Positions 1 to 64,000 of a stretch of DNA of 64,000 bases are shown here, piece after piece. The notes under the pieces are model-generated. The model worked only from the letters and a program-made list of their open reading frames with translations. It had not been told where the DNA came from and did no database searches. Origin of the DNA: Tsukamurella ocularis. GTDB taxonomy: Bacteria > Actinomycetota > Actinomycetes > Mycobacteriales > Mycobacteriaceae. Location of the stretch: NCBI RefSeq assembly GCF_024807615.1, contig NZ_JANUCJ010000003.1, positions 434,001-498,000 on the forward strand, given 5' to 3'. Numbering within the stretch: position 1 is the stretch's first letter; every line of letters begins with the position of its first letter. The position numbers and the translations under genes were made by a program.

Positions 1-2
1 CG

Positions 3-596
3 GAGCACGGCCTCAACACGTCGACGCTGACGGCGCGCGTCATCGCGTCGACGGGGGCCGACGTCTCGACCGCCCTCTCGGGTGCGGTCGGCGCACTGTC
101 GGGGCCGCTGCACGGCGGCGCACCGTCGCGCGTGCTGCCGATGCTCGACGAGGTGGTCCGCACCGACGACCCCCGCGGCGTGGTCACCACGCGGCTGGAC
201 CGGGGCGAGAAGATCATGGGCTTCGGCCACCGCATCTACCGCGCCGAAGACCCCCGCGCCGGGGTCCTGCGGTCGGTCGCGCGCGATCTGCAGGCGCCCC
301 GCTACGAGGCCGCCGCGGCGCTGGAGCGGGAGGCGAACGCCCTGTTCGCCGAGCGCCGGCCCGACCGCGCGATCTCGACGAACGTCGAGTTCTGGGCGGC
401 CGTCATCCTCGACTACGCGGGCGTTCCGCCGCGGATGATGCCCGCCATGTTCACCTGCGCGCGGACCGCCGGCTGGTGCGCGCACATCCTCGAGCAGAAG
501 CGCGCGAACAAGCTGATCCGACCGTCCGCCCAGTACACCGGGCACGGCCCGCGGCAGCCCGAAGACGTGCCCGGGTGGGACACCATTAGGATTTAG
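3..596 (+). CDS. citA: citrate synthase 2, C-terminal part (5' truncated by window edge)
   Basis: Condenses oxaloacetate and acetyl-CoA to citrate in the TCA cycle. The frame is open from base 3; the start lies outside the window, so about 197 C-terminal residues are seen. Family motifs are clear: the early EHG histidine, the SGPLHGGAP segment carrying the catalytic histidine, MGFGHRIYR with the substrate-binding His/Arg, and the late CARTAGWCAHILEQK helix. The neighbour 3 bp downstream is serC, the M. tuberculosis citA (Rv0889c)/serC neighbourhood. The family assignment is firm; which paralogue it is (CitA rather than GltA) is inferred from the synteny. Confidence 0.93.
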   Translation, partial: EHGLNTSTLTARVIASTGADVSTALSGAVGALSGPLHGGAPSRVLPMLDEVVRTDDPRGVVTTRLDRGEKIMGFGHRIYRAEDPRAGVLRSVARDLQAPRYEAAAALEREANALFAERRPDRAISTNVEFWAAVILDYAGVPPRMMPAMFTCARTAGWCAHILEQKRANKLIRPSAQYTGHGPRQPEDVPGWDTIRI

Positions 597-1724
<1,128 letters not shown>

Positions 1725-1749
1725 CGAATCGAACAACTACCCTTGCACC

Positions 1750-2544
1750 ATGCAGGAACTGCGGGTTGTGGGACTGGACGACGACGGGACGTCTGTGGTC
1801 TGCGAAGGCCCCGCGGGACGTTTCCGCCTGCCGATCGACGACACCTTGAAGGCGGCCGTGAGCGGTGAACTAGGAAGCGGCACCCAGACGGAGCTCGAGC
1901 TGGGCGCCGACCTCTCCCCGCGGGAGATCCAGGCTCGCATCCGCGCCGGCGCCACGATCGAGGAGATCGCGGAGTTCACGGGCGCCCCGAACCACCGGAT
2001 CAAGCGCTTCGCGGGTCCCGTGCTGCTGGAGCGTTCGCGTGCGGCGGAGATGGCGCAGCTCGCGCACCCCGTGCGCGGCGACGGCCCGATGCATGCCACC
2101 CTCGCCGAGGTGGTCCGCTCCGCGCTCGCCGAGCGCGGCCACGCCGACACCACGGAGTGGGACGCCTTCAAGGGCGCCGACAACCGCTGGGTGGTCGCGA
2201 TCAGCTGGAGCGTCGGCAAGTCGCGCAACCAGGCGCACTTCCGGTACGCGCCGGGCGCGCACGGCGGCACCGCCAGCCCCGTCGACGAAACGGCCCGCGG
2301 GCTGCTCGATCCCGACGCGCGGCAGGGCCTGCGAAGCATCGACCGGTCCTCCGACGAGCCGCTGCGCGCGGTGCCCGGCCCCGTCGCCCCCGGCCCCGTT
2401 GTGGAGGGCACCGTCGAGGAGCGTTCCGAGCGTCGTCCCGCCCAGGCCCCCGCGGCCGCGGCGGGCCAGCACGGACGCCGGCATCCGGAGATGCCCTCGT
2501 GGGAGGACGTGCTCCTCGGCGTCCGCGGCGGGAAGAACGGGTAG
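1750..2544 (+). CDS. sepH: septation protein SepH (DUF3071)
   Basis: Actinobacterial cell-division protein that binds FtsZ and stimulates its assembly (known for SepH of Streptomyces and mycobacteria). The N-terminal block MQELRVVGLDDDG is the family hallmark; residues about 55-100 hold the helix-turn-helix-like segment (LSPREIQARIRAG, NHRIKRFAGPV); the C-terminal third is a disordered Pro/Ala/Arg-rich tail ending in a conserved PSWEDVLLGVR motif. The start is supported by TACCCT at 1738-1743 followed by 6 bases and ATG, a leaderless promoter. Its place next to serC matches Rv0883c-Rv0884c. Confidence 0.93.
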   Translation: MQELRVVGLDDDGTSVVCEGPAGRFRLPIDDTLKAAVSGELGSGTQTELELGADLSPREIQARIRAGATIEEIAEFTGAPNHRIKRFAGPVLLERSRAAEMAQLAHPVRGDGPMHATLAEVVRSALAERGHADTTEWDAFKGADNRWVVAISWSVGKSRNQAHFRYAPGAHGGTASPVDETARGLLDPDARQGLRSIDRSSDEPLRAVPGPVAPGPVVEGTVEERSERRPAQAPAAAAGQHGRRHPEMPSWEDVLLGVRGGKNG

Positions 2545-2547
2545 GTC

Positions 2548-3282
2548 GTGGGCGCTACAGCTGCGACGCTCTGGTTCCTCGACGTCGCGGAGCCGAAGGG
2601 CATTCTCGCGATCGTCGGCAGGCCCGACGAGGCCGCGTCCCGCGCGATCGCCGAGCAGGTGCTCGGCGAGCCCGTCGTCGGGCGGCCCGAGTCCCTCGCT
2701 CGCGCCGCGGATCCGATGCCCGGCCACGTCTACGTGGCCGCCTGGGGCGGGCTGACCGTGATCACCCACGCGGGCCTGCGCGTGGACCGGCCGAGCGAGC
2801 TCGACGAGTCCTGGTGGAACCTGGTCCCCGCACACCGCTCGTTCCTGCTGGTCACGGCCCCGGAACGGGCCGTCGGCGGGTTCGCGCTGCGCGCCGACGG
2901 AGCACGCCAGCGATCCTTCTCCGCCCACCCCGTCGACATCCTCGAGGACGAGGGCCTGCCCGAGCTCTTCGAGGGGCCATTCTGGGCCGGCGAGCACCCG
3001 CTGTCGTACGCCGAGGGCGTCACCCCGGACCCGCGCGCCCTGCCCTTCCACCCGATGGAGTTCGCGGAGCAGGCCAACCGCGAGATGCTCGGCTTCCGCT
3101 ACACGCACCCGCTCGCGCCGACCGACCTCGACCCCGCCCGGATCCAGGTCATCGACTTCGTGCCCGCCTCCCAGGAGCAGGTCGTCCAGGCCCAGGCCGA
3201 CGGTGCGCCGCAGCCCCCGGTGGAGCAGCCGGACCCCGGCTACGAGGACCGCGGCAGGGTCCGCAGCTTCTTCGGTTTCTGA
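2548..3282 (+). CDS. conserved hypothetical protein (DUF6928-like)
   Basis: A soluble 244-residue protein of unknown role, beginning 3 bases after the sepH stop on a GTG and so probably cotranslated with it. The N terminus MGATAATLWFLDV followed by a region rich in short beta-strand-like hydrophobic runs resembles the DUF6928 family. That is a tentative match made by eye. There is no signal peptide, membrane segment or obvious catalytic motif. The C-terminal 45 residues are Gln/Pro-rich and end in the basic VRSFFGF. It is followed by the intergenic three-hairpin repeat at 3326. Confidence 0.7.
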   Translation: MGATAATLWFLDVAEPKGILAIVGRPDEAASRAIAEQVLGEPVVGRPESLARAADPMPGHVYVAAWGGLTVITHAGLRVDRPSELDESWWNLVPAHRSFLLVTAPERAVGGFALRADGARQRSFSAHPVDILEDEGLPELFEGPFWAGEHPLSYAEGVTPDPRALPFHPMEFAEQANREMLGFRYTHPLAPTDLDPARIQVIDFVPASQEQVVQAQADGAPQPPVEQPDPGYEDRGRVRSFFGF

Positions 3283-3325
3283 GCCGCTCCGGGGCGACGC
3301 ACAGCGGGACCGGCTGCGGGCAGAA

Positions 3326-3421
3326 CGGGTGCGTGAGGCCATCCGCACCCGAAATGCGCCGTCGCACCCGGCATGCAGGGTGCGACGGGGCGAATCGGGT
3401 GCGGGAGCACATCCGCACCCG
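3326..3421 (-). repeat. three-hairpin 96-bp intergenic repeat, copy A
   Basis: Reading on the minus strand, three 26-bp imperfect palindromes begin at 3421, 3386 and 3351, separated by 9-bp spacers (period 35). Each is built from the heptamer GGGTGCG and its complement CGCACCC. The same geometry and similar spacers occur at 14061 and 15174 on the plus strand. It sits between two convergent genes (stops at 3282 and 3519), so it could also act as a bidirectional terminator. The rest of 3283-3518 shows nothing else I recognise. Confidence 0.85.
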
Positions 3422-3518
3422 AATTGACTGCGGAGCGCTGTATCTCACGCAGCGCACGCGCACAGCGAGAGGTAACTGAGCAGGCATTATGCGCGGGGCG
3501 CATTGCTGTTCCGCGCGA

Positions 3519-4778
3519 CTACTGCTCCCCGCGCGCAGCCGCCTCCCCGACCGTCGCTCCCCGCAAGACCTCCGCGGCGGCGGACCGTCGGAGCGCGTAG
3601 GCGCCGCAGAGGGCGCAGGTGACGGCGGAGACCACGCCGCCCACGAGCAGCGGCGCGGCGGGGGTGGTCACGTCGGCGATGGCGCCGAGCAGCGGCGCAC
3701 CCAGGGGTGTCCCGCCGAGGAAGGCGAGCATGTAGATGCCCATCACGCGGCCTCGGTACTCGGGATCCACCGACAGCTGCATGATGCTCATCGCGGAGGT
3801 GGTGAAGGCCATCTGCAGCAGCCCGACGAGTGTCAGCAGCACTGCCACGAGCCAGAACCACGGCGCCAGCCCCGCCAGCACGGAAGCCACGCCGAAGGCG
3901 CAGCCGCCCACGAGGCAGGTCCGCAGCGACGCCATGCCCGTCCGCTTCGCGGCGAGCAGCGCCCCGGTGAGCGTGCCGACGGCGAGCAGCGTCGACAACA
4001 GGCCGTAGGCGTCGGCGCCCAACCCGAAGCCCTGGCGCGCCAGGAGCGAGAGCGCGAGCGGGAAGTTGATGCCGAAGGTGGAGACGAAGAAGACCGCGAT
4101 CATCACCAGCGCCAGCTCACGCCGCCGCCGCACGTAGGCGAAGCCGGCCCGCAGCTGCCCCCGCGCTCGCGGCACCGGCGGCGCGGGGAACAGCTCGCTC
4201 GCCCGCATCAGCAGCAGCGCCGCGACGATCGCGCCCGTGAACACCGCGTTCACCGCGAACACCCACCCCGTGCCCACCCCGGCGATGAGCAGGCCGGCGA
4301 TCGCCGGCCCCACGATCCGCGCGGCGTTGAAGACCATCGAATTCAGGCCGATGGCATTGGGCAGCAGCTCCGGCCCCACCATCTCGATCGTGAACGCCTG
4401 CCGGAAGGGCCCGGCGATCGCCGTCACGCAGCCGAAGACGAAGGCCAGCACGAAGACATGCCACAGCTGCACCACCCCGGTGAGCGTGAGCACCGCGAGC
4501 ACGGCCGCGCACGCCGCCGCGGCGGTCTGGGTGAACATGAGTACCCGGCGCTTGTCGTAGCGGTCGGCGAGCAGGCCCGCCCAGGCGGAGAGGAACAGCG
4601 TGGGCCCGAACTGCAGCGCCATCACCACGCCGAGCACCCAGCCGCGGCCGTGGGCGAGGTCGAGTACCAGCCAGTCCTCGGCGACGCGCTGCATCCACGT
4701 GCCCACCAGGCTGACCGCCTGACCGCCGGCCCAGAGTCGGTAGTTCCTCGTTCGCAGGGAAACGAAGACGCTCGGCAC
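3519..4778 (-). CDS. MFS transporter, enterobactin-exporter-like (EntS/MFS_3 type)
   Basis: A 419-residue integral membrane exporter with about 12 hydrophobic segments. It has the MFS_3 pattern: an N-terminal RNYRLWAGGQ motif, GTWMQRVAEDWLV in helix 1, and the loop 2-3 motif GLLADRYDKRRVL. The substrate is unknown. I chose the GTG at 4778 because TACTAT at 4791-4786 lies 7 bases upstream (leaderless) and the preceding open frame up to 5072 has no transporter character and overlaps the next gene. The C terminus faces repeat copy A. Confidence 0.87.
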   Translation of the reverse strand: MPSVFVSLRTRNYRLWAGGQAVSLVGTWMQRVAEDWLVLDLAHGRGWVLGVVMALQFGPTLFLSAWAGLLADRYDKRRVLMFTQTAAAACAAVLAVLTLTGVVQLWHVFVLAFVFGCVTAIAGPFRQAFTIEMVGPELLPNAIGLNSMVFNAARIVGPAIAGLLIAGVGTGWVFAVNAVFTGAIVAALLLMRASELFPAPPVPRARGQLRAGFAYVRRRRELALVMIAVFFVSTFGINFPLALSLLARQGFGLGADAYGLLSTLLAVGTLTGALLAAKRTGMASLRTCLVGGCAFGVASVLAGLAPWFWLVAVLLTLVGLLQMAFTTSAMSIMQLSVDPEYRGRVMGIYMLAFLGGTPLGAPLLGAIADVTTPAAPLLVGGVVSAVTCALCGAYALRRSAAAEVLRGATVGEAAARGEQ

Positions 4779-4813
4779 TCGTCCGATAGTAGTCCTAAGT
4801 TTTCCGGAGGGTC

Positions 4814-5095
4814 TCAGACCAGCCCGCTGGAGAGGGCCACGACGGCCGCGAGCCAGGCCATCACGATCGCCCCTACGAAGCCTGCGCAGAAGAACCGCAC
4901 CACCGGCCGCCGACGGTACGCCGACAGCACCGGCACGGCCCCCGCGGTGCCCAGCACGAGGAGGAACATCCCCAGCCATCGGTTGACCACCATCACCGCC
5001 ACGAACAGCCCGGAGAGCACGCCGCCGGCGAGCATCGCCACCACCGCAGCGACGGCGGTGCCGGTGATCCACGGGGTGTAGCGCGGCGCGGTCAT
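4814..5095 (-). CDS. small integral membrane protein (DUF2537-like)
   Basis: A 93-residue protein with three hydrophobic segments (residues about 10-35, 38-56 and 66-92), predicted to sit in the cytoplasmic membrane. No catalytic motif; function unknown. The size and N-terminal PRYTPWITG resemble actinobacterial DUF2537 proteins, a judgement by eye. Its ATG overlaps the stop of the upstream methyltransferase by 4 bases (ATGA), so the two are translationally coupled. It ends 36 bp before the MFS start. Confidence 0.8.
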   Translation of the reverse strand: MTAPRYTPWITGTAVAAVVAMLAGGVLSGLFVAVMVVNRWLGMFLLVLGTAGAVPVLSAYRRRPVVRFFCAGFVGAIVMAWLAAVVALSSGLV

Positions 5096-5898
5096 GTGCG
5101 GGTGCGCTCGTAGAGGGCCAGCGCCGCCGCGGTGGCGACGTTGAGGGAATCGGTGCGGCGCGACATGGGGATCCGCGCGCGCACGTCGGCCGCCGCCATC
5201 GTCGCGGGATCGAGGCCCGGCCCCTCCGCGCCCACCAGGTAGGCCACCCGTGCAGGACCGCCCGCCATCGCCGCGGCGACCGTCGCCTCCCCCGACGGGG
5301 TCAGCGCCACCGTCCGGAATCCGTGCTCCGCCAGCACGCCCAGCCCCGCATCCGGCCACCCGGTCGCGGGCAGGTGCGCGAAGGGCACCAGCAGCACGTG
5401 ACCCATGGACACCCGCACCGCGCGCCGGTAGAGCGGGTCCGAGCAGCGCGGCCCGAAGAGCACCGCGTCGGCACTCAGCCCCGCACCGTTGCGGAAAATC
5501 GAGCCCAGGTTCTCGTGGTCGTTGACGCCCTCGAGCACGACGACGGTGTGCGCACCGTCCAACAGCTCCCCCGCGTCGAGCGGCGCCGGCCGGCGGGCCG
5601 CGGCGAGCACCCCGCGGTTGAGATGGAAGCCCACCACCCGCGCCATGAGGTCCGCGGTCACGAGGTAGCGCGGCACGTCCGGCGCCAGTCCCTCCAGCCG
5701 CGCCAGCTTCGACTCGCCGCCCATGATCGCGTGCGGCACGAAGCGCGACGCCAGCATCCGCTCCACCACCGGCACACCCTCGGCGAGCACGACGCCGCGC
5801 GCGAGGTCGGGCCGCTTGTCCGCGGAGGACAGGTCGCGGAAGTCGCTGAGCCGCGGGTCATCCGCGTCGTGAATCGGATAAATCGGTTGCGCCGGCAC
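5092..5898 (-). CDS. TrmH/SpoU-family RNA 2'-O-methyltransferase
   Basis: SAM-dependent ribose methyltransferase of the SPOUT fold, likely acting on rRNA or tRNA, 268 residues. An N-terminal RNA-binding part (about 1-110) is followed by the SpoU domain with motif 1 (NDHENLGSIFRNG), motif 2 (LVGAEGPGL) and motif 3 (IPMSRRTDSLNVATA), which form the trefoil knot and SAM pocket. It corresponds in type to Rv0881. It starts on GTG; TAGGCT at 5910-5905 ends 6 bases upstream, a leaderless promoter diverging from the Eis-like gene at 5923. Confidence 0.92.
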   Translation of the reverse strand: MPAQPIYPIHDADDPRLSDFRDLSSADKRPDLARGVVLAEGVPVVERMLASRFVPHAIMGGESKLARLEGLAPDVPRYLVTADLMARVVGFHLNRGVLAAARRPAPLDAGELLDGAHTVVVLEGVNDHENLGSIFRNGAGLSADAVLFGPRCSDPLYRRAVRVSMGHVLLVPFAHLPATGWPDAGLGVLAEHGFRTVALTPSGEATVAAAMAGGPARVAYLVGAEGPGLDPATMAAADVRARIPMSRRTDSLNVATAAALALYERTRT

Positions 5899-5922
5899 CC
5901 CACCAGCCTAATATCGAACTAC

Positions 5923-7074
5923 GTGATCGAGATCCGTACCGCGACCGAAGCCGACTGGCCCGAGATGTACGCACAGGACGTGCACGCCTTCGGCTCCCCC
6001 TTCGAAGCCGACGCCGCACCGCTCCTCCGGCGCACCCTGGACCTGGACCGGTTCGTCGTGGCCCGCGACACCACCGACGGCACGCTCGTCGGCGTGGCGG
6101 GCTCCTTCGCGCTCACCCTGACGGTGCCGGGCGGCGCGCAGCTCGCCGCGCCCGGCGTCACCTGGGTCTCGGTGGCGCCCAGCCACCGCCGCATCGGAGT
6201 GCTGCGGACGATGATGGACGAGTTGCACTCCCGCTACCGGGCCGCCGGCAACGCCGTCGCGATCCTCACCGCGAGTGAGGGCACCATCTACGAGCGGTTC
6301 GGCTACGGCGTCGCGACCATCGTCGACGAGGTGACCATCGCCCGTCGCACCGCCCGGCTGCGCACCCCGCTCCCCGGTCCGCTGCGCACCCGCATCACCG
6401 ACGCCGTGGCCGCACGCGAAGCCGTCGAGGACCTGTACCGGCGGTGGCACGCCGCAACCCCGGGTTCGGTATCCGCGGAACAGTTCTGGGAGCTCTTCCA
6501 CGCCGACCCGGAGTGGGCGCGCTGGGGCGGCACGGCCCGCAGGCTGCTGCTGCACCCGGACGGCTACGTCGCCTACCGCGTGGACGAGAAGGATCGCGCG
6601 CAACTCGACGACGTCCGCGCCCTCACCGACGAGGCCACCGCCGACCTGTGGCAGACGGTCCTCGGGCTCGACACCTTCGACGAGGTGACCGCCGACCTGC
6701 CGCCGGACCATCCGCTGCGGGAGATGCTCGTCGACCCGCGCTCGGTGAAGGTCACCGACCACAAGGACCGGCTGTGGCTGGCCTTCCTCGACGTGCCCGC
6801 CGCCCTCGAGGCCCGGACCTACGAAAGCGACGGCGATGTCGTGCTGAGCGTGGACGGCACCGCGTACCGGCTCACGGTCGACGGCGGCATCGCGCGGTGC
6901 CGGACCACGGAAGAGGCACCGTCGGTCTCGCTGAGCGGGCCGACGCTCGCCGGGCTGTACCTCGGTGCGGTATCACCGAGCACCCTGGCCCGCGCCGGCC
7001 GGATCGCGGGAAACTGGAAGGCGCTGCGGATTTTCGTCACCGCGTGTCGACCGGAACTCGGGACCTCGTTCTGA
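5923..7074 (+). CDS. Eis-like GNAT N-acetyltransferase
   Basis: An acetyl-CoA-dependent N-acetyltransferase with the Eis architecture: a GNAT domain (about 1-150, acetyl-CoA loop at VAPSHRRIGVLRTMM), a second degenerate GNAT region, and a C-terminal sterol-carrier-like domain (about 290-383). The length of 383 is close to the roughly 400 of Eis. M. tuberculosis Eis acetylates aminoglycosides and DUSP16; the substrate here is unknown. The start is the GTG at 5923 because TAATAT at 5909-5914 ends 8 bases before it. The C-terminal carboxylate typical of Eis is the phenylalanine of GTSF. Confidence 0.88.
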   Translation: MIEIRTATEADWPEMYAQDVHAFGSPFEADAAPLLRRTLDLDRFVVARDTTDGTLVGVAGSFALTLTVPGGAQLAAPGVTWVSVAPSHRRIGVLRTMMDELHSRYRAAGNAVAILTASEGTIYERFGYGVATIVDEVTIARRTARLRTPLPGPLRTRITDAVAAREAVEDLYRRWHAATPGSVSAEQFWELFHADPEWARWGGTARRLLLHPDGYVAYRVDEKDRAQLDDVRALTDEATADLWQTVLGLDTFDEVTADLPPDHPLREMLVDPRSVKVTDHKDRLWLAFLDVPAALEARTYESDGDVVLSVDGTAYRLTVDGGIARCRTTEEAPSVSLSGPTLAGLYLGAVSPSTLARAGRIAGNWKALRIFVTACRPELGTSF

Positions 7075-7109
7075 ATTCGCCGACCGCCCCGATTCAATGA
7101 CGGATAAGG

Positions 7110-7144
7110 AACGGCCCTATCGGAATCACACCGATAGGGCCGTT
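7110..7144. terminator. bidirectional intrinsic terminator
   Basis: A perfect 14-bp stem (arms 7110-7123 and 7131-7144, left arm AACGGCCCTATCGG) with a 7-base loop lies between two convergent stops at 7074 and 7173. There is no long U-tract, as is usual in high-GC actinobacteria. It is the strongest hairpin terminator in the window. Confidence 0.88.
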
Positions 7145-7172
7145 CGATATTCGATCGAGAATCCGACGGGAT

Positions 7173-7613
7173 TCAGCTTTGCTTCTCTTCGGCGGCAATG
7201 AGGCCGTTGAGAATTCCCACCGCGTCACCGAGCGTCGCGCGCTGCTCGGGCGGCAGATCGTCGAGCTTGCCGCGCAGCCACGCCTCGCGCGCCGCGGCCT
7301 CGCCCGTGATGACCTGTTCGCCCTCGTCGGAGAGGCTGACGATCACCTGGCGGCCGTCGGTGGGGTGCGGGGCGCGCCGGACCAGCCCCAGGTCGGCGAG
7401 GGAGGCGATGACCCGGGTCATCGACGGCGGCTGCACGCGCTCGCGCGCCGCGAGTTGCCCGGGCGTGAGCGGCCCGTCGTTAGCAAGCGCGTTGAGCGCG
7501 GAGAGCTGCGTCAAAGAGACGAGCGAATCGCGACGCCGGCCGCGGAGGTGGCGGGCGAACCGCACGGTGGCGAGAGCGAGCTCTCCCGCCAGCCGATCGT
7601 CATTGTCAGTCAC
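7173..7613 (-). CDS. MarR-family transcriptional regulator
   Basis: A 146-residue winged-helix repressor-type regulator. The helix-turn-helix is at about 50-75 (LTPGQLAARERVQPPSMTRV), followed by the wing with the conserved DGRQVIVSLSDEG motif; it is expected to dimerise through its N- and C-terminal helices. It corresponds to Rv0880c. The start is placed at the GTG of 7613 because TACTCT at 7625-7620 lies 6 bases upstream and the resulting N terminus matches the family; an in-frame ATG at 7628 is the alternative. It diverges from the DUF2530-like gene, and the palindrome GCAATTGC between them may be an operator. Confidence 0.9.
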   Translation of the reverse strand: MTDNDDRLAGELALATVRFARHLRGRRRDSLVSLTQLSALNALANDGPLTPGQLAARERVQPPSMTRVIASLADLGLVRRAPHPTDGRQVIVSLSDEGEQVITGEAAAREAWLRGKLDDLPPEQRATLGDAVGILNGLIAAEEKQS

Positions 7614-7668
7614 GGCGTTAGAGTACATCTGACTACTGCAATTGCGCGCATGAACCCCGGGAGTAACG

Positions 7669-7938
7669 ATGAACCTTCAAGGGAACGAGCCGGGAAACAC
7701 CGTCACAGCACCCGAACTTCCCCGCGCCGCGACCGAGCCCCGGCCCGTCGTCATCGCCGGGACGATTGCGTTCGCAGTGGCCCTCGTCATCACCCTGCTG
7801 GCCCGCGGGACCTTCGGCGACGCATGGATCGTGTGCGCGTGCGGCGTCGGCGTCGGCGCGTTCGGGGCCACCGTCCTCACCCTGCAGCGGCGGGCGGCCC
7901 TGCGCGGCGATCGGGGAGCACAGCGCGGTCTCGTGTGA
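7669..7938 (+). CDS. small membrane protein (DUF2530-like)
   Basis: An 89-residue protein with two transmembrane segments (about 28-45 and 50-72) and a basic C-terminal tail. The RPVVIAGTIAFAVALV segment resembles the DUF2530 family, which has no known function. It is divergent from the MarR gene, a layout also seen in mycobacteria, so it may be a MarR target. Its last 62 bases overlap the 3' end of the convergent PAP2 phosphatase gene. Confidence 0.78.
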   Translation: MNLQGNEPGNTVTAPELPRAATEPRPVVIAGTIAFAVALVITLLARGTFGDAWIVCACGVGVGAFGATVLTLQRRAALRGDRGAQRGLV

Positions 7939-8473
7939 GCCGCAGCACACCCAGCCCCAGAGCGACCACGAGAGCGCCGATCGTCCACCCCGCCACCACG
8001 TCGAGCAGCCAGTGCGCGGCCAGGTACACCCGGCTCAGGCCGATGGCGAATGTTCCGACCAGCGCGGCCACCAACGGCCACCGTCGGCCCGTCAGCGCGT
8101 AGGCGGCCACGGCAAAGGTGCCGAGGACCACCATCGAGTTCAACGCGTGCCCGGACGGGAAGCTCTCCGACGAGATCACCACGAGCCGGGGCGGGAACGG
8201 CGGCCGCTCCCGCCCGAAGAGAGTCTTGAGCACGACCATCAGCCCTAGCCCGAACAACTGGGTCAGGCCGCAGTACAGCGCCCAGTCCGCTCGCCTGGAG
8301 CGCAGCAGCAGGTAGAGGAACCCGGCGATGCCGATCGCCCACATGGACGCGGTGTTCCCCACCGTCGTGATCGCGCGCATCACCGCGGTGAGCGCGTCCC
8401 CACGGATCGAGAGCATCCAGTCGAGCGCGCCCTGATCGACGGGGTTGGGCCATGCGTCGCCGTCGGTCACCAC
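7877..8473 (-). CDS. PAP2-family membrane phosphatase
   Basis: A membrane phosphatase for lipid phosphates such as undecaprenyl pyrophosphate or phosphatidic acid; the exact substrate is not predictable. All three PAP2 signature motifs are intact: KTLFGRERP, SFPSGH and SRVYLAAHWLLD, giving the catalytic histidines on the outer face. There are five to six hydrophobic segments in 198 residues. The start GTG at 8473 (or the adjacent GTG at 8470) follows TACAGT with 7 intervening bases. It slightly overlaps the sacsin-like gene upstream (stop at 8467). Confidence 0.9.
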   Translation of the reverse strand: MVTDGDAWPNPVDQGALDWMLSIRGDALTAVMRAITTVGNTASMWAIGIAGFLYLLLRSRRADWALYCGLTQLFGLGLMVVLKTLFGRERPPFPPRLVVISSESFPSGHALNSMVVLGTFAVAAYALTGRRWPLVAALVGTFAIGLSRVYLAAHWLLDVVAGWTIGALVVALGLGVLRLTRDRAVLPDRRAGPPAAAG

Positions 8474-10986
8474 CGTCTCGACTGTACGTGGAGCACACCG
8501 TCCGCCACGACGTACGGGACGCGGCGCTCGGCCCCGCCGACCGCGACCACGAGCTCGTCGTGGACGTGCACCTCCGCCGCGTCGGGCAGTTCCCCGAGGG
8601 CCTGAGCCAGTGTGACGCCCGGGTGCGCGCCGCGCGCGAAGCGGTCGCCGGCGCCCAGGACCTCGACCGGTTCGGCGCCCGCGAGGGGCAGGTCCAGCGT
8701 GTCGGCGAGGTCCGCGGCCACGTCGAGCCCGCCGAAGACCAGCCCCGACGCGGTGAACCGCGCGTGCGGCACGTCGAGCACCGCGGCGTCGTCGGCGTCG
8801 AGGACCTCCCCGTCGATGCCCCGGACCCGGGCGGGGAGCTCCGCGAGCCGGTGCCCCGCGATCGCGCGGTGCGCGGCGATCACCACGGCGGGCGACGGCG
8901 TGCGCGCCGGATCGGCGAGCGCGTCGACCAGCACCTGCGCGTCCGCGTCCGTGCGGACGGCGTGCAGCAGCGCCGCCCGAAGCCGCGGCGCGGCGGGGTG
9001 CGTGCATGGGTCGAGCAGCCCGGCGAAGGTCTCGTCGTCGGGCGACCGCAGCCGGCCGAGCCCAGTGCGGGTGTGCAGCCACCAGGCGGTGTAGCCGTCC
9101 GGATCGTCCAGCACGCCGGGCAGTTCCGCCAGCAGCGCGTACGCGGGCTCCCAGTGCTCGACCAGGTCGAGGTCGCGGACCGCGATGAGCTCGTCGGGCT
9201 CCCCCGGCAGCTGCGCCCACCACTCGTCCGCGCCGTCGAGGCTCCCGTCGGGCTCGGTCGGCAGGGGCTCGCGGAGCACCCCGAAGGACCAGCCGACGCC
9301 GATCGCGCGCAGTGCCTCCGCGGGGTACCGCGCCTCGAAATCGGGGGCGACGGTGCCGTACGGGTGGTCCTCCCCCAGCACCGCGCGCAGCGGCGCGGCC
9401 GCGGCCAGCAGCTCGTCGGCGGGGTACAGCGCGCCGTCGTCGCCCGGGACGGGCAGCAGGCCCAGGAAGCTCGGCCCGACGGTGCCGCGCCCGATCAGCC
9501 CCAGCACGGCCTCGGTGAGCTCGAGATCCGCGTCGGTGGCGCCGGCCTCCCAGTCGATCCGGCCCACCTCCTCGCGCAACGCGGGATCGCCGAGCAGGTC
9601 CACGGGGCTCAGCCGCCGCGCGCCCGCCCGCTCCAGCAGCGGGTGCGCCGCCGCGGGGTGCACGATCCGCGCCCAGGTGACCAGCGCCAGCGCGTCGGCG
9701 TCGCCGGCGACGAGGCTCGCGCCGCGCGCCCCGGTCACCACGCGCCCATCGGCGAGCGGCACCGGCAGCGCGCCCAGGTCGTCGGCGGGCAGACGGGCGG
9801 CGTCGAGCGCGGTGTACAGCTCGCCGTACCAGGCCGGATCGCGGTCGCGCGGCACCGCGTCGGCGAGGTCCGCCGCGGTCAGCTCGCGGGCGCCGAGCGC
9901 CACCAGGCGCGCAGCGTCCGGCGCCGAGGAGTATGCGGGCAGCGCCAACGGAAGCGCCTCGCACAACAGAGTATTCAGCTCGACGGTGAGCCCGGGAAGC
10001 ACCGCGGCGCGGTCCGGCCGCAGCCGCGCACCGTCGGGCCCGGGGACCCAGGCGTGCCCACGCAGCTCGTCCTCGAGCGCCTCCCGCAGCAGGGCGTCGA
10101 CGGGGCCGGCCGGCGGCCGGCGCGGCGGCAGCAGCGCCATCGGGTCGGGCTGCGCGGCGACGAAGGAGGCGTAGCCGCGGACCGCGAGGGCGACGTCCGC
10201 GTCGGGGTGCAGGCGGCGGCGGTCCGGCGTAGTCGGCAGGTCGGCGATGACCCGCACGGGCAGGGTCAGCGGCTCGTCTGTGCGGGTGGGCGCGTGCAGG
10301 AACCGCGCGTCGGCGCCGATCACCCACCGCGCGTGCGGGCCGTGCCCGGTGACGAGGTCGGGGGTTTCGAACCGTTCGTCGCCGACGGTGACCGTCGCGA
10401 GCGCGGGCAGGTCCAGGAGCAGGTCCGCGGCCTGATCGGCGAACTCGGCGAGCAGCGCGGGATCCACGCCGACCAGCACGATCTCGGTCGCGAAGCCCGC
10501 GCGCGGGGGCGTGGCGACGGGGTACGGCAGGCGCATCGCGGCGACCTCGTCGAGGCCGGAATCGGCGCGGGAGCGCTCCGCGGAGAAGACGATCCCGCCG
10601 CCCGTCGACCGGATCTCGACCTGGTCGGTCACCGCCAGGACCGCGGCGAAGCCGACGCCGAACCGGCCGACGGAGGCACCGTCGGACTTGGGCGAGACGC
10701 GCAGCGCGGCGAGGGACGCGACCCCGGACTTCGACAGCGGGGCGCCGGTGTTGGCGACGTGCACGCCGTCGGCCTCGGCCCAGACGGCCAGCTCGCCGGG
10801 GATCCCGGCGGCGGTGGCGGCGTCGGCGGCGTTCTGCGCCAGCTCGACGGCGACGCGGTCGCGGTAGCCGACGGTGACCAGGTCCCGCTCGGCGGCGAGA
10901 TCCTCGGCCGCGCGGGTGGGCGAATCGCGCCAGGCGGCGAGGGTCGCGCGGCGCAGCGCGGCGGTACCGAACGGATCGGCGGCCAT
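8467..10986 (-). CDS. sacsin/HSP90-like ATPase domain protein
   Basis: A large 839-residue cytoplasmic protein. The first 200 residues form a GHKL (HSP90-type) ATP-binding domain: helix ELAQNAADAATAAG supplies the Asn, ANTGAPL the DxGxG-like motif, and GRFGVGFAAVLA the lid glycines. The rest has no recognised domain. This is the actinobacterial 'sacsin N-terminal ATP-binding-like' group; its role is unknown. The ATG lies 1 base after the stop of the DUF3027 gene, so the two form an operon. Confidence 0.85.
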   Translation of the reverse strand: MAADPFGTAALRRATLAAWRDSPTRAAEDLAAERDLVTVGYRDRVAVELAQNAADAATAAGIPGELAVWAEADGVHVANTGAPLSKSGVASLAALRVSPKSDGASVGRFGVGFAAVLAVTDQVEIRSTGGGIVFSAERSRADSGLDEVAAMRLPYPVATPPRAGFATEIVLVGVDPALLAEFADQAADLLLDLPALATVTVGDERFETPDLVTGHGPHARWVIGADARFLHAPTRTDEPLTLPVRVIADLPTTPDRRRLHPDADVALAVRGYASFVAAQPDPMALLPPRRPPAGPVDALLREALEDELRGHAWVPGPDGARLRPDRAAVLPGLTVELNTLLCEALPLALPAYSSAPDAARLVALGARELTAADLADAVPRDRDPAWYGELYTALDAARLPADDLGALPVPLADGRVVTGARGASLVAGDADALALVTWARIVHPAAAHPLLERAGARRLSPVDLLGDPALREEVGRIDWEAGATDADLELTEAVLGLIGRGTVGPSFLGLLPVPGDDGALYPADELLAAAAPLRAVLGEDHPYGTVAPDFEARYPAEALRAIGVGWSFGVLREPLPTEPDGSLDGADEWWAQLPGEPDELIAVRDLDLVEHWEPAYALLAELPGVLDDPDGYTAWWLHTRTGLGRLRSPDDETFAGLLDPCTHPAAPRLRAALLHAVRTDADAQVLVDALADPARTPSPAVVIAAHRAIAGHRLAELPARVRGIDGEVLDADDAAVLDVPHARFTASGLVFGGLDVAADLADTLDLPLAGAEPVEVLGAGDRFARGAHPGVTLAQALGELPDAAEVHVHDELVVAVGGAERRVPYVVADGVLHVQSRRW

Positions 10987-10987
10987 G

Positions 10988-11716
10988 TCAGGCCTGCTCG
11001 GCGGGGACCTTCTCGACGGCGCCGTCGTCGTAGGGCTCGTACGCGGGGCTCCCCTGGCCCGACGGTGCCGTGACCGAGGAGTGCGCGCCGCAGCCGTAGT
11101 GCGCGTGCACGACGCGACCGTCGGCCGAATACTCGTTGCCGCAGGCGCCGAAGGCCGCACCCAGCGCGCCGGCCAGCGGCAGGAAGAAGGCGCAGTCGCC
11201 GCAGTGGTAGCGGGTGGAGCGGGCCATCTCGGACTCCGGGCCGAAGTCGCCGGCCAGCCAGCGCTCGGCGGCGTCGATCCGGCCGATCCGCGACATCACG
11301 CGCTCGAGGTTCACGCCGATCTCGCCGGCCACGTCGTCGAGGGCCGGGTCACCCGACAGGGTGTGACCGGGCTCGATGCGCACGTCGTTCTCGCGGGGCG
11401 GCAGCGTATCGCCCGGGGCGAGGTCGCCCGCGCGGATCCGCTCCTCCCACGGCACCCACTCGGGGGCGGTGAGCGAGTCGGGTCCGGGCAGCAGCGCTGT
11501 CTCCGAGACCGTCAGCTCCCCGCCGGGGGTCGCGGCGATCACCGCGCACCACTGCCAGCCGCGGTACGCGGGTACGTCGGCCTCGAAGTAATGGGCCACC
11601 GCGAACTCGTCCTCGACCACGGTGGCGACGTGAGCGCCCACCCGGGCGCCCTCGTCGGCCTCCAGTACGGCGCGCGCGAGGTCGACCGCGGCGCCTGACT
11701 GCAATGTGGAACTCAC
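10988..11716 (-). CDS. DUF3027 family protein
   Basis: A conserved actinobacterial protein of 242 residues with unknown function. The C-terminal half has four cysteines in the pattern CGDCAFF, CGNEYS and HYGCGAHS, which looks like a metal-binding (zinc-ribbon-like) site. The N-terminal region carries the RGWQWCAVIAATP motif of the family. The start GTG at 11716 follows CACAAT with 7 bases between; it diverges from the MFS gene at 11812. The sacsin-like gene follows immediately, suggesting joint function. Confidence 0.87.
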   Translation of the reverse strand: MSSTLQSGAAVDLARAVLEADEGARVGAHVATVVEDEFAVAHYFEADVPAYRGWQWCAVIAATPGGELTVSETALLPGPDSLTAPEWVPWEERIRAGDLAPGDTLPPRENDVRIEPGHTLSGDPALDDVAGEIGVNLERVMSRIGRIDAAERWLAGDFGPESEMARSTRYHCGDCAFFLPLAGALGAAFGACGNEYSADGRVVHAHYGCGAHSSVTAPSGQGSPAYEPYDDGAVEKVPAEQA

Positions 11717-11811
11717 CCGTCCGATTGTGCCGGATGGCGGGCGCGCAGGTGCAGCCGGGCGGCACACGCCCCCGAAGACGGCACCGCCGCGGATGCGGAA
11801 CAATGGTCGGT

Positions 11812-13515
11812 GTGAGCGGTCATCCGGGGCAACAGCAGTATCCCCCCGACGAGCCCCGGCGCCGTCCGGGGCCGACGCCGCATGCCCACAGCGGGCAGTC
11901 CGTGCGGCAGGGGTCGGGCGGCGATGCGCGCCCGCAGTACACCTCGAACCACCATCTCCCCCCGCTCGAGGACACCCCGACCTCAGCCGACCGGCGCGCG
12001 GCCGAGGAAGAGCAGCGGCGGATGCCGCGCAAGATCACGGTCACCCGGGTGGCGGCCATGCGCAGCCGTGAGATCACCGAGGCCGGGATCGCGAAATGGC
12101 ATCAGGCCACCAAGGCCGACGGTGCGGACAAGTCCGGCCTCACGGCGCTCACCTACCCGGTGATCCTCAACAACGCCGTCGACGCCGCGATGATGGTGGC
12201 GCTGGCGAACACGCTGTTCTTCGCGGCAGCGCAGGCCGAGTCGAAGTCGAAGGTCGCTCTGTACCTGCTGGTGAACATCGCGCCCTTCGCGATCATCGCG
12301 CCGTTCATGGGGCCGCTGCTGGACCGCATCCAGCACGGCCGCCGGGTCGCGCTGGCGGCGTCCTTCGGGATCCGGGTCGCGCTGGCGGTGCTGCTCATCA
12401 CGAACTGCGAGTACGACCCGATCGCGAACACCGTCAACTTCGATCCGTGGGTGCTCTATCCCTGTGCGCTCGCGATGATGGTGATGAGTAAATCCTTCTC
12501 GGTGCTCAAATCCGCGGTGGTGCCGCGGGTGATGCCACCATCGATCGACCTGGCCCGAGTCAACTCGCGGCTCACCCTGTTCGGCCTGGTCGTGGGCTCG
12601 GGCGTGGGCGGCGCGATCGCCGCGGGCGCCGAGTTCGGGCTCAGCCGGATGCTGCACATCCCCGGCGGTATGTACGCGCTCATGGTTTTCGCGGTGCTCG
12701 GCGCCGTGATGTGCATGCGCATCCCGAAGCGGGTGGAGAGCACGGCGGGCGAGGTGCCCACCACCCTGTCGTACACCGGCGCGATGGCACGCGACGCGGA
12801 ACGGCAGGCGGACCGCGCGTACGCCGAACGCGGGCACGACACGGAGGGCAGCCGCGCGAAGCTCGGCGCGGCGTTCAAGAACCTGCGGGTGCCGCTCGGC
12901 CGCAGCGTGGTCACCGGACTGTGGGGCAACACCACGATCCGCGTGCTCACCGGCTTCCTCACCCTGTACGTCGCCTTCTACAGCAAAGCGGAGCAGGCGG
13001 CGGGCGGCTCCGCCACCGAGTCCCTGCTGATGATCGGAGCGGTCGGCGCGGCCGCCGGAATCGGCAACTTCATCGGCAACGGCATCGGCGCCCGGCTGCA
13101 GCTACCGAGGCCCGCGCGCATCGTCGTGCAGGCGACGGTCGCGGCCACCGTCGGCGCGATCATCGCGACGGTCTTCGGCAACCTCATCGTGGTCGCCGCT
13201 GTGACCTTCGTCGCGTCCGGGGTGTCGGCGCTTGGCAAGGTCTCGCTCGACGCGTCGATCCAGGACGACCTACCCGACGAGTCCCGGGCCTCCGCCTTCG
13301 GCCGGTCCGAGACGGCGCTGCAACTCGGCTGGGTCGGCGGCGCCGCGCTGGGTGTGCTGCTGCCGCCCACGCTGTGGATCGGCTTCGCGACCGTCGCCGC
13401 GATCATGGTCGTCGGCACCGTACAGACGGTGCTCACCTACCGCGGCGGCTCGCTGATCCCGAACTTCGGCGGCAAGCGGCCGGAACACGTCCCACCCACG
13501 ATGAACGGTGTCTGA
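11812..13515 (+). CDS. MFS permease with long cytoplasmic N terminus (Rv0876c-like)
   Basis: A 567-residue membrane protein. Residues 1-110 are a disordered, proline/glutamine-rich cytoplasmic extension (HPGQQQYPPDEPRRRPGP region); 12 hydrophobic segments follow from about 125 to 540. It resembles the M. tuberculosis Rv0876c permease in length and gene context; the substrate is unknown. AACAAT at 11799-11804 ends 7 bases before the GTG at 11812, favouring this start; an in-frame ATG at 11803 is the alternative. The DUF2771 gene overlaps its stop by 8 bases. Confidence 0.87.
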   Translation: MSGHPGQQQYPPDEPRRRPGPTPHAHSGQSVRQGSGGDARPQYTSNHHLPPLEDTPTSADRRAAEEEQRRMPRKITVTRVAAMRSREITEAGIAKWHQATKADGADKSGLTALTYPVILNNAVDAAMMVALANTLFFAAAQAESKSKVALYLLVNIAPFAIIAPFMGPLLDRIQHGRRVALAASFGIRVALAVLLITNCEYDPIANTVNFDPWVLYPCALAMMVMSKSFSVLKSAVVPRVMPPSIDLARVNSRLTLFGLVVGSGVGGAIAAGAEFGLSRMLHIPGGMYALMVFAVLGAVMCMRIPKRVESTAGEVPTTLSYTGAMARDAERQADRAYAERGHDTEGSRAKLGAAFKNLRVPLGRSVVTGLWGNTTIRVLTGFLTLYVAFYSKAEQAAGGSATESLLMIGAVGAAAGIGNFIGNGIGARLQLPRPARIVVQATVAATVGAIIATVFGNLIVVAAVTFVASGVSALGKVSLDASIQDDLPDESRASAFGRSETALQLGWVGGAALGVLLPPTLWIGFATVAAIMVVGTVQTVLTYRGGSLIPNFGGKRPEHVPPTMNGV

Positions 13516-14047
13516 ATTGATCAAGCCCAGCCCGAAGCTCCTCCTCGCCGGCGCGGTGTTCGCCGTCGCCGCGGCGGTGCTGTTCGCCTTCACCATCGTC
13601 GCCGGGCTCGAGAAGCGGGACGAGCCGAAGCCCCGACCCACGCTGCAGGCCACCGTCGGGAAGACGATGCTGAACGTCGCTCCGATGCAGTTCTGCACCA
13701 ACGTCCAGGCGTCGGCCTGTGACACTGCGCAGCGCCCGGTGAAGCTGCCGGTGGAGTTCGGCCAGGCGATCGTCATCTCACTGCCCGAATACATCACCGA
13801 GCGCCCCTGGTTCCTGACGGTGCAGCGCTACGACCCGAAGCGCGGCCAGGCGAAGCTCGACACGATCACCCACGTCGATCCCGCCGAGGCGACGCTCGTG
13901 CTCAAGTCGACCGAAGACCTGTGGGTCGCGGCCGTGGAGATCAACGTCCCGTCGCAGTACCAGGACGCGTCGGGCAACCTCATCGCCCAGGCCGTCTGGG
14001 GCATCGACACGACGCCCAAGGACTTCGCGCTCGTCCAGAAGCCGTAA
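13508..14047 (+). CDS. DUF2771 family membrane-anchored protein
   Basis: A 179-residue protein with one N-terminal transmembrane segment (about 11-32) and an extracellular beta-rich domain starting near residue 45; there is no lipobox cysteine. Two cysteines (CTNVQASAC) could form a disulphide outside the cell. Function unknown. The GTG start overlaps the last 8 bases of the MFS gene, so translation is coupled; the pair corresponds to Rv0876c-Rv0875c. The three-hairpin repeat copy B begins 13 bases after its stop. Confidence 0.85.
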   Translation: MSELIKPSPKLLLAGAVFAVAAAVLFAFTIVAGLEKRDEPKPRPTLQATVGKTMLNVAPMQFCTNVQASACDTAQRPVKLPVEFGQAIVISLPEYITERPWFLTVQRYDPKRGQAKLDTITHVDPAEATLVLKSTEDLWVAAVEINVPSQYQDASGNLIAQAVWGIDTTPKDFALVQKP

Positions 14048-14060
14048 CAGCCGCGCATTT

Positions 14061-14143
14061 CGGGTGCGGATGAGCTCCCGCACCCGCTTCGCCCAGTCGC
14101 ACCCGGCGTACCGGGTGCGGCTGCGCGGTTCGGGTGCGGATCG
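14061..14143 (+). repeat. three-hairpin intergenic repeat, copy B (3' truncated)
   Basis: Palindromes at 14061-14086 and 14096-14121, plus the left arm of the third at 14131-14140, follow the same 35-bp period as copies A and C. The right arm of the third hairpin is missing. From 14096 to 14143 the sequence is identical to copy C at 15209-15256 except for one base. It lies in the same orientation as copy C, and together they bracket the broken AbiEi/DUF559-like gene. Confidence 0.85.
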
Positions 14144-14223
14144 CTTGTGGATGGCCATTGTGGGCTGTGGATAACTCGCGGTGCAGAGCTGGTCGCGCCG
14201 CGCCGCTGCGGTTGAATCTCCGC

Positions 14224-15161
14224 ATGGGGGAGATCATGCCGCGGGCGCATCTGCGTTCGATCGGCTGGAGCAGCAATACGATCACGAAAGCGGTGCGGGC
14301 CCAGAAGCTGATCCGGTCAGCGCCCGGACTCTACATAGAACCCGGTGACACATAGAACCCGGTGACCGCAGCGCCGCCGAGTTGTACCGCACCAGAGTCA
14401 TCTCGACCATGCAGCGACGGCGCGGAGCGGCGAGCCATCAGAGCGCTGCGCAGCTGCACGACATCCCCTATTTCGAGCCTGATCGCTCACTGGTCCACAT
14501 CACAGTCGATCGGCCCGGCGGCGGAGGCGTGCGCGGGAAGAACTTCCTCCACCCGCGTCCGCTCCCGCCGGCGGACGTCGTCGAGGTCGACGGGAGCGCC
14601 GTCACCTCCCGCACTCGCACCGCCGTCGACGGCGCCATGACCGGCAGCCTCATCCGCGCGGTGATCGGTTTCGACGCGATCCGCCGCGTGCGACGGTATC
14701 CGTCGGCGGACGATCCGCTGCCTGTTCCCCGCGCCGAGATCCAGGAATGTCTCGACCGGTTGGGCCGTCGACAAGGCTCGGACGTCGCGCGACAGGGACT
14801 CGCTATGTCCGTGGACAAGAGCGAGTCCGCGGGTGAATCGTGGGCGCGGATGCAGATGCTCGCGTGGGGGCTTCCGTCACCCGAGCTCCAGGTCGGGTAT
14901 CACCTCGGCGACGCGACCTACTTCGCCGACTTCACCTTCGGCGAATCGCTCATCGGAGAATTCGATGGACGCGGCAAGTACGGCGAGACCGACGCGGAGA
15001 AGGCGGAGGCACTTGAGCGGGAGAAGGCACGCCAAGAGGAGTTCGAGAAAGCGGGCTTCGAGGTCGTCCGGTTCGGCTGGCGCATCCTCAAGCGCGACGG
15101 CGCTCTCCGTGCGCTGCTCAGCCCGTCCTTGCGGCGTCACGGGCTGCTCGAGGCGGGATAG
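14224..15161 (+). pseudogene. AbiEi-like winged-helix / DUF559 nuclease-fold gene, frameshifted by a 17-bp tandem duplication
   Basis: Two frames, 14224-14355 and from about 14367 to 15161, join perfectly if one copy of ACATAGAACCCGGTGAC (14333-14349, repeated 14350-14366) is removed, giving 306 residues. The first frame has the AbiEi-type winged helix (RSIGWSSNTITKAVRAQKLIRSAPGLY); the distal part has a DUF559/Vsr-like PD-(D/E)XK core (SAGESWARM, ADFTFGE, GEFDGRGKYG, FEVVRFGWRIL). Relatives are annotated as type IV toxin-antitoxin AbiEi-domain proteins, often without a proven partner. As it stands, the first frame stops at TAG 14353-14355. It is either a fresh null allele or a slippage-reversible one. 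No toxin gene lies beside it. Confidence 0.88.
14333..14366 (+). repeat. perfect 17-bp tandem duplication
   Basis: Two head-to-tail copies of ACATAGAACCCGGTGAC (14333-14349 and 14350-14366). Because 17 is not a multiple of three, the second copy shifts the frame of the AbiEi/DUF559-like gene and brings a TAG into frame. Deleting one unit restores a continuous reading frame across the joint (GLYIEPGD then RSAAELYR). Confidence 0.97.
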
Positions 15162-15173
15162 GCACGCGCAGAT

Positions 15174-15269
15174 CGGGTGCGAACGAGCTCTCGCACCTGA
15201 TTCACCCGGTCGCACCCGGCGTACCGGGTGCGGCTGCGCGATTCGGGTGCGGATCGGTTCTCGCACCCG
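15174..15269 (+). repeat. three-hairpin 96-bp intergenic repeat, copy C
   Basis: A full copy: hairpins at 15174-15199, 15209-15234 and 15244-15269, each 26 bp with a 9-bp spacer, matching copy A exactly in geometry. It begins 12 bases after the stop of the AbiEi/DUF559-like gene and ends 18 bases before the stop of the convergent cold-shock gene, so it may also serve as a terminator for both. Confidence 0.88.
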
Positions 15270-15287
15270 TTTTGCGCAACCGCGGAC

Positions 15288-15719
15288 CTAGGAGTCCAGC
15301 TCCCGGGCGATCTCGCGGAGCACCTTGGCGATCTGCTCGGAGGCCTTGCGGTCCGGGTAGCGGCCCTTGCGGAGCTCGGGCTGCACGCCCACGTCGAGCA
15401 GCTGGATCATGTCCTCGATCAGCACGTTCAGGTCCTCGGCAGGTCGACGGTTCGCCGCCGGCCGACGGCCGCGCTGGGCACCCGCCGCCGCGCCGCGCGA
15501 GACGCTGGGGGCGGGCTCGAGCACGGTCACCGTCAGCGCCTGCGGGCCGCGACGTCCGGCGGCCATGCTGAACTCGACGCGCTGGCCCTGCTTGAGCCCC
15601 TCGGCCCCGTCGGGCAGCGCGGAGGAACGGACGTACACGTCCTCCCCGCCCTCCTGGGAGAGGAAGCCGAAGCCCTTGTCCGTGTCGTACCACTTGACCT
15701 TGCCGGTAGGCACCGTCAT
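15288..15719 (-). CDS. cspB: cold-shock protein with C-terminal extension (CspB-like)
   Basis: A nucleic-acid-binding protein of 143 residues. Residues 1-67 form the cold-shock domain: [21 protein letters not shown] contains RNP1 (KGFGFL), with RNP2 replaced by DVYVRSSAL. The C-terminal 75 residues, absent from classical 67-residue Csps, hold an Arg/Ala-rich linker and a helical segment ([15 protein letters not shown]). This long form corresponds to Rv0871. The ATG is 73 bp from the divergent gene at 15793. Confidence 0.92.
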
Positions 15720-15792
15720 CACCCGCTCTGCACTAAGAACAACAAAACGCGCCCCGCGAACGGCGGGACGCACTGGGACTAGTCTAAAGGGC

Positions 15793-16014
15793 ATGGGCAA
15801 GTTCGTTTCCGTCGCCGTCTCCGCCGCGATCGCGCTGTTCGCGATCGGGCTGATCGCGATCGCGGCCCTCTTCCTCACGCCGCTCCTCGCGGGCGGAACC
15901 ACCGCCCCCACCTGGGTGTATGCGCTGACGCCGCTCGCGCCCGTGGGTTTCCTCGTCGGCGTGATCGCGGTGATCCTCGGCGGCCGGGCTGGAGACGGCG
16001 AGCCCCGGCCATGA
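15793..16014 (+). CDS. small integral membrane protein (Rv0870c position)
   Basis: A 73-residue protein with two hydrophobic helices (about 5-32 and 44-65), without recognised domains. TAGTCT at 15780-15785 is followed by 7 bases and ATG, a leaderless start. The stop overlaps the moaA start by 4 bases (ATGA), so it heads the moaA-moaD operon. The position matches Rv0870c next to cspB and moaA2; function unknown. Confidence 0.82.
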
Positions 16015-17000
16015 GGCCGCTGGTCGACCGTTACGGGCGCGTCGCGCGCGACCTCCGGGTCTCCCTCACCGACCGGTGCAACCTGCGATGCACCTATTGC
16101 ATGCCCGCCGAGGGCCTCCCCTGGCTCGCCAAAGACCACGTCCTGACGGGACCGGAGATCGACCGACTCATCACGATCGGCGTCCGCGATCTCGGAATCA
16201 CGGAGATCCGATTCACGGGCGGTGAGCCGCTACTGCGTGCCGACCTCGATCGCATCGTCGCGCATGCCGCGGCGCTGGAGCCGCGGCCCGAGATCTCGCT
16301 GACCACGAACGGGCTGTCCCTGGCCCGGCACGCGGCCACGCTCGCCGGGGCAGGCGTAGACCGCGTGAACGTCTCCCTCGACACCGTCGACCGAGAGGAG
16401 TACGCGAAGGTCACCCGGCGCGACCGCCTCGACGACGCCCTGGCTGGCCTGCGCGCCGCCGCCGGCGCCGGCCTCACTCCGGTGAAGGTCAACGCCGTCC
16501 TCGGCCCGGGGCGTCTCGACGACGCGCGTCCCCTGCTGCGGCTCTGCCTCGACGCGGGCTACGAGCTGCGGATCATCGAGCACATGCCGCTCGACGCCGA
16601 CCACACATGGGACCGGGACACCATGATCACGGCCGAGCACATCCTGGCCGAGCTGCGTCGCGAGTTCACCCTCACGCCCGACGGGGAGCCGCGCGGCAGC
16701 GCCCCCGCCGAGCGCTTCCTAGTCGACGGTGGTCCCGCGACGGTGGGTGTCATCGCCTCGGTCACGCGACCCTTCTGCGGCGACTGCGACCGCGTCCGCC
16801 TGACGGCCGACGGCCAGATCCGCACGTGCCTGTTCGCCGCCGACGAGACCGACCTCAAGCCACTGCTCCGCGGCGGCGCGTCGGACGAGGAGATCGCCGA
16901 CGCGTGGCTCGCCGCGATGCTGGGCAAGCAGGCCGGCCACGGCATCGACGACCCGTCCTTCCTGCAGCCCTCCCGTCCCATGAGCGCGATCGGGGGCTGA
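16011..17000 (+). CDS. moaA: GTP 3',8-cyclase MoaA
   Basis: A radical-SAM enzyme for the first step of molybdenum cofactor synthesis, rearranging GTP with MoaC to cyclic pyranopterin monophosphate. The N-terminal 4Fe-4S motif CNLRCTYC (Cys 23, 27, 30) binds SAM; the C-terminal second cluster is seen as [10 protein letters not shown] and TCLFA. The C terminus ends in the conserved Gly-Gly tail (MSAIGG) needed for activity. At 329 residues it has the normal family length. moaD follows after 4 bases. Confidence 0.96.
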
Positions 17001-17004
17001 CGGC

Positions 17005-17244
17005 GTGCTGATCCGTTACTTCGCCGCCGCGCGCGCCGCGGCCGGCGTGTCAGAGGAGACCGTGGCGGTACCCGACGGTGCCACGGTCGCCGACGTCGCC
17101 GGGCTCCTGTCGGTGCGGCACCCCGGGCTGGAACGAGTGCTCACCCGCTGCAGCTTCCTCCAGGACGAAGTGGCAGTGCGTGACGTCGCGGCACCCGCGA
17201 CCGGCGCGATGCTCGACGTGTTGCCGCCGTTCGCCGGCGGCTGA
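17005..17244 (+). CDS. moaD: molybdopterin synthase sulfur carrier subunit MoaD
   Basis: A ubiquitin-fold sulfur carrier of 79 residues, ending in the Gly-Gly (PPFAGG) that is adenylated and thiocarboxylated. The partner MoaE is encoded at 19338 on the other strand, across the rpf gene. It starts on GTG 4 bases after moaA. This is the moaA2-moaD2 arrangement (Rv0869c-Rv0868c). Confidence 0.94.
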   Translation: MLIRYFAAARAAAGVSEETVAVPDGATVADVAGLLSVRHPGLERVLTRCSFLQDEVAVRDVAAPATGAMLDVLPPFAGG

Positions 17245-17262
17245 TGGATGCCCGCACCCACG

Positions 17263-17278
17263 AGTGACATCAGTCACA
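17263..17278. promoter_or_regulatory. CRP/Rv3676-type cAMP receptor site upstream of rpf
   Basis: AGTGACATCAGTCACA matches the mycobacterial CRP consensus TGTGANNTNNGTCACA at every fixed position but the first. Its centre is about 70 bp upstream of the start point implied by the -35/-10 boxes at 17306 and 17329, a class I activator position. In M. tuberculosis, rpfA is a known Rv3676 (CRP) target, so the site is functionally plausible. Confidence 0.8.
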
Positions 17279-17305
17279 CATCGCAAAATCACGGTCCGGT
17301 AACGG

Positions 17306-17334
17306 TTGGGCCACGGGCCGGGTTCTGTTACCGT
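17306..17334 (+). promoter_or_regulatory. rpf promoter (-35 TTGGGC, -10 TACCGT)
   Basis: TTGGGC (17306-17311) and TACCGT (17329-17334) are separated by exactly 17 bp, predicting transcription from about 17341. The repeats CGGTAAC (17297-17303) and GTTACCG (17327-17333) form an inverted pair that overlaps both boxes and could be a second operator. The resulting leader of about 230 bases contains the riboswitch. Confidence 0.65.
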
Positions 17335-17374
17335 CGCTGAGGGCCGCATCAGCAGCCACCCGATCGTTCGCAGC

Positions 17375-17545
17375 GCAGAGCTTCGTCCAGCGTTCGATTC
17401 GGGAAATGCATCACGATCTACACCTGGACGAAGGCGGAGGAACCATCCGCGGCCGCGAGGCCGCAGGGCACACGCCCTAGGGGTCAAGCCGGGCAACCGG
17501 CCGAGCAGCCTCTCGCTCGAACCCGACAGCTAACTTCGTACGCGC
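17375..17545 (+). ncRNA. ydaO/yuaA-type cyclic di-AMP riboswitch in the rpf leader
   Basis: The leader carries the conserved blocks of the family in order: GGCGGAGGAACC near 17434, GGGGTCAA near 17480, and CGAACCCGACAGCTAAC at 17518-17534, separated by variable GC stems. The element ends about 25 bases before the rpf start. c-di-AMP riboswitches of this class normally turn expression off when ligand binds and are known in front of actinobacterial rpf-type cell-wall hydrolase genes. The boundaries are approximate; a covariance-model search (RF00379) would settle them. Confidence 0.87.
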
Positions 17546-17568
17546 GTAGAGAGGAAAGACTTCCCACG

Positions 17569-18234
17569 ATGACCGGTCGTCACCGCAAGCAGTCCACCAC
17601 CAGCCTGAGCGCCGCGAAAATCGCGGCCGCCGGCGCGATGCTGGGTGGCGCGGGTCTCGCGCTCGCCGCCCCCGCCGCGAACGCCGCCCCCGATTCCCAG
17701 TGGGACCAGGTCGCCGCGTGCGAGTCCGGCGGCAACTGGGCCATCAACACCGGCAACGGCTACCACGGCGGCCTGCAGTTCAGCCCGTCGACCTGGGCCG
17801 CCTACGGCGGCACGCAGTACGCCCCCACCGCCAACCAGGCCAGCCGCGCGCAGCAGATCGCCATCGCCGAGAAGGTCCTCGCCGGCCAGGGTAAGGGCGC
17901 ATGGCCCTCCTGCGGCACCGGCCTCGGCGCCCCGACCCCGCGCACCGTCTCCCCCACGGACGCGGGCACCACCAAGCCGGTCAGCAAGCCCGCCGCCAAG
18001 CCGGCTGCGAAGCCGGTCGCGAAGCCGGCCGCCACCAAGCCCGTCGCCAAGCCCGTCGCCAAGCCGGCTGCGAAGCCCGCAGCGAAGCCGGTCGCCAAGC
18101 CCGCCGCGCAGGCCGGCCAGTCGGTGAACGCCCAGTACATCAACCAGGTCATCTCGCAGGCCCAGAGCGGCGGCCAGCAGGTCGACCCCGCCGTGCTTGC
18201 CATGCTGCAGCAGGCCGCGGCCAAGGGCTACTGA
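17569..18234 (+). CDS. rpfA: resuscitation-promoting factor (RpfA-like)
   Basis: A secreted muralytic transglycosylase-like enzyme that wakes dormant actinobacteria. A signal peptide (about 1-40, ending APAANA) precedes the Rpf domain (about 41-115) with [20 protein letters not shown] and the catalytic Glu52, plus the paired cysteines (CESGG and SCGTG). Residues about 135-185 are an alternating Lys-Pro-Ala linker (KPAAKP, KPVAKP units); the last 40 residues are Gln-rich. An RBS-like GAGAGGAAAG precedes ATG. The gene sits between moaD and moaE as in Rv0867c. Confidence 0.95.
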
Positions 18235-18255
18235 GCCCACCGCAGAACACACGTC

Positions 18256-18296
18256 CCACGAGGGGCCTCCGGCATCGCGCCGAAGGCCCCTCGTGG
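18256..18296 (+). terminator. rpf transcription terminator
   Basis: An 18-bp stem with one mismatch (arms 18256-18273 and 18279-18296) and a 5-base loop, starting 22 bases after the rpf stop. The left arm begins CCACGAGGGGCC. It has no T-run but is very stable. Confidence 0.88.
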
Positions 18297-18346
18297 CGTT
18301 TCCGGGTCCGGACGGCGACACCCGGTCGATCACAGCGAAGTAGTGT

Positions 18347-18402
18347 TTTGCATTCGCACACGATCTGCTAGGTTCACTGTCGGTCGTATTCGCGAATGCA
18401 AA
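18347..18402. promoter_or_regulatory. long-spaced inverted repeat in the promoter region of the Gly/Pro-rich gene
   Basis: TTTGCATTCGC (18347-18357) and its exact complement GCGAATGCAAA (18392-18402) are 34 bp apart and bracket a TAGGTT -10-like box (18369-18374). The right arm overlaps a 10-bp perfect palindrome ATTCGCGAAT (18388-18397). The arrangement looks like two operator sites for one regulator, possibly with looping. No regulator gene is adjacent. Confidence 0.6.
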
Positions 18403-18426
18403 GTTCGATAGGAAAGAGAGCCTCGG

Positions 18427-19293
18427 ATGATCGCTCGCCACCGCTCCTCGGGCACCGCCGGCCGGGTCGCCGCTCTCAGCGCGCTGATCGCCGCAGCGGG
18501 ACTCGTCGTCGCAGCTCCCGCCACAGCCACGCCAGGCTGCCCCTGCAACCCCGTCCTGCCCCTCCCCACGCCCGGCGCCTCCGCGAAGCCCGTAGCTGCG
18601 AAGCCGGCGCCGGCCAAGCCCGGCGCGGTGAACGTGCCCGGCGTGGGCCCGGTCGCCGTGCCCGGCCTGGGCAGCGGCGCGGGCACCGGCACCGTCGGCA
18701 CGGGTGCGGTCGCGCCCGGTGGCCGCACGGGCTCCGCCGCGGCAACCCCCGCGGGCACCGGCGCGCCCGTTCCGACCGGCGTCCCTGCCGGCATCGGCGG
18801 CGCAGCGATCCCCACCGGGACAGGCACCGGCACGGTCCCCACCGGCCGCGGCGTCGCCGGCACGACGCTCCCCGGCATCGGCGGCACGGCTGTCCCTGCC
18901 GGCATCGGCGCGGCCCTGCCGGTCGGCGTCGGAGGCGCGGGCTTCCCGATCGCGACGGCGAACGGCATCGGCAGCTCCAGCGGCGTGACCACGAACGGCG
19001 CGGGCGCGCGCGGGGTGGGCAGCGCGGCGGGCATCGGCACGAACGGCATCGGCGCGCAGGGTCTGACGGGCGCCGTCGGTATCCCCGGCATCGGCGTCCC
19101 CGGCACGAGCACCGGCATCAAACCGGTCCGCCCCGTCGTCCCCGCGACGGCGAACGTGCCTGTGCGCCCGGCCAACCCGGCCGGCACCATTCCCGACGGC
19201 GTGCTCGGCGCACCGGTCGTCCCCGGACACCTGGGAATCCCCCTGTTCACTCCGCGCCCGTGCGACCCCACGAAGGTCACCACGTGCGCGTAG
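18427..19293 (+). CDS. secreted Gly/Pro-rich low-complexity protein
   Basis: A 288-residue exported protein: signal peptide about 1-35 (AAGLVVAAPATA then TPGCPC), a short Lys-Pro-Ala stretch (AKPVAAKPAPAKPG) like that of the preceding Rpf, then about 200 residues dominated by Gly with short PAGIGG, GTGTG and GIGT units. It has a cysteine pair at each end of the mature chain (CPC; PCDP..TCA) and none between, so terminal disulphides could close or crosslink it. No catalytic domain; probably structural in the envelope. The GC-rich repeats are coding, not satellite DNA. An RBS (AGGAAAGAGAG) precedes ATG. Confidence 0.82.
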   Translation: MIARHRSSGTAGRVAALSALIAAAGLVVAAPATATPGCPCNPVLPLPTPGASAKPVAAKPAPAKPGAVNVPGVGPVAVPGLGSGAGTGTVGTGAVAPGGRTGSAAATPAGTGAPVPTGVPAGIGGAAIPTGTGTGTVPTGRGVAGTTLPGIGGTAVPAGIGAALPVGVGGAGFPIATANGIGSSSGVTTNGAGARGVGSAAGIGTNGIGAQGLTGAVGIPGIGVPGTSTGIKPVRPVVPATANVPVRPANPAGTIPDGVLGAPVVPGHLGIPLFTPRPCDPTKVTTCA

Positions 19294-19325
19294 TACCGGT
19301 CACCGAACAACGAACCGGCTGAAGG

Positions 19326-19356
19326 GTGGGTCGGCGGCTACGCGCTGCCGACCCAC
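19326..19356. terminator. bidirectional terminator between the Gly-rich gene and moaE
   Basis: Arms GTGGGTCGGC (19326-19335) and GCCGACCCAC (19347-19356) form a perfect 10-bp stem with an 11-base loop. The right arm lies in the last codons of moaE on the other strand, so the hairpin serves the plus-strand gene ending at 19293 and may also end the moaC-mog-moaE message. Confidence 0.75.
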
Positions 19357-19778
19357 TCCTCTGTTCCGTCCCGGAACAGCTGGTGCTTCCACACGGGCAG
19401 CGCCTCCTTGACCGCGTCGACGACCCGCGCGCACGTCGCGAACGCCGCCGCACGATGGTCAGCCGACACCGCGACGACGAGCGCCGCGTCGCCGATCGCC
19501 AGCGGGCCCACGCGATGCGAGACCGCGACCGCCCGCACGCCCTCGGCGGCGTCCGCCTCGCGCTGCACGACCTCCGCGATGACGCGCTCCGCGGTGGGGT
19601 GCGCCGAGTACTCCAGCCCGGTCACGCCGCGGCCACCGTCGTGATCGCGCACGGCGCCGATGAAGCCGACGACCGCACCCGCCTCGGGCCGCGTCACTGC
19701 CGACTCGTGCGCCGCGAGGTCGATCGGATCCTCGGTCACCCGGGCGAAGACGACCTCCGCCGCGGGCTTCTCAGCCAT
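19338..19778 (-). CDS. moaE: molybdopterin synthase catalytic subunit MoaE
   Basis: The large subunit of molybdopterin synthase; with MoaD thiocarboxylate it adds the dithiolene sulfurs to cyclic pyranopterin monophosphate. At 146 residues it has the family length. Motifs are [45 protein letters not shown] and the catalytic lysine region [10 protein letters not shown]. Its start overlaps the mog stop by 8 bases. Corresponds to Rv0866. Confidence 0.94.
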
Positions 19779-20271
19779 GGTCGCCACCGCGGATCTGGTC
19801 GAGCGCGTGGAGAAGGACCCCATCGAGCACGACGAGGCCGTCGCGGACCCCGCCCGACGAGCCCGGCAGGTTCACCACCAGCGAGGAGCCGGCGACGCCC
19901 GCGAGCCCGCGGCTGAGCACCGTCGTCGGAACGTCCGGCAGGCCGGACGTGCGGATGGCATTGGCGAGACCGGGGATCTCGAAGGTGAGCGCGCCGCGCG
20001 TCTCCTCGGGGGTGCGGTCGGAGGGCGTGAGCCCCGTGCCGCCGGTGGTGAGCACGACGGCGTCGCCGCGGCGGACGGCAGAGCGGATCGCAGCGCCCAC
20101 CTCTTCGCCGTCGGGCACCACGACGGGCCCGTAGACGTCGAAGCCGCGCTGGTCGAGCCACGCCGCGATGGCGGGCCCGGTGGTGTCCTCGCGCTCGCCG
20201 AGGGCGGCGCGGGTGGAGGCGACCACGACGGTGGCGCAGCGGTCGCGGGACGGGCGGAGCGGTTCAGTCAT
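19771..20271 (-). CDS. mog: molybdenum cofactor protein Mog/MoaB
   Basis: A molybdopterin adenylyltransferase-fold protein of 166 residues. The signature [17 protein letters not shown] and the later [12 protein letters not shown] loop form the molybdopterin-binding site. It acts after MoaE/MoaD to prepare molybdopterin for metal insertion. It overlaps moaC by 8 bases upstream and moaE by 8 bases downstream, forming a tight moaC-mog-moaE operon (Rv0864-Rv0866 order). Confidence 0.93.
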
Positions 20272-20698
20272 CTGATCTCTCCCAGTGGCCGGTCTTGCCG
20301 CCGTCCTTGGTGAGCACGCGGACGTCCGTCATGACGGCGGCGGGGTCGAGGGCCTTGACCATGTCGTGCAGGGTCAGCCCTGCCACCGCGACGGCGGTGA
20401 GCGCCTCCATCTCGACGCCCGTCCGTCCCGTGCAGCGCACGGTGGCGGTGACGACGATCTCCGCGCCCGACGGTTGCAGGTCGACGGTCACGCCGGAGAT
20501 CGGCAGGGGGTGGCACAGCGGGATCAGGTCGGCCGTGCGCTTGACCGCCATGATGCCCGCGATGCGGGCGGTGGCGAGGACGTCGCCCTTGGGGACCGCA
20601 CCGTCGGCGATCGCCGTGACGACGGCTTCGGTGGTGCGGAAGATCCCGGCCGCGACCGCTGTACGGGCGGTGACGGCCTTGGCGGACACGTCGACCAT
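20264..20698 (-). CDS. moaC: cyclic pyranopterin monophosphate synthase MoaC
   Basis: Converts the MoaA product to cyclic pyranopterin monophosphate. Catalytic motifs are present: [38 protein letters not shown], and [12 protein letters not shown] followed by [11 protein letters not shown]. The first conventional start is ATG 20698 (144 residues), but the frame stays open upstream and encodes the family-like segment [11 protein letters not shown]. The true start may be CTG at 20743, which overlaps the upstream stop, or CTG at 20731. Confidence 0.9.
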
Positions 20699-20739
20699 GC
20701 GGGCCGCGCCCGCATCGTCGATGTGTGTCAGCTCTCCGG

Positions 20740-20934
20740 TCAGCGGTTGATCCGGGTCGACGGGTGCACGTACGGGATGTGCTGCTGGGGGAACTCCAGC
20801 TCACCGAACGGCGACATCGCGCCGACCACCGGGGCGGCCAGCTCGTTCACGGCGTGGGCGGCGTGGCCGTCATCCGCCTGCGGCCAGCCGTTGTCGACGT
20901 AGCCGGGCTTCTTCGCATTCGAGGTCTCAGACAC
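20740..20934 (-). CDS. conserved small protein (Rv0863-like position)
   Basis: A 64-residue soluble protein of unknown function, rich in Pro, His and Ala ([23 protein letters not shown] and a terminal VHPSTRINR). The GTG start follows CAGAAT by 6 bases, a leaderless promoter back to back with that of the gene at 20974. It heads the moaC-mog-moaE operon. The position corresponds to Rv0863; similarity beyond position is not claimed. Confidence 0.75.
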
Positions 20935-20973
20935 GTCGCTATTCTGTCATGCCCCGGTGTCTAGGCTGTATCG

Positions 20974-23151
20974 GTGAGCAGTAATACGTCGTCGACGGGG
21001 CCTGCGGCGTGGCTGCGCGAGCGCACCGACGCCGAGATCGCGGCGCTGCTCGACGCCCGGCGCGACGTCGCGACGCCCGTCCCCGCAGGTTTCGCCGTGC
21101 TGGCGAGCCGCCTCACCAGCCCGTCGTCGCTGGGCCGCGTCGCCGAGCGCCTCACCCTCCCCGACCTGGCCGTCCTGGAGTTGCTCCTCGCCGAGCCGCT
21201 CGACGCCGACGCCCTCGCCCGCCGGCTCCGCGGCCGTGCGCTGAAGAAGCAGGTACTGGAGTCGGCGGACAAGCTGCGACGCCTGGCGCTGGCCTGGGGA
21301 GACGACGTCCTGCACACCACCGCCGCCGTCCGCGAGGCGCTGCCGTGGCGCTCGACCCAGCTCACGACGCCGCCGGACCTCGACGCCATCGACGCCGCCC
21401 TGGCCGCCGCCGGCCCCGACGAGCGCGCCCTGCTGGACCGCCTGGCCGAGGGCTCGCCGCTGGGCCGTACCGCCGCTGCGGGCCCCGGCACCTCCCCCGA
21501 CCATCCGGTGCAGCGCATGCTGGCCTCGGGGCTGCTCGCGCGCGTCGACCACCAGACCGTCGAGCTGCCGTGGGAGGTCCGCGCCCGGTTGCGCGGCGAG
21601 CTCCCGATCGGCGCCTCCCTCAAGCCGCCCGTGCTCGACGCTCCGCCCGTCCCCGGCGCCGACGGTGCCGGCGCGGTCGCGGCGCTGGAGCTGCTGCGGC
21701 ACGCCGACGACGTGCTCGACGTGCTGGGCGCGGTCCCGGCGCAGCGGGTGAAGGCCGGCGGCATCGGCATCCGCGAGCTGCGCCGCGTCGCGAAGGCGGC
21801 GGGCCTCGCGGAGGACCGCGCCGCCCTCCTCCTGGAGCTCCTCGCCGCGGCCGCGCTGATCGCGGAGGGCGAGCTCGACGGCGAGGAGGATTCGGTGTTC
21901 GCGCCGACGGTCGCGGTCGACGAGTGGCTGCGCGCCGCGCCCGCCGACCGCTGGGCGCTGCTCGCCCGGACCTGGTTGGAGCTGCGCAGGCAGCCCGCGC
22001 TGATCGGCACTCGTGGCGAGGAGGGCATCGTCGGGCCGCTGCACCGGGCGGCGCGCAGCACGGTCGCCCCGCAGGACCGCGCTGCCGTGCTCGAGGTCCT
22101 GGCCCTCGCCCCGCCCGGCGCCGCTCCTGCGGCACCCGACCTGCACGCCGCACTCCGGTTCGCGCACCCGTCCTGGTACCGCCGGCTCACGCTGGACGCG
22201 GTCGCCGACATCATCGCGCAGGCGCAGGTGGTGGGCCTGGTCGCCGGCGGCGCCGTCACCTCCGCCGGCCGCGCGGCCCGCACCACCGACCCCGCGCAGG
22301 CCATGGCCGCGGCGCTGCCGAAGCCCGTCGAGGAGTTTCTGCTCCAGGCCGACCTGACGCTGACCATCCCGGGGCCCACGACGCACGACTTCGCGGCGGC
22401 GGTCGCCCTGGTCGCGGAACTCGAGTCGGCGGGCGGCGCCGCCGTGTACCGCGTGACGGACGCCTCGGTGCGCCGCGCGCTCGACGCCGGCCGCACGTCC
22501 GCGGAGGTGCACGCCTTCTTCGTCGCGCACTCGGTGACGCCCGTGCCGCAAGGCCTGACCTACCTGGTCGACGACGTCGCGCGGCGGCACGGCGCGCTGC
22601 GCGCGGGCGTCGCCGGTTCCTTCCTGCGCTCCGACGATCCGGCGCTCGTCGCGGCGGTCCTCTCCTCCCCCGCCGCGGAGGCGCTCGCACTGCGCGCCGT
22701 CGCGCCGACGGTGCTCATCGCCCAGGTTCCGCTGTCCGACCTGGTCGCGGGGCTCGCGGCCGCCGGATTCAACGCCGCGGCCGAGGATTCGCGAGGCGTC
22801 GTCGTCGACCTGCGGCCCGCCGCGATCCGCCTGCCGTCGCCGCGCCCCCGTCCCCCGGCCGCACAGCCCACGCTCGATCAGCTCGCCGACGCGGCGGTCC
22901 AGATCCGCCGGCAGGACACCCCGTCGGACGACGGTCCCCGCACGTCGGGCCCGGAGCTGATGGCGCTGCTGCAGTCCGCGGCGGGCGAGGGCACGCCGGT
23001 GCGGCTGGGCTACGTGGACGCGAACGGGGTGTTCACGCGGCACGTCGTGGTGCCCGAGTCCGTGCGGCACGGGCAGCTCGCCGCGCTCGACGGTGACGCG
23101 ACCCGCCGGTTCGCCCTGCACCGCGTGACCACCGCGGAGCCGGTGGAGTAG
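20974..23151 (+). CDS. helicase-associated domain protein (Rv0862c-like)
   Basis: A 725-residue actinobacterial protein annotated in relatives as 'helicase-associated domain-containing', related to the N-terminal and accessory region of XPB/Ssl2. It is alpha-rich and has no helicase Walker motifs of its own. A winged-helix-like C-terminal part (about 430-560; DLTLTIPGPTTHDF, VYRVTDASVRRALDAGRT) is recognisable. TAGGCT at 20962-20967 precedes the GTG by 6 bases. The XPB helicase gene 2.2 kb away, as in M. tuberculosis (Rv0861c-Rv0862c), suggests a shared DNA repair role. Confidence 0.85.
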   Translation: MSSNTSSTGPAAWLRERTDAEIAALLDARRDVATPVPAGFAVLASRLTSPSSLGRVAERLTLPDLAVLELLLAEPLDADALARRLRGRALKKQVLESADKLRRLALAWGDDVLHTTAAVREALPWRSTQLTTPPDLDAIDAALAAAGPDERALLDRLAEGSPLGRTAAAGPGTSPDHPVQRMLASGLLARVDHQTVELPWEVRARLRGELPIGASLKPPVLDAPPVPGADGAGAVAALELLRHADDVLDVLGAVPAQRVKAGGIGIRELRRVAKAAGLAEDRAALLLELLAAAALIAEGELDGEEDSVFAPTVAVDEWLRAAPADRWALLARTWLELRRQPALIGTRGEEGIVGPLHRAARSTVAPQDRAAVLEVLALAPPGAAPAAPDLHAALRFAHPSWYRRLTLDAVADIIAQAQVVGLVAGGAVTSAGRAARTTDPAQAMAAALPKPVEEFLLQADLTLTIPGPTTHDFAAAVALVAELESAGGAAVYRVTDASVRRALDAGRTSAEVHAFFVAHSVTPVPQGLTYLVDDVARRHGALRAGVAGSFLRSDDPALVAAVLSSPAAEALALRAVAPTVLIAQVPLSDLVAGLAAAGFNAAAEDSRGVVVDLRPAAIRLPSPRPRPPAAQPTLDQLADAAVQIRRQDTPSDDGPRTSGPELMALLQSAAGEGTPVRLGYVDANGVFTRHVVVPESVRHGQLAALDGDATRRFALHRVTTAEPVE

Positions 23152-23152
23152 C

Positions 23153-24364
23153 TCAGACGAGTTCGCCCCGCTTGCGGGTGAGGTAGGCGCGCTCGGCGGA
23201 GTTCCGGGTGGCGGCGATCGCCGCGTCGTAGGCGCCCTTGGCCTCGGCGGTGCGCCCGACCTTCCGCAGCAGGTGCGCGCGGGTGGCGTGCCAGGCGCGA
23301 TAGCCGTCCAGCGGGAGCGGGTCGACGAGCGCCAGCGCGACCTCCGGGCCGTCGAGCTCGGCGACGGCGATCGCCCGGTTGAGTCGCACGACCGGGGATC
23401 CGTCGATCATCAGTAGCTTGTCGTAGAGCGCCACGACCTGCGCGTAGTCGACGGTGTCGGCGCTCGGGGCGTCGGTGTGGACGGCATTGATCGCGGCAAG
23501 GATCTGGTACCTGCCGGGTCGGTTGATCGCGAGGCATTCGCGGACGAGACCGTGCCCCTCGGCGATGGCGGCGCGGTCCCAGCCGGCGCGGTCCTGCTCG
23601 TCGAGCGGCACGAGCTGCCCGCCGCGGACCCGCGCCGCGCGGCGGGCCTCGGTGAGCAGCATCAGCGCGAGCAGGCCGGTGATCTCGGGATCGCCGGGCA
23701 GCAACGCCCGCATGAGCCGGGCGAGCCGGATCGCCTCCCCGGTCAGCTCCGCGCGGATCGGCTCGCCCTCGCCGGTGGCGAGGTAGCCCTCGTTGAAGAC
23801 GAGGAACAGCACCGTCAGCACCCCGTCGACGCGGTCGGGCAGGTCGGCGGCGGCCGGCACGCGGTACGGGATGCGGGCGGCGGCGATCTTCTTCTTGGCG
23901 CGGGTGATGCGCTGCCCCATCGTGGTCTCGGCGACGAGGAAGGCGCGCGCGATCTCGGGCACCGTCAGGCCGCCGAGCAGGCGCAGGGTGAGGGCGACCC
24001 GCGCCTCGGGGGCGAGCGCCGGATGGCAGCAGGTGAAGATCAGCCGCAGCCGGTCGTCATCGACCGCGCCGGTGGGTTCGGGGTCGGAGTCGTCGTGGAT
24101 CATTTCGGCCGCCCTGTGTTTGGCGTCGCGCCGGCTCTCGCGCCGGATCCGGTCGATCGCGCGGTTGCCCGCGGTGGTGGTGAGCCAGGCGCCGGGGTTC
24201 GGCGGGATGCCAGACTCGGGCCACCTCTCGGCGGCGGCGAGGATCGCCTCGCCCGCCGCCTCCTCGGCGATCGTGATGTCGCCGAAGCGGCGGACGAGCG
24301 AGGCGATGACCCGGCCGTACTCCTCGCGGAAGACCCGGTCGAGCGCGGTGGCGGCGTCGGTCAC
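23153..24364 (-). CDS. ECF-type RNA polymerase sigma factor, ECF42 group (DUF6596)
   Basis: A 403-residue sigma factor: sigma-2 region about 15-85 (FREEYGRVIASLVRRFGD, AIDRIRRESRR), sigma-4 about 115-175 with the HTH (LTVPEIARAFLVAETTMGQRI), then a long C-terminal extension of TPR-like helices typical of ECF42 proteins, which have no classical anti-sigma factor. It starts on GTG overlapping the stop of the DGPF/YCII gene (GTGA). ECF42 sigma factors are known to sit beside, and transcribe, DGPF-domain genes, which fits the neighbour. Confidence 0.92.
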   Translation of the reverse strand: MTDAATALDRVFREEYGRVIASLVRRFGDITIAEEAAGEAILAAAERWPESGIPPNPGAWLTTTAGNRAIDRIRRESRRDAKHRAAEMIHDDSDPEPTGAVDDDRLRLIFTCCHPALAPEARVALTLRLLGGLTVPEIARAFLVAETTMGQRITRAKKKIAAARIPYRVPAAADLPDRVDGVLTVLFLVFNEGYLATGEGEPIRAELTGEAIRLARLMRALLPGDPEITGLLALMLLTEARRAARVRGGQLVPLDEQDRAGWDRAAIAEGHGLVRECLAINRPGRYQILAAINAVHTDAPSADTVDYAQVVALYDKLLMIDGSPVVRLNRAIAVAELDGPEVALALVDPLPLDGYRAWHATRAHLLRKVGRTAEAKGAYDAAIAATRNSAERAYLTRKRGELV

Positions 24365-24723
24365 GCCAGCCCGTCGAAGGCGCGGACCTCGACGGTGCCG
24401 CCGCAGGCCTTGGAGCCCTCGGCGGCGAGCCGCAGCGCGACGTCGAGGTCGGGGGCGTCGACGACCCAGAAGCCGCCGATGAGCTCCTTCGACTCGAGGT
24501 ACGGGCCGTCGGTGACGATCGGCTTGTCGCCGCGGCCGTCGACGACGGTGGCGGTGGTCGCCTCGGCGAGGCCGCCCGCGAACACCCAGTAGCCGTCGGC
24601 CTTGAGCTGCTCGTTGAAGGCGTCGGTCCGCGCGAAGGCCTCCTCCATCGCCTCCTTGGTGCCGTAGTCGCCGAACTCGCTCCGCTCGACGGGGCCGTGC
24701 ACGGAGAGCAGGTAGTGCGTCAT
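24361..24723 (-). CDS. YCII-related (DGPF) domain protein
   Basis: A 120-residue protein with the YCII/DGPF alpha-beta barrel fold; the motif appears here as TDGPYLESKELIGGFWVVDAPD. The biochemical role of these proteins is unknown; ECF42 sigma factors are genetically linked to them. Start ATG 24723 has GAGAGGAAC upstream. The 5' leader contains a GC stem (GGGCGGCC paired with GGCCGCCC, near 24747-24767) and, upstream, TGTCGT and CGTTCG blocks that could be an ECF promoter (low confidence). Confidence 0.88.
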   Translation of the reverse strand: MTHYLLSVHGPVERSEFGDYGTKEAMEEAFARTDAFNEQLKADGYWVFAGGLAEATTATVVDGRGDKPIVTDGPYLESKELIGGFWVVDAPDLDVALRLAAEGSKACGGTVEVRAFDGLA

Positions 24724-24915
24724 GATCTCGTTCCTCTCGGTCGTCGGGCGGCCCCGGCGGCCGCCCTTCACCCTCACTACGAACGCAGGCGTACCGATAC
24801 GACACCACCCCCGGAATTTCTTCGCAGCGCCGATGTCGAAATCCGTCGGTCCCGTTCGTGGAAGGGGTAGGACGCGCCCACCCCGGGCACCGTCACCACC
24901 GCTGAGGAGCACGCC

Positions 24916-25341
24916 ATGAGCACCACCGCCACCACCACCGCGCCCGCCCGCACCGACCGCCTGCCCGTCTGGAAGCGCGGCATCGGCGCCGCCGTCGGCG
25001 CGTCGGTCGCCACCACCGCGATCGCCGCCGTCGCGTCCGCCGCGGGCGTCACCTTCGCCGGGCCCGACGGTGCCGCCATCCCGCTGCTCGGGTTCGCCCA
25101 GCTCACGATGATCTTCTCGCTGATCGCCGTGGGCATCGCCGCCGTGCTGGCGCAGCGTGCGCGGCACCCGCGCTCGACGTTCGTACGCACCTGCGTGGTG
25201 CTGCTCGTGCTGTCCGTCGTGCCGGACGTGACCTTCGGCTTCGACGCGGCGTCCGCCGCGGTGCTGATCCTCACGCACGTGGTCGCGGCCGCGATCGTGG
25301 TGCCGACTCTGGCTCGTCGGCTCACGCGGCACAATGGATAG
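24916..25341 (+). CDS. DUF6069-like four-helix membrane protein
   Basis: A 141-residue protein with four predicted transmembrane helices (about 24-45, 55-77, 87-108 and 112-133) after a Thr/Ala-rich N terminus. The pattern (VGASVATTAIAAVASAAGV, FAQLTMIFSLIAVGIA) resembles DUF6069. Role unknown. A good RBS (GCTGAGGAGC) precedes ATG, unlike its leaderless neighbours. It is divergent from the ECF42 operon and may be part of the same regulon. Its stop abuts the ATG of the XPB helicase. Confidence 0.82.
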   Translation: MSTTATTTAPARTDRLPVWKRGIGAAVGASVATTAIAAVASAAGVTFAGPDGAAIPLLGFAQLTMIFSLIAVGIAAVLAQRARHPRSTFVRTCVVLLVLSVVPDVTFGFDAASAAVLILTHVVAAAIVVPTLARRLTRHNG

Positions 25342-27009
25342 ATGACCGACGGACCCCTCATCGTCCAGTCCGACAAGACCCTCCTGCTGGAGGTCGACCA
25401 CGAGCTGGCGGGCGCGGCGCGTGCTGCGATCGCGCCCTTCGCCGAGCTCGAGCGCGCCCCGGAGCACGTGCATACCTACCGCGTGACCCCGCTGGCGCTG
25501 TGGAACGCGCGCGCCGCCGGGCACGACGCGGAGCAGGTGGTGGACGCCCTCGTCAGCTTCTCCCGCTATCCGGTGCCGCAGCCGCTGCTAGTCGACGTGG
25601 TCGACACCATGAGCCGGTACGGCCGGCTGCAACTGGTGAAGAGCCCCGTGCACGGCCTCACCCTCGTCTCGCTGGACCGCGCGGTGTTGGAGGAGGTTCT
25701 GCGGCACAAGAAGATCGCTCCTATGGTCGGGGCCCGCATCGACGACGACACCGTCCTGGTGCACCCGTCCGAGCGCGGCCACCTCAAGCAGCTGCTGCTC
25801 AAAGTGGGCTGGCCCGCCGAGGACCTCGCCGGCTACGTCGACGGCGAGTCGCACCCCATCGCGCTCGATACGGAGTCCGACCCGTGGGAGTTGCGCGACT
25901 ACCAGAAGGTCGCCGCGGACTCGTTCTGGCTCGGCGGTTCCGGCGTCGTCGTGCTGCCGTGCGGCGCGGGCAAGACGATGGTCGGCGCGGCCGCGATGGC
26001 GCGGGCGCAGGCCACGACCCTGATCCTGGTGACGAACACCGTCGCGGGCCGGCAGTGGAAACGGGAACTGCTCGCGCGCACGTCCCTCACCGAGGAGGAG
26101 ATCGGCGAGTACTCGGGCGAGAAGAAGGAGATCCGCCCGGTCACCATCGCCACCTATCAGGTGCTCACGCGGAAGTCGAAGGGCGAGTATAAGAACCTCG
26201 ACCTGTTCGACTCGCGCGACTGGGGACTGATGATCTACGACGAGGTGCACCTGCTGCCCGCTCCGGTGTTCCGGATGACCGCCGACCTGCAGTCCCGCCG
26301 GCGGCTCGGCCTCTCCGCGACCCTGGTGCGCGAGGACGGCCGCGAGGGCGACGTCTTCTCGCTGATCGGGCCGAAGCGCTACGACGCGCCATGGAAGGAC
26401 ATCGAGGCACAGGGATGGATCGCGCCCGCCGACTGCGTCGAGGTGCGGGTCACGCTCACCGAGAACCAGCGCATGCAGTACGCGACCGCCGAGCCCGACG
26501 AGCGCTACCAGCTGGCGTCCACCGCCCCGACGAAGGTGGCCGTGGTGAAGTCGATCCTGGAGCGACACAAGGGCGCCCCGACGCTCGTGATCGGCGCCTA
26601 CCTGGATCAGCTGGAGCAGCTGGGCCGCGAGCTCGACGCCCCCGTCATCACCGGCTCGGTGAAGAACAAGGAGCGCGAGGCCCTGTTCGATCGGTTCCGA
26701 GCGGGAGAGATCTCCACCCTGGTGGTCAGCAAGGTCGCGAACTTCTCCATCGACCTGCCGGAGGCCTCCGTCGCCGTGCAGGTCTCGGGCACGTTCGGCT
26801 CGCGGCAGGAGGAGGCGCAGCGTCTCGGCCGGCTCCTGCGCCCCAAGCACGACGGCGGCACGGCGCACTTCTACTCCGTCGTCTCCCGCGACACCCTCGA
26901 CGCCGACTACGCCGCGCATCGCCAACGCTTCCTGGCGGAGCAGGGCTACGCCTACCGCATCGTCGACGCCGACGACATCCTCGGCCCCGCCATCGGCGAG
27001 GCAGGCTGA
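25342..27009 (+). CDS. DNA repair helicase XPB/Ercc3
   Basis: A 555-residue superfamily 2 3'-5' DNA helicase. An N-terminal damage-recognition-like domain (1-180) is followed by the helicase core: Walker A CGAGKT (Lys 211), Walker B DEVH (Asp 300), motif III LSATLVREDGR, motif IV-VI including VVSKVANFSIDLPEA and QEEAQRLGRLLRP. It corresponds to M. tuberculosis Rv0861c. CACAAT at 25330-25335 followed by 6 bases and ATG gives a leaderless internal promoter that overlaps the end of the preceding gene. Its 3' end is 1 base from the convergent HNH gene. Confidence 0.95.
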   Translation: MTDGPLIVQSDKTLLLEVDHELAGAARAAIAPFAELERAPEHVHTYRVTPLALWNARAAGHDAEQVVDALVSFSRYPVPQPLLVDVVDTMSRYGRLQLVKSPVHGLTLVSLDRAVLEEVLRHKKIAPMVGARIDDDTVLVHPSERGHLKQLLLKVGWPAEDLAGYVDGESHPIALDTESDPWELRDYQKVAADSFWLGGSGVVVLPCGAGKTMVGAAAMARAQATTLILVTNTVAGRQWKRELLARTSLTEEEIGEYSGEKKEIRPVTIATYQVLTRKSKGEYKNLDLFDSRDWGLMIYDEVHLLPAPVFRMTADLQSRRRLGLSATLVREDGREGDVFSLIGPKRYDAPWKDIEAQGWIAPADCVEVRVTLTENQRMQYATAEPDERYQLASTAPTKVAVVKSILERHKGAPTLVIGAYLDQLEQLGRELDAPVITGSVKNKEREALFDRFRAGEISTLVVSKVANFSIDLPEASVAVQVSGTFGSRQEEAQRLGRLLRPKHDGGTAHFYSVVSRDTLDADYAAHRQRFLAEQGYAYRIVDADDILGPAIGEAG

Positions 27010-27010
27010 C

Positions 27011-28231
27011 CTACGCCGCTTGGTCCGGGGCGGTGGACCGGTGGTGGTGTCCGCTCGGTGTTCGGGTGACGACGGTGTGCCGCCCGCTCGCGTCCGGCAC
27101 CACCCGGCTGGTCCAGCCGGTGGCTTCCTTGGCGTAGTTGCACGCCGCGCACAGCCCCTGCCCGTTCTGGAACTCGGTGGGACCTCCGGCTGCGTGTGGG
27201 ACGACGTGATCGGTGTGGGCGATGGGTGCGTCGCAGTACGGGGTGCGGCAGTAGCGGTCCCTGGCTCGGATCATCTCCGCCAGCCCGTCCGGGAAGCAAC
27301 GGGCCCGGGAGTCCATGCCGACGACCGCGCCCGACTCGGGCGCGACGTACAACCGCTTCACCCAGGCGACGCCCGCGGCGGTGGCCCTGCCGATGAGGTT
27401 GCGGGCGATCTCCGCCGGCATCGTCCCACCACCGTCGAGGTGCGCCGTCCCGGACCGGTCGCCGAGGAGGACGGTGGCGGGCATCGTCAGGTTCACCGTG
27501 ACCGGCTGGCCTGCGGCGGCCTCACGGCCGGTGATCCGCGCGAAGGCGGTGTCGGCCATGATCTGACCCCGCGTCCGCAGATCCGCACCGATCCCGATCA
27601 GGTTGGCCGCGTGCTTGCGGAGCGCCGCGTAGACGCCGACCCCTTGAGCGACCGGCAGCAGCAACGAGACCCTGGCCATTCCTTCGGGGAGCGGGCGGAT
27701 GGTGACGGTGCGGTCCTTCTCCGCGGACGCGTTCCGATCCACTGTCGCCTCCGCGTCCAGCCGATACGCGACCTGCTCGACCCGCGCGGCGAGTTGCTTG
27801 AGGCCCATCCCCGCGAGCGTCGCCGGATCGGTGCACAACTGCGCATCCGCGACATGTCGGTCCGATGCGTCCAGGTGCGCGAGGCCGCCGATGATCACCG
27901 GGATCGCCTCCGGAGTGAGGTCACCCTCGCGCAGGCGGGCGCGGGTGTGCGGCATCGTCTTCTCCAGCTCCACCGCCCGGTGCACGAACTTGGCGGCCGT
28001 GTTCGGCGCCACGTGCAACGCCAACCCGACCTCCGCGGCCACGCCCTGCTGCCATCGGTCCTGCGGCAACCCCGCCGCCACGCGCTCGCACACCCGCTCC
28101 CGCAGCAGCTCCGCCGCCAATCGATACTGCTCGAACACCGTCCGGCAGCGCTGCCGCTCCATCGAACGCAGCTGACCCGCTACGCCACCATCGGGTGGTC
28201 GGCCACCCTTTACACCAACGTCTTCGTCCAT
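27011..28231 (-). CDS. DUF222 / HNH endonuclease protein (13E12-like)
   Basis: A 406-residue protein of the family repeated in many actinobacterial genomes. The N-terminal DUF222 domain (about 30-270) is followed by an HNH domain near 325-370: YCRTPYCDAPIAHTDHVVPHAAGGPT then GLCAACNYAKE, with the zinc cysteines and catalytic His present. Nuclease activity in this family is unproven. TAGCGT (28243-28238) ends 6 bases before the ATG, a leaderless start. Confidence 0.9.
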   Translation of the reverse strand: MDEDVGVKGGRPPDGGVAGQLRSMERQRCRTVFEQYRLAAELLRERVCERVAAGLPQDRWQQGVAAEVGLALHVAPNTAAKFVHRAVELEKTMPHTRARLREGDLTPEAIPVIIGGLAHLDASDRHVADAQLCTDPATLAGMGLKQLAARVEQVAYRLDAEATVDRNASAEKDRTVTIRPLPEGMARVSLLLPVAQGVGVYAALRKHAANLIGIGADLRTRGQIMADTAFARITGREAAAGQPVTVNLTMPATVLLGDRSGTAHLDGGGTMPAEIARNLIGRATAAGVAWVKRLYVAPESGAVVGMDSRARCFPDGLAEMIRARDRYCRTPYCDAPIAHTDHVVPHAAGGPTEFQNGQGLCAACNYAKEATGWTSRVVPDASGRHTVVTRTPSGHHHRSTAPDQAA

Positions 28232-28304
28232 ACCCTGACGCTACGCCGACCGACCGACAAGTTTTCGATATCGCAACACAACATCGAACACGCCTCGGAG
28301 GAGG

Positions 28305-29675
28305 TCACGCCGCGCGCGGCGCCACCGCTCCCCCGCGCGCGCCCATCAGGATCACGACACTCACCACCGCCGGCACCGCGGACCACAGCGCGACGGCGAC
28401 GTACCCGCCCTGCGCGGGGAGGAGCGCACCGTCGGGCGTGGCGCGCGTGAGGAGGAACCCGGCGAGCGCGCTGCCGATGGAGAAGCCGACGGCCCGCGCG
28501 ATCTGGTTGACCGCCATGACGCTGGCGGTCTCGGACTGCGGCGTTCCGTCGAGCACGAGCCGCGGCATCACGGCGGAGGCGCCGCCGACCCCGAGTCCTA
28601 AGACCGCCAGCGCTACCAGCACCGCCGGGAGGTTGTCGCGGCCGACCACGAACAACCCCGCCGCAGCGACGACAAACGCCGATGATGCCGCGAACGCACC
28701 TCGCGGACCCAGCCGCGCCGAGGCTCGCGGCGCCGCCCGCCCCGCAACGAAACCGAGCACGGAGAACGGGATGAGCGCGGCGCCGGCGGCGACGCCGGGG
28801 AGCGCGAAGCCGTACGGCGCACCATCGGGCACTTGGACGTATCGCGTGAGATCGCTGAACAGTAGGTACATCCCGATGCCGGCGACCAGCATCGCGAGGT
28901 TCGCGGCCGCCACCGACGGGCGCGCGACGAGCCTCAGGTCCACCAGAGGCTCGGCGCTCCGCAGCTCGACGGCCAACCACGTCGCGAGCACCGCGACCGT
29001 GCCGACGAGCACGCCGACCACCGCGGCCGGCCGGCCCCACAGCGCGGGCTCCGCGACCAGGAACACCACACCGAGCGTGCCCACGCCGAGCAGCAGCGCC
29101 CCGGGCACGTCGATCCGCGGGCGCGGACCGGGCTCGTCAACGGGGACCGCGCCCCACGCGACCGCGAGCGCGACCAGCGTGATCGCGAGGCCGGTCCCGT
29201 AGGCGGCGCGGAGGCCGAGCGCCTGGTCGACGAGGCCGACCAGCGGGTACCCCACGCCGATGCCGACGGTGGAGGCGACAGACAGGGAGGCGATGGTGCT
29301 CGTCGCCCGGTCCGCCGGGAGGGCGCTGCGCGCCACACTGACCAGCAGCGGCACCAGCGCGATGCCCACGCCTTGCAGCGCGCGCCCGACGAGGAGCGCC
29401 GCGAACGGCAGGGGCAGCACCGTCAGCACCCCGCCGACCGCGACCACGCCCAACGTGCCGAGGATCATGCGCCTGCGCAGTGGCCCGGCGCCGAGCCGGC
29501 CGAGCACCGGCCCGGCGATGGCGCCCGTGAACAGCGTGATCGTCAGCGTCCATTGCGCGGCGCCCAGCGGCACGTCCTCCGAGCGCGCGACCGCGGTGAT
29601 GAGCGGCGCGCCTACGCTCCCGATCACTGCCGCGCAGAGGGCGACGGTGACCAGCGCGCCGGACAGCCGGCTCAC
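28305..29675 (-). CDS. MFS drug-efflux-type transporter
   Basis: A 456-residue membrane protein with 14 hydrophobic segments, fitting the DHA2 (14-TM) exporter group: VSRLSGALVTVALC start, motif C-like GVGIALVPLLVSVARS, and QGVGIALVP. Substrate unknown; drug or metabolite export is the usual role. The GTG start overlaps the stop of the tetR gene by 4 bases (GTGA), so the pair forms an operon under the palindromic operator at 30265. Confidence 0.87.
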   Translation of the reverse strand: MSRLSGALVTVALCAAVIGSVGAPLITAVARSEDVPLGAAQWTLTITLFTGAIAGPVLGRLGAGPLRRRMILGTLGVVAVGGVLTVLPLPFAALLVGRALQGVGIALVPLLVSVARSALPADRATSTIASLSVASTVGIGVGYPLVGLVDQALGLRAAYGTGLAITLVALAVAWGAVPVDEPGPRPRIDVPGALLLGVGTLGVVFLVAEPALWGRPAAVVGVLVGTVAVLATWLAVELRSAEPLVDLRLVARPSVAAANLAMLVAGIGMYLLFSDLTRYVQVPDGAPYGFALPGVAAGAALIPFSVLGFVAGRAAPRASARLGPRGAFAASSAFVVAAAGLFVVGRDNLPAVLVALAVLGLGVGGASAVMPRLVLDGTPQSETASVMAVNQIARAVGFSIGSALAGFLLTRATPDGALLPAQGGYVAVALWSAVPAVVSVVILMGARGGAVAPRAA

Positions 29676-30256
29676 GACGACGCCGGCCGGTTCGTCGCGG
29701 TGGTGACGTGCTCGAACAACCCTGGCCGGATCAGGGTGCGGACCCCGTCGGCCCAGGGTTCGTCGATCTCGGCCACGTCGAGCGCGGCCCCGGCGTTGAG
29801 CAGCATGCCGAACGCCAGGAAGGTCTTGACGGTGACGGGATCGAGCCCGGTGCCGTCCGCGGTGGTGTCCCACAGGCGCGCAAAACAGCCGCGCACGACG
29901 TCCCGGACCTCGGAGTCCCCGCAGGCGGCGAAGGCCTGCAGCTGGAGGCGCAGGGCCGTGTCGTCGGCGAGGTTCTCGTAGTACTCGGCGCCCATCCGCG
30001 CGAGCGCCTCGATCCCGACGGTGCCCTCCCCCGCCCTCGCCATCGCGTCGACGAGGGCGGCGAACGCGCCGGTGACGAGATCGAGAAACAGAGCCTTCTT
30101 AGTGCCGAACATTCGGAAGACGTAGGCCTGCGTGATCCCCGCCTCGCGGGCGATCTCGTCGATCGACGCGCCGTGGAGGCCGTGCGCGCCGAACTCGCGC
30201 GCGGCGATGCCGAGTACTTGCGCCCTGCGTTCTGGTCCGCTCATCCGGGTGCTCAC
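29672..30256 (-). CDS. TetR-family repressor of the adjacent MFS exporter
   Basis: A 194-residue regulator: N-terminal HTH (about 15-55; AAREFGAHGLHGASIDEIAREAGITQAYVFRMFGTK in family form) and a ligand-binding C-terminal domain. It starts on GTG; TAATCT ends 6 bases upstream (leaderless), and the promoter lies inside a 23-bp near-palindrome, implying autorepression of the tetR-MFS operon. The ligand is unknown. Confidence 0.92.
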   Translation of the reverse strand: MSTRMSGPERRAQVLGIAAREFGAHGLHGASIDEIAREAGITQAYVFRMFGTKKALFLDLVTGAFAALVDAMARAGEGTVGIEALARMGAEYYENLADDTALRLQLQAFAACGDSEVRDVVRGCFARLWDTTADGTGLDPVTVKTFLAFGMLLNAGAALDVAEIDEPWADGVRTLIRPGLFEHVTTATNRPASS

Positions 30257-30264
30257 CCGGCCAG

Positions 30265-30287
30265 ATTAGTAGTTACTAACAACTAAT
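30265..30287. promoter_or_regulatory. TetR operator overlapping the tetR-MFS promoter
   Basis: A 23-bp near-perfect palindrome: left arm ATTAGTAGTTA, central C, right arm TAACAACTAAT, with a single mismatched pair. Being AT-rich in a GC-rich genome it stands out. It covers the minus-strand -10 box (TAATCT) of the tetR gene. It also includes the last bases of the small gene ending at 30283. Confidence 0.85.
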
Positions 30288-30564
30288 CACAACCCTCCGG
30301 ACACGGATCGCCGACCACGCGGACGTCGCCGGCCTCCCCGACGACGTCGATCGGCCGACAGGGGCACCAGCCGCCGCGCGTCACCGGCGGACGTGCCCGC
30401 CCGGCCACGATGCTGCCGTGCAGCGTCCCGTCGGCGCCCCAGTGCAGGATGTCGTGCGTCCACGGCTCGAGCAGGATCTGATGCCGCTCGTACATCTCGA
30501 CGTGGTTCCGCCGGAACTCGGCGAATCGCGCAGCCAGCTCCGCCAGGTAGTCGTGGAATCGCAT
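30283..30564 (-). CDS. hypothetical protein with C-terminal cysteine clusters
   Basis: A 93-residue protein that I do not recognise. An amphipathic N-terminal half (FHDYLAELAARFAEFRRNHVE) is followed by a HWGADGTLHG segment and a C-terminal half with CPC and CPEGC, possibly metal binding. The start ATG 30564 has AAAGGCGGGTG upstream; a GTG at 30570 is possible. Its stop falls inside the TetR operator. No link to neighbours is evident. Confidence 0.6.
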   Translation of the reverse strand: MRFHDYLAELAARFAEFRRNHVEMYERHQILLEPWTHDILHWGADGTLHGSIVAGRARPPVTRGGWCPCRPIDVVGEAGDVRVVGDPCPEGCD

Positions 30565-30790
30565 GGTCACCCGCCTTTTTCACTCGATCGCAGCTTCCCC
30601 CACGATCCTGGGCGACGAGGCCCGGTAGGTCCAGCGAGTATTTCTACCGCCATCCGGTGGCGTAACTGAACGGTCTCCCCTGGGGGCCGTCCACCCGAGC
30701 GCTTTCGGAGCGTCCGCACAGCCCTGTCCACCAGGGCCCGAATTCACTGCGGGAGAACACCGCGTCCACAAGAGTGACAACTCGAAAGAG

Positions 30791-31693
30791 CTAGCCGAGA
30801 GCCGGTGTACAGAACAAGCGGTAGAAGTAGTCGTGCAGCGCTGCCATCCCGGCGGAGAACTCCCGACCACGAGCCCACGCCAGGCCGATCCTCATGTCCG
30901 GCACCGTATCCCGCAACAGCGTCGTGTCGATCCGCCGGCCCTCCAGAGACCACGGACGGTAGACCATGTCGGACAGCACGGTCACCGCGTTGCCGTTCGC
31001 GACCACGCTGCGGATCGCCTCGATGGACGAGGTCCGGATCAGCACGTCCATCGGGCGATCGCCCCAGTACGCGCGAGTCGTGACGTCCGCCTCGTCGACG
31101 GTGAGCAGCGCGTACGGGTACTGCTCGACGTCCGCGAGCCGGACGCGGTCGCGACCCGCGAGCGGATGCGTGGGCGCCATCCACAGGCGCCGCCGCGAAT
31201 GCACGAAGGTCTCGTGCTCGAGCCGTTCGTCGTCGGCGACGTTCGACGTGAGCAGCAGCCCGAAGTCGAGATCGCCCGCGACGACCGCCTCCTCGATGGC
31301 CGCCCGATCCTCCTCGCGCCAGTCCACCTTGAGCCCGGGGTGCAGCACGGCGAGGCGCTGGACGTGCTGCGGCAGGAAATACCCCATCACGGTGTACGAG
31401 ACCCCCACCCGGACCACGCCCTCGACGTGCGAGTCCGCCGCGGTCACCGACTCCGCCTCCTCGAGCAGGTCGAGGATCTGGCGCGCCTTCGGCAGGAGCG
31501 CCTCCCCCGCAGAGGTGAGGGCCACACCGCGCGAGGTCCGGTGGAGCACCGCGGTACCGAGTTGCTGCTCGATCTGCTGCATCGCGGTGGTCACCGACGA
31601 TTGGGAGACGAACAGCTCGCGCGCCGCGGCGCTGACCTGCCCGGCCTCGGCCACCGCGACGAAGTACCGCAACTGGCGCACCGACAAACCCAC
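30791..31693 (-). CDS. LysR-family regulator of the 5-oxoprolinase cluster
   Basis: A 300-residue LysR protein: N-terminal winged HTH (LSVRQLRYFVAVAEAGQVSAAAR, then SQSSVTTAMQQIEQQLG) and a C-terminal periplasmic-binding-like effector domain from about 90. The GTG at 31693 is chosen because GGAGG lies 5 bases upstream; longer readings into the promoter region lack family similarity. It is divergent from pxpA, the classical LysR layout, and most probably controls that operon with an oxoproline- or carboxylate-type effector (inference). The 220-bp gap 30571-30790 downstream shows only a weak hairpin. Confidence 0.9.
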   Translation of the reverse strand: MGLSVRQLRYFVAVAEAGQVSAAARELFVSQSSVTTAMQQIEQQLGTAVLHRTSRGVALTSAGEALLPKARQILDLLEEAESVTAADSHVEGVVRVGVSYTVMGYFLPQHVQRLAVLHPGLKVDWREEDRAAIEEAVVAGDLDFGLLLTSNVADDERLEHETFVHSRRRLWMAPTHPLAGRDRVRLADVEQYPYALLTVDEADVTTRAYWGDRPMDVLIRTSSIEAIRSVVANGNAVTVLSDMVYRPWSLEGRRIDTTLLRDTVPDMRIGLAWARGREFSAGMAALHDYFYRLFCTPALG

Positions 31694-31706
31694 GATCGCC
31701 TCCTGA

Positions 31707-31723
31707 TATCGAGTCTTCCGATA
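31707..31723. promoter_or_regulatory. candidate LysR box in the lysR-pxpA divergent region
   Basis: TATCG (31707-31711) and CGATA (31719-31723) form a dyad containing a T-N11-A core, the LysR-type recognition pattern. A second short dyad, CCAAT with ATTGG, lies near 31749-31764. Both sit between the divergent starts at 31693 and 31803. Confidence 0.55.
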
Positions 31724-31802
31724 ATGAAGCATCGCATGTTTGTTCTTCCCAATACCGAAATTGGCTCGTAGCGTCATGACCCAGATCACTCGAAGGAGGC
31801 CC

Positions 31803-32579
31803 GTGACCACCACGACCGATATCAACTGCGATATGAGCGAGGGCTTCGGCGCCTGGATGTTCGGCGACGACGTGGACGCGACGATGATGCCGCTCGTGAG
31901 CTCGATCAACGTCGCGGCGGGCTTTCATGCCGGCGACCCCTCGACCATCGATCGCACGGTGCGCCTCGCCCGGGAGCACGGCATCGGCATCGGCGTCCAC
32001 CCAGGATTCCGGGACCTCGTCGGATTCGGGCGGCGCCACATCGACGCCTCACCGCAGGAGCTGGTGAACGACTGCGTCTACCAGCTGGGGGCGGTCCGCG
32101 AATTCATCGCGCTCCACGGGCTCGCACTGCAGCACTTCAAACTGCACGGCGCCCTCTACATGCACGCGGCGCGCGACGCCGCCTTCGCCGAGCTGCTCAT
32201 CGACACCCTGCAGCGGATCGACCCGGAGCTCCCCGTTCTCGTGATGTCGGGCTCGGTGATCGAATCCGTGGCCCGCGACCGGAGCCAGCCGGTGGTCCGC
32301 GAGTTCTACGCCGACCGTCACTACGGCGCCGACGGGCAGATCGTCTTCACCCGGGACGTCGGGGCCCTGTCGCCCGAGGACGTCGCCGCCAAGGTGCTGC
32401 GCGCCTGCCGCGAGGGCACCGTCGTCGCGATCGACGGGACCGTCGTCACCGTCCCGTTCGAGTCCATCTGCATCCACAGCGACACCCGCGGCGCGATCAA
32501 TCTGATGACCAGCGCCCGCGCCGCGCTCGACGGAGCCCATATCACCGTCCGGTCCTTCGCGGACCAGCCCACCGACTGA
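31803..32579 (+). CDS. pxpA: 5-oxoprolinase subunit PxpA (LamB/YcsF family)
   Basis: The PxpA subunit of ATP-dependent 5-oxoprolinase, which opens 5-oxoproline to glutamate. At 258 residues it has the family length. Motifs: DINCDMSEGFGAW at the N terminus, SINVAAGFHAGDP, IGVHPGFRDLVGFGRR and KLHGALY. The GTG at 31803 is preceded by AAGGAGG at good spacing; translation from upstream ATGs would lack an RBS. It is the first gene of a five-gene operon with a biotin carboxylase module. Confidence 0.92.
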   Translation: MTTTTDINCDMSEGFGAWMFGDDVDATMMPLVSSINVAAGFHAGDPSTIDRTVRLAREHGIGIGVHPGFRDLVGFGRRHIDASPQELVNDCVYQLGAVREFIALHGLALQHFKLHGALYMHAARDAAFAELLIDTLQRIDPELPVLVMSGSVIESVARDRSQPVVREFYADRHYGADGQIVFTRDVGALSPEDVAAKVLRACREGTVVAIDGTVVTVPFESICIHSDTRGAINLMTSARAALDGAHITVRSFADQPTD

Positions 32580-32609
32580 CGATCCCGGACACGAAAGAGA
32601 GCACGCACC

Positions 32610-32858
32610 ATGACCATCCACGACGTCCCCGCGCCGCTTCCCGGAACCTTCTACCCGCGGGAATCCCCCAGCAGCCCGCCCTTCGTCTCGATCGGCGAAG
32701 TGGTGGCCGTCGGTGACCAGATCGGGCTCATCGAAGTGATGAAGATGTTCAATCCGATCACCGCCGAGGTGGCCGGGACCGTGGTCGAGATCCTGGTCGG
32801 CGCTGAGGATCCCGTCGACGTGGGCGACGTGCTACTCCGGATCGAGGTGGCCGACTGA
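32610..32858 (+). CDS. biotin carboxyl carrier protein (biotinyl domain)
   Basis: An 82-residue stand-alone biotinyl domain with the biotinylation motif EVMKM (Lys 45) and the flanking GDQIGLI and VGDVLLRI turns. It lacks the long Ala/Pro linker of classical AccB. The ATG follows GAAAGAGAGCACGC; its stop overlaps the next ATG (TGATG). It is the carrier partner for the carboxylase encoded next. Confidence 0.93.
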   Translation: MTIHDVPAPLPGTFYPRESPSSPPFVSIGEVVAVGDQIGLIEVMKMFNPITAEVAGTVVEILVGAEDPVDVGDVLLRIEVAD

Positions 32859-34210
32859 TGCCGGAGATCAAGCGACTCCTCGTCGCCAACCGCGGCGAGA
32901 TCGCCGTCCGCGTGATCCGCGCGGCGCAGGAGATGGGCATCGTCGCCATCGCCGCGTACAGCGACGCCGACGAGGCCTCGCTCGCGGTCCGCATCGCCGA
33001 CGAGGCCGTCAACATCGGTGGCGCGCATGCGAAGAAGAGCTACCTGAACGCCGCCGCCCTGCTCGAGGCCGCGACGAGCACCGGCGCCGATGCAGTGCAC
33101 CCCGGCTACGGCTTCCTCTCTGAGAACGCCGAGTTCGCGCGGGCCGTCACCGATGCAGGACTGGTGTGGATCGGGCCCGACGCCGGGACGATCGAGCGGA
33201 TGGGCCACAAGGCTCAGGCCATCGCCACCGCCCGCGCCGCGGGAGTACCCGTGGTGCCGGGCAGCGACGGGCTGCTGACCAGCGCCGACGAAGCCGTGGC
33301 GGTCGCCGGAGAGATCGGCTACCCGGTACTGCTCAAGGCCGCGGCCGGCGGCGGGGGCCGCGGCATCCGCATCGCCAGCACGGACGAGGAAGTGGCGCAG
33401 GCCTTCACCGACGCCCGGCAGGAGGCCGAGGCCGCATTCGGCGACGGCTGGATCTACCTGGAGAAGTTCATCACCCGCGCGCGCCACATCGAAGTCCAGG
33501 TCCTCGGGGACGGCACCGACGCCGTCCACTTCTTCGAGCGCGACTGCTCACTGCAGCGCCGCCGCCAGAAGGTGTGGGAAGAGGCGCCGGCCGCCATCCT
33601 CGACGGGGTCACCCGGGGCGCCCTGTGCGAGTCCGCCGTCGCCCTGACCAGGTCGGTGGGCTACGTCGGGGCCGGAACCATCGAGTATCTCTACGATCCC
33701 GATACCCGCGCGTTCTACTTCATCGAGATGAACACGCGGATCCAGGTCGAGCACCCGATCACCGAGGAGATCTGCAGCGTCGACCTGATCCGCGCCATGA
33801 TCGAGGTGTGCCAGGGCGATCCGCTGCCCTACCGCCAGGACGACATCGTCCGACGGGGCCACGCCATCGAGGTGCGGATCAACGCAGAGGACCCCGCCCA
33901 GGGATTCCGGCCGGCCCCGGGCACCGTCGAGACCGTCTCCTGGGCGCAGGGTCCGGGCGTCCGCGTCGACTCGATGGCCTACTCCGGCTATCGGATCCCG
34001 CCGTTCTACGACTCGCTGATCGGGAAGCTGATCGTCTGGGCGGAGACACGGGAACAGGCGCTGGCCAGGCTGGGGCGCGCGCTACGCGAGACCGAGATCG
34101 CCGCACCAGCCACCACGCTGCCCTTCTTCGAGGAGCTCCTCGCGGAGGACGACGTACGGCGCAACGCGCTGCACACCACCTGGATCGAACAGCGGACGGA
34201 GAAACAGTGA
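32858..34210 (+). CDS. biotin carboxylase subunit (AccC-like)
   Basis: A 450-residue ATP-grasp enzyme that carboxylates biotin. Motifs: KRLLVANRGEIAVRVIRAA at the start, HPGYGFLSENAEFA, the glycine-rich ATP loop KAAAGGGGRGIR, RHIEVQVLGDG and the catalytic EMNTRIQVEHPITEE. It is full length for AccC. Together with the biotinyl protein and the AHS1/AHS2 subunits it resembles a urea carboxylase split into pieces. It most probably carboxylates a small amide or lactam such as 5-oxoproline (inference), not acetyl-CoA. Confidence 0.92.
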   Translation: MPEIKRLLVANRGEIAVRVIRAAQEMGIVAIAAYSDADEASLAVRIADEAVNIGGAHAKKSYLNAAALLEAATSTGADAVHPGYGFLSENAEFARAVTDAGLVWIGPDAGTIERMGHKAQAIATARAAGVPVVPGSDGLLTSADEAVAVAGEIGYPVLLKAAAGGGGRGIRIASTDEEVAQAFTDARQEAEAAFGDGWIYLEKFITRARHIEVQVLGDGTDAVHFFERDCSLQRRRQKVWEEAPAAILDGVTRGALCESAVALTRSVGYVGAGTIEYLYDPDTRAFYFIEMNTRIQVEHPITEEICSVDLIRAMIEVCQGDPLPYRQDDIVRRGHAIEVRINAEDPAQGFRPAPGTVETVSWAQGPGVRVDSMAYSGYRIPPFYDSLIGKLIVWAETREQALARLGRALRETEIAAPATTLPFFEELLAEDDVRRNALHTTWIEQRTEKQ

Positions 34211-35076
34211 GCACCCGGTACACCCTGGGCGGCGACGAGCACCTGTTCGTCGAACTGTCCGAGTCGATGTCCCTGGAAGTCTTCTTCCAGGGCATCCTCA
34301 TCACGCAGGAGCTCGCCGACCGCGACCTCTCCGGCGTCACCGAGATCTGCCCGGCCAACGCGTCCTTCCAGGTGCGCTTCGACCCCGACGTGCTCCCGGT
34401 CGCCGATCTGCACGCGGAGCTGGAGTCGATCGAGGCCGGTCTCGGCACCCGGGATGCGGTGTTGGACACCCGCATCGTCGAGATCCCCGTGCTGTACAAC
34501 GATCCGTGGACGCACGAGACCCTGATGCGCTTCCGCGACCGACACCAGGATCCGGACTCGACCGATATCGAGTACGCGGCACGGATCAACGGCTACGCCG
34601 ACGTCGATCGGTTCATCGAGGCCCACTCCGGCACACCGTGGTTCGTGTCCATGGTGGGCTTCGTGGCGGGCCTGCCCTTCACGTATCAGATGGTGGAGCG
34701 GGAACGGCAGATCCAGGTGCCCAAGTACCTCCGGCCCCGCACCGACACGCCGAAGGGCACGCTCGGCTACGGTGGGGCGTTCTCCTGCGTCTACTCGGTC
34801 CGTGGCGCAGGCGGCTACCAGATGTTCGGTGTCACACCCGTTCCCATCTACGATCCGGATCAGCGCGCTCCGCACCTGCGCGACTTCATGATCTTCTTCA
34901 AACCCGGCGACGTCGTGAAGTTCCGGCCCGTCGATCGCGCCGAGTACGACGCGATCCTCGCCGAGGTCGACGCGGGGCGGTACGCGCCGCCCACCGCGCC
35001 GATCCGGTTCTCCCTCGCCGAGTTCACCGCCGACCCCACCGGCTACCCCGCAACGCTCCTGGAGGCCCTCCCGTGA
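34207..35076 (+). CDS. pxpB: 5-oxoprolinase subunit PxpB (AHS1/KipI family)
   Basis: A carboxyltransferase-type subunit of 289 residues. The C-terminal AHS1 core has the family signature TPWFVSMVGFVAGLPF, then PKYLRPRTDTPKGTLGYGGAFSCVYS. Its N-terminal 60 residues (VELSESMSLEVFFQG) are the cyclophilin-like leader. It is longer than the roughly 220-residue bacterial PxpB and closer to the form found beside biotin carboxylases. GTG start overlapping the previous stop by 4 bases. Confidence 0.9.
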   Translation: MSTRYTLGGDEHLFVELSESMSLEVFFQGILITQELADRDLSGVTEICPANASFQVRFDPDVLPVADLHAELESIEAGLGTRDAVLDTRIVEIPVLYNDPWTHETLMRFRDRHQDPDSTDIEYAARINGYADVDRFIEAHSGTPWFVSMVGFVAGLPFTYQMVERERQIQVPKYLRPRTDTPKGTLGYGGAFSCVYSVRGAGGYQMFGVTPVPIYDPDQRAPHLRDFMIFFKPGDVVKFRPVDRAEYDAILAEVDAGRYAPPTAPIRFSLAEFTADPTGYPATLLEALP

Positions 35077-36041
35077 CGATCGAGGTCATCAAGCCCGGCC
35101 TGCTCAGCTCGGTCCAGGACCAGGGCCGCAGCGGCTATTACCACCTGGGCATCCCGCCGTCGGGCGCGATGGACCAGCAGTCCTTCCGCGCCGCCAACCT
35201 CCTGCTCGGCAACGAGGAGACGGCCGCAGTCCTCGAATGCGCCCTGATGGGGCCCGAACTCCGGTTCGGCGCGGACACCCACATCGCGGTGACGGGCGCG
35301 GCCATGACACCCAAGCTCGACGGTGTCGACCAGCCGCTCAACACCGTGCTGGCGGTACGGGCCGGGCAGACCCTGTCCTTCGGGTTCGCGACCGCGGGCG
35401 CCCGCGCCTACCTGGCGATCGCGGGCGGGATCGACGTCCCCGAGCGCCTCGGCAGCCGCTCCACCTACGCACTCGGCGCACTCGGCGGCCTCTCCGGGCG
35501 CAAGCTCGAACCGGGCGATGAACTGCCGATCGGCTCGGCCCGCCCGGCCGCGCGAGCGGGCCGAGAGCTGCCCGCCGATCTGCGGGTGCCGCTCGCGAAG
35601 GAACACGTCCTCCGCATGGTTCCAGGGCTGTACGACTACCGCGTCACCCCGGACTCCATGGCGACCTTCCTCACCGAAACCTGGACCGTGGGTTCGGAAG
35701 CCGATCGCATCGGCTATCGCCTCAAGGGCGGCACGCCGCTGGCGTTCGTCGACCGCGAGCCGCCCTTCGGCGCAGGCGACGACCCGTCCAACATCGTCGA
35801 CGCCTGCTATCCGATCGGCTCGATCCAGGTGCCCTCGGGCCAGGAGCCCATCGTCCTGCACCGGGATGCGGTCTCCGGCGGCGGCTACATGATGATCGGC
35901 ACGGTGATCAGCGCGGACATGGATCTGATCGGGCAGATGCCGCCGAATACCAAGGTGCGCTTCGACGCCGTCACCCTCGACGACGCGCTCGCCGCCCGGG
36001 CCGACCGGGCACGGCGCCTCGACGCGATCCGCGCGCTGTAG
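35073..36041 (+). CDS. pxpC: 5-oxoprolinase subunit PxpC (AHS2/KipA family)
   Basis: The 322-residue partner of PxpB. Signature segments: KPGLLSSVQDQGRSGYYHLGIPPSGAMD at the N terminus, ANLLLGNEE, ITGA-like AVTGAAMTPKLDG, LAIAGGIDVPERLGSRSTYALG and the late GSIQVPSGQEPIVLHRDAVSGGGY. It is the last gene of the cluster, with a GTG start overlapping pxpB by 4 bases. The next gene is on the other strand, 5 bases beyond its stop. Confidence 0.92.
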   Translation: MTIEVIKPGLLSSVQDQGRSGYYHLGIPPSGAMDQQSFRAANLLLGNEETAAVLECALMGPELRFGADTHIAVTGAAMTPKLDGVDQPLNTVLAVRAGQTLSFGFATAGARAYLAIAGGIDVPERLGSRSTYALGALGGLSGRKLEPGDELPIGSARPAARAGRELPADLRVPLAKEHVLRMVPGLYDYRVTPDSMATFLTETWTVGSEADRIGYRLKGGTPLAFVDREPPFGAGDDPSNIVDACYPIGSIQVPSGQEPIVLHRDAVSGGGYMMIGTVISADMDLIGQMPPNTKVRFDAVTLDDALAARADRARRLDAIRAL

Positions 36042-36046
36042 CCGCC

Positions 36047-36445
36047 TTAGGCGACCGCGGCCTCCGCGATCGCGGCATCCTGCTCCGGGGCACCGCCGGA
36101 GACGCCCAACCCGCCGATCAGACGGCCGTCGGCGTCGACGATCGGCACGCCACCGCCCACGAGGAGCAGGCCTCCGGCGTGGATGTGGTCGAAGTGCAGC
36201 GCCGGTTGCCCGATCTGGATCGGCGCGGCGAGCCCGGCCGTCGGGGCCTCGAACATCACCGAGGTCCTGGCCTTGGCGACGGCGAGCTCGTTGGACGCGA
36301 GCCACGCCCCGTCGGTGCGGGCGAAGGCGACCAGGTTCGCGCCCTTGTCGAGCACCGCGAAGACGGCCTTGACGCCCGCCTCCCGGGCGGCGCGATCGGC
36401 GCCCGCGATGAGTTCCTGTGCGTGTGCGAGGGTGATGTCAGGCAT
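36047..36445 (-). CDS. HbpS/GlcG-family (heme-degrading/heme-binding-like) protein
   Basis: A 132-residue cytoplasmic protein of the HbpS/GlcG fold: LAHAQELIAGADRAARE helix, VFAVLDKGANLVAFARTDGAWLAS, then GGGVPIVDADGRLIGGLGVSGG near the C terminus. Members bind haem or act beside glycolate and aldehyde pathways; the precise role here is unknown. No signal peptide. Its start overlaps the SDR stop by 8 bases, so the two form an operon. Confidence 0.85.
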   Translation of the reverse strand: MPDITLAHAQELIAGADRAAREAGVKAVFAVLDKGANLVAFARTDGAWLASNELAVAKARTSVMFEAPTAGLAAPIQIGQPALHFDHIHAGGLLLVGGGVPIVDADGRLIGGLGVSGGAPEQDAAIAEAAVA

Positions 36446-37214
36446 TCTGCGTCCACTCCGTGTCCTGCCACTGCTTCGCGGCGTCGATGGTCGCGAGCGG
36501 CCGCATGGTGCGGTACAGGTGCTCGTCGGCGGGAATGATCTCGACCATGGCGTCGATCATCTCCTGCGGATCGGCCTGGTCGGCGAGGCTGTCGCCGAAA
36601 TCGGGCATCGGCACGACCGCGCTCTCGGCGTCGTACCACTGCACGTAGCTCTCGGCGCCGGTGTCGTTGAAGCCGGTGCCGAAGACGCCGGGGTTGACGG
36701 TTGCCACCTGGACGCCGTGCGGCGCGAGCTCGGCCTTCATCGAGCCGGCGATCGCCTCGATGGCGTGCTTCGTCGCGCAGTAGGCACCGAGGAACGGAAC
36801 CACGAGGATCCCGCCCATCGAGGAGGTCCACACGACCTTGCCCGACTTCCGCGCGACCATCTTCGGCACGATCGCCTGCACCAGCGCGAGGTGGCCGAAA
36901 ACGTTGATCTCGAACGACTCCCGCACTCGGGCCAGGGGAACATCGACCATCGATCCGCCCTCCATCACGCCGGCGTTGAGTACCAGCACGTCGGGGTCGA
37001 ACGACGAGGCGTGCTTGATATCGATCTCGTCGGTCAGGTTCAGCTTGACCACCTCCAGCCGCACGCCCGCCTCGGTCGCGGCGGCGCGCAGGCTCCGCAC
37101 CTGCTGCCAGGTCTCCGCAGCAGCGACCACCTCGTGCCCCTGCCGCGCCAGCTCGAGGGCTGCGCCGGCACCGAAACCCGAACTGGCCCCGGTGATCAGA
37201 ATCTTCTTCGGCAT
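36438..37214 (-). CDS. short-chain dehydrogenase/reductase
   Basis: A 258-residue classical SDR. NAD(P)-binding TGASSGFGAG at about 8-17, NAG motif LVLNAGVMEGG, catalytic Ser in SSMGG and Tyr/Lys in YCATK. ATG 37214 has GAAGGAGAG upstream. It diverges from the TetR gene at 37334 across a 119-bp AT-richer gap with TAAC/GTTA half-sites near 37290-37305, so TetR control is likely. Substrate unknown. Confidence 0.9.
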   Translation of the reverse strand: MPKKILITGASSGFGAGAALELARQGHEVVAAAETWQQVRSLRAAATEAGVRLEVVKLNLTDEIDIKHASSFDPDVLVLNAGVMEGGSMVDVPLARVRESFEINVFGHLALVQAIVPKMVARKSGKVVWTSSMGGILVVPFLGAYCATKHAIEAIAGSMKAELAPHGVQVATVNPGVFGTGFNDTGAESYVQWYDAESAVVPMPDFGDSLADQADPQEMIDAMVEIIPADEHLYRTMRPLATIDAAKQWQDTEWTQNA

Positions 37215-37333
37215 CGTCTCTCCTTCGTTCCACCCACACGCCGCGGGCGTCGTCTCCGAGAGTGCAGCACCGCCCATCGTTTGTCAATAACCAGTTAGTT
37301 ACATACGTACCGAGAGGGCGGTACTCTCCTCCT

Positions 37334-37894
37334 GTGCCACCCGACGCGACGGAGACGAAGCGGCGGATCCTCGACGCAGCGCGCCGGGAGTTCGCCGAGT
37401 TCGGGCTGGCCGGGGCACGTATCGACCGCATCGCCGAGCAGGCGTCCGCGAACAAGCGCTCGATCTACGTGCACTTCGGCCCCAAGGAGGACCTGTTCGA
37501 CCTGATCGTCGTGGACGCCCTCCGCACCATGGCCGACGCGGTCCGGTTCGACGCCGACGACCTGCCCGGCTACGCGGGCCGACTGTACGACTACCTGCTC
37601 GCCGAGCCTTCCACGCTCCGGCTCTCGACGTGGGCGAACCTGGAACGACCGTCGACCACGGACGACGAGGGCACCACCTACCGGGAGAAGGTCGACGCGT
37701 TGCGGCCGCGCTACGGCGACGGCGCCGTCGACGCGCTCGTGCTCACGCTGGGCTTGGTCACGGCGTGGCTCGCCGCCTCCCCCGCACTGACCTCCCTCGC
37801 CTCGACCGGCGATGCCGAGGCGCGCCGGGCGATCGTCGTCGCGGGGGCCGCCGCCGTCGCCGGAGCGCTACCTCCCGGCGGCACAGCGACCTAG
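37334..37894 (+). CDS. TetR-family regulator
   Basis: A 186-residue regulator: HTH about 12-55 (RRILDAARREFAEFGLAGARIDRIAEQA, KRSIYVHFGPKEDLF in family form) and a C-terminal TetR_C-like domain. I place the start at GTG 37334 because TACTCT (37322-37327) ends 6 bases before it; an open frame back to 37262 lacks an RBS. It probably represses the divergent SDR-HbpS operon (inference from layout). Confidence 0.9.
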   Translation: MPPDATETKRRILDAARREFAEFGLAGARIDRIAEQASANKRSIYVHFGPKEDLFDLIVVDALRTMADAVRFDADDLPGYAGRLYDYLLAEPSTLRLSTWANLERPSTTDDEGTTYREKVDALRPRYGDGAVDALVLTLGLVTAWLAASPALTSLASTGDAEARRAIVVAGAAAVAGALPPGGTAT

Positions 37895-37901
37895 CCGCGG
37901 G

Positions 37902-39209
37902 CTACAGCGAGCGGAGCGCCGACGTCGCGGCGTGCCACCCGACCATGCCGTGCACGCCGGGCGCGCCGGCGGCGGAGGAGCACAGGAAGACGCGGTCGGT
38001 GAGGCGGTAGGGGTCCACCAGCTTCGGCCGACGCACCAGCTGTGCCGGGACGGCGGCGCCGGCTGCGATGTCGCCGCCGACCAGGTTGGCGTTCACCGAC
38101 TGCAGGCCCGCGGGCCCGACCGATCGCTTCTCGACGATCCGCTCCCGTACACCGGGAGCGTGCCTCTCCACCTCGGCCACGATCGACTCGGTGAGATCAC
38201 CGGGGAAGCCGTTGGGGCAGTGGGCGCACATGGATACCGGCGCGAGCGACCCGGCGCAACGCGACGGGTCGGCCACGTACTGCTGCGACAGGATGATCAC
38301 GGGTCGCTCGGGCATCCGGCCGCGGTTCACCATGAGCTCCTTGCGCGCGATCTCCCGCGCCGTGCCGCCCAGGTGGACGAACGCGGACCGTCGGAGTTCC
38401 TCATGCGCCCAGGGGATCCCGCCGTCGACCACGAGGTCCACCTTGAAGGCCGCGGGCCCGAACCGCCACTGTCTGGCGCGGCGACGCAGCCACCCGGGCG
38501 CGCGGTCTCCGAGCAGGTCCCGGGCCGCGGGCAGGCCCGTGTCGAGGACGACGAGGTCGGCGTCGGGCAGGGCGGTCACCCGCTCCCCCGTGCGGATGCT
38601 CCCGCCGTGCGCCTCGACGATCGCGGCGAGCGCGTCCGAGATCCGCTGGGAGCCCCCGATCGGCACCGGCCAGGGCCGCACGCCGGAGAGCAGGTAGCCG
38701 ATCGACGACGTCATCGGTAGGTGCTGAGGGGAGATGGAATGCGCGGCGACCCCTGCGAAGACGGCGCCGCCGGTCCGCCCGAGCGCCGCGGCGGTGACCG
38801 CCGCGGGGAGCAGGAACCGCGGGCCCCAGCGGGTCGCGACCACGGGATGCCGAGGCACGTCCGTCACGGGGCCGAAGAACGCTGGCATTACCTCGGGCCC
38901 GCAGTCCGGCACGTCCGCCAGGGTCCCGACCGCGTCGGCCGGGTCCGGCGCGAGGGGGTGCGCCACGTCGATCTCCGCAGTGCCCCAGGCGATGTCGACG
39001 CCCACGTCCCGCAGCGCGGGCGAGGCGTATGCGAGGGGATGCCCCGTCGAGAACCGGTCCACGACGGTGCCGCACAGCGTGTCGGAACGGCACGCGCCGC
39101 CGAGGGTGGTCTCGGCCTCCAGCACCGTCACGTCGAGGCCCGCGCGAGCCAGGACAGCGGCGGCGGTGAGCCCGTTGGGGCCGGAACCGACGACGACGGC
39201 GGAGGTCAT
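37902..39209 (-). CDS. phytoene-desaturase-like FAD-dependent oxidoreductase
   Basis: A 435-residue FAD enzyme. Rossmann dinucleotide motif VVVGSGPNGLTAAAVLARAG at 6-25, then LEAETTLGGACRS, and the C-terminal FAD motif (GAPGVHGMVGWHAA). It belongs to the CrtI/NAD(P)-FAD oxidoreductase superfamily but is shorter than carotenoid desaturases (about 500), so the substrate is uncertain. TACCGT then 6 bases then ATG 39209: leaderless, 38 bp from the divergent dapC start. Confidence 0.87.
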   Translation of the reverse strand: MTSAVVVGSGPNGLTAAAVLARAGLDVTVLEAETTLGGACRSDTLCGTVVDRFSTGHPLAYASPALRDVGVDIAWGTAEIDVAHPLAPDPADAVGTLADVPDCGPEVMPAFFGPVTDVPRHPVVATRWGPRFLLPAAVTAAALGRTGGAVFAGVAAHSISPQHLPMTSSIGYLLSGVRPWPVPIGGSQRISDALAAIVEAHGGSIRTGERVTALPDADLVVLDTGLPAARDLLGDRAPGWLRRRARQWRFGPAAFKVDLVVDGGIPWAHEELRRSAFVHLGGTAREIARKELMVNRGRMPERPVIILSQQYVADPSRCAGSLAPVSMCAHCPNGFPGDLTESIVAEVERHAPGVRERIVEKRSVGPAGLQSVNANLVGGDIAAGAAVPAQLVRRPKLVDPYRLTDRVFLCSSAAGAPGVHGMVGWHAATSALRSL

Positions 39210-39247
39210 ACCCACACGGTAGCCGCGCGGGCCACTAGGCTGCGGGG

Positions 39248-40405
39248 ATGCGCACCGTCCGACGCCTTCAGCCCTTCACGTCGACGATCTTCGCGGAGAT
39301 CTCGGCACTCGCCACGGCGACCGGTGCCGTCAACCTGGGGCAGGGCTTCCCGGACACCGACGGGCCCGCAGGCATGCTGCTGGCGGCGAAGGCGGCCATC
39401 GACGGGGGCCTCAATCAGTACCCGCCCGGCGACGGCCTGCCCGAGCTTCGGCGCGCCGTGTCCGCGCAGGTGGACCGCGACTACGGGCTGCAGTACGACC
39501 CCGACGGCGAGGTGCTCGTCACCGTCGGCGCCTCCGAGGGGATCGCGGCCGCGGTGCTGGGCCTGATCGAGCCCGGCCGGGAAGTGATCCTCATCGAGCC
39601 CTTCTACGACTCGTACGCCGCGACCGTCGCGATGGCGGGGGCGCAGCGCGTCGTCGTGCCGCTCCTCGAAGACGGCGGGCGGTACGCCCTCGACCCCGAC
39701 CTGCTGCGCGCCGCGATCACCGACCGGACCGCCGCGATCATCGTGAACTCGCCCCACAATCCCACCGGCACGGTGCTCTCCGACGCCGACCTACAGCTGA
39801 TCGCGGACCTGTGCGTGGAGCGAGACCTGCTCTGCTTCACCGACGAGGTGTACGAGTACCTGCTCTTCGACGGCCGCGCGCACCGCCCGCTCGCCGCCTT
39901 CGACGGGATGCGCGAGCGAACGGTCCGGATCTCCGGCGCCGCCAAGGCTTTCAACGTCACCGGGTGGAAGGTCGGCTGGATCACCGCGCCGCGCGAGCTG
40001 GCCGACGCCTGCCGCGCCGCGAAGCAGTGGCTCACCTTCACGGGCGCCGCGCCGCTGCAGCGCGCGGTGGCCCACGCGCTGGAGAACGAATCGTCGTGGC
40101 TCGAGAAGCTCGCGCCGGACCTGCAGGCCAAGCGAGACCTGCTCACCGGCGCCCTCATCGAGACGGGGTTCACCGTGCACCCATCAGAGGGCACCTATTT
40201 CGTCGTCGCCGACGCCCGGGGCCTGGGCTTCGACGACGCCGACGCCCTCTGCCGGGAGATGCCCGCGCGCATCGGCGTGGCCGCGGTGCCCGTCAGCGCC
40301 CTCGCCGACGATCATGCGCGGTGGGGGCACCTGCTGCGCTTCGCCTTCAGCAAGGAGGAGTCCGTGCTGGTCGAGGGCGCGCGGAGGCTCGCCGGATTGC
40401 GATGA
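39248..40405 (+). CDS. dapC: N-succinyldiaminopimelate aminotransferase (class I PLP aminotransferase)
   Basis: A 385-residue fold-type I aminotransferase. PLP lysine in GAAKAFNVTGWKVGW (Lys 233), NSPHNPTGT, and FTDEVYEYL. It corresponds to Rv0858c (DapC), which makes N-succinyl-diaminopimelate for lysine and cell-wall synthesis; here the intervening M. tuberculosis fadA/fadB genes are not beside it. TAGGCT (39236-39241) then 6 bases then ATG. Broad kynurenine/glutamine aminotransferase activity is an alternative. Confidence 0.9.
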   Translation: MRTVRRLQPFTSTIFAEISALATATGAVNLGQGFPDTDGPAGMLLAAKAAIDGGLNQYPPGDGLPELRRAVSAQVDRDYGLQYDPDGEVLVTVGASEGIAAAVLGLIEPGREVILIEPFYDSYAATVAMAGAQRVVVPLLEDGGRYALDPDLLRAAITDRTAAIIVNSPHNPTGTVLSDADLQLIADLCVERDLLCFTDEVYEYLLFDGRAHRPLAAFDGMRERTVRISGAAKAFNVTGWKVGWITAPRELADACRAAKQWLTFTGAAPLQRAVAHALENESSWLEKLAPDLQAKRDLLTGALIETGFTVHPSEGTYFVVADARGLGFDDADALCREMPARIGVAAVPVSALADDHARWGHLLRFAFSKEESVLVEGARRLAGLR

Positions 40406-40461
40406 CAACTCCTGTTGTCGATTGCGCCGCGGCGAGCCTCGCGCGGCGCTAACCTGGTGCC

Positions 40462-41484
40462 ATGGACGACCCCGTTCCACTCGGCCCTGGGAGCACCACC
40501 TGGCGCTTCTTCGGGGACTGGCGCGGCATGCTCACGGGTCCGTGGTCCGGATCGATGCAGAACATGCACCCCAAGCTCGGCGCCGCCGTCTGGGAGCACT
40601 CGGACTTCTTCGGCGAGCGCTGGCAGCGCGTCTACCGTTCCCTGTATCCGATCATCGGCACCGTCGCAGACCCGGACGGCGCGGCGACCGGGCAGGAGGT
40701 GCGGGACTACCACCGGGACATCAAGGGCGCGCTGCCCGACGGTAGCCGCTACCACGCGCTGGACCCCGACGTCTTCTACTGGGCGCATTGCACCTTCTGG
40801 TACGGGAACATCCGCTGCGCGGAGGCCTTCGGGCCGCGGATCACCGAGGCCGACAAGCGCGCCCTGTTCGCGGAGTCGCGGCAGTGGTACGCGCGGTACG
40901 GCGTCTCGATGCGGCCGGTCCCGGAGACCTACGAGGACTTCCTCGCCTATTGGGACCGGACCTGCCGCGAGGTGCTGATCGACCACCCGGCCGCCCGCCG
41001 CGTCCTCGACCTGTCCTCCCTGCCGCCGCTCCCGGCGCTGTCCTGGGTTCCCGCGCGGCTATGGCGCCTGGCCATGATCCCCACGCAAGCACTGGCGATG
41101 TGGATCACCGTCGGCTTGTACGACGAGCCGGTCCGCGAGACCCTCGGCTTCCGTTGGAACAGGTTCGACGAAGCAGGTTTCCGCCTGTTCGGCCTCCTCG
41201 TGCGCGGCACGATGGGCGCGGTGCCGCGCCGCTACCGAATGCACCCGCGAATGCGCGACGGCTGGGACCGGGCGCGCGGGCGGGTCGCCGCGGAAGCACC
41301 CGTTCTGCACTCGCCGGTCCGGAACCTGCCGCCGGTGCTCGAACGCGACAATCCCATGCACTACTGCCCCGTGCACGCCGAGCGCCGCGCCGAGCTCCCA
41401 TGGAAGCCGAACGCGCCGCGGCGCGCTCAGGAGAAGGCGGGGATCACCTCGCGCTCGAAGAGCTCGAGTCCCGAGGTGTCGTAG
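40462..41484 (+). CDS. DUF2236 / MpaB-family oxygenase-like protein
   Basis: A 340-residue protein of the latex-clearing-protein-like DUF2236 (MpaB) group, which includes b-type haem proteins. N-terminal PGSTTWRFFGDWRGMLTGPWSG and the central HALDPDVFYWAHCTFW are family motifs. The substrate is unknown. TAACCT (40450-40455) then 6 bases then ATG. The last 58 bases overlap the convergent LLM gene. Confidence 0.9.
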   Translation: MDDPVPLGPGSTTWRFFGDWRGMLTGPWSGSMQNMHPKLGAAVWEHSDFFGERWQRVYRSLYPIIGTVADPDGAATGQEVRDYHRDIKGALPDGSRYHALDPDVFYWAHCTFWYGNIRCAEAFGPRITEADKRALFAESRQWYARYGVSMRPVPETYEDFLAYWDRTCREVLIDHPAARRVLDLSSLPPLPALSWVPARLWRLAMIPTQALAMWITVGLYDEPVRETLGFRWNRFDEAGFRLFGLLVRGTMGAVPRRYRMHPRMRDGWDRARGRVAAEAPVLHSPVRNLPPVLERDNPMHYCPVHAERRAELPWKPNAPRRAQEKAGITSRSKSSSPEVS

Positions 41485-42413
41485 GCGATCTCGGGGAAGT
41501 AGCACACGGCGTAGGTCATCCCCTCGGCCTCGAGGCGCTTGAGGTTGGCGACGATGTCGCCGGGTGTGCCCACGCCCGGCATGCCGAGGTAGGCGCCCAT
41601 CTCGGCGTCGACGCCCGCCTCCGGAACATGCCCGAGCAGCCGGTTGCGGGTCTCGTCGAGGCGGGTCTGCACGTCGCGGGCGGCCTCGCCGATCGTGATG
41701 TTGTAGTTGGCCGACCGGGTGATGGCGTCGAAGTCTGTGCCCACGTCAGCGCAGTGCTTCCGGAGCACCTCCGACTTGTGGGCGAAGCCCTCGAAGGTGC
41801 CGTCGAAGTTGGTGTACTGCGCGTACTTCGCCGCGATCCGCAGCGTCTTCTTCTCGCCGCCGCCCGCGACCCACAGCGGAATGCCGCCGTCCTGCACCGG
41901 CCGCGGCTCGCAGATGGCCCCGTCGACCTGGTAGTACTTCCCGTCGAGCGTGGCCGAGCCCTCGGTCCAGGCCTGCTTGAGGATCTGCACGCCCTCCTCG
42001 AGGCGGCCCAGCCGCTCCCCGGCCGAAGGGAAGCCGTAGCCGTAGGCCCGCCACTCGTGCTCGTACCAGCCGCCGCCGATGCCCACCTGCGTGCGGCCGC
42101 CGGAGATCAGGTCGACGGTGGCCGCGACCTTGGCCAGGTACGCGGGGTTGCGGTAGCCCATGGCGGTGCACATCTGGCCCAGCTTCACCCGGCTCGTGGT
42201 CGCGGCGAGGGCGGACATGAGCGTCCACGCCTCGTGGGTGGCCTCGCGGCTCGGGACCGGGGTGGTGTGGAAATGGTCGTAGACCCACACCGAGTCCCAG
42301 GGGCCGGCGTCGGCCCGCTGGGCGAGGCCGTTCATGACGGACCAGTGGTCCGCCGGATCGATGCCGACGAGGTCGAAGCGCCAGCCTTGCGGGAGGAAGA
42401 GTCCGAATCGCAC
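41427..42413 (-). CDS. F420-dependent LLM-class oxidoreductase
   Basis: A 328-residue luciferase-like monooxygenase-fold protein. MRFGLFLPQG start, DSVWVYDHFHTTPVP, GRTQVGIGGGWYEHEWRAYG, and PLWVAGGGEKKTLRIAAKYA are typical of F420-dependent members, common in Mycobacteriales. The reaction is not known. GTG 42413 is preceded by TAGGGT with 6 bases between. Its 3' end overlaps the DUF2236 gene antisense. Confidence 0.92.
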   Translation of the reverse strand: MRFGLFLPQGWRFDLVGIDPADHWSVMNGLAQRADAGPWDSVWVYDHFHTTPVPSREATHEAWTLMSALAATTSRVKLGQMCTAMGYRNPAYLAKVAATVDLISGGRTQVGIGGGWYEHEWRAYGYGFPSAGERLGRLEEGVQILKQAWTEGSATLDGKYYQVDGAICEPRPVQDGGIPLWVAGGGEKKTLRIAAKYAQYTNFDGTFEGFAHKSEVLRKHCADVGTDFDAITRSANYNITIGEAARDVQTRLDETRNRLLGHVPEAGVDAEMGAYLGMPGVGTPGDIVANLKRLEAEGMTYAVCYFPEIAYDTSGLELFEREVIPAFS

Positions 42414-42473
42414 CCCTCAACCCTACGGAGGTCGCGCGGAACGTGTCAGTCGGTCGTCGTATCGTCGCGAGCG

Positions 42474-43067
42474 ATGCAGGATTCGCTGTTCGACGATGCC
42501 GCACCGCTGGCCCCGCACCGCCGGGAGCTGTCCGCCGGTGCGTGGCTCGACGTGCGCGCGGGATGGCAGGCGGGAGCCGACGACCTGTTCCTCGCGCTGC
42601 AGCGCGACGTGCCGTGGGTCGAGGAGAGCCGCCGCATGTACGAGCGCACGCTTCCCGTGCCCCGACTGCTGCGCTACTACGGCGACGGTGCCGCCCTCCC
42701 CCACCCGGCGCTGAGCGCGGCGATGGCCGAGCTCACGGAGCTGTACTGGCCGGACCTGCGCGAGCCGTTCACCTCCGTGGGCCTGTGCCTCTACCGGGAC
42801 GGCGCGGACTCGGTGGCCTGGCACGGCGACACCATCGGCCGTGGCGGCACCCACGACACGATCGTCGCCATCGTCTCCCTCGGCGCCGCCCGCCCGTTCC
42901 TCATGCGCCCGCGCGGCGGCGGCGCATCCACGAGGCTGACGGTGGGCCATGGCGATCTGCTCGCGATGGGCGGGTCCGCCCAGCGCACCTGGGAGCATGC
43001 GGTACCGAAGGTGCCGCACGCCGGCCCGCGGATCAGCGTGCAGTTCCGCGCCTCCGGAGTTCGTTAG
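42474..43067 (+). CDS. alkB: AlkB-family 2-oxoglutarate/Fe(II) dioxygenase
   Basis: A 197-residue DNA/RNA demethylase of the AlkB family that repairs alkylated bases. The Fe(II) ligands are seen as WHGDTIG (HxD) and the distal His in WEHAVPK; the 2-oxoglutarate-binding arginines are in RISVQFR. A substrate-pocket motif LCLYRDGADSVAWH is present. Start ATG 42474; TATCGT 8 bases upstream is a weak leaderless promoter. Confidence 0.9.
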   Translation: MQDSLFDDAAPLAPHRRELSAGAWLDVRAGWQAGADDLFLALQRDVPWVEESRRMYERTLPVPRLLRYYGDGAALPHPALSAAMAELTELYWPDLREPFTSVGLCLYRDGADSVAWHGDTIGRGGTHDTIVAIVSLGAARPFLMRPRGGGASTRLTVGHGDLLAMGGSAQRTWEHAVPKVPHAGPRISVQFRASGVR

Positions 43068-43070
43068 CCC

Positions 43071-43086
43071 ACTGGTCATTACCTGG
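43071..43086. promoter_or_regulatory. GntR operator at its own promoter
   Basis: ACTGGTCATTACCTGG matches 13 of 16 bases of the site at 48815-48830 (ACTGGTTATAACCTGT) in front of the PTS genes. It lies just upstream of the GntR -10 box CAAGAT (43092-43097), where a repressor would block transcription. The half-site ACTGGT is also that of DasR sites. Confidence 0.75.
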
Positions 43087-43103
43087 TGTGACAAGATGGG
43101 TCG

Positions 43104-43829
43104 ATGATCTCGGACGGCCCGATTCCGAAGCACGAGCAGCTGCGGGCGCTCCTCGAGCAGCGCTGCACGGACGGGCTCGAGCCCGGGGCGGCGCTCCCCA
43201 GCGAGCGGCAGCTCTGCGAGGAGTACGGCGTCTCCCGCATCACGGTGCGCGAAGCGCTGCGGCAGCTCGTCGCCGAGGGCACGCTCGTACGGATCCGTGG
43301 CAAGGGCACCTTCGTCGCCGACCGCCCCGCCCGGTCGCGGCTGCACCTGGCCTCCTTCCACGAGGACATGCGGCGCCTGGGCCGCAGCCCCTCGACCGTG
43401 GTCCTGCAAACGGAGCTGCGAGTGCCGCCACCGTCGACCACCTCGGCCCTGCAGATCCGCGCTGCGGACAAGGCCTATCACGTCAAGCGGCTTCGGCTCG
43501 CCGACGGCGTGCCGATCTCCGTCGACGACGCCTGGTACCCGCAGGCGATCGCGCCCGGCCTCGACGCGCACGACCTGACGCAATCCATCTACACCCTCCT
43601 ACGCACCGAGTACGGCCAGGCCATCGACCGGGCCGAGCAGTCCATCGGCGCGATCTCCTCCGACGGGGAACTGGCCCGGGTGCTCGGCGTCCCGTCGGGC
43701 ACGCCGCTGCTGGCCTTCGACCGCGTCTCCTTCGCCGGCGCGACCCGCGTCGAGCACAGCTACTCCTGGTACCGCTCCGATCGCTACCAGGTGCAGATGA
43801 CGGTCACGGAGACAGCCGACGCGCCGTAG
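43104..43829 (+). CDS. GntR-family (HutC/UTRA) regulator, DasR/NagR-like
   Basis: A 241-residue regulator: winged HTH 1-75 (PIPKHEQLRALLEQ, LPSERQLCEEYGVSRITVREALRQL) and the UTRA effector domain 90-240. Such proteins sense phosphorylated amino sugars. The operator before this gene recurs between the EIIB and EIIC genes at 48815, so it most probably controls GlcNAc-type PTS uptake and NagA, though they lie 5 kb away. CAAGAT then 6 bases then ATG 43104. Confidence 0.9.
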   Translation: MISDGPIPKHEQLRALLEQRCTDGLEPGAALPSERQLCEEYGVSRITVREALRQLVAEGTLVRIRGKGTFVADRPARSRLHLASFHEDMRRLGRSPSTVVLQTELRVPPPSTTSALQIRAADKAYHVKRLRLADGVPISVDDAWYPQAIAPGLDAHDLTQSIYTLLRTEYGQAIDRAEQSIGAISSDGELARVLGVPSGTPLLAFDRVSFAGATRVEHSYSWYRSDRYQVQMTVTETADAP

Positions 43830-43838
43830 CCGCCCGGC

Positions 43839-44543
43839 TCACTCGTCGATCATGGCCGCGGCTCGGGCCAGGGCGCGCATCTGCGCCGGGTTGTACAGCT
43901 CGAGGAACACGGCGCCCAGAGTCTGCTCCGCCGCGTTGCGCCCGCGGGCAGACGCTGCAGTCGGGTCGGCCATCCACGGGAACCGCTCGTGTTGCTCGCG
44001 GATCGACGCCGCGAGTCGCTGCGCCAGGTCCTCGATCGTCGCGTCGTCGGCGTCGGGCGGCAGCGCGTCGAAGATTTCGTCGGCGTCGGTGGACTCCGCC
44101 ATGAGCGCGCTGAGGTCGCCGAGGGCGGCGCCGTCGAAGACGCCGCCGAGCACCGTCGCGAGCGCCCGGTCGCGGTCGGAGAGCGACTCTGCCACGGCGT
44201 GGAAAGCGGCCGGGGTATCGAGCGGGGCATTGTGTTCCAGGGCCGCCGCGAGCTCCGCGCGGATGTGCTGCAGCCGGGCGATCCGCTCCGCGAGTTCGCC
44301 GTCCAGCGCGCGGATCGCAGTCGGCAGGTCCGCTGCGGCGTCGGAGCGCATCGCTGCGAGCGGGACGCCGAGCTCCTTGAGTCGCGTGATCCGCAGCAGC
44401 CGAACAAGGTGCGCGACGCCGTACTGTTTGTACCCATTGGACGCGCGTGCGGGCTCGTCGAGCAGGCCGATCGAGTGGTAGTGCCGCACGGCCTTGACCG
44501 TGGTCCCTGCCAGTTCGGCAAGCTCCCGTGTGCTCCAGGCCAT
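43839..44543 (-). CDS. MerR-family regulator
   Basis: A 234-residue MerR protein: HTH 1-70 (STRELAELAGTTVKAVRHYHSIGLL, then YKQYGVAHLVRLLRI) and a long C-terminal effector region (LDGELAERIARLQHIR coiled coil, then a TipAS-like part). It is divergent from the DUF418 gene, whose promoter has the MerR-type 19-bp spacer. TAGGCT then 6 bases then ATG 44543. Confidence 0.91.
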   Translation of the reverse strand: MAWSTRELAELAGTTVKAVRHYHSIGLLDEPARASNGYKQYGVAHLVRLLRITRLKELGVPLAAMRSDAAADLPTAIRALDGELAERIARLQHIRAELAAALEHNAPLDTPAAFHAVAESLSDRDRALATVLGGVFDGAALGDLSALMAESTDADEIFDALPPDADDATIEDLAQRLAASIREQHERFPWMADPTAASARGRNAAEQTLGAVFLELYNPAQMRALARAAAMIDE

Positions 44544-44559
44544 GCACCGAGCCTACGGC

Positions 44560-44590
44560 TTGACCCTGCCCTTGGGGCAACGTTTACGGT
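44560..44590 (+). promoter_or_regulatory. MerR-type promoter with 19-bp spacer driving the DUF418 gene
   Basis: TTGACC (44560-44565) and TACGGT (44585-44590) are 19 bp apart, the over-long spacing that MerR proteins correct by twisting DNA. The spacer holds the dyad TGCCC-TTG-GGGCA. TACGGT ends 6 bases before the ATG at 44597, so the transcript is leaderless. Confidence 0.82.
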
Positions 44591-44596
44591 CGCATC

Positions 44597-45811
44597 ATGA
44601 CCTCGACCCCGGGCACCGACTCCCCCTCGCCCGCCGCCGCTCCCACGTCCGTCACCGGACGCCGGAGCATCGCGCCCGACCTCGCGCGGGGCTTCATGCT
44701 GGTCCTGATCGCCGTCGCAAACGTGCCGTACTTCGTGTGGGGCCGGCCGACGGGCACCGGCGCGCACAGTGCTGACGGTTCCATCGCCGATCGCGTCGTG
44801 CAGACCGTAGCGATCACCGGCATCGACAGCCGCGTCTATCCGATGTTCGCCTTCCTCTTCGGCTACGGCATCGTCCAGCTGTACACCCGCCAGCTCGCAG
44901 CGGGCACCGAGCCCGGCGACGCCCGCCGTATCCTGCGCCGCCGCCATTGGTGGATGCTGGCGTTCGGCTTCGTCCATGCCGCACTCCTCTGGTACGGCGA
45001 CATTCTCGGCGCCTACGCGATCACCGGCCTCGCGCTGGTGTGGTTGTTCCTCCGGCGGTCGGACCGGGCGCTCGCGATCTGGGCCGGGATCCTGGTCCTC
45101 GTGTCCGCCGCGTTCTCGACGCTCACCCTCGTGGGCGCACGCTCGATCGGCGGCGACGGCTCCCCGACCCCGCACCTCACAGACGCGAACGCGGTCGCCG
45201 GATACTGGGATGCGATGTCCGAGCGCGTCACGACGTGGGCTGGGACCATGCTGCCGACAGTGGTGCTCGGGCTTATCGTCCCCGTCGCCGTCCTGCTCGG
45301 CATGCTCGCGGCCCGGCACCGCGTCCTGGACGCGCCGTCGGCGCACGTCGCCCTGCTCCGACGGTGCGCGGTCGTCGGGATCACGATCGGCTGGGGCACG
45401 GGGCTCTTGCTCGCGCTCCAGAACCTGGACATCCTCGCGATCGGGCACGGCGCGAACTGGGGGCTGCTGCCGCTGCACACGCTGGGCGGGCTGTTCGGCG
45501 GGCTCGGGTACGTGGCGGTGTTCGGGCTGCTCGCCGTGCGGCTGGAACGCGACGGCGCCGGGACGTTCGCGACCGCAGTGCAGGCCCTGGGCAAGCGATC
45601 GATGAGCGGCTACCTCGCGCAGTCGGTCGTCTTCTCACCGCTGCTCGCGGCCTGGGGACTAGGCCTCGGCCAGTACCTGTCGAGCTGGTCGGCGGCGCTG
45701 CTGGCGGCCGCGACGTGGGCGGTGACCGTGGCGATCGCCGTGCGACTGGAGGCGGCAGGACGCCGCGGGCCGGCGGAAACCCTGCTGCGTCGGCTCGCCT
45801 ACCCGCGATAG
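44597..45811 (+). CDS. DUF418 family membrane protein
   Basis: A 404-residue membrane protein with about 10 hydrophobic segments. N-terminal RSIAPDLARGFMLVLIAVANVP is the family start; the DUF418 C-terminal domain occupies about 240-395 (PLHTLGGLFGGLGYVAVFG, GKRSMSGYLAQSVVF). The family is related to acyltransferase-3-like membrane proteins; function unknown. It is probably induced by the divergent MerR regulator. Confidence 0.9.
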   Translation: MTSTPGTDSPSPAAAPTSVTGRRSIAPDLARGFMLVLIAVANVPYFVWGRPTGTGAHSADGSIADRVVQTVAITGIDSRVYPMFAFLFGYGIVQLYTRQLAAGTEPGDARRILRRRHWWMLAFGFVHAALLWYGDILGAYAITGLALVWLFLRRSDRALAIWAGILVLVSAAFSTLTLVGARSIGGDGSPTPHLTDANAVAGYWDAMSERVTTWAGTMLPTVVLGLIVPVAVLLGMLAARHRVLDAPSAHVALLRRCAVVGITIGWGTGLLLALQNLDILAIGHGANWGLLPLHTLGGLFGGLGYVAVFGLLAVRLERDGAGTFATAVQALGKRSMSGYLAQSVVFSPLLAAWGLGLGQYLSSWSAALLAAATWAVTVAIAVRLEAAGRRGPAETLLRRLAYPR

Positions 45812-45820
45812 GGGTGCGAC

Positions 45821-46654
45821 CTAGTCCGCGAAGCCGGACGACGGGGAGAAGCAGGTGCTGTAGAAGGCGCGGCCGAAGGGCGTGATCTCGATCCGGCGGC
45901 GAACGGTCTTCGCGTACCGGCCCGCGCTGCTCATCGCGTCGAGCAGTTGGGGCTGCACCTGCAGCAGCTCGTAACGACGCACGTCGACCTGCTCCTTGGA
46001 GAACCAAATCAGGCCCAAACGGTGCAGGTTGCCGAGGTACTCGGCGATCCGGTCGGGGTTCCGACAGCCCGCGACCTCAGGAATCATCGACACACCGGCG
46101 GCCACGGTCTCGGCGCCCACGCCGAACGGGCGGTTCGTGCGTACGTCGATTGCGGGCTGGGCACCGTCGTTGAACAACAGCCGCAGGATGCGCGCCTCGT
46201 CCGGGCACAGCTCCTGCAGGAGGTGCTCGTACGCGGGGTGGGGCGTCTGCGCGCCCGCGGGCTCGGCGGACTGCGCGAGGAGTCGATCGCCCGAGCGACG
46301 GAGCTCGTCGGGAGTGGCGACGGGCTCGGGGGCCTGTTCGAGCAGTTCATCCACCACCTCGCCGTGCACGACGATCCGCGGCGCGACCTCCGTGGTCAGC
46401 GCGACGTCCACGAGGTGGCCGGCCTCGCTCACGAACTGCTGTGTGAGGCGCTGCGCCGAGCCACCGAGTTCGCGGGTCACACTGAACGCCGAATTCGAGA
46501 CACGCCCCAGGCGGCCGAGGAGTCCGCCTGACTCCTGCTTCTCCGCCGCGGCGGCCTCTCGGCCACCGTCGCGGAGCGCGAGGTCACGGTTCTCGTCGGC
46601 GGCCTCGTCGCCGGAGGCCGCGGAGGAACGGGACTTCTCATTCACGTCTGTCAC
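45821..46654 (-). CDS. DUF4393 / Abi-alpha-like protein
   Basis: A 277-residue soluble protein. A charged, disordered N-terminal 45 residues precedes an alpha-helical region and the block LCPDEARILRLLFNDGAQPAIDVR, IPEVAGCRNPDRIAEYLGNLHRLGLI, which resembles DUF4393 (Abi-alpha). The C-terminal part (VRRRIEITPFGRAFYSTCF) is winged-helix-like. The abortive-infection label in the family is by name; no defence role is shown here. The GTG start overlaps the stop of the DUF445 gene (GTGA), so both act together. Confidence 0.75.
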   Translation of the reverse strand: MTDVNEKSRSSAASGDEAADENRDLALRDGGREAAAAEKQESGGLLGRLGRVSNSAFSVTRELGGSAQRLTQQFVSEAGHLVDVALTTEVAPRIVVHGEVVDELLEQAPEPVATPDELRRSGDRLLAQSAEPAGAQTPHPAYEHLLQELCPDEARILRLLFNDGAQPAIDVRTNRPFGVGAETVAAGVSMIPEVAGCRNPDRIAEYLGNLHRLGLIWFSKEQVDVRRYELLQVQPQLLDAMSSAGRYAKTVRRRIEITPFGRAFYSTCFSPSSGFAD

Positions 46655-47925
46655 ACCCCGAATATCGCTAAATGGAGGAACCCGGCGAACGAGCCGAGCA
46701 CCGCGCCGTGCAGGAACAACAGCCACTCATCCTGCTTGATCGCCGATCGGAGCAGCTCGCTGAGGTCCTCGGGGCTGAGCTTGCTCATTCGCTCGATCAC
46801 GAACTCGCGCACCTTCGACTGCTGCTCAGCAACGAACTTCGGCTCGCTGACCGTGGCCTGTGCGACCTTGAGCGCCTCGGCGCCGACCAACTGCGGCACG
46901 CGATCGTAGGCCGCGGACCCCACGGACAGCTTGACGAAGCCGCGGGCCCAGCCTGCGGCATTGTCGATCGAGTCCCGCAGCACCGACTCGACGGTGGCGC
47001 GCGTGCGGTCGGACCGCGGACCGTGCAGCAACTCGTCGCAGATGTTCTCGATGGTGATGACCTTGTCGGCCATCACGATGGCGTACTGCTCCCCGATCTC
47101 CTTCTTCCGCTTGAGGAACAGGCCCTGCTTCCACGGCACCCACCAGGTGGGGTGGATCGGCTCGAAGATCATCAGAATGCCGATGTAGTTCACCACGTAG
47201 CCGATCACGATCCCGCCCAGCGGCAGCAGCCACCAGTAAGGGAAGAAGTGCAGCAACGCCACGAGCAAGAAGCCCATAGGGAAGCCGAAGTAGAAACCGA
47301 AGTTCTGCATGAACTTCAGCTCCTTGCGACCCATGTTGTAGAAGATGTCCTTCAGAACCGCGGGATTGTTCGTGAGATACCGGATCACCAGCAGCTTGGC
47401 ATCGATGTAGTCGTCGATGTTCTCGCCGATGGTCGACGTGATCTTCCGGACGTCCTTGGGCAGCGACGCCGAGACGCGGCGGTACACCAGCAGCTTGACG
47501 TCCTCGGGGAGCGAGTACCACAGGCGCGGATTCTCCCGCTGCATCACGGATTCCACGATCGACGGGATCGTCGGCAGCGACGCCCGGGTGAGCACCTCGG
47601 AGACGTGTTCCGGGTCCATCACCTCGTAGAACTCGGCGATGCTGCCCACCTTGTTCAGCGACTTGTCGACAGCGATGCTCGCCATCTTCTCCGCACGCGA
47701 GGGCACGATCCCCTGCCAGCCGACGCGGCCGTCGGGCAGGATCGCGGGGATCACCTGGACACGGTGCGGAAGCAACGGATACAGGGTGGCCATCCCCGGC
47801 ACCTTGACGCCGTAGAACTTCTTCGGCTCGAACAGCATCAGAATGCCGGTCCAGTTGGTGATGTAGCCGATGATGCCGGTGAACAGCGGAACGGTGATGA
47901 GGTGCTGGATCAGGTTCGCATCCAT
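46651..47925 (-). CDS. DUF445 family membrane protein
   Basis: A 424-residue protein with an N-terminal membrane helix (about 8-30), two central helices (about 210-255) containing an internal repeat (ITNWTGILMLFEPKKF and VNYIGILMIFEPIHP), and a C-terminal helix (about 400-422). Between them lie long soluble helical stretches. The DUF445 family has no known activity. ATG has GAGGGAGG upstream. It forms a two-gene operon with the DUF4393 gene. Confidence 0.88.
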   Translation of the reverse strand: MDANLIQHLITVPLFTGIIGYITNWTGILMLFEPKKFYGVKVPGMATLYPLLPHRVQVIPAILPDGRVGWQGIVPSRAEKMASIAVDKSLNKVGSIAEFYEVMDPEHVSEVLTRASLPTIPSIVESVMQRENPRLWYSLPEDVKLLVYRRVSASLPKDVRKITSTIGENIDDYIDAKLLVIRYLTNNPAVLKDIFYNMGRKELKFMQNFGFYFGFPMGFLLVALLHFFPYWWLLPLGGIVIGYVVNYIGILMIFEPIHPTWWVPWKQGLFLKRKKEIGEQYAIVMADKVITIENICDELLHGPRSDRTRATVESVLRDSIDNAAGWARGFVKLSVGSAAYDRVPQLVGAEALKVAQATVSEPKFVAEQQSKVREFVIERMSKLSPEDLSELLRSAIKQDEWLLFLHGAVLGSFAGFLHLAIFGV

Positions 47926-48085
47926 CGCACGCCTCCCTCAGCGAGGCGTCCCGTCGAGCTCACCACAGGCCATCCACCCTTTCCCCAACCGACAACATTC
48001 GCGCTCACGGTACTCAAGATAGTGAGAGGATTACGCCTCCATTCGATCATTGTGACCAGTTGAACACGCCGGGGCGACGCATCAT

Positions 48086-48541
48086 TCACACAGTAAAGAT
48101 CCAATCGCCCGCGGCCACATCACGTTCTTCAATATTCCCAATGGACCCGGGTTGAGAATCCATCACCACGACGGGGCAGATCGCACTCAACCCTCGATCA
48201 CGAATACCCGACGGGGAGAATGAGATCAGCGGATCCCCAGCAGCCACCTCAGCCTTCTCCACGGCCAGCAACGTGAAGCCCTCACCGTTCAAATTCACAG
48301 TGTCGATTCCAACATGCACCAAAACACCGATACCGCCGTCCGCGAGCACGATCGCTGCATGCGGATGCAACTTCAGCACAGTCCCCGCCACCGGCGAGAC
48401 GACGACGGCCTCGGCACCGTCGGCGGGGGTGGCCGGTTCGATGGCGACCCCCGAGCCCACCATCTCGCCAGCGAAGACCTGATCCGGCACTGCCGAGAGC
48501 GCCACGAGCCGCCCGGCGACCGGTGCCAGCACGTCGGTCAC
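48086..48541 (-). CDS. PTS EIIA component (glucose/GlcNAc type)
   Basis: A 151-residue soluble phosphocarrier. Active histidine 76 in GVLVHVGIDTVNLNGEGF and the second conserved His in LKLHPHAA; N-terminal LAPVAGRLVAL is typical of EIIA-Glc. It takes phosphate from HPr and passes it to EIIB. The GTG start overlaps the EIIB stop by 4 bases. Confidence 0.93.
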   Translation of the reverse strand: MTDVLAPVAGRLVALSAVPDQVFAGEMVGSGVAIEPATPADGAEAVVVSPVAGTVLKLHPHAAIVLADGGIGVLVHVGIDTVNLNGEGFTLLAVEKAEVAAGDPLISFSPSGIRDRGLSAICPVVVMDSQPGSIGNIEERDVAAGDWIFTV

Positions 48542-48765
48542 AGGAGGTCCTGCACTTCCTCGGCGAGTGCATCCGCGGTCGGGCCGACCACGACCTGCAC
48601 GGCCGAGCCGGCGATCATCACGCCGTGCGAGAGCTTCTTCAGCGCGGCCTGGTCGACGAGGCCGGTGTCCTTGACCTCGCAGCGGAGGCGGGTGATGCAG
48701 CCCTCCACCTCCTCGATGTTGTCGGCCCCACCGAGACCGTTCACGATGTCCTGCGCCTTCGACAT
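48538..48765 (-). CDS. PTS EIIB component (glucose/GlcNAc type)
   Basis: A 75-residue domain with the phosphorylated cysteine 23 in the motif EGCITRLRCEVKD, typical of NagE/PtsG EIIB. It is separate from EIIC here, whereas many PTS fuse B and C. Divergent from EIIC across a 104-bp region containing the GntR-type operator at 48815. Confidence 0.93.
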   Translation of the reverse strand: MSKAQDIVNGLGGADNIEEVEGCITRLRCEVKDTGLVDQAALKKLSHGVMIAGSAVQVVVGPTADALAEEVQDLL

Positions 48766-48814
48766 GCCTGCCGCCTTCCGGAGAGGTTCGGGGAAACCGG
48801 CGCGCGCCGACCGA

Positions 48815-48830
48815 ACTGGTTATAACCTGT
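48815..48830. promoter_or_regulatory. GntR operator in the divergent PTS promoter region
   Basis: ACTGGTTATAACCTGT is a near-perfect 16-bp palindrome matching 13 of 16 bases of the site at 43071-43086 in front of the GntR gene. It covers a minus-strand TATAAC -10-like box and lies between divergent EIIB and EIIC genes, so one repressor can control both. It differs at the centre from the DasR consensus (11 of 16 bases). Confidence 0.82.
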
Positions 48831-48869
48831 CGTCACCCTAGTGGACTCGTCCCTCGACAGGAGCGAAAA

Positions 48870-50105
48870 ATGAGTTCCTCATCCGGATCCGGTATATCAG
48901 CACGACGGCTCGATCTGAGCGGTCTCCAGAAACTCGGCCGCAGCCTCATGCTGCCCATCGCGGTGCTGCCCGCGGCGGGCCTGCTACTGCGGCTCGGCCA
49001 AGACGATCTGCTCGGCAGATTCGACTCCATGAAGACCGTCGCCGCGGTGATCGGCGGCGCCGGAAACGCCCTCATCTCGAACCTCCCCATCCTGTTCGCG
49101 GTCGGTATCGCCATCGGCTGGGCGAAGAAGGCCGACGGCTCCACCGCGCTCGCCGCACTCGTCGGCTACCTCAGCTTCCAGGCGGTCGAGAAGGCCATGT
49201 CGCCGGTGGTGCTCGCCGGCAAGGTCGACAAGGCCGGCGACCCGGCGGTGGTGAACTACGGCGTGCTGGGCGGCATCGTCATCGGCATCATGTCGGCGGT
49301 GCTGTGGCAGCGGTACTACAAGACGAAATTGCCCGACTACATCGGCTTCTTCTCCGGCCGCCGCCTCGTACCGATCCTCACGGCGTCCGGCGCGATCGTC
49401 GTGGGCGTGCTCATGTCGTTCGTCTACCCCGCGTTCAACTGGGCGCTCACGGGCCTCGGCAACTGGGTCGCGGAGCACTCCGTCGTGGGCGGCGGCGTCT
49501 TCGGCGCGGTCAACCGCCTCCTGCTCCCCCTGGGCCTGCACCACATCATCAACTCCGTGGTCTGGTTCATCCTGGGCGACTACCGGACGGCGTCGGGCGA
49601 GATCGTGCACGGCGACATCTCCCGCTTCCTGCAGGGCGACCCCACCGCCGGTACGTTCATGACCGGCTTCTTCCCCATCATGATGTTCGGCCTCCCCGCC
49701 GCGGCCTTCGCGATCTACCGCTGCGCCAAGCCCGAGAACCGCAAGACCGTCGGCGGCATCATGCTGTCCGTCGCGCTCACGAGCTTCCTCACCGGCATCA
49801 CCGAGCCGCTCGAGTTCTCCTTCATCTTCGTCGCCTGGCCGCTGCTGCTGGTGCACGCGCTGCTCACCGGCAGCTCCCTGCTCATCGCGAACTGGTTGGA
49901 CATTCACCACGGCTTCACGTTCTCGGCGGGCGCGATCGACTACGTGCTGAACTTCGGGAAGGCGACGAATCCGCTGTGGCTCATCCCGATGGGCCTGGTC
50001 TACGCCGTGATCTACTACTTCTCGTTCAGCTTCATCATCAGGCGACGCAACCTCAAGACTCCCGGTCGCGAGGACGAGGACATGGAAGCAGAGGCCACGG
50101 CTTGA
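48870..50105 (+). CDS. PTS EIIC component, N-acetylglucosamine/glucose type
   Basis: A 411-residue membrane permease with about 10 hydrophobic segments. LGRSLMLPIAVLPAAGLLLRLG start, LGLHHIINSVVWFILGDY and the GITEPLEFSF motif of the glucose superfamily. It transports the sugar while EIIB phosphorylates it. GACAGGAG precedes ATG. NagA is encoded immediately downstream with a 4-base overlap, pointing to N-acetylglucosamine as substrate. Confidence 0.93.
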   Translation: MSSSSGSGISARRLDLSGLQKLGRSLMLPIAVLPAAGLLLRLGQDDLLGRFDSMKTVAAVIGGAGNALISNLPILFAVGIAIGWAKKADGSTALAALVGYLSFQAVEKAMSPVVLAGKVDKAGDPAVVNYGVLGGIVIGIMSAVLWQRYYKTKLPDYIGFFSGRRLVPILTASGAIVVGVLMSFVYPAFNWALTGLGNWVAEHSVVGGGVFGAVNRLLLPLGLHHIINSVVWFILGDYRTASGEIVHGDISRFLQGDPTAGTFMTGFFPIMMFGLPAAAFAIYRCAKPENRKTVGGIMLSVALTSFLTGITEPLEFSFIFVAWPLLLVHALLTGSSLLIANWLDIHHGFTFSAGAIDYVLNFGKATNPLWLIPMGLVYAVIYYFSFSFIIRRRNLKTPGREDEDMEAEATA

Positions 50106-51256
50106 GCGAGCTCCTTCGCGGCACCGTCGTCACGCCCTCCGGGGCGATCGACGACGGTGTCCTGGCCCTCGCCGACGGCCGGATCGCGGAGGTCGCCCCG
50201 GCCTCCGCGTTCCCGTCGGCGACGCTCCCGGCACCGTCGGACCGGGTCTACCTGCCCGGCATGGTCGACGTGCACTGCCACGGGGGCGGGGGCTTCGGCT
50301 TCCCCGACTCGGATGCCGACGGCGCCCGCGCGGCCGCCACACACCACCTGGGGCGCGGCACGACGACGCTGCTGGCCTCGCTGGTCTCGGCGGCGCCGGA
50401 GAAGCTGCTCGAGCGGATCGCGACGCTCGCCCCCCTCGTCGACGACGGCACCGTCGCCGGGCTGCATCTGGAAGGCCCCTTCCTCGCGCAGGAGGTGTGC
50501 GGCGCGCAGGACCCTCGATACATCATCGACGGCGACCCGCCACTGCTGGCGACCCTCCTCGACGCCGCGGGCGGCCGCATCCGGTCGATGACGGTGGCCG
50601 CCGAGACACCGCACTTCGCGGTGTTGGCGCGGCAGCTCTCCGCAGCCGGCGCCGTCGTCTCCGTGGGCCACACGGCAGGGGACTACGACACCGTCGCCGA
50701 AGCACTCGGCACCCCGGACGGCCCGGTCAGCATCACGCACCTGTTCAACGGCATGCACCCGATGCACCACCGGCATCCCGGAGCCGTGGGCGCCGCGCTG
50801 CACGCCGCGGGCGAGGGCCGCGCGGTCGCGGAGATCATCGGCGACGGGGTGCACCTCGCCGCCGGCACCGTCGCGATGGTCTTCGCGACCGTCGGACCGG
50901 ACCACATCGCGCTGGTCTCCGACGCCATGCAGGCCGCCGGGATGCCCGACGGCGAGTACTCGCTGGGACCGCTGGAAGTCACCGTCGGGGGCGGCGTCGC
51001 GCGGCTGACCACGGGCGACAGGACGCCGGGCGCCATCGCCGGCGGCACCTCGTCGGTGCTCGACGTGGTGGTCCGAGCGGTCCGGCACTCGGGGGTACCG
51101 CTCGCCGACGCCGCGCGCGCCGGAGCGACCACCCCCGCGCGGCTCCTGGGCCTGCAGGACCGTGGCGAGCTGTCCGCTGGCCTGCGCGCCGACGTGCTGG
51201 AGCTCTCCGCCGACCTGGAGCTCCTGCGGGTTCTCCGTGGCGGCCAGCAGGCGTAG
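50102..51256 (+). CDS. nagA: N-acetylglucosamine-6-phosphate deacetylase
   Basis: A 384-residue amidohydrolase that removes the acetyl group from GlcNAc-6-phosphate. Metal and substrate motifs: PGMVDVHCHGGGG, LHLEGPFL, VSVGHTAGDYD, THLFNGMHPMHHRHPG and the catalytic Asp in VSDAMQAAGMPDG. It starts on TTG overlapping the EIIC stop by 4 bases, a weak start that probably depends on coupling. A NagB deaminase gene is not in the window. Confidence 0.94.
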   Translation: MSELLRGTVVTPSGAIDDGVLALADGRIAEVAPASAFPSATLPAPSDRVYLPGMVDVHCHGGGGFGFPDSDADGARAAATHHLGRGTTTLLASLVSAAPEKLLERIATLAPLVDDGTVAGLHLEGPFLAQEVCGAQDPRYIIDGDPPLLATLLDAAGGRIRSMTVAAETPHFAVLARQLSAAGAVVSVGHTAGDYDTVAEALGTPDGPVSITHLFNGMHPMHHRHPGAVGAALHAAGEGRAVAEIIGDGVHLAAGTVAMVFATVGPDHIALVSDAMQAAGMPDGEYSLGPLEVTVGGGVARLTTGDRTPGAIAGGTSSVLDVVVRAVRHSGVPLADAARAGATTPARLLGLQDRGELSAGLRADVLELSADLELLRVLRGGQQA

Positions 51257-51279
51257 CACCTCATTTCCCGGTGACTCCG

Positions 51280-51317
51280 GGTCGTGCCCACGACCGGCCC
51301 CACCTCGCGATCGCGAG
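51280..51317. terminator. two short hairpins after nagA
   Basis: GGTCGT (51280-51285) pairs with ACGACC (51290-51295), and CTCGCGATCGCGAG (51304-51317) is a perfect palindrome. They lie between the convergent stops of nagA (51256) and the PhzF gene (51398) and are the best terminator candidates there. Nothing else is seen in 51257-51397. Confidence 0.45.
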
Positions 51318-51397
51318 CCCGTCGCGCCTGCTCCACGATCTGATGGCCGCGTGCATGGAGCGGCGACATTCGGCATCGCCTCGGCACTCGGGATGGA

Positions 51398-52228
51398 TCA
51401 CGCCAGATTGAGTTCCCCGCGGATCGTGGTGCTCGTGGCGCCGCCGATCCAGATCACGTCGCCGTCCTGCTCGACGTGCACGCGGCCGCGGCGGCCGAGC
51501 ACAGTGCCCTGGGAAGCGATGTACCGTCCCGGCAGCTCGCCGGCGCCGATCAGCCACTGCGCGATGCCGGCATTGAGCGAGCCCGTCACCGGATCCTCGG
51601 GCACCGCGAGGGACGGGCAGAAGGCGCGGACCTCGACATCGGCGTCGCCGCCCTCCGGATACCGGCCCACCACACCGACGTTGAACTCTCCCATCGCTGC
51701 GAAGTCCGGCCGCAGCGCACGGACGGCGTCGGCGTCGCGCAGCCGCGCCGCGACCCAGCCGGGGCCGTTGTCCACCCACTCGGCGGCCAGGATCTCCGCC
51801 GCCGGGACGCGGAGCCCCGCGGCGATCCGGTCGACGGTGTCCGCGTCGGCGGGACCGCTGCGGACGAGCGGCGGCGCGGCGAAGGCGAGCGTCGACCCGC
51901 GGCGCAGGCGCACCAGGCCGGCGCCGCACTCCTGGACGACGGTGTCCGTCGCCGCGGGGACGCCTCCGCCCTCCAGCCAGGCGTGCGCGCTCCCCAGGGT
52001 CGGGTGCCCGGCGAAGGGCAGCTCGCCGCCGGGCGTGAAGATCCGGAGCCGGTAGTCGGCCGCCGGATCGGTAGGGCGGAGCAGGAACGTGGTCTCGCTG
52101 AGGTTGGTCCAGCGTGCGAACGCCGCCATCTGCTCGCCGGTGAGGCCGTCGGCGTCGTGCACTACGGCCACCGGATTGCCTTGCAGGGGTTCGGAGGAAA
52201 AGACATCGACCTGTCGGAAGCGGTGCAT
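51398..52228 (-). CDS. PhzF-family isomerase/epimerase
   Basis: A 276-residue DapF-like two-domain protein. Catalytic Glu in NLSETTF, then GGELPFAGHPTLGSAHA and the C-terminal EDPVTGSLNAG motif. PhzF itself isomerises a phenazine precursor; most homologues have unknown substrates, and no phenazine genes are nearby. Start ATG 52228 lies 4 bases after the PPOX gene stop; a GTG at 52246 is possible. Confidence 0.9.
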   Translation of the reverse strand: MHRFRQVDVFSSEPLQGNPVAVVHDADGLTGEQMAAFARWTNLSETTFLLRPTDPAADYRLRIFTPGGELPFAGHPTLGSAHAWLEGGGVPAATDTVVQECGAGLVRLRRGSTLAFAAPPLVRSGPADADTVDRIAAGLRVPAAEILAAEWVDNGPGWVAARLRDADAVRALRPDFAAMGEFNVGVVGRYPEGGDADVEVRAFCPSLAVPEDPVTGSLNAGIAQWLIGAGELPGRYIASQGTVLGRRGRVHVEQDGDVIWIGGATSTTIRGELNLA

Positions 52229-52232
52229 GGTC

Positions 52233-52865
52233 TCAGTAAAGCTCACGTCCGTAGCCGGCGCCGTAGTAGCGGTCCAGTTCCTCCAGCGGGTCGTCCGGGC
52301 GCTCCAGGGTCTTCGCGATGACCGCGCGCCGGGGTACGCCGCGATCGTCGTCGGGAGTCACCCACGTCGACGGGTCCCACGCCTCCGAGCGTAGGAAGGC
52401 CTTGCTGCAGTGGAAGAAGACCTCGTCGATCGCGACTTCGAGGATGAGCTGCGGAAGCCTCTCCCCCACCGCCATCCGGGGCGCGTAGGGCGCGTCGGCG
52501 AGCACCACAGCGGTCCCGTTGACGCGCAGCGTGTCGCCGCGCCCGGGGATGACGAACTCGAGCGCGATGCGGGGATCGGCCAGCAGGTTCCGGAGCCCGT
52601 CGACGCGGCGGTTGCCGGGTCGGTCCGGGAGCGCGATCGTGCGGTCGTCCAGCACGAGGACGCCGCCCGCGGGATCTCCCTTCGGCGAGACGTCGAGGCC
52701 GGCGGGCCCCGACGTGGCAACGAAGTAGAGGCGCGCCGCGGCGAGGAACAGACGATGCAGCTCGTGCAGCTCGGGCACAGCCTTGTCGCGGACCCGCGGA
52801 ATCGGCTCGGGCACCACCGCCCGGAGTTCTGCGGCGGTGGTCACCGGTCTGCGTGCGTGCGCCAT
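52233..52865 (-). CDS. PPOX-class FMN flavoprotein (MSMEG_1061-like)
   Basis: A 210-residue split-barrel flavoprotein of the pyridoxamine-5-phosphate oxidase superfamily: LYFVATSGPAGLDVSPKGD, NRRVDGLRNLLADPRIALEFVIPG and the late AFLRSEAWDPSTW. It resembles the MSMEG_1061 group by eye. TACGCT followed by 7 bases and ATG. Forms an operon with the PhzF gene. Confidence 0.88.
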   Translation of the reverse strand: MAHARRPVTTAAELRAVVPEPIPRVRDKAVPELHELHRLFLAAARLYFVATSGPAGLDVSPKGDPAGGVLVLDDRTIALPDRPGNRRVDGLRNLLADPRIALEFVIPGRGDTLRVNGTAVVLADAPYAPRMAVGERLPQLILEVAIDEVFFHCSKAFLRSEAWDPSTWVTPDDDRGVPRRAVIAKTLERPDDPLEELDRYYGAGYGRELY

Positions 52866-52915
52866 GTCAGCGAGCGTAGAGACCCGTGCGGGGCGCCCGC
52901 GACCCGGTTTCCGAC

Positions 52916-53671
52916 CTACAGCGGCCGCAGGATCCGGTCGAGGAATTCGCGGGTGCGGTCCTGCCGCGGGTTCCCGATGACGTCGGCGGGGCGGCCCGCC
53001 TCCAGAACGGTGCCGCGGTCGACGAACAGCACCTGATCGGCCACCTCGCGGGCGAAGGCCATCTCGTGCGTCACCACCACCATGGTGCGACCTTCGGTCG
53101 CGAGGTCGCGCATCACGGTGAGGACGTCGCCGACCAGCTCGGGGTCGAGCGCCGAGGTGGGCTCGTCGAACAGCACGACCCGCGGTCGTAGCGCGAGTGC
53201 CCGCGCGATCCCGACGCGCTGCTGCTGCCCGCCGGAGAGCTGGTGCGGGTACTTGTCGGCGTGGTCCTTCAGCCCGACTCGCGCGAGCAGGTCCCGCGCC
53301 TCCGCCTCGACCTCTGCGGCGGGGCGCTTCTGCACGACAACCGGGCCCTCGGTCACGTTCCGCAGCGCGGTGAAGTGCGGGAAGAGGTTGTGCGATTGGA
53401 AGACCATCGCGCTCTGCGCGCGATAGCGCGCGAGCTCCGTCTTCCGCGGCGCGCCGGCGCCGAAATCCACGGTCGCGTCGCCGACGGTGACGGTGCCCCC
53501 GTCCGGGAGCTCGAGCGCGTTCAACGAGCGGAGCACCGTCGTCTTCCCGGATCCGGACGGCCCGATGATGACGGTGACCGTGCCCTCCGGGACGGTGAAG
53601 TCGATGCCGCGCAGCACCTCGACGTCGCCGAAGGACTTGGTGAGGCCGCGCACCGCGATCAGGTCGGTCAT
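52916..53671 (-). CDS. polar amino-acid ABC transporter ATP-binding protein
   Basis: A 251-residue ABC ATPase. Walker A GPSGSGKTT, Q-loop VFQSHNLFPHF, signature LSGGQQQRVGIARAL, Walker B VVLFDEPTSALD, switch His THEMAFA. It powers the fused binding protein-permease encoded upstream; the ATG overlaps its stop by 4 bases. The HTALD-like family is GlnQ/TcyC; substrate probably an amino acid or cystine. Confidence 0.94.
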   Translation of the reverse strand: MTDLIAVRGLTKSFGDVEVLRGIDFTVPEGTVTVIIGPSGSGKTTVLRSLNALELPDGGTVTVGDATVDFGAGAPRKTELARYRAQSAMVFQSHNLFPHFTALRNVTEGPVVVQKRPAAEVEAEARDLLARVGLKDHADKYPHQLSGGQQQRVGIARALALRPRVVLFDEPTSALDPELVGDVLTVMRDLATEGRTMVVVTHEMAFAREVADQVLFVDRGTVLEAGRPADVIGNPRQDRTREFLDRILRPL

Positions 53672-55116
53672 CGTGCCACGTACCTTTCGAATCGACTCTC
53701 GAGACGGGACTGCACCAGGCTCAGCGCCTGGCAGATCACCCAGTAGTAGCAGGCGGCCACGACGTACATGATGAAGAAGTCGTAGGTGGGCGCCGCGGCG
53801 ATCTGTGCCTGACGGAACAGCTCGGTGACCAGGATGGCGGACGCGAGCGACGTGTCCTTGACCAGGGAGACCAGGGTGTTGGCGAGGGGCGGCGTGGCGG
53901 TGCGTGCGGCCTGCGGCAAGATGATCCGCTGCAGCGACGTGCGGTAGTCCATGCCGATCGTGGTGGCCGCCTCCCACTGCCCGCGTGGCACCGCGCCGAT
54001 GGCGGCTCGGATGATCTCGGCCGCGTAGCCGCCGACGTTGAGCGAGAAGGCGATCACCGCCGCGAGGAACGGGTCGAACACCACACCCGCGAGTGGCAGC
54101 CCGTAGAAGATGATCACCAACTGCACGAGCAGCGGCGTACCACGGATGATGGAGATGTAGGCGCGGGCGAGTCCGCTGACCGCGCGCCGTTTCGACATCC
54201 GCGCCAGCGCGATCCCCAGCGCTATCGCCAAACCGATCACGAAGCTGATCGCCGTGAGCGGGATCGTCGTGGTGACGGTGGCCCTGAGCATCGGGACCAG
54301 GTTGCGCCGCACCATGTCCCACGTGCTGGAGCCGTGCTGCTCCTGTACCCCCGCGCCGAAGAACCGATCGGAAATTCGCTGTGCGGTACCGTCGGCGCGG
54401 ATCTCGGCCAGGCCTCGGTTGATCTCGGCGATGAGTCCGGAGTTCTTACGGGCCGCGAACACCGAGTCGGCCTTGTCCGGCGTCTCCGCGGCGATCTCGA
54501 CGGGTGCGCCGGGGGTCACCGTCAGGTAGTTGCGCACGACGCCCGTGTCGTTGACGACCACGTCGACCCGGCCTTGCGCCAGCACGTTGACAGCATCGGT
54601 GAAGCTGTTGACCGCCTCGATCTTCGCGCCCGCCTTCTCGGCGACGCCGGACCAGCTGCTCGTGATGCTCTGCGCCGCCGTCTTCCCGCGGATATCGGCG
54701 AGCGCGCGCACCGAGGTGTCGCCCTTGCGCACCAGGATCGACCCGCCGGTCTGCAAGTAGGTGTCCGATAGGTCGTACTTCGCCGCCCGTTCGGGGCTGG
54801 CCGAGACCTGATTGGCGACCAGGTCGAAGCGGCCGGCTTCCAGGCCCGCCATCATCGAATCCCACGGAGTCTCGACGAATTCCACTCGCCGCCCGATCTT
54901 CTCGGCGATGGCGGTGATCATCTCCACGTCGTACCCGGTGAGCTTCCCGGAATCGTCGTGATAGCTGTACACCTGGTACACCCCCTCGGTGCCCACCCGC
55001 AGGACCCCGCCCGACGGTGGCACCGGGTCGGCCTGCGCCGGCAGCGGCGCGACGACGAGCAGCGTCGCGAGCAGCACGAGGAGGACGCGGGACGCGGTGC
55101 GGACGGCTGATCGCAT
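53668..55116 (-). CDS. amino-acid ABC transporter, substrate-binding protein fused to permease
   Basis: A 482-residue fusion. Residues 1-29 are a signal peptide (AQAD cleavage region, no lipobox cysteine); 35-260 form a type 3 solute-binding domain (TGYDVEMITAIAEKIGRRVEFVETPWDSMMAGLEAGRFDLV); 270-480 form an EcfG-like HisM/GlnP permease with IIRGTPLLVQLV and the EAA loop EAATTIGMDYRTSLQRIILPQA. Fusion tethers the receptor to the membrane. Only one permease type is present, so it would work as a homodimer. Related to cystine/glutamine systems. Confidence 0.92.
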   Translation of the reverse strand: MRSAVRTASRVLLVLLATLLVVAPLPAQADPVPPSGGVLRVGTEGVYQVYSYHDDSGKLTGYDVEMITAIAEKIGRRVEFVETPWDSMMAGLEAGRFDLVANQVSASPERAAKYDLSDTYLQTGGSILVRKGDTSVRALADIRGKTAAQSITSSWSGVAEKAGAKIEAVNSFTDAVNVLAQGRVDVVVNDTGVVRNYLTVTPGAPVEIAAETPDKADSVFAARKNSGLIAEINRGLAEIRADGTAQRISDRFFGAGVQEQHGSSTWDMVRRNLVPMLRATVTTTIPLTAISFVIGLAIALGIALARMSKRRAVSGLARAYISIIRGTPLLVQLVIIFYGLPLAGVVFDPFLAAVIAFSLNVGGYAAEIIRAAIGAVPRGQWEAATTIGMDYRTSLQRIILPQAARTATPPLANTLVSLVKDTSLASAILVTELFRQAQIAAAPTYDFFIMYVVAACYYWVICQALSLVQSRLESRFERYVAR

Positions 55117-55174
55117 GCGTCGTTCTTAGCACCGGCACCGGCCCGGCGCGCCACGGACCGCCGCGTCGAACCTT

Positions 55175-55238
55175 TTCAACCGCGAGGTTGAATAAAGATC
55201 GGCGAGGGCGTACCGTCGTATTCAACAGATCGGTTGAA
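55175..55238. promoter_or_regulatory. ArsR-type promoter with two identical operators
   Basis: TTCAAC-N6-GTTGAA occurs twice, at 55175-55192 and 55221-55238, centres 46 bp apart. Between them lie TTGAAT (55188-55193) and TACCGT (55211-55216), exactly 17 bp apart, predicting transcription from about 55223. The first operator overlaps the -35 box and the second the start point, as for autorepression by the ArsR protein encoded next. Confidence 0.87.
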
Positions 55239-55254
55239 CACGAGGAGGTGCACC

Positions 55255-55617
55255 ACGAACGACGACACCGACGACCTGTCCAAGGCGTTCGCAGCACTCG
55301 CGGACCCCACGCGGCGCGACATCGTCGCCCGCCTCGCGGACGGCGACGCCACACTCACGGAGATCGCGGAGCGCTACGACGTGAGCATCCAGGCCGTCTC
55401 GAAGCACCTCACCGTGCTCGAGAACGCCGGCCTGATCAGCAGGACCCGCCGCGCCCAGGCGCGGCCCGCCCACCTGGAAGCGGAGGTCTTCGACCTCATG
55501 AACGGGTGGCTCGAGCGGTACCGCCGTCGCGCCGAACAGCGCTACCAGCGTCTCGACGCGGTGCTGGCCGACCTGAACGCAGAAGAGAACCCCACCGAAC
55601 AAGGAGCAGCATCATGA
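55255..55617 (+). CDS. ArsR-family winged-helix regulator (possible ACG start)
   Basis: A regulator of about 120 residues of the ArsR/SmtB group that accompanies SRPBCC proteins. HTH: LSKAFAALADPTRRDIVARL, then YDVSIQAVSKHLTVLENAGLI. No metal-binding cysteines are seen, so it senses something other than metal. The frame extends back to TTG 55234, but a perfect GAGGAGG (55242-55248) stands 6 bases before ACG 55255, where an ATG would be expected; family N termini also begin about here. It overlaps the next gene by 4 bases. Confidence 0.85.
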   Translation, partial: TNDDTDDLSKAFAALADPTRRDIVARLADGDATLTEIAERYDVSIQAVSKHLTVLENAGLISRTRRAQARPAHLEAEVFDLMNGWLERYRRRAEQRYQRLDAVLADLNAEENPTEQGAAS

Positions 55618-56099
55618 CCATCGTCAACGCCGAGGCCGGCATCGAGGCCTCTACCACCCTCCCCACCGTCACCATCACGCGCGACTTCCAGGCGACGCCG
55701 GCGCAGTTGTTCCGGGCCCATACCGACCCCGCGATCTACACCCGCTGGGTGGGACCGTCGGACATCGACACCGAGATCGAGCACTGGGACGCGCGCACCG
55801 GCGGCAGCTGGGCCTACGTGAGCAAGCGCGGCGACGAGCGCTACGCCTTCCACGGCAGCTTCCACGACGTCCGGGAGGACCGCATCGTGCAGACCTTCAC
55901 CTACGACGCCATGCCCGACGGGGTCTCGCTGGAGACCATGACGTTCGAGGACCTCGGCGACGGGCGTACGCGGCTGCGCGCCGTCTCGCTGCTCGACAGC
56001 TTCGAGAGCCGCGACGGCATGCTGGCCAGCGGTATGGAGGTCGGCATCGTCGACGGCTACGCCAAGCTCGACCGACTCCTCGCGGACGGCGAGGTGTAG
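55614..56099 (+). CDS. SRPBCC (AHSA1-like) domain protein
   Basis: A 161-residue START/Bet v1-like fold protein: TRDFQATPAQLFRAHTDPAIYTRWVGP, YAFHGSFHDVREDRIVQTFTYD, GYAKLDRLLAD. These proteins bind hydrophobic ligands; together with an ArsR gene they form a common actinobacterial pair of unknown function. The ATG overlaps the arsR stop by 4 bases. Confidence 0.9.
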   Translation: MTIVNAEAGIEASTTLPTVTITRDFQATPAQLFRAHTDPAIYTRWVGPSDIDTEIEHWDARTGGSWAYVSKRGDERYAFHGSFHDVREDRIVQTFTYDAMPDGVSLETMTFEDLGDGRTRLRAVSLLDSFESRDGMLASGMEVGIVDGYAKLDRLLADGEV

Positions 56100-56159
56100 T
56101 CGTCGCGTCCTTGAGAAACGATCACCCGCTTGACGGTGACGACCCGGTAACTTAGCCGT

Positions 56160-57785
56160 ATGAAGCTGCCTCGGCTCCGCGCCGACTACGGGTCGATCCT
56201 ACTCGGGTCGGCCGACGACAGCTCCCGCCTGACCCGCGTCCGGGTGCAGCTGGTGATCACCATCGGTGTGGTCGTCGCGAACCTGATCGGCGTCGGCCTG
56301 GCCATCGCGCTGGCGACCGTCGGTATCCCGGAGCCGTCGATCCCGTGGGACGCCTGGTGGATCAACTACCTGGTGGTGCCGCTGTACATCGGGATCGCCT
56401 TCGTCCTCGGCGCGACGATCGGCACCGTCCGGCTGGTCCGGTCGCTGCGCTGGTCGATCCGCCGGGAGGAGCCGAACGCGGCACAGGCCAAGGCGGCGAT
56501 CGTCGGACCATGGCGGCTCACCGCTCTCCAGGCCCTCCTCTGGGGCCTGGGAACCATCGTGATGACCGTGGGCTATGGCACTACCGATCCCGACCTGATT
56601 CCGAAGATCGCGCTGGTCACGGGCCTGTCCGGAGTCGTCGTGTGCGCGATCTCGTACCAGATCACGGAGTTCGCACTGCGGCCCGCGGCAGCAGCGGCGC
56701 TGGAGGCCGGGTACCGCGCGCCACGCAAGGGCCGGCTGCGGATGCGGGCCGCCACCGCCTGGGCGATCGGCTCCGGCGTGCCGATCCTGGGCATCGTCCT
56801 CGTGGTGCTGTTCGGCACCTTCCGCGCCGACACCTCCAAGCTCGACATCTTCATCGCCGTCGCCGCCCTCGCTGCGATCGCACTGCTCACCGGGCCGCTC
56901 ATCAGCCTGCTCAACGTCGACGCCCTGATCGCGCCCCTGCGCGTGCTGGGCGGCGCGATCCGCCGCGTCCGCGACGGCGAGACGGACGTGGCCGTTCGTA
57001 TCTTCGACGGTTCCGACATGGGGGAGCTGCAGGCCGGGTTCAACGAGATGACCGCCGGCCTCGCCGAGCGGGAGCGGCTGCGCGACCTGTTCGGCCGGCA
57101 CGTGGGCCGCGACGTCGCTGAGTCGGCGCTCGGCCTCGGCGTGCAGCTGGGCGGCTCCGAGCAGGTCGTCGGCGTACTCTTCGTCGACGTGGTCGGCTCC
57201 ACGACGCTGGCCCGGCAGCGCCCGGCGACCGAGGTGGTCGATCTGCTCAACCGGTTCTTCGAGGTGATCGTGACCGCGGTCGAGGAGAACAACGGCCTGG
57301 TCAACAAGTTCGAGGGCGACGCGGTGCTGGCCGTCTTCGGCGCGCCGCTGCCGCACCCGGACCCGGCGGGCGGGGCCCTGCGCGCCGCGCGCCTCATCGC
57401 GGACCGCCTGCCCGCCGCGGTGCCCGATCTGCGGGCCGGGATCGGCGTCTCCTACGGCGTGGTCGTCGCAGGAAACGTGGGCGCCATCGAGCGCTACGAA
57501 TACACCGTGATCGGCGACCCGGTCAACGAGTCCGCGCGCCTGTCCGAGGTCGCCAAGCGCGACACCTCGCGGCCCGTGGCGTCCGAGCCGGCGATCATGG
57601 GCGCCCGCGAGGCCGAGTCGCAGCACTGGCGGTTCACCGACGAGCTGGAGCTGCGCGGCCGCGACGAGCGCACCCGCCTCTACTCCCCCGCGGTGTCGGC
57701 GAGGACGAGCACGTCGTCGACGAAGGTCGTGCCCCCGACGGTGAACTCGCGCACCCCCGCCGTCACGAAGCCGGACTTGGCGTAG
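56160..57785 (+). CDS. membrane-bound class III adenylate cyclase
   Basis: A 541-residue signalling enzyme making cAMP. Six transmembrane helices in 1-255, HAMP region about 255-320 (PLRVLGGAIRRVRDGETDVAV), then the cyclase domain 335-510 with metal aspartates (Asp 343 in VDVVGSTTLA; Asp 387 in NKFEGDAV, Lys 383 adenine-recognising) and VIGDPVNESARLSEVA. It resembles M. tuberculosis Rv1318c-Rv1320c. TAACTT then 6 bases then ATG. The last 30 residues are coded antisense to the GNAT gene over 106 bp. Confidence 0.92.
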   Translation: MKLPRLRADYGSILLGSADDSSRLTRVRVQLVITIGVVVANLIGVGLAIALATVGIPEPSIPWDAWWINYLVVPLYIGIAFVLGATIGTVRLVRSLRWSIRREEPNAAQAKAAIVGPWRLTALQALLWGLGTIVMTVGYGTTDPDLIPKIALVTGLSGVVVCAISYQITEFALRPAAAAALEAGYRAPRKGRLRMRAATAWAIGSGVPILGIVLVVLFGTFRADTSKLDIFIAVAALAAIALLTGPLISLLNVDALIAPLRVLGGAIRRVRDGETDVAVRIFDGSDMGELQAGFNEMTAGLAERERLRDLFGRHVGRDVAESALGLGVQLGGSEQVVGVLFVDVVGSTTLARQRPATEVVDLLNRFFEVIVTAVEENNGLVNKFEGDAVLAVFGAPLPHPDPAGGALRAARLIADRLPAAVPDLRAGIGVSYGVVVAGNVGAIERYEYTVIGDPVNESARLSEVAKRDTSRPVASEPAIMGAREAESQHWRFTDELELRGRDERTRLYSPAVSARTSTSSTKVVPPTVNSRTPAVTKPDLA

Positions 57786-58219
57786 AACCGCTTGGCCCGG
57801 GCGTTGTCGGCGTTCACGCCGAGCCACACCGGCAGGTCCGCGGCGTCGGCCCGGACCGCGTCGAGCAGCGCACGCGCGACCCCGCCGCCGTGGTGGTCCG
57901 GGTCCACGTAGAGCTTGGACAGGTAGGCCGACGGTGCGCCGCGCAGCGCCTCCGGCCCCTCGTCGTGCGCGCCGTGCAGCACCAGGGCGTACCCGACGGG
58001 GCCGTCCGCCCCGTCGACCACGAGGACCCGGTGGGCGGGATCGGCCAGGTGGCGGTCGAACTCGGCCTCGCTGAGGTGCGTGGCCACGAAGTCCGCGACG
58101 TGCTCGCGGGCCAGCGTGGGCGGGCACGCCAGGGGGAAGGTGCGCGCAGCGAGCGCGGCGACGGCGCCGGCGTCGCCGGGCACGGCGCGACGCACGCGCG
58201 CCTGCATCGACGCTGTCAT
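57680..58219 (-). CDS. GNAT-family acetyltransferase
   Basis: A 179-residue N-acetyltransferase: motif A SAYLSKLYVDPDHHGGGVARALLDAV and motif B VWLGVNADNARAKRFYAKSGF. Substrate unknown. The ATG overlaps the stop of the S4 protein by 4 bases. Its 3' end overlaps the convergent adenylate cyclase gene by 106 bp, an unusually long antisense overlap. Confidence 0.9.
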   Translation of the reverse strand: MTASMQARVRRAVPGDAGAVAALAARTFPLACPPTLAREHVADFVATHLSEAEFDRHLADPAHRVLVVDGADGPVGYALVLHGAHDEGPEALRGAPSAYLSKLYVDPDHHGGGVARALLDAVRADAADLPVWLGVNADNARAKRFYAKSGFVTAGVREFTVGGTTFVDDVLVLADTAGE

Positions 58220-58572
58220 TCGTGCCCCAGCAGCCGGTCGGTCTCGCGACGCTCGCGCTTGGTGGGGCGCCCCGCGCCCCGGTCGCGCTGCGGCATGGAC
58301 AGCACGATCTCCCGCGGCGGGGGCGGCGGGCTGTGATCGATGTAACAGGTGGCGGCGACAGGCGCGCCGACCCGCTTGGGAATCAGGGTGGCGACCTCGA
58401 CGATCCGCTCCCGGCCGGCGAGCCGCAGCCGCACCTCGTCGCCCACCACGATGTGCTGAGCCGGTTTCGCGGTGGCGCCGTTGACGCGCACGTGCCCGCC
58501 ACGGCAGGCCGTGGCTGCGGCAGACCGCGTCTTGGTCAGCCGCACCGCCCACAGCCAGGCGTCGACCCGCAC
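58216..58572 (-). CDS. S4-domain RNA-binding protein (Hsp15-like)
   Basis: A 118-residue protein with an N-terminal S4 domain: MRVDAWLWAVRLTKTRSAAATACRGGHVRVNG, the ribosome-binding fold of heat-shock protein 15/RqcP relatives, which act on blocked 50S subunits. The C-terminal tail is strongly basic (RPTKRERRETDR). It starts on GTG 2 bases after the small membrane protein gene stop. Confidence 0.9.
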   Translation of the reverse strand: MRVDAWLWAVRLTKTRSAAATACRGGHVRVNGATAKPAQHIVVGDEVRLRLAGRERIVEVATLIPKRVGAPVAATCYIDHSPPPPPREIVLSMPQRDRGAGRPTKRERRETDRLLGHE

Positions 58573-58574
58573 GG

Positions 58575-58784
58575 CTACCGGGCGCGCAGCAGCCGCGACA
58601 GACCGACAGCGCCGAGCACGCCGAAGGCCACCAGCAGGAGCAGGCCGAGGCCCGTGCTGATGAAGAATCCGACGGCCACCACGACAACCGCGGGAGCGGT
58701 CATGGCGACGACCATCCCCGGATGCTGCTTCACGACGTCCAGCGCGGCCTTCTTGCGCGCGGGATCGAGCTCTTTTCCAGCCAT
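58575..58784 (-). CDS. small two-helix membrane protein
   Basis: A 69-residue protein with a basic N terminus (MAGKELDPARKKAALDVV) and two transmembrane helices (about 25-43 and 45-66). No known domain. TACATT lies 6 bases before ATG 58784, a leaderless promoter that heads the small operon with the S4 and GNAT genes. Divergent from the phosphatase at 58825. Confidence 0.78.
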   Translation of the reverse strand: MAGKELDPARKKAALDVVKQHPGMVVAMTAPAVVVVAVGFFISTGLGLLLLVAFGVLGAVGLSRLLRAR

Positions 58785-58824
58785 GTCACCAATGTACGCA
58801 TTCCCGGCAGGGCAAGATCGGGGC

Positions 58825-59277
58825 ATGACGGTGCTGGCGCTCATGCGACACGGCGAGTCGGGCATGTCGATCCCCGACGAGGCCCGCCCGATCAGCGCGA
58901 ACGGTCGCGACCAGGCCCGACGGTCCGCGGCCTGGCTCGCCGAGCAGGGCTTCGAACCCGGTCATGCGCTGGTCTCGTCGGCGCGGCGCACCGTCGAGAC
59001 CTTCCACGCGATGGACCTGCGCTGCCCGATGACGGCCACCGAGGTGCTCTACGAGTGCCCTGGCCGCCGCGTGCTCGACGAGATCAACGGCGTCCCCGGC
59101 GACGTCGACGTCCTGCTGGTGGTGGCGCACTTCCCCGGGCTGCCCGAAGCGGCGGCGCAACTCGACCCGGGAGCGGAGCTCCCGGGCTTCGCCCCGGGCA
59201 CCATCGTGCTGCTCGATCTCGACGACGGCCCGGCGGCGCCCGGTTCGGGACGGATGCTGTCCTGGTTCACCCCGTAG
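58825..59277 (+). CDS. histidine phosphatase family protein (SixA-like), first copy
   Basis: A 150-residue phosphohistidine phosphatase-like enzyme: LMRHGES (catalytic His in RHG), SSARRTVETF and the second His in VVAHFPGLP. SixA removes phosphate from histidine in phosphorelays; the target here is unknown. CAAGAT then 6 bases then ATG. A paralogue follows after 10 bases. Confidence 0.9.
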   Translation: MTVLALMRHGESGMSIPDEARPISANGRDQARRSAAWLAEQGFEPGHALVSSARRTVETFHAMDLRCPMTATEVLYECPGRRVLDEINGVPGDVDVLLVVAHFPGLPEAAAQLDPGAELPGFAPGTIVLLDLDDGPAAPGSGRMLSWFTP

Positions 59278-59287
59278 GGTGTCCGAT

Positions 59288-59719
59288 ATGGACACCCTGA
59301 TCCTGCTGCGGCACGGCAAGTCCGCGTACCCCGACAAGGTGAAGGATCACGACCGCCCGCTGGCGCCGCGCGGTGTCCGGCAGGCCGGCTTGGCCGGCAA
59401 GGCGATCCGCCGTTACGGACACGACGTGGATCTGGTGCTGTGCTCGACCGCCGAGCGCGCGCAGGCAACGCTGGAGCGGGCCGCCGTCGACGCACCGGTG
59501 CGTCACCTGCCCGCGCTGTACGGGGCGACGGGCACCGAGATCCTCGACATCGTGGAGGCGGAGCGGGGCGCCGCAACGACGGTGCTCGTCGTGGGTCACG
59601 ATCCCGGTCTCGCCGAAGCAGCGCAGATCCTCGACCCCACCTTCACCTTCGCCAAGTTCCCCACGTCGGCGTTCACGGTCATCCGGGAAGGCCACGCGGA
59701 GTTGCACATTCCTCGCTAG
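59288..59719 (+). CDS. histidine phosphatase family protein (SixA-like), second copy
   Basis: A 143-residue SixA-like enzyme: LILLRHGKSAYPDKVKDHDRPLAPRG, CSTAERAQATLERA and VVGHDPGLAEAA, with all catalytic residues. It is more like SixA than its neighbour and the two are diverged, so not a recent duplication. TAGGGT (59275-59280) ends 7 bases before ATG 59288; a GTG at 59279 is possible. Confidence 0.92.
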   Translation: MDTLILLRHGKSAYPDKVKDHDRPLAPRGVRQAGLAGKAIRRYGHDVDLVLCSTAERAQATLERAAVDAPVRHLPALYGATGTEILDIVEAERGAATTVLVVGHDPGLAEAAQILDPTFTFAKFPTSAFTVIREGHAELHIPR

Positions 59720-59728
59720 CGTGAAGCC

Positions 59729-61390
59729 GTGACCCCTCGCGCGCGCTTCGAGAACTCCGCCGGATCCCTCTTCACCGACGGGCTGCGGGGCGTGCTCGCG
59801 GCCCACCCCGACGTGGCCTGGCACGACGCGGGCTTCGTCGCCCGCCGCACGCCCCGCAGCACCGGCGTCGCCGTGGTCTCGGGCGGCGGTTCCGGGCACG
59901 AGCCGATGCATGTCGGGCTGATCGGCGCGGGCATGCTCGACGCGGCCTGCCCCGGCCTGATCTTCACCTCCCCCAACGCCCTGCAGGTGGCGGCCGCGAC
60001 CCGCGCCGTGGACACCGGCGCGGGCGTCGTGCACGTGGTGAAGAACTACACCGGCGACGTGATGAACTTCGCCGTCGCTCGCCGCCTCGTCGGCCTTCCC
60101 GACAGCGACGCGCCCGCCGTCGCAACCGAGTTCGTGCTGGTCGATGACGACGTCGCCACCGAGGACACCTCCGGCCCCGGGCGCCGCGGCACCGCCGCCA
60201 CGGTCGTGGTGGAGAAGGTCTGCGGCGCAGCCGCCGATCAGGGGCTGCCGCTGGCGGAGGTCGCCGCGGTCGGCCGTCGTGCCGCGGCCCGCGCGCGGTC
60301 GATGGCGGTCTCCTTCTCCGCCTGCAACGTGCCGGGGTCCGACACCCCCTCGTTCGACCTGCCGGACGGGCACATGGCCTTCGGCGTCGGCATCCACGGC
60401 GAGCGCGCCCGCGACGAGCGGCCCGCGACGGCCGCCGAGGAGATCGTCACCGACCTGCTGGCGCGGATCCTGCCCGGCACCGGCCTCGGCTCCGGCGACC
60501 GCGCGCTGGTGGTGGTCAACAACCTCGGCGCCGTCACCGACCTGGAGACCGGCGTGCTGTTCGCCGAGGCGGTGAAACAGCTGGGCGAGCGCGGGATCGA
60601 GGTCGCCCGCTCGTTGGTCGGACGACTCGTGACGGCCCTCGACATGGCCGGCGCGTCACTCACGGTGGTCCCCCTCGACGACGAGCTCGTCGCGCTGTGG
60701 GACGCGCCGACGTCCGCGCCAGGCTGGCCGAACACCGCCACGGCACCGTCGAACCTCGACCCGCTCGCCCAGTCCCGGCCGGACGACTCCGCCGACAGCG
60801 GCGAGCCGAACGTCTGGCTGTCGGACTTCGTGAGCCGCGTGCAGCGGTCGGTGGACGAGCTGACGGAACTGGACCGCAGGGCCGGCGACGGCGACTTCGG
60901 CACCAACATGGCGGCCGCGCTGGGCCACTTCCCACTCCCCTTGCGCGGCCCCGACGGCGAGGTCCTCGACGCCATGGCCACCTCGTATCTGGTGCGCGCG
61001 GGCGGCACCTCCGGCGCCGTCTTCGGGACTTTCTTCACCGAGCTCGGCCGGGCCCTGCAGGCCGACGGTGCCGGCTTCGCGCGCGGGGTGCGCGCTGGGC
61101 TCGACGCCGTGGTCGAGCTGGGCGGGGCGCGGGTCGGCGACAAGACGGTGGTGGACGCCATCTCCCCCGCCGCCGACGTGCTCGACGCCGACGGATCCCT
61201 CGCCGACGCGGCGGCCGCGGCGGCGCAGGGCGTGGCGGCCACCGCGGACAGCACCGCTTCGCGCGGCCGCGCCAGCTACCTCGGCGACGCCGTCATCGGC
61301 GTGCCGGATCCCGGTGCGCTGGTGATGTCCTGGCTGTTCGAGGCCGCGGCCGCCGACTTGTCGGCGGGAACCGGCGGGGTCGCGCGTTAG
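59729..61390 (+). CDS. fused dihydroxyacetone kinase (DhaK-DhaL)
   Basis: A 553-residue single-chain ATP-dependent kinase for dihydroxyacetone. DhaK half (1-330): VVSGGGSGHEPMHVG and the covalent substrate His in FGVGIHGE. DhaL half (355-550): GDGDFGTNM metal-binding Asp cluster and GGTSGAVFGTFF. The fusion means it uses ATP rather than a PTS phosphate donor. TAGCGT then 6 bases then GTG. It ends overlapping the convergent acyltransferase by 4 bases. Confidence 0.94.
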   Translation: MTPRARFENSAGSLFTDGLRGVLAAHPDVAWHDAGFVARRTPRSTGVAVVSGGGSGHEPMHVGLIGAGMLDAACPGLIFTSPNALQVAAATRAVDTGAGVVHVVKNYTGDVMNFAVARRLVGLPDSDAPAVATEFVLVDDDVATEDTSGPGRRGTAATVVVEKVCGAAADQGLPLAEVAAVGRRAAARARSMAVSFSACNVPGSDTPSFDLPDGHMAFGVGIHGERARDERPATAAEEIVTDLLARILPGTGLGSGDRALVVVNNLGAVTDLETGVLFAEAVKQLGERGIEVARSLVGRLVTALDMAGASLTVVPLDDELVALWDAPTSAPGWPNTATAPSNLDPLAQSRPDDSADSGEPNVWLSDFVSRVQRSVDELTELDRRAGDGDFGTNMAAALGHFPLPLRGPDGEVLDAMATSYLVRAGGTSGAVFGTFFTELGRALQADGAGFARGVRAGLDAVVELGGARVGDKTVVDAISPAADVLDADGSLADAAAAAAQGVAATADSTASRGRASYLGDAVIGVPDPGALVMSWLFEAAAADLSAGTGGVAR

Positions 61391-62832
61391 GCCCTGACGG
61401 GCAGCGGGCGGGCGCCCGCAGGGCCGGCGAAGACCGTGCGGCCGAGGCCCTGCCAGACGAGCAGCACCGCGCCCAGAGCCACCGAGACGGCACCGGCCGG
61501 CACGTCGAGCGGCCAGTAGCAGAGCGCGCCGATCACGATCATCGCGACGCCGATGCCGATCGATACGGTGAGCCTCTGCTTCACCATCGGGATCATCGTG
61601 CGGCCGGTCGTCCACAGACTGACGGGGGTCCGGCGCAGCACCTCGCTGATCGCGACGGTGAAGAAGGCGGTCACGATGAAGGTGCAGATGGTGAGGATCG
61701 GCGCGTAGACGTCGAACCGGAAGCGCTGGATCGTCGGCGCCAGCTCCTGCAGCGCGAAGGCGTGCACCAGGAAGATGCCGAAGGAGCGGTCGGAGGCGGT
61801 CTTGAGGAACCTGTCCCAGAACGAGCCCGTAGTCCGGTAGTCGGACCAGTAGGTGCCGGCCGCATACAGGGCCAGGATGATCATCACGAACATCACCGCG
61901 GCGTACGGGCGGAAGACGTTCGCCGCGTCGGTGGGGAACATCCCCTCCATGCTGGTCTTGTAGCCGTAGGCGATGAGGGTGACGATGACGACGCCGATCG
62001 CGATGGTGATGACGCGGCCGCGGAAGCGCGAGAACCAGGCCCGCACCTCCTCGATGTGCATGGCGGCGACGCAGCCGAGCAGCGTGAAGAACTGGTAGGG
62101 GAAGATCGTCGCCGGCAGGTGGTTCCACAGCTTCGCGAGCAGCCCGTAGTTGAACATCTCCGGGCGCGCGGTGGTCATGTAGTGCAGCAGGATCAGGTGG
62201 AAGACGAAGCTCGCCGCCAGGACGTACTTGTGGTAGCCCATGGTCCAGCGCAGGAACTTCAGCAGGAGCGGGAAGATCAGGTACACCTGCATCGTCACGA
62301 AGACGAAGTAGAGGTGGTACCAGGCGTCGCCGGTGAACAGGTCGTAGGCGAGCACCTTGAGCGCGGCCTTGGTCGACTCCCAGGTCTCGAACGTGCGCGT
62401 GATGTTGGAGAACGCCGGCGGCCACATCACGTACATGTGATAGAGCCAGTAGAAGATGCTCCAGGTCAGGAAGGGCAGGCCCACCGCCTTGTACCGGCGG
62501 CGCCAGAAGTCGATCGGGTCGAGCGTGCGGTCGCGGTACTGATACACCAGCACGAAGCCCGTGAGTGCGAAGAAGGCGTTGCGGGTGTAGTGGAAGATCG
62601 TCTGGATCGCGTTCGAGGCGACGCTGAACGGGAACGTCGTGCCCGAGACGCAGTGGTCGAAGATGACGCCCGCGAAGGTCACGATGCGCACGATGTCGAG
62701 CTCGAAGAGGTGCCCGCCGGAGCGCTTGGGCTTCGACGGTGTCGCCGCGGCCTGCTCGGGCGCGGGCGTCGCCGCCACGGGCTCAGGCGTCGGCTCGACG
62801 CCGCGTTCGCTCATCGTCTGGTCCACACCCAC
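61387..62832 (-). CDS. acyltransferase-3-family membrane protein
   Basis: A 481-residue membrane O-acyltransferase-like protein with about 10 transmembrane helices after a 40-residue cytoplasmic Pro/Ala-rich N terminus. FELDIVRIVTFAGVIFDHCVSGT and FFALTGFVLVYQYRDRTLDPIDFWRRR are family motifs (His/Arg active-site region). Such enzymes acetylate cell-wall polysaccharides or lipids. Several GTG/ATG codons (62832, 62826, 62814) are possible starts. Confidence 0.88.
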   Translation of the reverse strand: MGVDQTMSERGVEPTPEPVAATPAPEQAAATPSKPKRSGGHLFELDIVRIVTFAGVIFDHCVSGTTFPFSVASNAIQTIFHYTRNAFFALTGFVLVYQYRDRTLDPIDFWRRRYKAVGLPFLTWSIFYWLYHMYVMWPPAFSNITRTFETWESTKAALKVLAYDLFTGDAWYHLYFVFVTMQVYLIFPLLLKFLRWTMGYHKYVLAASFVFHLILLHYMTTARPEMFNYGLLAKLWNHLPATIFPYQFFTLLGCVAAMHIEEVRAWFSRFRGRVITIAIGVVIVTLIAYGYKTSMEGMFPTDAANVFRPYAAVMFVMIILALYAAGTYWSDYRTTGSFWDRFLKTASDRSFGIFLVHAFALQELAPTIQRFRFDVYAPILTICTFIVTAFFTVAISEVLRRTPVSLWTTGRTMIPMVKQRLTVSIGIGVAMIVIGALCYWPLDVPAGAVSVALGAVLLVWQGLGRTVFAGPAGARPLPVRA

Positions 62833-62949
62833 TGATCAACAATCCCAACTACAGCACGGCAATACCTGGTCACAGGCCCTTCGTACGGTAGCCGTTGCGA
62901 CTGCGCCGCTCCAACTCACGGGGCGCACTCCCAGGAGACTGCCAGGCGA

Positions 62950-63678
62950 TCAGTTCGCGGTCCAGCCGCCGTCCATGGTGTAGGCGGCGCCGGTGACCAT
63001 CGCGGCGGCGGGCGAGCACAGCCACGCCACCAGGCCCGCGACCTCGTCGGGCTCGATGAGGCGCTTGATCGCGGGGCGCGCGAGGAAGACCTCGTCCGTG
63101 ACCTGCTGCTCGGTGATGCCGTGCGCGGCCGCCTGCTCGGCGATCTGCTTCGCGACCAGCGCGGTGCGTACGTAGCCCGGATTCACGCAGTTGCTGGTGA
63201 CACCGTGCTCGCCGCCCTCGAGCGCGGTGACCTTGGACAGGCCCTCCACGCCGTGCTTGGCCGCGACGTAGGCCGCCTTGTACTTCGAGGCCCGCAGCCC
63301 GTGCACCGAGGAGACGTGCACGATCCGGCCGAAGCCGCGCTCGTACATGCCGGGCAGCGCCGCGCGGGTGAGCAGGAAGGGCGCCTCCAGCATCAGCGTG
63401 AGGATCCGGTAGAACCAGGCCGGGTCGAAGTCCTCGATCGGCGCGACGTGCTGCACGCCCGCGTTGTTGACGAGCACGTCGACGTCCAGGCTCAGGTCCG
63501 CGAGGGCGGCCGTGTCGGTGAGGTCCAGCTCGAGCGCCGTGCCGCCGATCTCCGCGGCCAGCGCCACCGCGGCCGCGCCGTCGCGATCGACGACGGTGAC
63601 GGCGGCACCGTCGGCGGCGAGGCGGCGCGCGACGGCGGCTCCGATCCCCGCGGCGCCGCCGGTCACCATCGCCTTCAC
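62950..63678 (-). CDS. 3-hydroxybutyrate dehydrogenase-like SDR
   Basis: A 242-residue SDR: VTGGAAGIGAAVARRL, LVNNAGVQHVAPIEDFD, catalytic Ser in HVSSVHGL, Tyr/Lys in YVAAKHG, and the CVNPGYVRTALV segment typical of D-beta-hydroxybutyrate dehydrogenases. It oxidises 3-hydroxybutyrate to acetoacetate with NAD. The GTG start overlaps the transporter stop by 4 bases, so uptake and oxidation are probably linked. Confidence 0.9.
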   Translation of the reverse strand: MKAMVTGGAAGIGAAVARRLAADGAAVTVVDRDGAAAVALAAEIGGTALELDLTDTAALADLSLDVDVLVNNAGVQHVAPIEDFDPAWFYRILTLMLEAPFLLTRAALPGMYERGFGRIVHVSSVHGLRASKYKAAYVAAKHGVEGLSKVTALEGGEHGVTSNCVNPGYVRTALVAKQIAEQAAAHGITEQQVTDEVFLARPAIKRLIEPDEVAGLVAWLCSPAAAMVTGAAYTMDGGWTAN

Positions 63679-64000
63679 GCGCGGGCCCCGGTGGCCTGCT
63701 CGGCCTGCAGGGCCGCCCGGTCCTCCTCGTCGATCGTGGCGAGATCGATGCCCTTCGTCTCGCGGACGAAGAAGACCGCGAGGAAGGTGATGCCGCACGC
63801 GAGCGCGAGGTACACCGCGACGGGCACCGACGAGCCGAAGTCCTTGAGCAGCTTGGTCGCGATGATCGGCGCCAGCGAACCGGCGACGACCGAGGTGACC
63901 TGCGCCGCGACCGAGACGCCCGAGTAGCGCATCCGGGTGGGGAAGGACTCCGCCATGATCGCGGGCTGCGGCGCGTACATCAGCGCGTGGAACATCAGGC
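63675..64000 (-). CDS. MFS transporter, metabolite:H+ symporter type (C-terminal part)
   Basis: The 3' end of a gene that continues beyond the window; about 108 residues are seen. MYAPQPAIMAESFPTRMRYSGVSVA and FFVRETKGIDL are typical of the MHS family, which imports carboxylates. It precedes and overlaps the 3-hydroxybutyrate dehydrogenase gene, suggesting import of 3-hydroxybutyrate or a similar acid (inference). Confidence 0.88.
   Translation of the reverse strand, partial: LMFHALMYAPQPAIMAESFPTRMRYSGVSVAAQVTSVVAGSLAPIIATKLLKDFGSSVPVAVYLALACGITFLAVFFVRETKGIDLATIDEEDRAALQAEQATGARA

Follow-up and report, generated by a model that had tools for sequence, protein, structure and literature searches.

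REPs are, to our knowledge, tied to one enzyme family, the RAYTs. Short inverted repeats also form insertions known as MITEs, and free-standing homing endonucleases are encoded by intergenic nuclease genes. At iteron plasmid origins, direct repeats spaced ~19 bp apart accompany DnaA boxes and a winged-helix protein. In REP/RAYT systems, a dedicated enzyme gene lies between two copies of its own extragenic palindrome, gene and palindrome co-evolve, and solitary copies correlate with the gene (excerpts of PMC2817692 and PMC8266576). In the AbiE system, AbiEi attaches to its own promoter at two 23-bp inverted repeats, and for Rv2827c the number is four; gaps of 3, 4 or 13 bp separate the repeats (excerpt of PMC7319586).

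Here we analyse a palindromic element found three times in 64,000 nucleotides of Tsukamurella ocularis DNA (the window). Comparison of the sequences leads us to favour the view that these repeats form the cis-acting component of a two-part system resembling REP/RAYT and built on an unrelated nuclease.

Palindromic elements of the window

The three copies, assigned to family W, were confirmed, and their geometry is common to all. The features of the region are as follows.

3326..3421, minus strand: solitary family-W element with six heptamers, between convergent genes
14061..14143, plus strand: left (upstream) family-W element with the four-site core and first outer heptamer; last outer heptamer missing
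14146-14154 and 14166-14174, plus strand: DnaA-box-like pair, TGTGGATGG (two mismatches) and an exact TGTGGATAA, between the left element and the gene
14224..15161, plus strand: gene whose product joins an AbiEi-type winged-helix region to a predicted PD-(D/E)XK nuclease domain; frame broken in the window genome
15174..15269, plus strand: right (downstream) family-W element, complete; precedes a convergent cold-shock-domain gene

The initial annotation had reported three copies of exactly shared geometry, and we reproduced both the coordinates and the heptamer spacing, the middle copy being without the sixth heptamer. A full element contains six CGCACCC/GGGTGCG heptamers at a spacing of 17-19-15-19-17, which is identical in copies 3326 (starts at 3327, 3344, 3363, 3378, 3397 and 3414) and 15174 (15175, 15192 as the variant CGCACCT, 15211, 15226, 15245 and 15262). 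These two copies are 81% identical (E 3.4e-20). Copy 14061 has five heptamers (14062, 14079, 14098, 14113 and 14132), and the same half-hairpin is truncated in genomes G012 and G013. The full element is near-palindromic over its whole length and hence matches on both strands. Its earlier description as three hairpins with a 35-bp period is correct; RNAalifold favoured one long hairpin over three, and the element is both. Other families share with family W the four inner sites of this layout, spaced 19-15-19. Averaged over 16 family-W copies, the majority share per column was 94-99% in the arms, 57-83% in the loops and 63-69% in the spacers, so the 9-bp spacers, at first considered similar, are only moderately alike.

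Copy 3326 lies between a DUF6928 gene ending at 3282 and an MFS gene at 3519-5072 on the minus strand. Among 16 genomes compared, the orthologous interval contained a full element in G005 and, after a small gene pair, in G012, a partial element in G006 and a half-hairpin remnant in G013. Five sites resembling intrinsic terminators (a GC stem followed by a T run) were found between 2500 and 16200, none at the three copies, and independent terminators were rejected on this basis. Known RNA families were likewise rejected, as the two Rfam matches fell below the gathering score and neither was at a window copy.

The members of the DnaA-box-like pair are 20 bp apart. A motif of this kind with at most one mismatch was present within 200 nt upstream of the gene in 39 of 44 and 38 of 54 loci of two sets; downstream it was found in 2 loci of each set, with 1.4 and 2.0 in shuffles. 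The upstream motifs suggest a link of expression or activity with replication initiation. The initial annotation did not mention these motifs, the cognate gene that separates copies 2 and 3, the 19-bp motif period or the recurrence in several genera.

The bracketed gene

The gene bracketed by copies 14061 and 15174 encodes a winged-helix protein of the AbiEi type, in which a PD-(D/E)XK nuclease domain is also predicted. The frame of this family-W gene is broken by a 17-bp tandem duplication at 14333-14366; the gene is open in two relatives (L027 in G012 and L028 in G013). Because it is broken in the window genome, the elements there are probably relics or dependent on another source. PADLOC AbiEi models matched all 25 family members (residues ~10-137 in the first), and this region is the part of the protein best matched by models. 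The nuclease-like domain contains invariant E199, D230, E240 and K246, and a predicted model (pLDDT 92.4) gives the order helix, three strands, helix, strand. These acidic and lysine residues and the predicted order of elements fit the alpha-beta-beta-beta-alpha-beta core of PD-(D/E)XK enzymes; Pfam matches to DUF559/MTES_1575 were weak, the best being DUF559 at E 9.2e-4. On the strength of these residues, the predicted order of elements and the weak Pfam matches, we predict that the second domain is a PD-(D/E)XK-like nuclease. The dN/dS ratio was 0.09-0.23 in 16 of 17 gene pairs.

Profile searches matched the gene to no transposase model. PHROGs gave weak matches only, the PDB sequence search one match (E 0.14) and NCBIfam one irrelevant match. 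No AbiEii (DUF1814) toxin gene is adjacent in the window, where the neighbours are DUF2771, MFS and cold-shock genes, and none is annotated within 2.5 kb at locus L355. Y1 HUH transposase (PF01797, E<=0.001), the only transposase type searched in whole genomes, was found in 0 of 16 Tsukamurella genomes and in 5 of 14 control genomes, and mobilisation of the RAYT or IS200 type was rejected accordingly. Carriage by phages was rejected because the family was absent from the viral contigs and phage records searched, and carriage by plasmids because only three plasmid records contained it, all from T. tyrosinosolvens and predicted to be non-mobilizable. Limited literature searches found no published description of such gene-plus-palindrome pairs, in agreement with the original remark that no family of this layout had been described.

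Pairing, geometry and co-divergence of arrays

We kept 80 loci, 20 from Tsukamurella and 60 from elsewhere. Of the latter 56 were used (L193, L202, L203 and L205 were left out), and L155 and L179 ran off contigs, giving 54 non-Tsukamurella loci; the Tsukamurella flank sets comprised 44 of the listed gene places. A first control, consisting of flank pairs from different loci (0 of 54 loci exceeded its 99th percentile and 36 its 95th), was dropped because its values are raised by orthologous sites that lie in opposite orientation, an observation that led to the comparison of such sites described below. The flanks shared a segment scoring above all 1,080 dinucleotide shuffles at 31 of the 54 non-Tsukamurella loci versus 3 of 318 control window pairs; 23 of the 54 had no significant flank pairing. 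With a second cut, the gene was bracketed by two cognate palindromes at 32 of 36 Tsukamurella and 30 of 52 other loci. Ten genes that were broken, short or uncertain did not enter this cut or the permutation test below. We conclude from the sequences that most such genes in Tsukamurella, and roughly one in two of those sampled from other actinobacteria, have their own palindromic array on both sides.

The best shared 7-mer was counted at least 6 of 8 in 42 of 98 loci versus 0 of 134 control pairs. An exact 7-mer repeat at 19 bp was present in 39 of 108 and 35 of 87 flanks (two sets), compared with 2 of 319 and 3 of 223 control windows; the figures for other intergenic regions were 2 of 45 and 0 of 12. 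The arrays are alike in geometry and not in sequence: their 7-bp motifs are set at a distance of 19 bp and form two inverted pairs, the typical spacing being 19-15-19. Within Tsukamurella, flanks of different loci matched in 28 of 29 pairs with at least 75% protein identity, 23 of 55 at 60-75% and 0 of 546 below 60%. In other genera the counts with falling protein identity were 13/20, 6/26, 3/87 (50-60%) and 0/1,193. Flank identity tracked protein identity in Tsukamurella and in the others (permutation p<=0.0005 in each), indicating that array sequence co-diverges with the protein.

Dispersal and orthologous sites

The covariance-model scan proposed in the initial annotation, with a cut of E<=1e-3, placed family W at 9 sites in its own genome and in 10 of 16 Tsukamurella genomes, far beyond chance. 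Family T occupied 52 places in 9 of the 16 genomes. For family S there were 20 places in 8 genomes after merging; the merging was manual for families S and W, with a family-W cut of E<=1.5e-7 plus one flanking copy. Across the 16 genomes, solitary copies were associated with gene presence (Mann-Whitney p 0.015 for T, 0.0039 for S and 0.037 for W, uncorrected for relatedness). Family S was present in 7 of 7 genomes with the gene and 1 of 9 without (Fisher p 0.0014, again uncorrected); the values for family T (6/7 and 3/9, p 0.060) and family W (3/3 and 5/13, p 0.20) were not significant. G005 and G006 are without the cognate gene and contain many orphan family-W copies (9 and 6 solitary, respectively). 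Dispersed solitary arrays thus tend, as far as these counts indicate, to co-occur with the cognate gene. Many family-T copies are at sites common to several species, suggesting that movement is old or rare.

Empty sites were traced across the genus for one solitary element, which belongs to a sister family. Its presence differs from a clean empty site by exactly 89 bp with a 2-bp GG overlap and no clear target duplication; insertion and precise excision are both compatible with this single site and cannot be told apart. At the DUF2771/cold-shock site, also compared in 16 genomes, the gene lies between two arrays in G000, G012 and G013, an array stands alone in G009, and G001, G010 and G011 are entirely empty; the gene-less and empty sites of family W are not base-exact. 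In related species, genes at matching sites are in opposite orientation and are sometimes different relatives. The sites show array-sized presence/absence polymorphism and genes in either orientation at the same sites. The original proposal of a moving or amplified unit, as opposed to independent terminators, is strengthened by the dispersed copies, which exceed the three of the window, and by orthologous presence/absence, with the qualification that the clean empty site is that of the sister family and not of family W.

Proposed mechanism and alternatives

The linkage of gene and array is well supported; we infer mobilisation. The trans half of the system would be the orphan AbiEi-type winged-helix protein fused to the PD-(D/E)XK-like domain. 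Its AbiEi-type domain may bind the 7-bp motifs, with two to four protomers per array, and the nuclease may cut at or beside the array. Repair could then copy into new intergenic sites either the palindrome alone (~90-105 bp, non-autonomous) or palindrome-gene-palindrome (~1.2 kb, autonomous), and the upstream DnaA-box-like motifs would link expression or activity to replication initiation.

Two alternatives are unlikely, and to a similar degree. The AbiEi-type protein could autoregulate from the upstream array, with the dispersed arrays serving as a small regulon or decoys, the downstream copy arising by recombination, and no mobility enzyme involved. The repeats bound by AbiEi (two) and Rv2827c (four) at their own promoters (excerpt of PMC7319586) and the AbiEi region being the best-matched part of the protein agree with such a role. 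Solitary copies, however, are often between convergent genes and off promoters (24 of 40 for T and 8 of 20 for W, by crude ORF calls), and the downstream copy, the presence/absence polymorphism and the conserved nuclease-like residues are not readily explained. Alternatively, the solitary palindrome could be the target of a homing-like selfish gene, whose nuclease cuts it so that the gene is copied in by recombination and the palindrome duplicated, solitary arrays spreading by other means. The array without the gene in G009, opposite array-gene-array in G000, G012 and G013, would fit this scheme, as would matching sites that hold different relatives in different orientations; but gene loss by recombination between the flanks would give the same G009 state. 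Moreover, the entirely empty sites in G001, G010 and G011, and gene-less arrays present or absent elsewhere, suggest that the array itself moves. Bidirectional transcription terminators or insulators that drift and gene conversion have multiplied, and that are associated with AbiEi-type genes by chance, would account for the bias toward convergent gene ends but are very improbable given the lack of terminator-like sites at the window copies, the separate terminator-like hairpins that, by eye, divide the arrays from rpoC at several sites next to that gene, and an association with AbiEi-type genes far above controls.

Returning to the two-part system, we suggest more tentatively, at somewhat below an even chance, that it represents a previously unrecognised class of prokaryotic mobile element independent of HUH and DDE enzymes. 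In this class an AbiEi-type PD-(D/E)XK nuclease would recognise 19-bp-spaced arrays and spread palindromes of ~90-105 bp as well as palindrome-gene-palindrome units, timed to replication via the DnaA-box pair, with recognition diversifying rapidly between paralogues. If true, a second system with the same population pattern and an unrelated predicted nuclease would mean that the pairing of a dedicated enzyme with extragenic palindromes is a solution reached more than once, and would assign a function to those actinobacterial genes at present annotated as toxinless AbiEi-type antitoxins. The pairs of protein sequence and matching motif, with their fixed 19-bp spacing, are also well suited as a data set from which to learn how AbiEi-type domains choose DNA.

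Comparison with known systems

Iteron origins resemble these loci in their ~19-bp repeat spacing, DnaA-box-like motifs and winged-helix protein. Here, however, the repeats are in inverted pairs, the protein is a predicted nuclease and not a replication initiator, and the searches gave three plasmid records only and none among viral contigs or phage records. MITEs and homing endonucleases share the short inverted-repeat units and the intergenic (predicted) nuclease gene, but the one clean site shows no clear target duplication (2-bp GG overlap), the gene matches no transposase model and each gene has its own palindrome pair. The AbiE type IV toxin-antitoxin system has in common the AbiEi-type N-terminal region and inverted-repeat DNA adjoining the gene; it differs from the present loci in their additional predicted nuclease-like domain, the lack of an AbiEii gene beside the window gene, the arrays on both sides and dispersed, and a 19-bp period in place of 23-bp repeats.

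Unlike the Y1 HUH transposase of REP/RAYT systems, the enzyme here is predicted to combine an AbiEi winged helix with a PD-(D/E)XK-like domain. GTAG/CTAC is in none of the three window copies, and CGTC/GACG occur in copy 3326 and in neither other. The single tagged REP palindrome of 20-50 nt is replaced in the window by a 96-nt element with six heptamers, the motif array has a 19-bp period and accompanying DnaA-box-like motifs, and solitary copies number about ten or fewer per family and genome as opposed to hundreds. As in REP/RAYT systems, the gene is bracketed by a pair of its own palindromes, the two diverge together, and dispersed solitary copies correlate with the gene.

Palindromic elements and the gene between copies 2 and 3

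The features of the window considered here are as follows.
3326-3421, palindromic element, copy 1
14061-14143, palindromic element, copy 2
14224-15161, single gene, bracketed by copies 2 and 3
14333-14366, 17-bp tandem duplication disrupting the frame of this predicted AbiEi-nuclease gene
15174-15269, palindromic element, copy 3

All three copies claimed in the initial annotation to share an exact geometry were found in the window. Heptamer starts were spaced by 17, 19, 15, 19 and 17 bp in both complete copies (3326 and 15174); copy 14061 retained heptamers 1-5 and lacked the sixth. A DNA search of the same genome with the window element identified eight places at E ≤ 3e-8. The proposed covariance-model scan was carried out against 16 Tsukamurella genomes with a model built from 16 copies, and revealed more than three copies: nine places in the T. 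ocularis genome, with matches in 10 of the 16 genomes (E ≤ 1e-3).

Two other genomes, G012 and G013, have open relatives of the window gene, respectively 77% and 74% identical to it in the C-terminal 175 residues and surrounded by the same elements at the same places. PADLOC AbiEi models matched the winged-helix region of 25/25 family members, while Pfam AbiEi_4 matched 12/25 members of one set and 19/28 of another at E ≤ 0.1. One such gene is labelled a type IV toxin-antitoxin AbiEi family antitoxin-domain protein in a plasmid-collection record. Residues E199, Q217, D230, E240 and K246 of the C-terminal domain were invariant in 25 Tsukamurella sequences. An AlphaFold model (mean pLDDT 92.4) placed a helix, three strands, a helix and a strand in this domain, which is the PD-(D/E)XK order. 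Pfam DUF559 and MTES_1575 gave only weak matches. The dN/dS ratio was 0.09-0.23 in 16/17 pairs and 0.51 in one little-diverged pair, suggesting that purifying selection acts on the family genes.

The 200 nt preceding the start were searched for the DnaA-box consensus TTRTCCACA, allowing at most one mismatch. Such motifs were present at 39/44 Tsukamurella and 38/54 other loci, compared with shuffle expectations of 1.4 and 2.0, and were found downstream at two loci of each group. At least two motifs occurred at 17/44 and 25/54 loci, respectively, with a spacing of 18-20 bp in 36/45 cases. The window gene has two, one exact and the other with two mismatches. From their likeness to the consensus, we infer that DnaA may bind these upstream motifs.

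Flanking arrays share a geometry and follow the protein

Other Tsukamurella family genes were also bracketed, by different palindromes (GGGGGAC, CGCTGCC, TCCCTAG and further motifs). We compared 360 nt upstream with 360 nt downstream of the gene at 54 loci from Williamsia, Gordonia, Rhodococcus, Cryobacterium, Nakamurella, Aldersonia, Prescottella and others. At 31 loci the two flanks had a segment in common whose score exceeded that of every one of 1,080 shuffles, and 23 loci fell below that mark; control window pairs of the same separation passed in 3/318 cases, at a mark slightly lower than that for loci. Palindromes could be read by eye in most of the shared segments of the 14 loci inspected. 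At one Tsukamurella locus (L049, G006) the CGCTGCC array of the downstream flank was extended as near-identical tandem units, which suggests local amplification.

At many loci the best shared 7-mer formed two inverted pairs, typically spaced 19-15-19. Its count reached at least six (maximum eight) in 42/98 loci versus 0/134 control pairs. A 7-mer repeated exactly and in the same orientation 19 bp away was found in 35/87 Tsukamurella flanks versus 3/223 control windows, and in 39/108 flanks from other genera versus 2/319; in other intergenic regions, from crude ORF calls, the frequencies were 0/12 and 2/45. The window element contains the same core as other loci, CGCACCC-19-CGCACCC-15-GGGTGCG-19-GGGTGCG, plus one outer opposite motif per side. 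Thus, the geometry of the 'three hairpins' first described was confirmed, but the hairpins are one possible reading of a motif array with a 19-15-19 core.

To relate arrays to proteins, the upstream flank of one locus was compared with the downstream flank of another, a score above 35 being a match. Within Tsukamurella, matches occurred in 28/29 pairs with at least 75% protein identity, 23/55 at 60-75% and 0/546 below 60%. The corresponding values for other genera were 13/20 and 6/26, followed by 3/87 at 50-60% and 0/1,193 below. Spearman coefficients between flank and protein identity (0.395 in Tsukamurella, 0.141 in other genera) each exceeded all 2,000 permutations. As judged from these sequence comparisons, array specificity tracks the protein.

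Dispersal and occupied sites

In addition to the window's family (W), two sister families were followed in the 16 Tsukamurella genomes: T occupied 52 places in nine genomes and S 20 merged places in eight. Solitary copies, which leave out those beside the cognate gene, were more numerous where that gene was present (Mann-Whitney p = 0.015 for T, 0.0039 for S and 0.037 for W, uncorrected for relatedness). By presence or absence, only S was significant (Fisher p = 0.0014, against 0.060 for T and 0.20 for W), and two genomes without a W gene carried nine (G005) and six (G006) solitary W copies. Many T copies were common to several species at the same site; therefore, gains are infrequent. Crude ORF calls placed 24/40 T and 8/20 W copies between convergent genes.

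The site between the DUF2771 and cold-shock genes contained array-gene-array in G000, G012 and G013, a lone array in G009 and a lone hairpin in G005. The two bordering genes nearly abutted in G001, G010 and G011; a small gene was present in G003 and G014, and other DNA in the remaining six genomes. At one family-T site the element was present in five genomes, and a different array occupied the same position in G008 and G009. The empty-site check gave a mixed outcome. At this T site G002 and G013 differed cleanly by exactly 89 bp, with ends at the palindrome ends and a 2-bp GG overlap, but no clean empty site was readable among the genomes compared in the gene interval of copy 3326, which held full elements in G005 and G012, a partial one in G006 and a remnant in G013. 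Separately, at L103 (G008) and L111 (G012) the DUF6928 gene is followed by a small gene pair that by eye resembles a VapBC-type toxin-antitoxin; in the window the palindrome lies at this place.

Family genes 57% identical occupied one site in opposite orientation in Rhodococcus wratislaviensis and R. jostii, where the flanks were 92% and 94% identical but swapped. Further opposite-orientation cases were seen in Williamsia and in one Gordonia pair (proteins 44% identical). The record of one locus (L170, 'Kitasatospora arboriphila' NRRL B-24581) is probably contaminated or misnamed, since its flanks were about 98-99.5% identical to Williamsia muralis NBRC 105860.

A family member lay within 1.5 kb downstream of rpoC at 12/30 loci, a biased sample because these were the best 30 matches among 110 genomes; one of them (L350) comprised only 113 nt. 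In four memberless loci (L341, L345, L346 and L349), 7-mers repeating at 19 bp were present within about 260 nt. At L341 (G121), a pair of TTCGCAC arrays separated by about 1.3 kb brackets a gene for an LtrA-like membrane protein rather than for a recognisable nuclease; this gene could be cargo, or the arrays could be two solitary ones.

Comparison with known systems

The linkage between palindrome and gene is well supported, and the two together probably operate as a mobile system, in which the predicted nuclease would cut DNA and the palindromes, or the palindrome-gene unit, would move. According to PMC7319586, the promoters of AbiEi genes contain inverted repeats to which the AbiEi proteins bind, so binding of the array motifs by the AbiEi-type protein is plausible by analogy. 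No link between such palindromes and a gene of this kind was found in the searchable literature, which took in only a minority of subscription papers and preprints.

The present system is not a member of the RAYT/REP system of palindromes and Y1 transposases: no Y1 transposase was detected in the 16 Tsukamurella genomes (5/14 control genomes were positive), and the GTAG tag was absent from the three window copies. The logic is nevertheless alike. As described in PMC2817692, the RAYT gene is bracketed by its own palindromes and co-diverges with them, and their abundance is tied to it; likewise, the Tsukamurella-type gene is bracketed by its own palindromes and co-diverges with them, and palindrome abundance is linked to the gene.
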